Shown in pieces: positions 1 through 12,698 of a DNA stretch of 12,698 nt. The notes under the pieces were generated by a model. It did no database searches. It was not told where the DNA came from and saw only the letters and a list, made by a program, of their open reading frames with translations. Position 1 is the stretch's first letter; every line of letters begins with the position of its first letter. The stretch is from Candidatus Cloacimonadota bacterium (GTDB lineage: Bacteria > Cloacimonadota > Cloacimonadia > Cloacimonadales > TCS61), in the NCBI GenBank assembly GCA_030445745.1, contig JASUTE010000033.1, positions 1 through 12,698 on the forward strand, given 5' to 3'. Made by a program: the position numbers and the translations under genes.

Positions 1-260
1 ATGGAGCAAAGATAATTACCTTCATCAAGCTGAGATGCATAAATCTCATATGGCGTCTGATCCAGGTAAATATCAGAGTTCATAATATTCAGAATCTCCT
101 GCTTTTCCTGCTGAGAATAGGCAAAATTAGGTGATTTCCGTTTGCTAGGAAAATCAACCTGAACTTCTGGCTCAAGCTGATAATAATAGGTAGATCGAGG
201 AAGTCCAAAAACATCACAGGCTGTTTTAGTTCCGATCTTTTCTGAAAGATTATTAACCAT
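1..260 (-). CDS. IS3-family transposase OrfB, N-terminal part (3' end missing)
   Basis: I translated this frame by hand from the minus strand. It begins MVNNLSEKIGTKTACDVFGL, continues with PRSTYYYQ, and ends at the window edge near LDEGNYLCS. The order ACDVFGLPRSTYYY, then a Q/E-rich helix, then YLDQTPYEIYA and LDEGNYLCS matches the N-terminal DNA-binding region that precedes the DDE integrase core in IS3-family OrfB proteins. The catalytic DDE residues lie beyond the window. ATG at 260 has only a poor ribosome site (AGAG directly adjacent). The frame is open back to the A9 run at 316-324 with no start codon between, so synthesis by -1 frameshifting from orfA is at least as likely as independent initiation. 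Confidence 0.85.
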   Translation of the reverse strand, partial: MVNNLSEKIGTKTACDVFGLPRSTYYYQLEPEVQVDFPSKRKSPNFAYSQQEKQEILNIMNSDIYLDQTPYEIYASQLDEGNYLCS

Positions 261-280
261 CTCTTTACAATCCTCTGTCG

Positions 281-715
281 CTAAGACTGATCTTCCATCT
301 CTAAGATCTGTAAGATTTTTTTTTGAGCATCGATGATCAATTTGGAGCGGTTCAGTTCACGCTGCAATTTCCGGTTCTCTTGGGAAAGTTTCATGATCTT
401 CTTCCGCTCTTTCTCGTTCAATTTCTTACCCAGTTTGCCCAATTCTAATTGCTCCCGCCATTGTCTGATATTGGAATAATACAAGCCTTCACGTCTCAAA
501 ATAGCACCGATACCGCCTGGTTTGGTACTTGTATCAACCTCTTTTAAGATCGACAGTTTGTATTCCCTTGAAAATCGGCGACGTCTCTTCTTAGTACTCA
601 CTTCTACCTCGGGTACTTCTGTATTTTGCGGTGCAGAATTTGGCGAATCTCCAGTCTTCCTACGGTCTCTTTCCAATTCGCTAAATTCAATTAATCGTTT
701 CTGCTTTTTTTCCAT
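281..715 (-). CDS. IS3-family transposase OrfA (helix-turn-helix)
   Basis: This 144-residue basic protein has a charged, low-complexity N-terminus (about residues 1-45). A helix-turn-helix follows (about 46-90) with FSREYKLSILKEVD, ILRREGLYYSNIRQWR, typical of transposase HTH proteins that bind the IS ends. A leucine-heptad-like coiled coil (about 100-135) ends in IIDAQKKILQIL. In IS3 elements OrfA binds the termini and modulates transposition, while the OrfAB fusion is the active enzyme. The stop codon overlaps the orfB frame, which lies at -1. The gene is intact and its length is normal for the family. No neighbouring gene appears to depend on it. Confidence 0.9.
   Translation of the reverse strand: MEKKQKRLIEFSELERDRRKTGDSPNSAPQNTEVPEVEVSTKKRRRRFSREYKLSILKEVDTSTKPGGIGAILRREGLYYSNIRQWREQLELGKLGKKLNEKERKKIMKLSQENRKLQRELNRSKLIIDAQKKILQILEMEDQS
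316..324 (-). other. Candidate -1 frameshift slippery run (A9) between orfA and orfB
   Basis: The minus strand reads CAA AAA AAA ATC in the orfA frame, a run of nine A. Slipping back one base enters a frame that is open (AAT CTT ACA GAT ...) through to the orfB ATG at 260 and on to the window edge. IS3 elements commonly make OrfAB by -1 slippage on A-rich heptamers. The run and the open frame are seen directly; the function is inferred. Confidence 0.55.
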
Positions 716-732
716 TTTTCACCTTCTTTTCA

Positions 733-747
733 ACACTATTTTAGTGT
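733..747. repeat. Short perfect inverted repeat upstream of orfA
   Basis: ACACTA-TTT-TAGTGT is a perfect 6-bp inverted repeat with a 3-base loop. It lies between the IS end and the orfA start, 18 bases before the ATG. In the orfA transcript it could form a small hairpin in the leader, or it may be a binding site near the IS end. No function can be assigned from sequence alone. Confidence 0.4.
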
Positions 748-776
748 AGAAAAGTGTCCAGTGTCATCTTGGCACA

Positions 777-1715
777 GAGGGTTATGCACTTCGGATTGGT
801 TCTGTAAATAAAGTCTTTATTGAAGTAAAAAGAATTAATGAGGAACTTGAAAATCACCAAGAGCAACTTCTTACTTATTCTTTCCGTCAAGGAGTAAACT
901 TGTCGATATTAACTAATGGAATTCTTTGGTGGTTTTATTTACCATTACAAGAAGGAAGTTGGGAACAAAGAAAATTCTATGCAATTGATATGTATTCACA
1001 AAGTGTAGATAAAATAGCTGATGTATTTAATAAATTTCTCAATAAGGATAAAGTACTTAGCGGTGAAGCATTGATTAATGCTAAAAAATTATATGGTGAT
1101 AGGCAAAAAAAAGATATTATTAAACGAAATATACCAAAAGCTTGGAAAAAGTTGCATGTTGAAGGAGATGAATTTTTTATTGAACTTTTGGCAGAGACAA
1201 CTGAAAATATTTGTGGTCATAGGCCTGATAATTTAGAAATTTCCGAATTTTTATTAAATATAATAAAACAACCTCAAATGCAAATTTTAAATAAAGAGGA
1301 CAATCATTTACAAAAGAACTCTTACTCAAGCAAGATGCCTATCAACAAAATAATAAAAAAGAATAATTTGTTATCAATAGACAATAATTTTACTTATCAA
1401 AAAATATCTTATTTTGAATTCTTAAGGGAACGTATCCCTGTTAGTTCTTGGAAAAAACTACTAGTAAAATTTAGTGAGAAAATTTATACTTTGCATCCAA
1501 ACAAATTTGAAAATATAACTTCTATTTCTGGGACAAAACGACCTTATTTTACAAAAAATCAATATGAATTACGCTTACCAAAAAAAATTAACAATACGGA
1601 TTATTATGTAGAAACGAATTTAAGTGCTAATTCTATAGTTTCTATAATAAAAGATGTATTAACACTATTTGGTTATAAATATAGTGATTTAATGATAAAG
1701 ATTAGTAATAACTAG
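777..1715 (+). pseudogene. HsdR_N-like (type I restriction R-subunit N-terminal family) nuclease-like protein, 5' end removed by IS insertion
   Basis: The open frame runs unbroken from the IS junction to TAG at 1713-1715, about 312 codons. The first possible start is TTG at 900, but codons 780-899 encode clearly conserved sequence (YALRIGSVNKVFIEVKR), so the gene originally began to the left. FIEVK (816-830) is the ExK strand of the PD-(D/E)XK nuclease fold, followed by QEQLLTYSFRQGV, LTNGILWWFYLP and EGSWEQRKFY, typical of stand-alone HsdR_N-domain proteins that lack the helicase. A middle helical region and a conserved-looking C-terminal domain (SWKKLLVKFSEKIY, GTKRPYF, YVETNLSANSIV) follow. 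The first 60 or so residues are missing. Re-initiation at 900 would give a product lacking the nuclease motif, so the remnant is probably inactive. The base composition is visibly more AT-rich than the genes to the right, which suggests recent acquisition. DNA restriction or defence is the family-level guess; I see no methylase or specificity partner. Confidence 0.8.
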
Positions 1716-1732
1716 TGCAGGTTAATTAATTC

Positions 1733-1759
1733 AAAAATTGTTATAAAACATTTTTTTTT
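1733..1759. terminator. Weak AT-rich hairpin between convergent genes, possible bidirectional terminator
   Basis: AAAAATTGTT and AACATTTTT pair around an ATAA loop with one mismatch or bulge. On the plus strand the hairpin runs into nine T (1751-1759); on the minus strand a shorter T run follows. It sits between the convergent HsdR-like remnant and alr. The stem is almost all A-T, so it would be a weak terminator. Confidence 0.35.
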
Positions 1760-1798
1760 GGAGGAAATAGCTTGCACTTCTGTAGAAGCTTACCCCCT

Positions 1799-3682
1799 TC
1801 AATACACAAACACCACGCCGCTGGTGGGGAAGACCCATTCATCTGCTTGCACTTTCACCCTTATTTCGCCCTCTTTTTCCATAATTTGCGGGAATTTGCT
1901 ACGGCCTGAGAATATAGGCACCGCTTCCACCTCTTTCAGAATGTTAGCAAAAATAAAACGAATATCCACTCCCTGCGTAAGCTCGATAAGGTAAACACTC
2001 AGCTGGTGTGAACTTTTGGGGTAGTAGGTGCGGGTAGAGATAGAAAACTCTACTTCCTGACCAACTAATTCAGCCAGTTTTTCATGCTGGCAGCGAATTT
2101 CCAAACAACCATTTTTGTGGCTGGCAGTGTGTTTTAATTCCATGCCGTTTATCTGCACCGAATCTATGGCAAACTGGTTGGTATTCAAGTTTGTATCCAA
2201 CAGCCAGCGATATTCCACATCAGTGCGCTGAAAATATTGTTCCAGCTTGTCTTCATCGGGAGCACAAGCCACATAAAAATAGTCATGCTGCAGTATTTTA
2301 CTAAAATTCAACGTAGTTTTTGCCAAAAAATAATCCTGAAAATCTGGTTGGGAAGCAGGCGCAAATTCAATAGTGTGCCTAAAATTCCTACGATAATGAA
2401 TATTTCTATCGCGGTCACTAAAAAACCGTTTCAGCACATCTTCGTAGATCAAATTAGCTATCTCCTTGCTCTGCAAACGGTGCTCGATAGCTGTCTCAAT
2501 GATATTAGTAAGCTTTTTATCGGAAAAATCGGTAGGCACGAAATCGCGGCGTAAATAGGGTGAACTAGCAATTATTTTACCATTTTTGCGAAAGTATCGC
2601 TTGGCTCTGCGGCCTATCTGACACAAAATTTCATAGGTACTGCCACCATAGAGCTTGGTTAAATTTTCTGCACGTATCTCGGCAAAATTATTACCCAGCA
2701 GCACTACTTCGTCGCCTACATCTACATTTTCCAGCTGGGATACATCCACCGCACTCATATCCATGCTTATTTTTCCTAAAATGGGGCAAAGTTGGTTGTT
2801 CACCACTGCCACTGCCTGGTTGGAAAGCATAAAATCATAGCCATCGGCATAACCAACCGGTAGAATAGCATATTTCATATACTGGGAAGCTGTGAAGGTG
2901 CGGTTGTAACCAATAGAATCGCCTGGTTGTGCTGTTTTCAATTGCGAGATCTTGGTCTTAAAGCTCATCACCGGTTTCAACTCTAGCTTGTCACGCAAAC
3001 TGGCATCGCTGTAAATGCCATAGCTCAGTAAACCTATCCTAACCAAATTAGCAAAACCAACTTGCGCATTCACAGCACCGCTACTGTTTTCTATGTGCAC
3101 ATATTGGGGCGAAATTTCTAGCTTTTCCAATAATTGGAAAAAACGCTCCGTTTGCTGGTGAGTGTATTCGGCATCGTTTTCTGCTGCCGAGTAGTGGGAA
3201 AAAACGCCCTTTATCGTCAGTTTATCTAATTTCTGAATTTGGGAGATACTCTTAGCAGCAGCTTGGTAACTAAAACCGCTGCGCCCCATGCCAGTATCTA
3301 CGTTCACATGAATGGGAAATTCATTTTCCAGGTGCTTATTCAACTCACGGGCAAATTCCAAACTGGAAACAGTGGGGGTAAGGTTGTTTTCTATTATTAT
3401 GGGAATCTCCGATTTTAGGGAAGGCGACAAAATAAGAATGGGGCTGCTAATGCCCTGAAAACGCAGTAATGCGCCTTCTTCGGCATTGGCTACTCCTAAA
3501 TAGACTGCACCTAATTCCAAAGCCTGCTTTGCTATTTGATAAGCACCATGGCCATAGGCATCCGCCTTTACTATCTGCATGAAATCTTTTCTGCCCCAAA
3601 AGCGCTTGAGTTCAGCCAAATTATGGGCAAAATTATCTAAATCTATCTCTGTCCAACTGCGGTCTTTCTGCAATTTATTCAT
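1799..3682 (-). CDS. alr: Alanine racemase with a C-terminal extension of about 260 residues
   Basis: The enzyme interconverts L- and D-alanine for peptidoglycan in the cytoplasm, using PLP. Residues 1-368 form the usual racemase. The PLP lysine is K39 in VKADAYGHG. The TIM barrel shows HVNVDTGMGRSGF, HIENSSGA and R215-IGLLSYG. The C-terminal beta domain has the catalytic tyrosine Y259 in SIGYNRTF, GYADG and GKISMDMSAVDV. Ordinary Alr ends at about 370 residues; this protein continues to 627. The extra part has a helical start (RRDFVPTDFSDKKL ... IIETAIEHRL), then beta-rich, aromatic-rich sequence ending EWVFPTSGVVFVY. I do not recognise a named domain there. The gene lies 8 bp behind phoH and is probably co-transcribed. 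GAGAGG directly abuts the ATG with no spacing, while TTG at codon 4 sits 9 bases from it, so the true start may be three codons later. Confidence 0.9.
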   Translation of the reverse strand: MNKLQKDRSWTEIDLDNFAHNLAELKRFWGRKDFMQIVKADAYGHGAYQIAKQALELGAVYLGVANAEEGALLRFQGISSPILILSPSLKSEIPIIIENNLTPTVSSLEFARELNKHLENEFPIHVNVDTGMGRSGFSYQAAAKSISQIQKLDKLTIKGVFSHYSAAENDAEYTHQQTERFFQLLEKLEISPQYVHIENSSGAVNAQVGFANLVRIGLLSYGIYSDASLRDKLELKPVMSFKTKISQLKTAQPGDSIGYNRTFTASQYMKYAILPVGYADGYDFMLSNQAVAVVNNQLCPILGKISMDMSAVDVSQLENVDVGDEVVLLGNNFAEIRAENLTKLYGGSTYEILCQIGRRAKRYFRKNGKIIASSPYLRRDFVPTDFSDKKLTNIIETAIEHRLQSKEIANLIYEDVLKRFFSDRDRNIHYRRNFRHTIEFAPASQPDFQDYFLAKTTLNFSKILQHDYFYVACAPDEDKLEQYFQRTDVEYRWLLDTNLNTNQFAIDSVQINGMELKHTASHKNGCLEIRCQHEKLAELVGQEVEFSISTRTYYPKSSHQLSVYLIELTQGVDIRFIFANILKEVEAVPIFSGRSKFPQIMEKEGEIRVKVQADEWVFPTSGVVFVY

Positions 3683-3690
3683 CCTCTCGG

Positions 3691-5043
3691 TTAAAAGAAT
3701 TTAGCGGCGATGGTAGCCAAGTGTGAACGCTCACCTTTAGTTAGGGTAATGTGTCCTACAATTTCTTCAGATTTAAATTTTTCTACAGCGATGCTCAAGC
3801 CGTTGCTTTCCGAATCCAGATAGGGAATATCGATCTGGTAAGGATCGCCGGTAAGAACTATTTTGGTGCCTTCGCCAGCGCGGGTAATTATCGTTTTCAT
3901 CTCGTGCGGAGTAAGGTTCTGGGCTTCGTCTATAACCAGAAATTGCTCTGGCAAGCTGCGCCCACGAATGTAGGTAAGTGGTTCCAGCTCGATGAAACCA
4001 AAATCTAAATAATCTTGCAGGGAGGGTTCTTTTTTGCCAAAGATCTTGCCATTTCCGTTATCTTCCTGCTCTTTACGAGTAGAAAGCAATATTTCCATAT
4101 TATCGTAGATAGGTTGCATCCAGGGATTAAACTTTTCACTTTTACTACCTGGCAGGTAACCGAGATCTTTTCCTAGTGGGAAAACTGGTCGGGAAACCAC
4201 CATACGATTGTAGTTATCTTCTTCCACTACTTGGTTCAGTCCGGCTGCCAGGGCTAATAATGTTTTGCCGGTACCTGCTTTTCCTACCAAGCTTACCAGT
4301 TGCACCTGTGGATCCAATAGCAGGTCGAATGACATGGTTTGTTCCAAATTACGCGATTTAATGCCAAAGAGCTCTTGTCCTTGGTAATATTTTAGCGGAT
4401 AAATTGTGTTATTTTGTACTGAATAGCGTGCTAAAATGGGCTCTGGATCTTCTTCCGAAGTAGCCAGCAACACAAACTGGTTGGGATAGATCTGGCCAAA
4501 TTCATTTATTAAAAATTTTTCCTTTTTATAGGTATGTAAAACATCTTGGCTTACTATTATTTTTTTATAACCACTGTACAGCTCGGCAAAATTTATCTTA
4601 TCAGTTTCAAAATTTTCGGCTCGTAAACCCACGGCATCAGCTTTTATGCGTACATTGGCATCTTTGGAAACCAAAATTACATCGCTATCTTTTTCCTGTT
4701 TTTGTATGAAGAGGGCGGTGCCGATTATGAGGTTATCGTTAGTGTCGGTAATCAGAATTTCGCTGGCCGTATCGGTTATCTTGCGGCTTATCATCACTTT
4801 TATAATGCCACCCTTTTCCGTTTTCACACCTTTTTGTAAACTACCCTGTTGCCTTAATTCGTCCAAATAGCGTCCTATCTGACGTGCATTACGGCCTTTT
4901 TCGTCTAGCCCTTTCTTAAAATTATCTATTTCTTCGATAACAGTTATGGGAATTACCACCAGATTGTCTTCGAAAGAAAACATAGATTTAGGGTTATGTA
5001 TGAGCACGTTGGTATCTAAAACGAAAATTTTATTCTTTCCCAT
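3691..5043 (-). CDS. PIN-domain PhoH-family ATPase (PhoH2-like)
   Basis: This 450-residue protein has an N-terminal PIN ribonuclease domain (about 1-145) with acidic residues D10 (FVLDTNVLIH), E38/E39 (VIEEIDNFKKG), D100 (ITDTNDN) and D128 (LVSKDANVR). A linker leads to a PhoH P-loop domain (about 235-450) with Walker A GKAGTGKT (254-261), Walker B VIDEAQN (370-376), LTGDPYQID, and KGERSHLATIAA carrying the likely arginine sensor. Proteins of this PIN-PhoH arrangement are described as ATP-dependent RNA unwinding and cleaving enzymes; the cellular role is poorly defined. All four PIN acidic positions and both Walker motifs are present, so it should be active. An upstream ATG at 5106 is in frame, but it overlaps the -35 box of the promoter. 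ATG at 5043 has AAGGAG five bases upstream and starts MGKNKIFVLD, as expected. It is the first gene of a two-gene unit with alr. Confidence 0.93.
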   Translation of the reverse strand: MGKNKIFVLDTNVLIHNPKSMFSFEDNLVVIPITVIEEIDNFKKGLDEKGRNARQIGRYLDELRQQGSLQKGVKTEKGGIIKVMISRKITDTASEILITDTNDNLIIGTALFIQKQEKDSDVILVSKDANVRIKADAVGLRAENFETDKINFAELYSGYKKIIVSQDVLHTYKKEKFLINEFGQIYPNQFVLLATSEEDPEPILARYSVQNNTIYPLKYYQGQELFGIKSRNLEQTMSFDLLLDPQVQLVSLVGKAGTGKTLLALAAGLNQVVEEDNYNRMVVSRPVFPLGKDLGYLPGSKSEKFNPWMQPIYDNMEILLSTRKEQEDNGNGKIFGKKEPSLQDYLDFGFIELEPLTYIRGRSLPEQFLVIDEAQNLTPHEMKTIITRAGEGTKIVLTGDPYQIDIPYLDSESNGLSIAVEKFKSEEIVGHITLTKGERSHLATIAAKFF

Positions 5044-5048
5044 ATAAG

Positions 5049-5054
5049 CTCCTT
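5049..5054 (-). promoter_or_regulatory. Ribosome binding site fixing the PIN-PhoH start
   Basis: The minus strand reads AAGGAG followed by five bases and ATG at 5043. No comparable site precedes the alternative ATG at 5106, which would add 21 residues unrelated to the PIN fold. Confidence 0.8.
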
Positions 5055-5077
5055 TTTCGCTAATTTTTATGGTTCTT

Positions 5078-5106
5078 AATTTACTGGGGCAAGAATATTT
5101 TGTCAA
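5078..5106 (-). promoter_or_regulatory. Sigma70-type promoter for PIN-PhoH and alr
   Basis: On the minus strand TTGACA (5101-5106, a perfect -35) is separated by 17 bp from TAAATT (5078-5083, four of six -10 matches). Transcription would start near 5070, leaving a leader of about 27 bases before the ATG at 5043. This is a sequence match only; no transcript data are available. Confidence 0.7.
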
Positions 5107-5126
5107 ACTTTTCCTAACTAACAGCT

Positions 5127-5163
5127 CATTAGAAAACTTCCTTATTTTTCTAGGAAGCTAATG
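5127..5163. repeat. Compound inverted repeat with two alternative foldings
   Basis: CATTAG (5127-5132) pairs with CTAATG (5158-5163), and CTTCC (5137-5141) with GGAAG (5153-5157), leaving AAAA unpaired on one side. Alternatively TAGAAAA (5130-5136) pairs perfectly with TTTTCTA (5146-5152). The two structures exclude each other. The repeat lies just upstream of the phoH -35 box and upstream of the nusB promoter, so it fits an operator or a remnant terminator better than a leader switch. Confidence 0.5.
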
Positions 5164-5268
5164 CGGGTTTTATTTAAAATTCCGTGATAAGTGAATATTT
5201 TCCAAATACAACATAGAAGCTGTAAACAGTCTTTATAAAAAGCTTGCAACAGAAATCTTTTATATTCA

Positions 5269-5298
5269 TTGTTTGGGAAAAAATACTTGCTTTATTAT
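5269..5298 (+). promoter_or_regulatory. Candidate promoter for the nusB-valS operon
   Basis: TTGTTT (5269-5274) and TATTAT (5293-5298) are separated by 18 bp, with the nusB ATG about 60 bases downstream. Both boxes have one or two mismatches to consensus in an AT-rich region, so chance matches are likely and the call is tentative. A promoter somewhere in 5164-5340 is needed because the preceding gene is divergent. Confidence 0.45.
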
Positions 5299-5357
5299 CA
5301 AGCATAAATTTAGTGACTTAAGCTTTAATATGTGTATTATTTTACGGAGAAAATAGC

Positions 5358-5801
5358 ATGGGATTAAGAAGAAAAGGACGTGAAATTGCTTTGCAGACAC
5401 TTTATTCGCTAGAGTATCTGGAAACAGATTCCTATTTAAAAGAATTAGGCTGGTTGGAAAAATATAAGGAAAAAATGGCTGAGATATGCGAAGATAATCA
5501 TATCGAAACAGATTCCAAAATCTGTGAATTTGCCGCTTCCATAATAGAAGGAATTATTCCAAATCTTGATGTAATAGATGAAAATATCGGTTCTCATTCC
5601 ACCAACTGGTCGATTGATAAAATTGCCAACCTCGATAAATGCCTGCTCCGCATAGCAACCTACGAAATGCTATTTACCCAAACTCCTCCTCCCATAGTTA
5701 TGGATGAAGCAATTGAGATCGCTAAAAAATTCTGTGCTGAAAGTTCTAGTAAATTCATAAATGGAATTTTAAACGCTATTGCTAAGGAAAAAGATGAGTA
5801 A
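5358..5801 (+). CDS. nusB: Transcription antitermination factor NusB
   Basis: This 147-residue protein is close to the usual NusB length. It starts with the basic motif MGLRRKGREIALQTLYSLEY, the RNA-contacting first helix of NusB. It ends with the family signature IDKIANLDKCLLRIATYEML, then PPIVMDEAIEIAKKFCAE and SSKFINGILNAIAKE. NusB binds boxA RNA together with S10 (NusE) and supports rRNA antitermination in the cytoplasm. GGAG at 5346-5349 lies eight bases before the ATG. It is the first gene of a tightly packed six-gene operon, and its last eight bases overlap the glycosyltransferase start. Confidence 0.96.
   Translation: MGLRRKGREIALQTLYSLEYLETDSYLKELGWLEKYKEKMAEICEDNHIETDSKICEFAASIIEGIIPNLDVIDENIGSHSTNWSIDKIANLDKCLLRIATYEMLFTQTPPPIVMDEAIEIAKKFCAESSSKFINGILNAIAKEKDE
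5784..5788 (+). promoter_or_regulatory. Ribosome binding site inside nusB that sets the glycosyltransferase start
   Basis: AAGGA ends five bases before ATG at 5794, within the last codons of nusB. The longer in-frame alternative, TTG at 5779, lies upstream of this site and would add only five residues. The placement implies translational coupling to nusB. Confidence 0.7.
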
Positions 5802-6684
5802 TCTAGCCTGTTCTATCGGGGTAATAGTTTACAATGAAGCAGCCAATATTGGCAATTTACTGCAGGCTTTGCAAAATCAGAAACTAAATAAAGCAGAGAT
5901 TACTGAAATCATTGTGGTTTCCAGCGCTAGCAGCGATGGTACCGACCAAATAGTGAAAGAATTTTGCCAGAAAGATAAGCGTATAAAGTTAATTTCAGAA
6001 ACAGAAAGAAACGGAAAAGCGGCTGCTATAAATAAATTCATTACTGCTGCCACTAGCGATATTTTGATAATTGAAAGTGGCGATACTATTCCGGAAGAAG
6101 ACACTGTAGAAAAACTGGTTACACCTTTCCAAGATGAAAAAATCGGTATGACAGGTGGGCGGCCTATTCCACAAAATAAAGCAAACAGTTTTATTGGTTA
6201 TGCAGTAAACTTACTGTGGAAAATGCATCATAAAATGGCATTGCAGAGCCCTAAATTGGGTGAAATGGTAGCCTTTCGCAAGGTATTTGAAAAAATTCCG
6301 CCAGAAAGTGCTGTCGATGAAGCTTCCATCGAAGCTAAAATAAAAGAAAATGATTTAAAAAAGATCTATATCCCCACAGCTATTATTCACAACAAAGGTC
6401 CTGAAACTCTATCTGATTTTATAAAACAAAGAAGGCGCATAGCAGCCGGCCATTTATGGTTGCAAGATAACGCTAACTACAGCGTAAGTTCCCAAAACAG
6501 CGCTTTGCTAATAAAATTAGCTTGGGAAGAGATTGTGCGCTATCCCCATACTATATTTTATCTGAGCGCGGTGGTATTTATCGAGCTCTATTCACGCTAT
6601 TTAGGATGGAAAGATTATAAAATAAAGAAGTTAAATCCCTTTAAATGGGATATAGCCAAAACCACCAAAGATTTGAGGAAATAA
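5794..6684 (+). CDS. Glycosyltransferase, family 2-like (GT-A fold)
   Basis: The 296-residue protein opens with CSIGVIVYNEAANIGNLLQA, the nucleotide-sugar-binding start of GT2 enzymes, followed by SSASSDGT (43-50) and NGKAAAIN (73-80). The usual DxD metal site is replaced by ESGDTIP (94-100), which keeps one acidic residue at each end. Later come GEMVAFRK (156-163), VDEA (174-177), which may supply the catalytic base, and the QRRRIAAGH acceptor-side motif (212-220). One hydrophobic stretch (about 254-270) could associate with the membrane but is marginal. The donor and acceptor cannot be read from sequence. It overlaps nusB by 8 bp and the radical SAM gene by 1 bp. Its partner suggests synthesis or modification of an envelope glycan or lipid, which is inference. 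Confidence 0.85.
   Translation: MSNLACSIGVIVYNEAANIGNLLQALQNQKLNKAEITEIIVVSSASSDGTDQIVKEFCQKDKRIKLISETERNGKAAAINKFITAATSDILIIESGDTIPEEDTVEKLVTPFQDEKIGMTGGRPIPQNKANSFIGYAVNLLWKMHHKMALQSPKLGEMVAFRKVFEKIPPESAVDEASIEAKIKENDLKKIYIPTAIIHNKGPETLSDFIKQRRRIAAGHLWLQDNANYSVSSQNSALLIKLAWEEIVRYPHTIFYLSAVVFIELYSRYLGWKDYKIKKLNPFKWDIAKTTKDLRK
6675..6679 (+). promoter_or_regulatory. Ribosome binding site setting the radical SAM start
   Basis: GAGGA lies four bases before ATG at 6684, in the last codons of the glycosyltransferase. The upstream in-frame ATG at 6645 has no such site and would add 13 residues that only reflect the overlapping gene. Confidence 0.65.
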
Positions 6685-7766
6685 TGCTGGAATTGATTCC
6701 CAAGATATTGATGTATAAATTCATGCGCAAACACGATCTGCTGCAGCTATTACCCATAAACTTTACTGTTAGTGTTCTTTACAGTTGCAATTCCCGCTGC
6801 AAAACTTGTAATATTTGGAAAAAAGAAGCCAAAAATCTTACTCTTTCGGAGTATGAACTTATTTTCAAAAAAATTGGTAAAGCACCTTATTGGATCACTA
6901 TTAGTGGGGGTGAGCCCTTTCTCCGGAAAGATCTTCCTGAAATTTGCGAAATCATCTATCGTCATTCCCGACCAGCTATTATCAATATCCCCACCAATGG
7001 CCTGTTAACAGAAAAAATAGTAGCAGATGTAAAAAAAATTGCCACAACCTGCAAAAAAAGCCAACTGATAATTAACCTTTCTGTAGATGGCATCGGCAAA
7101 CAGCACGATGAGATTAGGCAAATTCCCAATAATTATAAAAAAGTGATGAAAACATATTCTCAACTGCAAGATTTAAAGTTAAAAAACCTGTCAATAGGCA
7201 TTCATACAGTTATCTCTCGTTTCAATGTAGAAGATTTTCCCAAAATTGCTAATGTGCTTTTATCTATGCACCCCGATTCCTATATAACCGAAATTGCCGA
7301 AGAGAGGGAAGAGCTGGACACCAAAGGAGCTAAAATCACTCCTAGCCTTATTTCCTATCGTTCTGCAATCGATTTCCTTAGCCATCGCATTAAAAATAAT
7401 AAATTCAAAGGAATGAGTAAAATAACTCAAGCTTTCCGTATTGAATATTACAATATGGTCAAGAAAATATTGCGTGATCAAACGCAAGTGATACCCTGCT
7501 ATGCCGGTATTGCTTCGGCACAAATATCGCCCGATGGCGAAGTTTGGAGTTGCTGCATAAAGGCAAATTCACTGGGTAATTTACGCCAGCAGGACTATAA
7601 TTTTAAGAAAATCTGGTTCAGTAAAAATGCAAAAAAAGAGCGTATTTCAATAAAAAATAAAGAATGCTACTGCCCGCTCGCAAATGCTTCCTACACCAAT
7701 ATGCTTATGGATATTCCCACCTTGCTACGGGTGTTTTATCGCTCTTTTATAAAATGGTGGAGTTAA
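6684..7766 (+). CDS. Radical SAM protein with SPASM-like C-terminal cluster region
   Basis: This 360-residue protein has the CxxxCxxC iron-sulfur motif C35-x3-C39-x2-C42 in YSCNSRCKTCNIW. It also has SGGEP (74-78), which contacts SAM, and NLSVDG and GIHTVIS barrel strands. The C-terminal cysteines C272, C290, C291, C328 and C330 are arranged as in SPASM domains (CYAGIASAQISPDGEVWSCC, then CYC). The enzyme should form the 5'-deoxyadenosyl radical and carry an auxiliary cluster. SPASM proteins act on peptides, but this broad subgroup also includes enzymes of unknown substrate; no precursor peptide gene is visible here. It overlaps the glycosyltransferase stop (TAATG) and ends 3 bp before the next gene. 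The last residues (FYRSFIKWWS) are basic-aromatic and may touch the membrane. Substrate unknown. Confidence 0.9.
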   Translation: MLELIPKILMYKFMRKHDLLQLLPINFTVSVLYSCNSRCKTCNIWKKEAKNLTLSEYELIFKKIGKAPYWITISGGEPFLRKDLPEICEIIYRHSRPAIINIPTNGLLTEKIVADVKKIATTCKKSQLIINLSVDGIGKQHDEIRQIPNNYKKVMKTYSQLQDLKLKNLSIGIHTVISRFNVEDFPKIANVLLSMHPDSYITEIAEEREELDTKGAKITPSLISYRSAIDFLSHRIKNNKFKGMSKITQAFRIEYYNMVKKILRDQTQVIPCYAGIASAQISPDGEVWSCCIKANSLGNLRQQDYNFKKIWFSKNAKKERISIKNKECYCPLANASYTNMLMDIPTLLRVFYRSFIKWWS

Positions 7767-7769
7767 AAT

Positions 7770-9143
7770 ATGCAAATTATCTCTCATTCCGATAGTTTTG
7801 CCAGCAATTATGCTTTGTTCGATGTTTTTAAAAGTCAGGAAAAGAACATTATTCTGCTTACTCATAATTTAGAAGATTATCCGTCTCTGAAAAAGATCAA
7901 TGCGCATATCTTGAAACGGGTAATGCAGCTAAAACTTCAGGATGTAATGGTAGAAGACTTGGAAAAAACGCTACAGGAGTTTTTCGTTGAACTTAATTGG
8001 CAGCTTTATTCCTTTTTTCGCAAAGCAGACACTAAAGATTTTGGAACTTCGCTGGTGCTGGTCATTATGCTGCAAGACCAAATTTATCTGGTACGCTTTG
8101 GCAGGCTGCTGGTGGCAAGGCTATACAAAGACCAGTTGGAATACATTGGCGAAAAATGGGACAACTTCAAAGTAAAATCTCGCAAAGACCTGTTTTTACT
8201 GGGAAGCAGAGACGAAGATATTCACGTTAAAGTTCATAATATTAAGCTGAAAAACGATGAATATCTGTTCTGCCTGGATTCTATGACTGCTGAAAAAATG
8301 CAAAAAACTGGTTTCAACCACCTTTCTTTGTTGGAAAACATTCAAGAAGAATACCAAAAACAGCCATTCCCTTATTTTATTATTTCTGGTAAAACAATTT
8401 CCAAAAAGAAAAAGCGAAAGATTCTGGCCAATAAAAGGTTAAGAAATCTGACTATATTTGTTGCTTTAGCTATTATTTTATCAGCACTTTATGTTAATTT
8501 TGGTAAAAATTTCATAGCAGAGCAACAGAGAATTCTTAAGCATCGAATTAGTGAAAATCAGAAAAGCCTATTGGAATTTGCTGCAGATATCTCTTTGTAT
8601 CCACACCAGAAAATAGAACTGAACAAAAAGTGGGTCAAAACGTTTTCCAATGGTATTCAACACACGCCTTTAGTAGATATAAAAAACATCTATATATGCT
8701 CCAAAAACGAGATTCTAGTATACCGTAAAATGACAGATAACCTGCGCTGGAGTAAAGAATTTGACGATAAAATTATAGGAATAGAACTTTTGGATGCCAA
8801 TCGTATACTGGTGATTACAGCAAAAAACGAACTAATGTGTTTAAATCGAGATTATGGCTCTATAGTTTGGGAAAACAAAACTGAACAAGCACTTACTAAG
8901 CAAAATGCAAATAGTAACTTTTTCCAAATTTCTGTTGATGACTACCGCCAGTTAAGTGGTAGTATCGTGCTGGTTTATTCGCTAAATAGTCTTCAGATTT
9001 TGGATGTGATAACGGGTGAGCAAATTAACAGTTACACCTCGTCTCGCGGTATAAAATACGTAAGTAGATTTGATATTTTGGAAAAATGTGTATATTTAGT
9101 AGAAGGCAATAAACTAACTAAACTAGTTTTGGAAGTGAAATAA
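7770..9143 (+). CDS. Single-pass membrane protein: degenerate PP2C-like N-terminal region plus PQQ-like propeller repeats
   Basis: I do not recognise this 457-residue protein as a named family. Residues about 90-175 resemble the core strands of PP2C (PPM) phosphatases: GTSLVLVIM, then IYLVRFGRLLVARLY where active enzymes read VGDSRAYL, then a loop and DEYLFCLDSMT where active enzymes have a DG pair. The metal-binding aspartates are absent, so it would be a pseudophosphatase. A lysine-rich stretch (KKKKRK, 212-217) precedes one transmembrane helix (about 227-245), predicting an N-terminus in the cytoplasm. The outer part (about 285-457) contains PQQ-like beta-propeller repeats (GSIVWENK, ITGEQINSY), but too few for a full propeller. 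GGAG lies seven bases before the ATG. The stop overlaps the NUDIX start (TAATG). It may couple an extracytoplasmic propeller to a cytoplasmic partner, which is inference. Confidence 0.7.
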   Translation: MQIISHSDSFASNYALFDVFKSQEKNIILLTHNLEDYPSLKKINAHILKRVMQLKLQDVMVEDLEKTLQEFFVELNWQLYSFFRKADTKDFGTSLVLVIMLQDQIYLVRFGRLLVARLYKDQLEYIGEKWDNFKVKSRKDLFLLGSRDEDIHVKVHNIKLKNDEYLFCLDSMTAEKMQKTGFNHLSLLENIQEEYQKQPFPYFIISGKTISKKKKRKILANKRLRNLTIFVALAIILSALYVNFGKNFIAEQQRILKHRISENQKSLLEFAADISLYPHQKIELNKKWVKTFSNGIQHTPLVDIKNIYICSKNEILVYRKMTDNLRWSKEFDDKIIGIELLDANRILVITAKNELMCLNRDYGSIVWENKTEQALTKQNANSNFFQISVDDYRQLSGSIVLVYSLNSLQILDVITGEQINSYTSSRGIKYVSRFDILEKCVYLVEGNKLTKLVLEVK

Positions 9144-9679
9144 TGAAAAAATTAACTAAAGCTAATTATAAAGATGTAAATTACTGTTTGAGATGTGGCA
9201 CCAGATTGGAGCTTGCAAACGACCACGAAGACAAACCGCGCCCTAAATGCCCCAATTGTGGCTGGACTTACTACAAAAACCCAATTCCAGCTTCAGCTTG
9301 TGTAATTTTAAACAAACAAAATCAGCTGGTATTGGTAAAAAGAAAATTTGCTCCCCAAGCTGGACAGTGGGCTCTACCAAGCGGCTATGTGGAAATCTAT
9401 CAGGCACCAGATGAATGTGCGATAGAGGAGATGTTGGAAGAAACCAACTTGCAAGGTACTGTAGCTGAAGATTTGGGCTACTACACCGATTTTTCACCGA
9501 TCTACGAAAAAGTAATCTCGTTTGGATTTCTCATGAAGATCCAGGGAGGTAAGCTTCGTGCAGGAGATGATGCTGCCGAAGCGCGCTACGTTAGCTTAGA
9601 TAGCTTACCCCATATTGCCTTTAGTTCTCATCGTCACTTTATAAAAGTGATAAAACAAAAATTAGCGAAGGAAATATAA
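9143..9679 (+). CDS. NUDIX hydrolase with N-terminal zinc ribbon
   Basis: Residues 12-42 form a zinc ribbon with C15-x2-C18 and C36-x2-C39 (YCLRCG, KCPNCGW). The NUDIX domain follows (about 48-170), with GQWALPSGYVEI leading into the NUDIX box. The box reads G-x5-Q-x7-E-E-M-x-E-E-x-N-L, where the consensus has E, R and G at the first, second and last substituted positions. The core catalytic glutamates EExxEE are kept. NUDIX enzymes cleave nucleoside diphosphates linked to another group. The zinc ribbon recalls NudC, but I do not see the NudC NADH motif SQPWPFPxS, so ADP-ribose or another dinucleotide or sugar-nucleotide is equally possible. It lies between the propeller protein (1-bp overlap) and valS (1-bp gap). 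Confidence 0.88.
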   Translation: MKKLTKANYKDVNYCLRCGTRLELANDHEDKPRPKCPNCGWTYYKNPIPASACVILNKQNQLVLVKRKFAPQAGQWALPSGYVEIYQAPDECAIEEMLEETNLQGTVAEDLGYYTDFSPIYEKVISFGFLMKIQGGKLRAGDDAAEARYVSLDSLPHIAFSSHRHFIKVIKQKLAKEI

Positions 9680-9680
9680 G

Positions 9681-12356
9681 ATGGAAATAAATAAACAGTA
9701 TGAACCACAAAAAATAGAAAAAAAATGGTATAAATTTTGGGAAGAAAACGGCTTTTTCTCGCCACAAATCGACAAAAATAAGCAACCTTACACTATTCTA
9801 ATGCCGCCACCAAATATAACCGGCATTTTGCACATGGGACACGTGCTGAACAACACCCTACAAGATGTAATGATTCGCTACAAACGCATGACTGGCCTTC
9901 CCACTCTGTGGATTCCCGGTACCGACCATGCTGGCATTGCAACTCAAAACATTGTAGAAAAAGAGCTCTACCAAAAAGAGGGCAAAACCAGGCACGATAT
10001 CGGTAGGGAAGAATTGATAAAGCGGATTTGGCAATGGAAAGAGGAAAAGGGAAATCGTATAATTGAACAACTGAAACAATTGGGTGCTTCCTGCGATTGG
10101 AGCCGACAACGCTTTACTATGGACGAAGGCCTGAGCGAAGCTGTTAAAGAAGTATTTATTCAACTTTACGAAAAAGGACTTATCTACAAAGGTAAACGCA
10201 TAATAAATTGGTGTCCACGCTGTGTTACCGCTTTGGCGAATGACGAAGTGGAATATATGGAAGAAAGCGGACATCTGTGGAATATGAAATATCCTTTAAA
10301 AGATGGTAGCGGTTTTGTAACAGTTGCTACCACTCGTCCCGAAACTATGCTGGGCGATACAGCAGTAGCGGTTAATCCTAACGACCAGCGCTATCAAAAG
10401 CTGATAGGGAAAAAAGTAATTCTACCTTTTGTAGAGCGCGAAATTCCTATTATAGCAGATGAATATGTTGATATGGAATTTGGTAGCGGCTGTGTGAAAA
10501 TTACTCCTGCTCACGATCCTAATGATTTCGAGATTGGCCAGAGGCACGACCTGGAACAGATTTTGGTAATAGACGAAAATGGCGTTATGAACGAAAATGC
10601 CGGCTCTATGTTCCAAGGTATGGATAGATTTGAATGTAGAAAAAAACTGATAAAAGAGTTGGAAGATAGAAAGCTTTTGGCTGGTATCGAAGAGCATCAG
10701 CACTCGGTAGGACATTGCTATCGTTGCGATACAGCTATCGAGCCCTATCTTTCCGACCAGTGGTTCGTTAGCATGAAACCTTTGGCAAAACGGGCTATCG
10801 ATGTGGTTAAGGATGGCCAGGTGAAATTCCAACCTCAAAGATGGGTTAAGGTTTATCTGCACTGGATGGAAAATGTACGCGACTGGTGTATTTCCCGCCA
10901 GATATGGTGGGGACATCGTATTCCGGCCTACTACACTCCCCAAAACCAGATTGTAGTTGCCAAAAATAAACAGGAAGCTCTGCAGAAAGCACGCCAAAAA
11001 TACGATGAAAACTTGCAATTAGAGGAACTGAGGCAGGACAAAGATGTTTTGGATACCTGGTTCTCCAGTTGGTTATGGCCATTTTCTACCATGGGTTGGC
11101 CCCAAGATACAGAAGAACAGGAATATTTTCTGCCGACTAATTTACTGGTTACTGCACCCGGCATCATTTACCTGTGGGTGGCCAGAATGATAATGAGTAC
11201 CTTGGAATTCAAAGATAAGATTCCCTTCGAGACAGTACTGCTACACGGTATGGTGCTAGATGAGCAAGGCCGTAAAATGAGTAAATCGCTGGGAAATTCG
11301 CCGGATCCTATTCACATAATTGAGGAAGTGGGTGCCGATGCCCTGCGCTTTAGTATGATTTTTAATACTCCTAAGGGTGAGGACAGCTATTATTCCGAAA
11401 AAATATTGGAAAATGGGCGTAATTTTGCCAACAAAATTTGGAACGCTTTCCGTTTCATGATGATGAACATTGAAAAGATAGAAGGTTTGCCAAAACCCCA
11501 CGAACTAAAGCTGGAATTAGCTGATAAATGGATCTACAGCCGTTTGCAACAGGTAATTGCTAATGTTACCCATTACTACGAAAAGCTTAGACTAAACGAC
11601 GCTGCGGCCGCCTTGCAGGAGTTTATTTGGAATGAGTTCTGTGCCTGGTATTTGGAATTGGCCAAAGAGAGGATTTATGACGATTCCAATAGGGAAGGAC
11701 AGCTAACTGCCAAATATATCCTGCTGGATGTTCTGCAAAATTCTATGCGCCTGTTGCATCCCATCATGCCCTTTATTACCGAAGAGATCTTCCAGGTTAT
11801 AAAACAATATTTCCCTATAGCCGAAGATGCAATTATCGTAGCGAAATTCCCAAAAGCCGATAATAAACTGATAGATAAACAGACAGACGCCGATATGCAG
11901 CTTATTCAGGAAGCGATCTCGGCAATTAGAAATCTGCGCAAACAGGTTAATATTTCGCCAGCAGTACAGGTGCAGACTATTATAAAAGTGGAAAATAATG
12001 AGCAGGTCGCACTGCTGAACAGTTATCAAAACTATTTCGACAAATTAGCCAAAACCAATGATATGCAGATAGCTGTGCAAATGCAAAGGCCAGCAAAATC
12101 GATCGCTGCGGTAGTGCAAAACATAGAAATTTACCTGCCGCTGAGTGGTGTGGTAGATTTGGAAGAAGAGAAAAATAAGCTAGGCAAACAGCAAACCCAA
12201 CTTGAGAAAGAACTTCAAAAGATAAACGGTAAACTTAATAATAACAAGTTTTTAAACAACGCTCCAGCAAATATAGTTACCAAGGAAAAAGCTAAACAAG
12301 ATGAGGTGGAAACTAAACTAAATAAAGTAAAAAAAATCTTAGCCGGTTTGGAATAA
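9681..12356 (+). CDS. valS: Valyl-tRNA synthetase
   Basis: This 891-residue class I synthetase charges tRNA-Val in the cytoplasm. The start MEINKQYEPQKIEKKWYKFW is typical. The HIGH motif is H51-M-G-H54 in PPPNITGILHMGH, and KMSKS is at 532-536 (GRKMSKSLGNSPDP). The editing domain shows TTRPETMLGDTAVAV and GCVKITPAHDPNDF, which hydrolyse mischarged threonine. WCPRC and GHCYRC cysteine pairs and DWCISRQIWWGHRIP are family features. The anticodon-binding helices follow, and a C-terminal coiled coil (about 825-891, LEEEKNKLGKQQTQLEKEL) contacts the tRNA elbow. AAGGA lies eight bases before the ATG, one base after the NUDIX stop. It is the last gene of the operon and is followed by a strong terminator. 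I see no T-box leader in front of it. Nothing unusual in the protein. Confidence 0.98.
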   Translation: MEINKQYEPQKIEKKWYKFWEENGFFSPQIDKNKQPYTILMPPPNITGILHMGHVLNNTLQDVMIRYKRMTGLPTLWIPGTDHAGIATQNIVEKELYQKEGKTRHDIGREELIKRIWQWKEEKGNRIIEQLKQLGASCDWSRQRFTMDEGLSEAVKEVFIQLYEKGLIYKGKRIINWCPRCVTALANDEVEYMEESGHLWNMKYPLKDGSGFVTVATTRPETMLGDTAVAVNPNDQRYQKLIGKKVILPFVEREIPIIADEYVDMEFGSGCVKITPAHDPNDFEIGQRHDLEQILVIDENGVMNENAGSMFQGMDRFECRKKLIKELEDRKLLAGIEEHQHSVGHCYRCDTAIEPYLSDQWFVSMKPLAKRAIDVVKDGQVKFQPQRWVKVYLHWMENVRDWCISRQIWWGHRIPAYYTPQNQIVVAKNKQEALQKARQKYDENLQLEELRQDKDVLDTWFSSWLWPFSTMGWPQDTEEQEYFLPTNLLVTAPGIIYLWVARMIMSTLEFKDKIPFETVLLHGMVLDEQGRKMSKSLGNSPDPIHIIEEVGADALRFSMIFNTPKGEDSYYSEKILENGRNFANKIWNAFRFMMMNIEKIEGLPKPHELKLELADKWIYSRLQQVIANVTHYYEKLRLNDAAAALQEFIWNEFCAWYLELAKERIYDDSNREGQLTAKYILLDVLQNSMRLLHPIMPFITEEIFQVIKQYFPIAEDAIIVAKFPKADNKLIDKQTDADMQLIQEAISAIRNLRKQVNISPAVQVQTIIKVENNEQVALLNSYQNYFDKLAKTNDMQIAVQMQRPAKSIAAVVQNIEIYLPLSGVVDLEEEKNKLGKQQTQLEKELQKINGKLNNNKFLNNAPANIVTKEKAKQDEVETKLNKVKKILAGLE

Positions 12357-12381
12357 ATTTTAGTAATTTAAATTACTTTCG

Positions 12382-12416
12382 AACGGAAATCTCGGTTCTG
12401 GGATTTCCGTTTTTTT
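12382..12416 (+). terminator. Rho-independent terminator of the nusB-valS operon
   Basis: AACGGAAATCTC (12382-12393) pairs with GGGATTTCCGTT (12400-12411), eleven Watson-Crick pairs and one T-G wobble, around a six-base loop. The plus strand continues with T residues to 12416. It begins 26 bases after the valS stop and is the clearest regulatory structure in the window. Confidence 0.92.
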
Positions 12417-12698
12417 ATTAATTCGCTGGTTCTAGTGCAATATTAGCAAAGCTAATTTGGAAAATATCAGTCTTCCTTTCTAATAGAGAATTGAATTTAT
12501 TCTGTGAAATTAGGTTTACTTATCATTTCTACAGGAGAGGGTTTTCTATTACTAAACAGAACGCATTTATTGAAAGTCATTAGAAAGAACTAGTCTTTGC
12601 GAGTAAATCTTCTTGAATTATCTTTCGCGCCTGCCAAGCCTGCCTTGTGAAATCTGCTTTTTTCTATTTCACTGGGTGAAATTTCCCTCATTTCACAT
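12417..12698. other. Non-coding region with short repeats, no gene seen
   Basis: Neither strand has a frame of convincing length or content. The stretch holds a 6-bp inverted repeat ATTAGC-AAA-GCTAAT (12442-12456), a tandem pair of GCCTGCC with 9-base spacing (12629-12644), and the GTGAAAT/ATTTCAC cluster described separately. It reads like an intergenic repeat region or decayed DNA whose neighbouring gene lies beyond the window. Confidence 0.6.
12647..12696. repeat. Cluster of alternating GTGAAAT / ATTTCAC heptamers
   Basis: GTGAAAT occurs at 12647-12653, ATTTCAC at 12666-12672, GTGAAAT at 12676-12682 and ATTTCAC at 12690-12696. A further GTGAAAT lies at 12504-12510. The middle two form a perfect 7-bp inverted repeat with a 3-base loop. 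The cluster reaches the window edge and may continue. Confidence 0.6.

Follow-up and report, generated by a model that had tools for sequence, protein, structure and literature searches.

A Cloacimonadota protein family predicted to join a PP2C-fold pseudophosphatase domain, a membrane helix and a half propeller, encoded beside a glycosyltransferase and a radical SAM enzyme

The window, which is the whole 12,698-nucleotide stretch of DNA analysed, carries an intact open reading frame at 7770-9143 on the forward strand that starts with ATG and encodes 457 residues. The opposite strand of this interval had stops throughout in the single frame tried, and no open reading frame of 80 or more amino acids was listed there. 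The features of the locus are as follows.

5779-6684, forward strand: family 2 glycosyltransferase, a conserved neighbour (Pfam, 2.7e-27; conserved gene order)
6645-7766, forward strand: radical SAM/SPASM enzyme, a conserved neighbour whose stop codon ends 3 bases before the pseudophosphatase start (Pfam, 8.4e-13 and 1.1e-6; adjacency)
7770-9143, forward strand: whole gene for a predicted PP2C-fold pseudophosphatase with membrane helix and half propeller, 457 amino acids (open reading frame, relatives, AlphaFold model)
7770-8399, forward strand: PP2C-fold domain without metal aspartates, residues 1-210, predicted cytoplasmic (structure comparison, hhalign, metal positions)
8100-8105, forward strand: G111-R112, aligned with Gly-Asp of the PP2C GDSR motif (alignment of 44 relatives)
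8400-8447, forward strand: basic stretch ahead of the membrane helix, residues 211-226 (K/R count)
8448-8504, forward strand: predicted single membrane helix, residues 227-245 (hydropathy 2.18; model helix 218-261)
8505-8600, forward strand: linker, residues 246-277, of variable length among relatives (low model confidence at 259-277)
8601-9140, forward strand: short PQQ/BamB-type propeller domain of about four blades, residues 278-457, predicted extracytoplasmic (PQQ_2, models, constant length)

The order nusB, family 2 glycosyltransferase, radical SAM/SPASM enzyme and pseudophosphatase gene was found phylum-wide, and in other families ribH usually lies ahead of the nusB-led cluster. In every locus scored for both genes, the pseudophosphatase gene lies on the same strand as the radical SAM gene and downstream of it, mostly after a gap of 3-33 bases; some loci of class f13 have longer gaps or overlapping start calls. 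Deep branches share this association with the enzyme pair but differ in the genes that lie further downstream. Across the deepest split, identity was about 53-63% for the enzymes and about 25% for the pseudophosphatase protein. The enzyme pair occurs without the pseudophosphatase gene at eight Cloacimonadota loci, none of them at contig ends. Relatives of the radical SAM enzyme outside the phylum reach about 57% identity, and at 15 loci in other phyla the enzyme stands without the pseudophosphatase gene, with the glycosyltransferase adjacent in three. Apart from loci cut off by a contig end, every pseudophosphatase gene seen had the radical SAM gene with it, and no secretion genes were noticed adjoining the pseudophosphatase gene.

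Several further genes were observed in or near these clusters. At four class f13 loci (L118, L119, L120 and L122), extra open reading frames of about 75-125 residues lie between the glycosyltransferase and radical SAM genes, and at L114 an open reading frame of 926 residues occupies the same place. In a genome of another phylum (L164, 1889-10363), the genes downstream of the glycosyltransferase and radical SAM pair were named by eye as methyltransferase-like proteins, an iron-sulphur protein and two radical-SAM-like proteins, a set that suggests a larger modification pathway. In the window itself, the gene at 900-1715 on the forward strand encodes a protein of 271 residues with a match to the SeqA C-terminal domain at its end (1.2e-7, exceeding the Pfam cut-off), and it adjoins transposase-like fragments at the contig start. 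SeqA is usually regarded as a gammaproteobacterial replication regulator. The alanine racemase gene at 1799-3682 on the reverse strand encodes about 260 extra C-terminal residues without a Pfam match, and relatives of the same family also carry long versions at this place.

Across the whole window protein, hydropathy exceeded 1.5 only in 19-residue scanning windows starting at residues 223-231, and its AlphaFold model has one long helix at residues 218-261. Ten K/R residues lie within residues 207-226, and in 38 of 44 sequences more K/R residues precede the helix than follow it. By the positive-inside rule, the predicted topology places the N terminus inside and the C terminus outside. The preliminary description had proposed a basic cluster, one transmembrane helix and then propeller-like repeats outside. 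The cluster was found ahead of the sole hydrophobic stretch (residues 227-245), and PQQ_2 matched the C-terminal part at residues 295-426 (E = 2e-7; 31.3 bits against a Pfam gathering score of 27.6), with the same rule giving its predicted placement outside.

A single-sequence scan of residues 1-210 matched no Pfam family, and Pfam scans of the window protein found no protein kinase domain. AlphaFold models were generated for the window protein, from 17 sequences (mean pLDDT 78), and for a relative from Candidatus Syntrophosphaera thermopropionivorans (mean pLDDT 82); the two are not fully independent, since most of their sequences are common to both. The window model matched the solved PP2C 2pk0_C with a Z of 17.0 (3.3 Å over 197 residues), and the model of the relative matched a solved PP2C with a Z of 20.0 (3.0 Å over 203 residues). 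Among the matches listed for both models, the inner-domain structures were all PP2C-type. A 44-member inner-domain profile was then compared by hhalign with canonical PP2Cs of the same phylum, which gave an E of 7e-6 and a score of 43.4, while 20 column shuffles scored 9.6-17.9 and the reversed profile 13.8. These predicted structures and profiles support membership of the inner domain in the PP2C superfamily by fold and by ancestry. When the inner-domain profile was compared with the sequences of solved structures, the only match was at chance level (2kk4, E = 0.14), so a sequence search of solved structures alone would miss PP2C. A weak nSTAND match in five of 27 members (best 8.6e-4) is probably due to chance and was set aside, since PP2C was the outcome with both models and with the profile comparison.

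The aspartates of the DGMGG, GDSR, SDG and DN motifs align to columns without a conserved acid in the 44 relatives. At the GDSR position the glycine is present in 44/44 relatives, and the aspartate is replaced by arginine in 42 and by lysine in two. Asp170 of the window protein lies one column from the SDG aspartate and is common to only three of the 44. Ser94, Gly111 and Gly145 are invariant among them; acidic residues at positions 18, 35 and 150 are frequent but never invariant, and no conserved Asp/Glu/His/Cys set was found at the metal positions. The exact alignment register is uncertain at 9% identity, yet a shift of one or two columns would still restore no conserved aspartate set in these sequences. 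No relatives that retain the metal residues were found, including among members of other families in the same class. The alignment also has a gap of about 18 residues at the flap subdomain, where the model is of low confidence (residues 129-150), and the inner domain appears to be short of most of the substrate flap. By motif, and with structure, profile comparison and conservation behind the reading, the inner domain is thus a predicted dead phosphatase. The earlier suggestion of a PP2C-like region that had lost its metal aspartates therefore held on each point: a PP2C fold was predicted inside and a propeller outside, no unrelated N-terminal fold was seen, and the losses extend from the window protein to 44/44 relatives at the aligned positions.

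Among the relatives the outer domain is of short and constant length. PQQ_2 matched 19 of 21 relatives at E ≤ 0.01, and the domain spans 178-188 residues in all 44 relatives, which rules out a truncation in the window alone as the source of the short propeller. The propeller had been described at the outset as partial, and it is so throughout the family. The models have about 16 strands when the first strand, which lies ahead of blade one, is taken to complete blade four, otherwise short of its fourth strand. Against propeller structures the outer domain scored a Z of 13-15, and it superposed on seven-bladed propellers at roughly 2.5-3.4 Å over some 155-180 residues. About 180 residues leave room for four blades, not for eight in one chain, and so for half a ring; the half ring would be open, because a closed four-bladed ring should not superpose on seven-bladed propellers in this way. 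The models therefore point to an open half ring, and a pair of them would add up to the eight blades of BamB. BamB was the closest sequence match of the outer domain, although the score against the curated BamB model was 24 bits, against a cut-off of 285.2.

A scan of genome contigs with the single protein found no relatives. An alignment was needed as the query to detect them, a broad alignment being too diverse for this use, and the alignment scan yielded 17 loci, all with Cloacimonadota-type titles or from Candidatus Syntrophosphaera thermopropionivorans. A 21-member profile matched 110 of 124 Cloacimonadota genomes, or 107 once the weak matches away from the locus in G032, G037 and G038 were left out. 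The inner-domain profile alone matched 87 of the 124, and much of this difference arises because some genomes have the outer half only. In 262 genomes outside the phylum there was no full-length relative; the matches listed fall in the propeller part (best 3.2e-9). As far as searched, in these 262 outside genomes, the family thus appears confined to Cloacimonadota.

Within the phylum the protein is fused at some loci and split or reduced at others. On a tree of the radical SAM protein that includes 58 Cloacimonadota loci, the pseudophosphatase of these loci was fused at 36, encoded by two genes at four, present as the inner half only at three, present as the outer half only at seven and absent at eight. 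At least 12 changes of state are needed on this tree. The fused form, which is intact in 38 of 62 loci, is probably ancestral because it is found on both sides of the deepest split, and these two observations also rule out a sequencing frameshift as the origin of the architecture. The window falls in a group of 19 loci with only moderate support (92/75), all other members of which are split, halved or without the gene. In the lone outer halves the start codon lies 3-30 bases past the radical SAM stop, which makes a sequencing slip unlikely there, and the lone inner halves are without the membrane helix. Assembly errors are possible in individual metagenome-derived genomes. One split case (L066) carries a further stop and may be decaying. 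At another locus (L047, 7635-8954) the outer half is clear and the inner half barely matches the family, its inner domain being strongly diverged or replaced. A clade that splits, halves or loses this protein beside a kept enzyme pair offers a natural experiment on how its parts depend on one another.

We favour, with a rough probability of 0.4, a bitopic inner-membrane pseudophosphatase that would act by binding and not by catalysis. Its inner PP2C-fold domain, in which the metal site has been traded for a conserved Gly-Arg/Lys, would most likely serve as a membrane-bound dock for the glycosyltransferase and radical SAM/SPASM enzyme or for the substrate of the two. Outside, the half propeller would bind either the product or a partner in the envelope, and would perhaps pair with a second copy to give an eight-bladed ring. 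We infer the localisation, the binding of the enzymes and other partners, the dimerisation and any part played in the making of a glycan or lipid. The most economical reading is that the protein is an accessory to the enzyme pair, because the enzymes stand alone and the pseudophosphatase gene was unseen without them (contig ends excepted). The enzymes can persist where the gene has been lost, and so do not depend on it. An inner half that is soluble and on its own, as at three loci, would by itself anchor nothing to the membrane. In a more speculative and quite improbable extension, two copies would meet and close the outer half propeller, each lending its first strand to the last blade of the other, and ring closure outside would control assembly of the glycosyltransferase and radical SAM pair on the phylum-specific dead phosphatase inside.

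A possible but doubtful alternative is a signalling receptor, in which the half propeller senses the state of the envelope and the dead phosphatase relays it by binding a phosphoprotein or a Ser/Thr kinase, as a substrate trap. Ser/Thr kinases were found in the window genome and in 22/22 relatives tested, and the basic residue that replaces the GDSR aspartate in 44/44 relatives could favour phosphate binding. The eukaryotic pseudophosphatase PHLPP has been proposed to have lost catalysis, to have kept substrate binding and to act as a scaffold (PMC12002173). However, no Ser/Thr kinase was found adjoining the pseudophosphatase gene, and kinases present in all 22 tested genomes do not discriminate and point to no partner; the search for a partner kinase that had been suggested earlier thus yielded kinases in the genome but none beside the gene. 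Canonical PP2C_2 was undetected in 9/9 tested f13 genomes, all of which carry the pseudophosphatase (eight by the inner-domain profile and G114 by the 21-member profile), so canonical PP2C_2 is not required. The apparent loss of most of the substrate flap, as judged from the alignment, also counts against this reading. At 14 examined loci the halves are separate (four) or lone (ten), which breaks a one-molecule relay and makes it unlikely as an obligatory core function. The preliminary description had left the choice between a relay receptor and a scaffold; from the sequences, the relay is weakened by these separate and lone halves and the scaffold strengthened by the conserved gene order, and an accessory scaffold or regulator of the enzyme pair is probably to be favoured over an obligatory transmembrane relay.

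Among the kinases observed, one on another contig of the same genome (L194, 6637-12072, contig C31) has 1812 residues and, as judged by eye, a Ser/Thr kinase followed by ATPase-like, repeat-rich and histidine-kinase-like parts. Kinase-bearing open frames of about 1820-1870 residues occur in most of the 22 relatives tested.

It is unlikely that the protein is instead a BamB-like envelope-assembly factor, functionally unconnected to the enzymes encoded beside it, its operon position being historical. The outer domain's closest sequence match would agree with this, and neighbours in the cluster need not share a function, because nusB and ribH are also there in many genomes. The domain is, however, half the length of BamB and falls far below the curated score, the protein has a membrane helix and not a lipid anchor, and the association with the enzyme pair has been kept over deep branches while genes further downstream change. 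Continued enzymatic activity of the inner domain, through altered chemistry or through metal ligands at other positions, is very improbable: PP2C folds can serve other tasks (a de-AMPylating PP2C is mentioned in a review, PMC13358185) and Ser94, Gly111 and Gly145 are invariant, but the metal positions hold no conserved ligand set, the GDSR aspartate has become basic and the frequent acidic residues at positions 18, 35 and 150 are not invariant.

The architecture is new; its component folds are known. No description of a pseudophosphatase with a helix and a half propeller was found in the open-licence literature, and an earlier one elsewhere is possible; the same literature yielded nothing useful on half-propeller homodimers, split propellers with velcro strands or Cloacimonadota with these enzymes. 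A 2025 survey of PP2C proteins in bacteria is silent, in its main text, on propellers and on PQQ. Bacterial PP2C/PPM phosphatases (Stp1, tPphA, PstP and RsbX) resemble nearly the entire inner domain in fold (Z about 14-20) and show profile-level homology to it, but at 7-14% identity, and the Cloacimonadota protein differs in having no metal aspartates, no GDSR and a flap mostly deleted in the alignment. The PP2C pseudophosphatases named in the papers found are TAB1, PHLPP and Cyr1 (PMC12002173, PMC13358185). TAB1 and PHLPP likewise have a PP2C fold with the active site lost, and PHLPP has been proposed as a membrane scaffold; they keep a single metal ion (PMC12002173), whereas all metal positions examined here are changed. 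They also lack the propeller and membrane helix of the Cloacimonadota protein. Ser/Thr kinases with PQQ repeats (PMC1262709) similarly join a phosphosignalling-type domain to such repeats, with a kinase in the place that is taken here by a dead phosphatase. BamB and other PQQ-type propellers share the blade sequence motif and the predicted fold of the outer domain, which has 180 residues against about 360 in BamB, has a membrane helix where BamB has a lipid anchor, and is fused to an inner domain. Most known PP2C pseudophosphatases are eukaryotic, and the present family is a conserved bacterial one. With its metal residues gone, one membrane helix and half a propeller, it is a clean case in which to study the use of a dead phosphatase. 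EssB of type VII secretion and GspL of type II secretion resemble it in combining an inactive enzyme-like inner domain, one membrane helix and an outer domain in a scaffold role, although their folds, inside and outside, differ from those of the Cloacimonadota protein.
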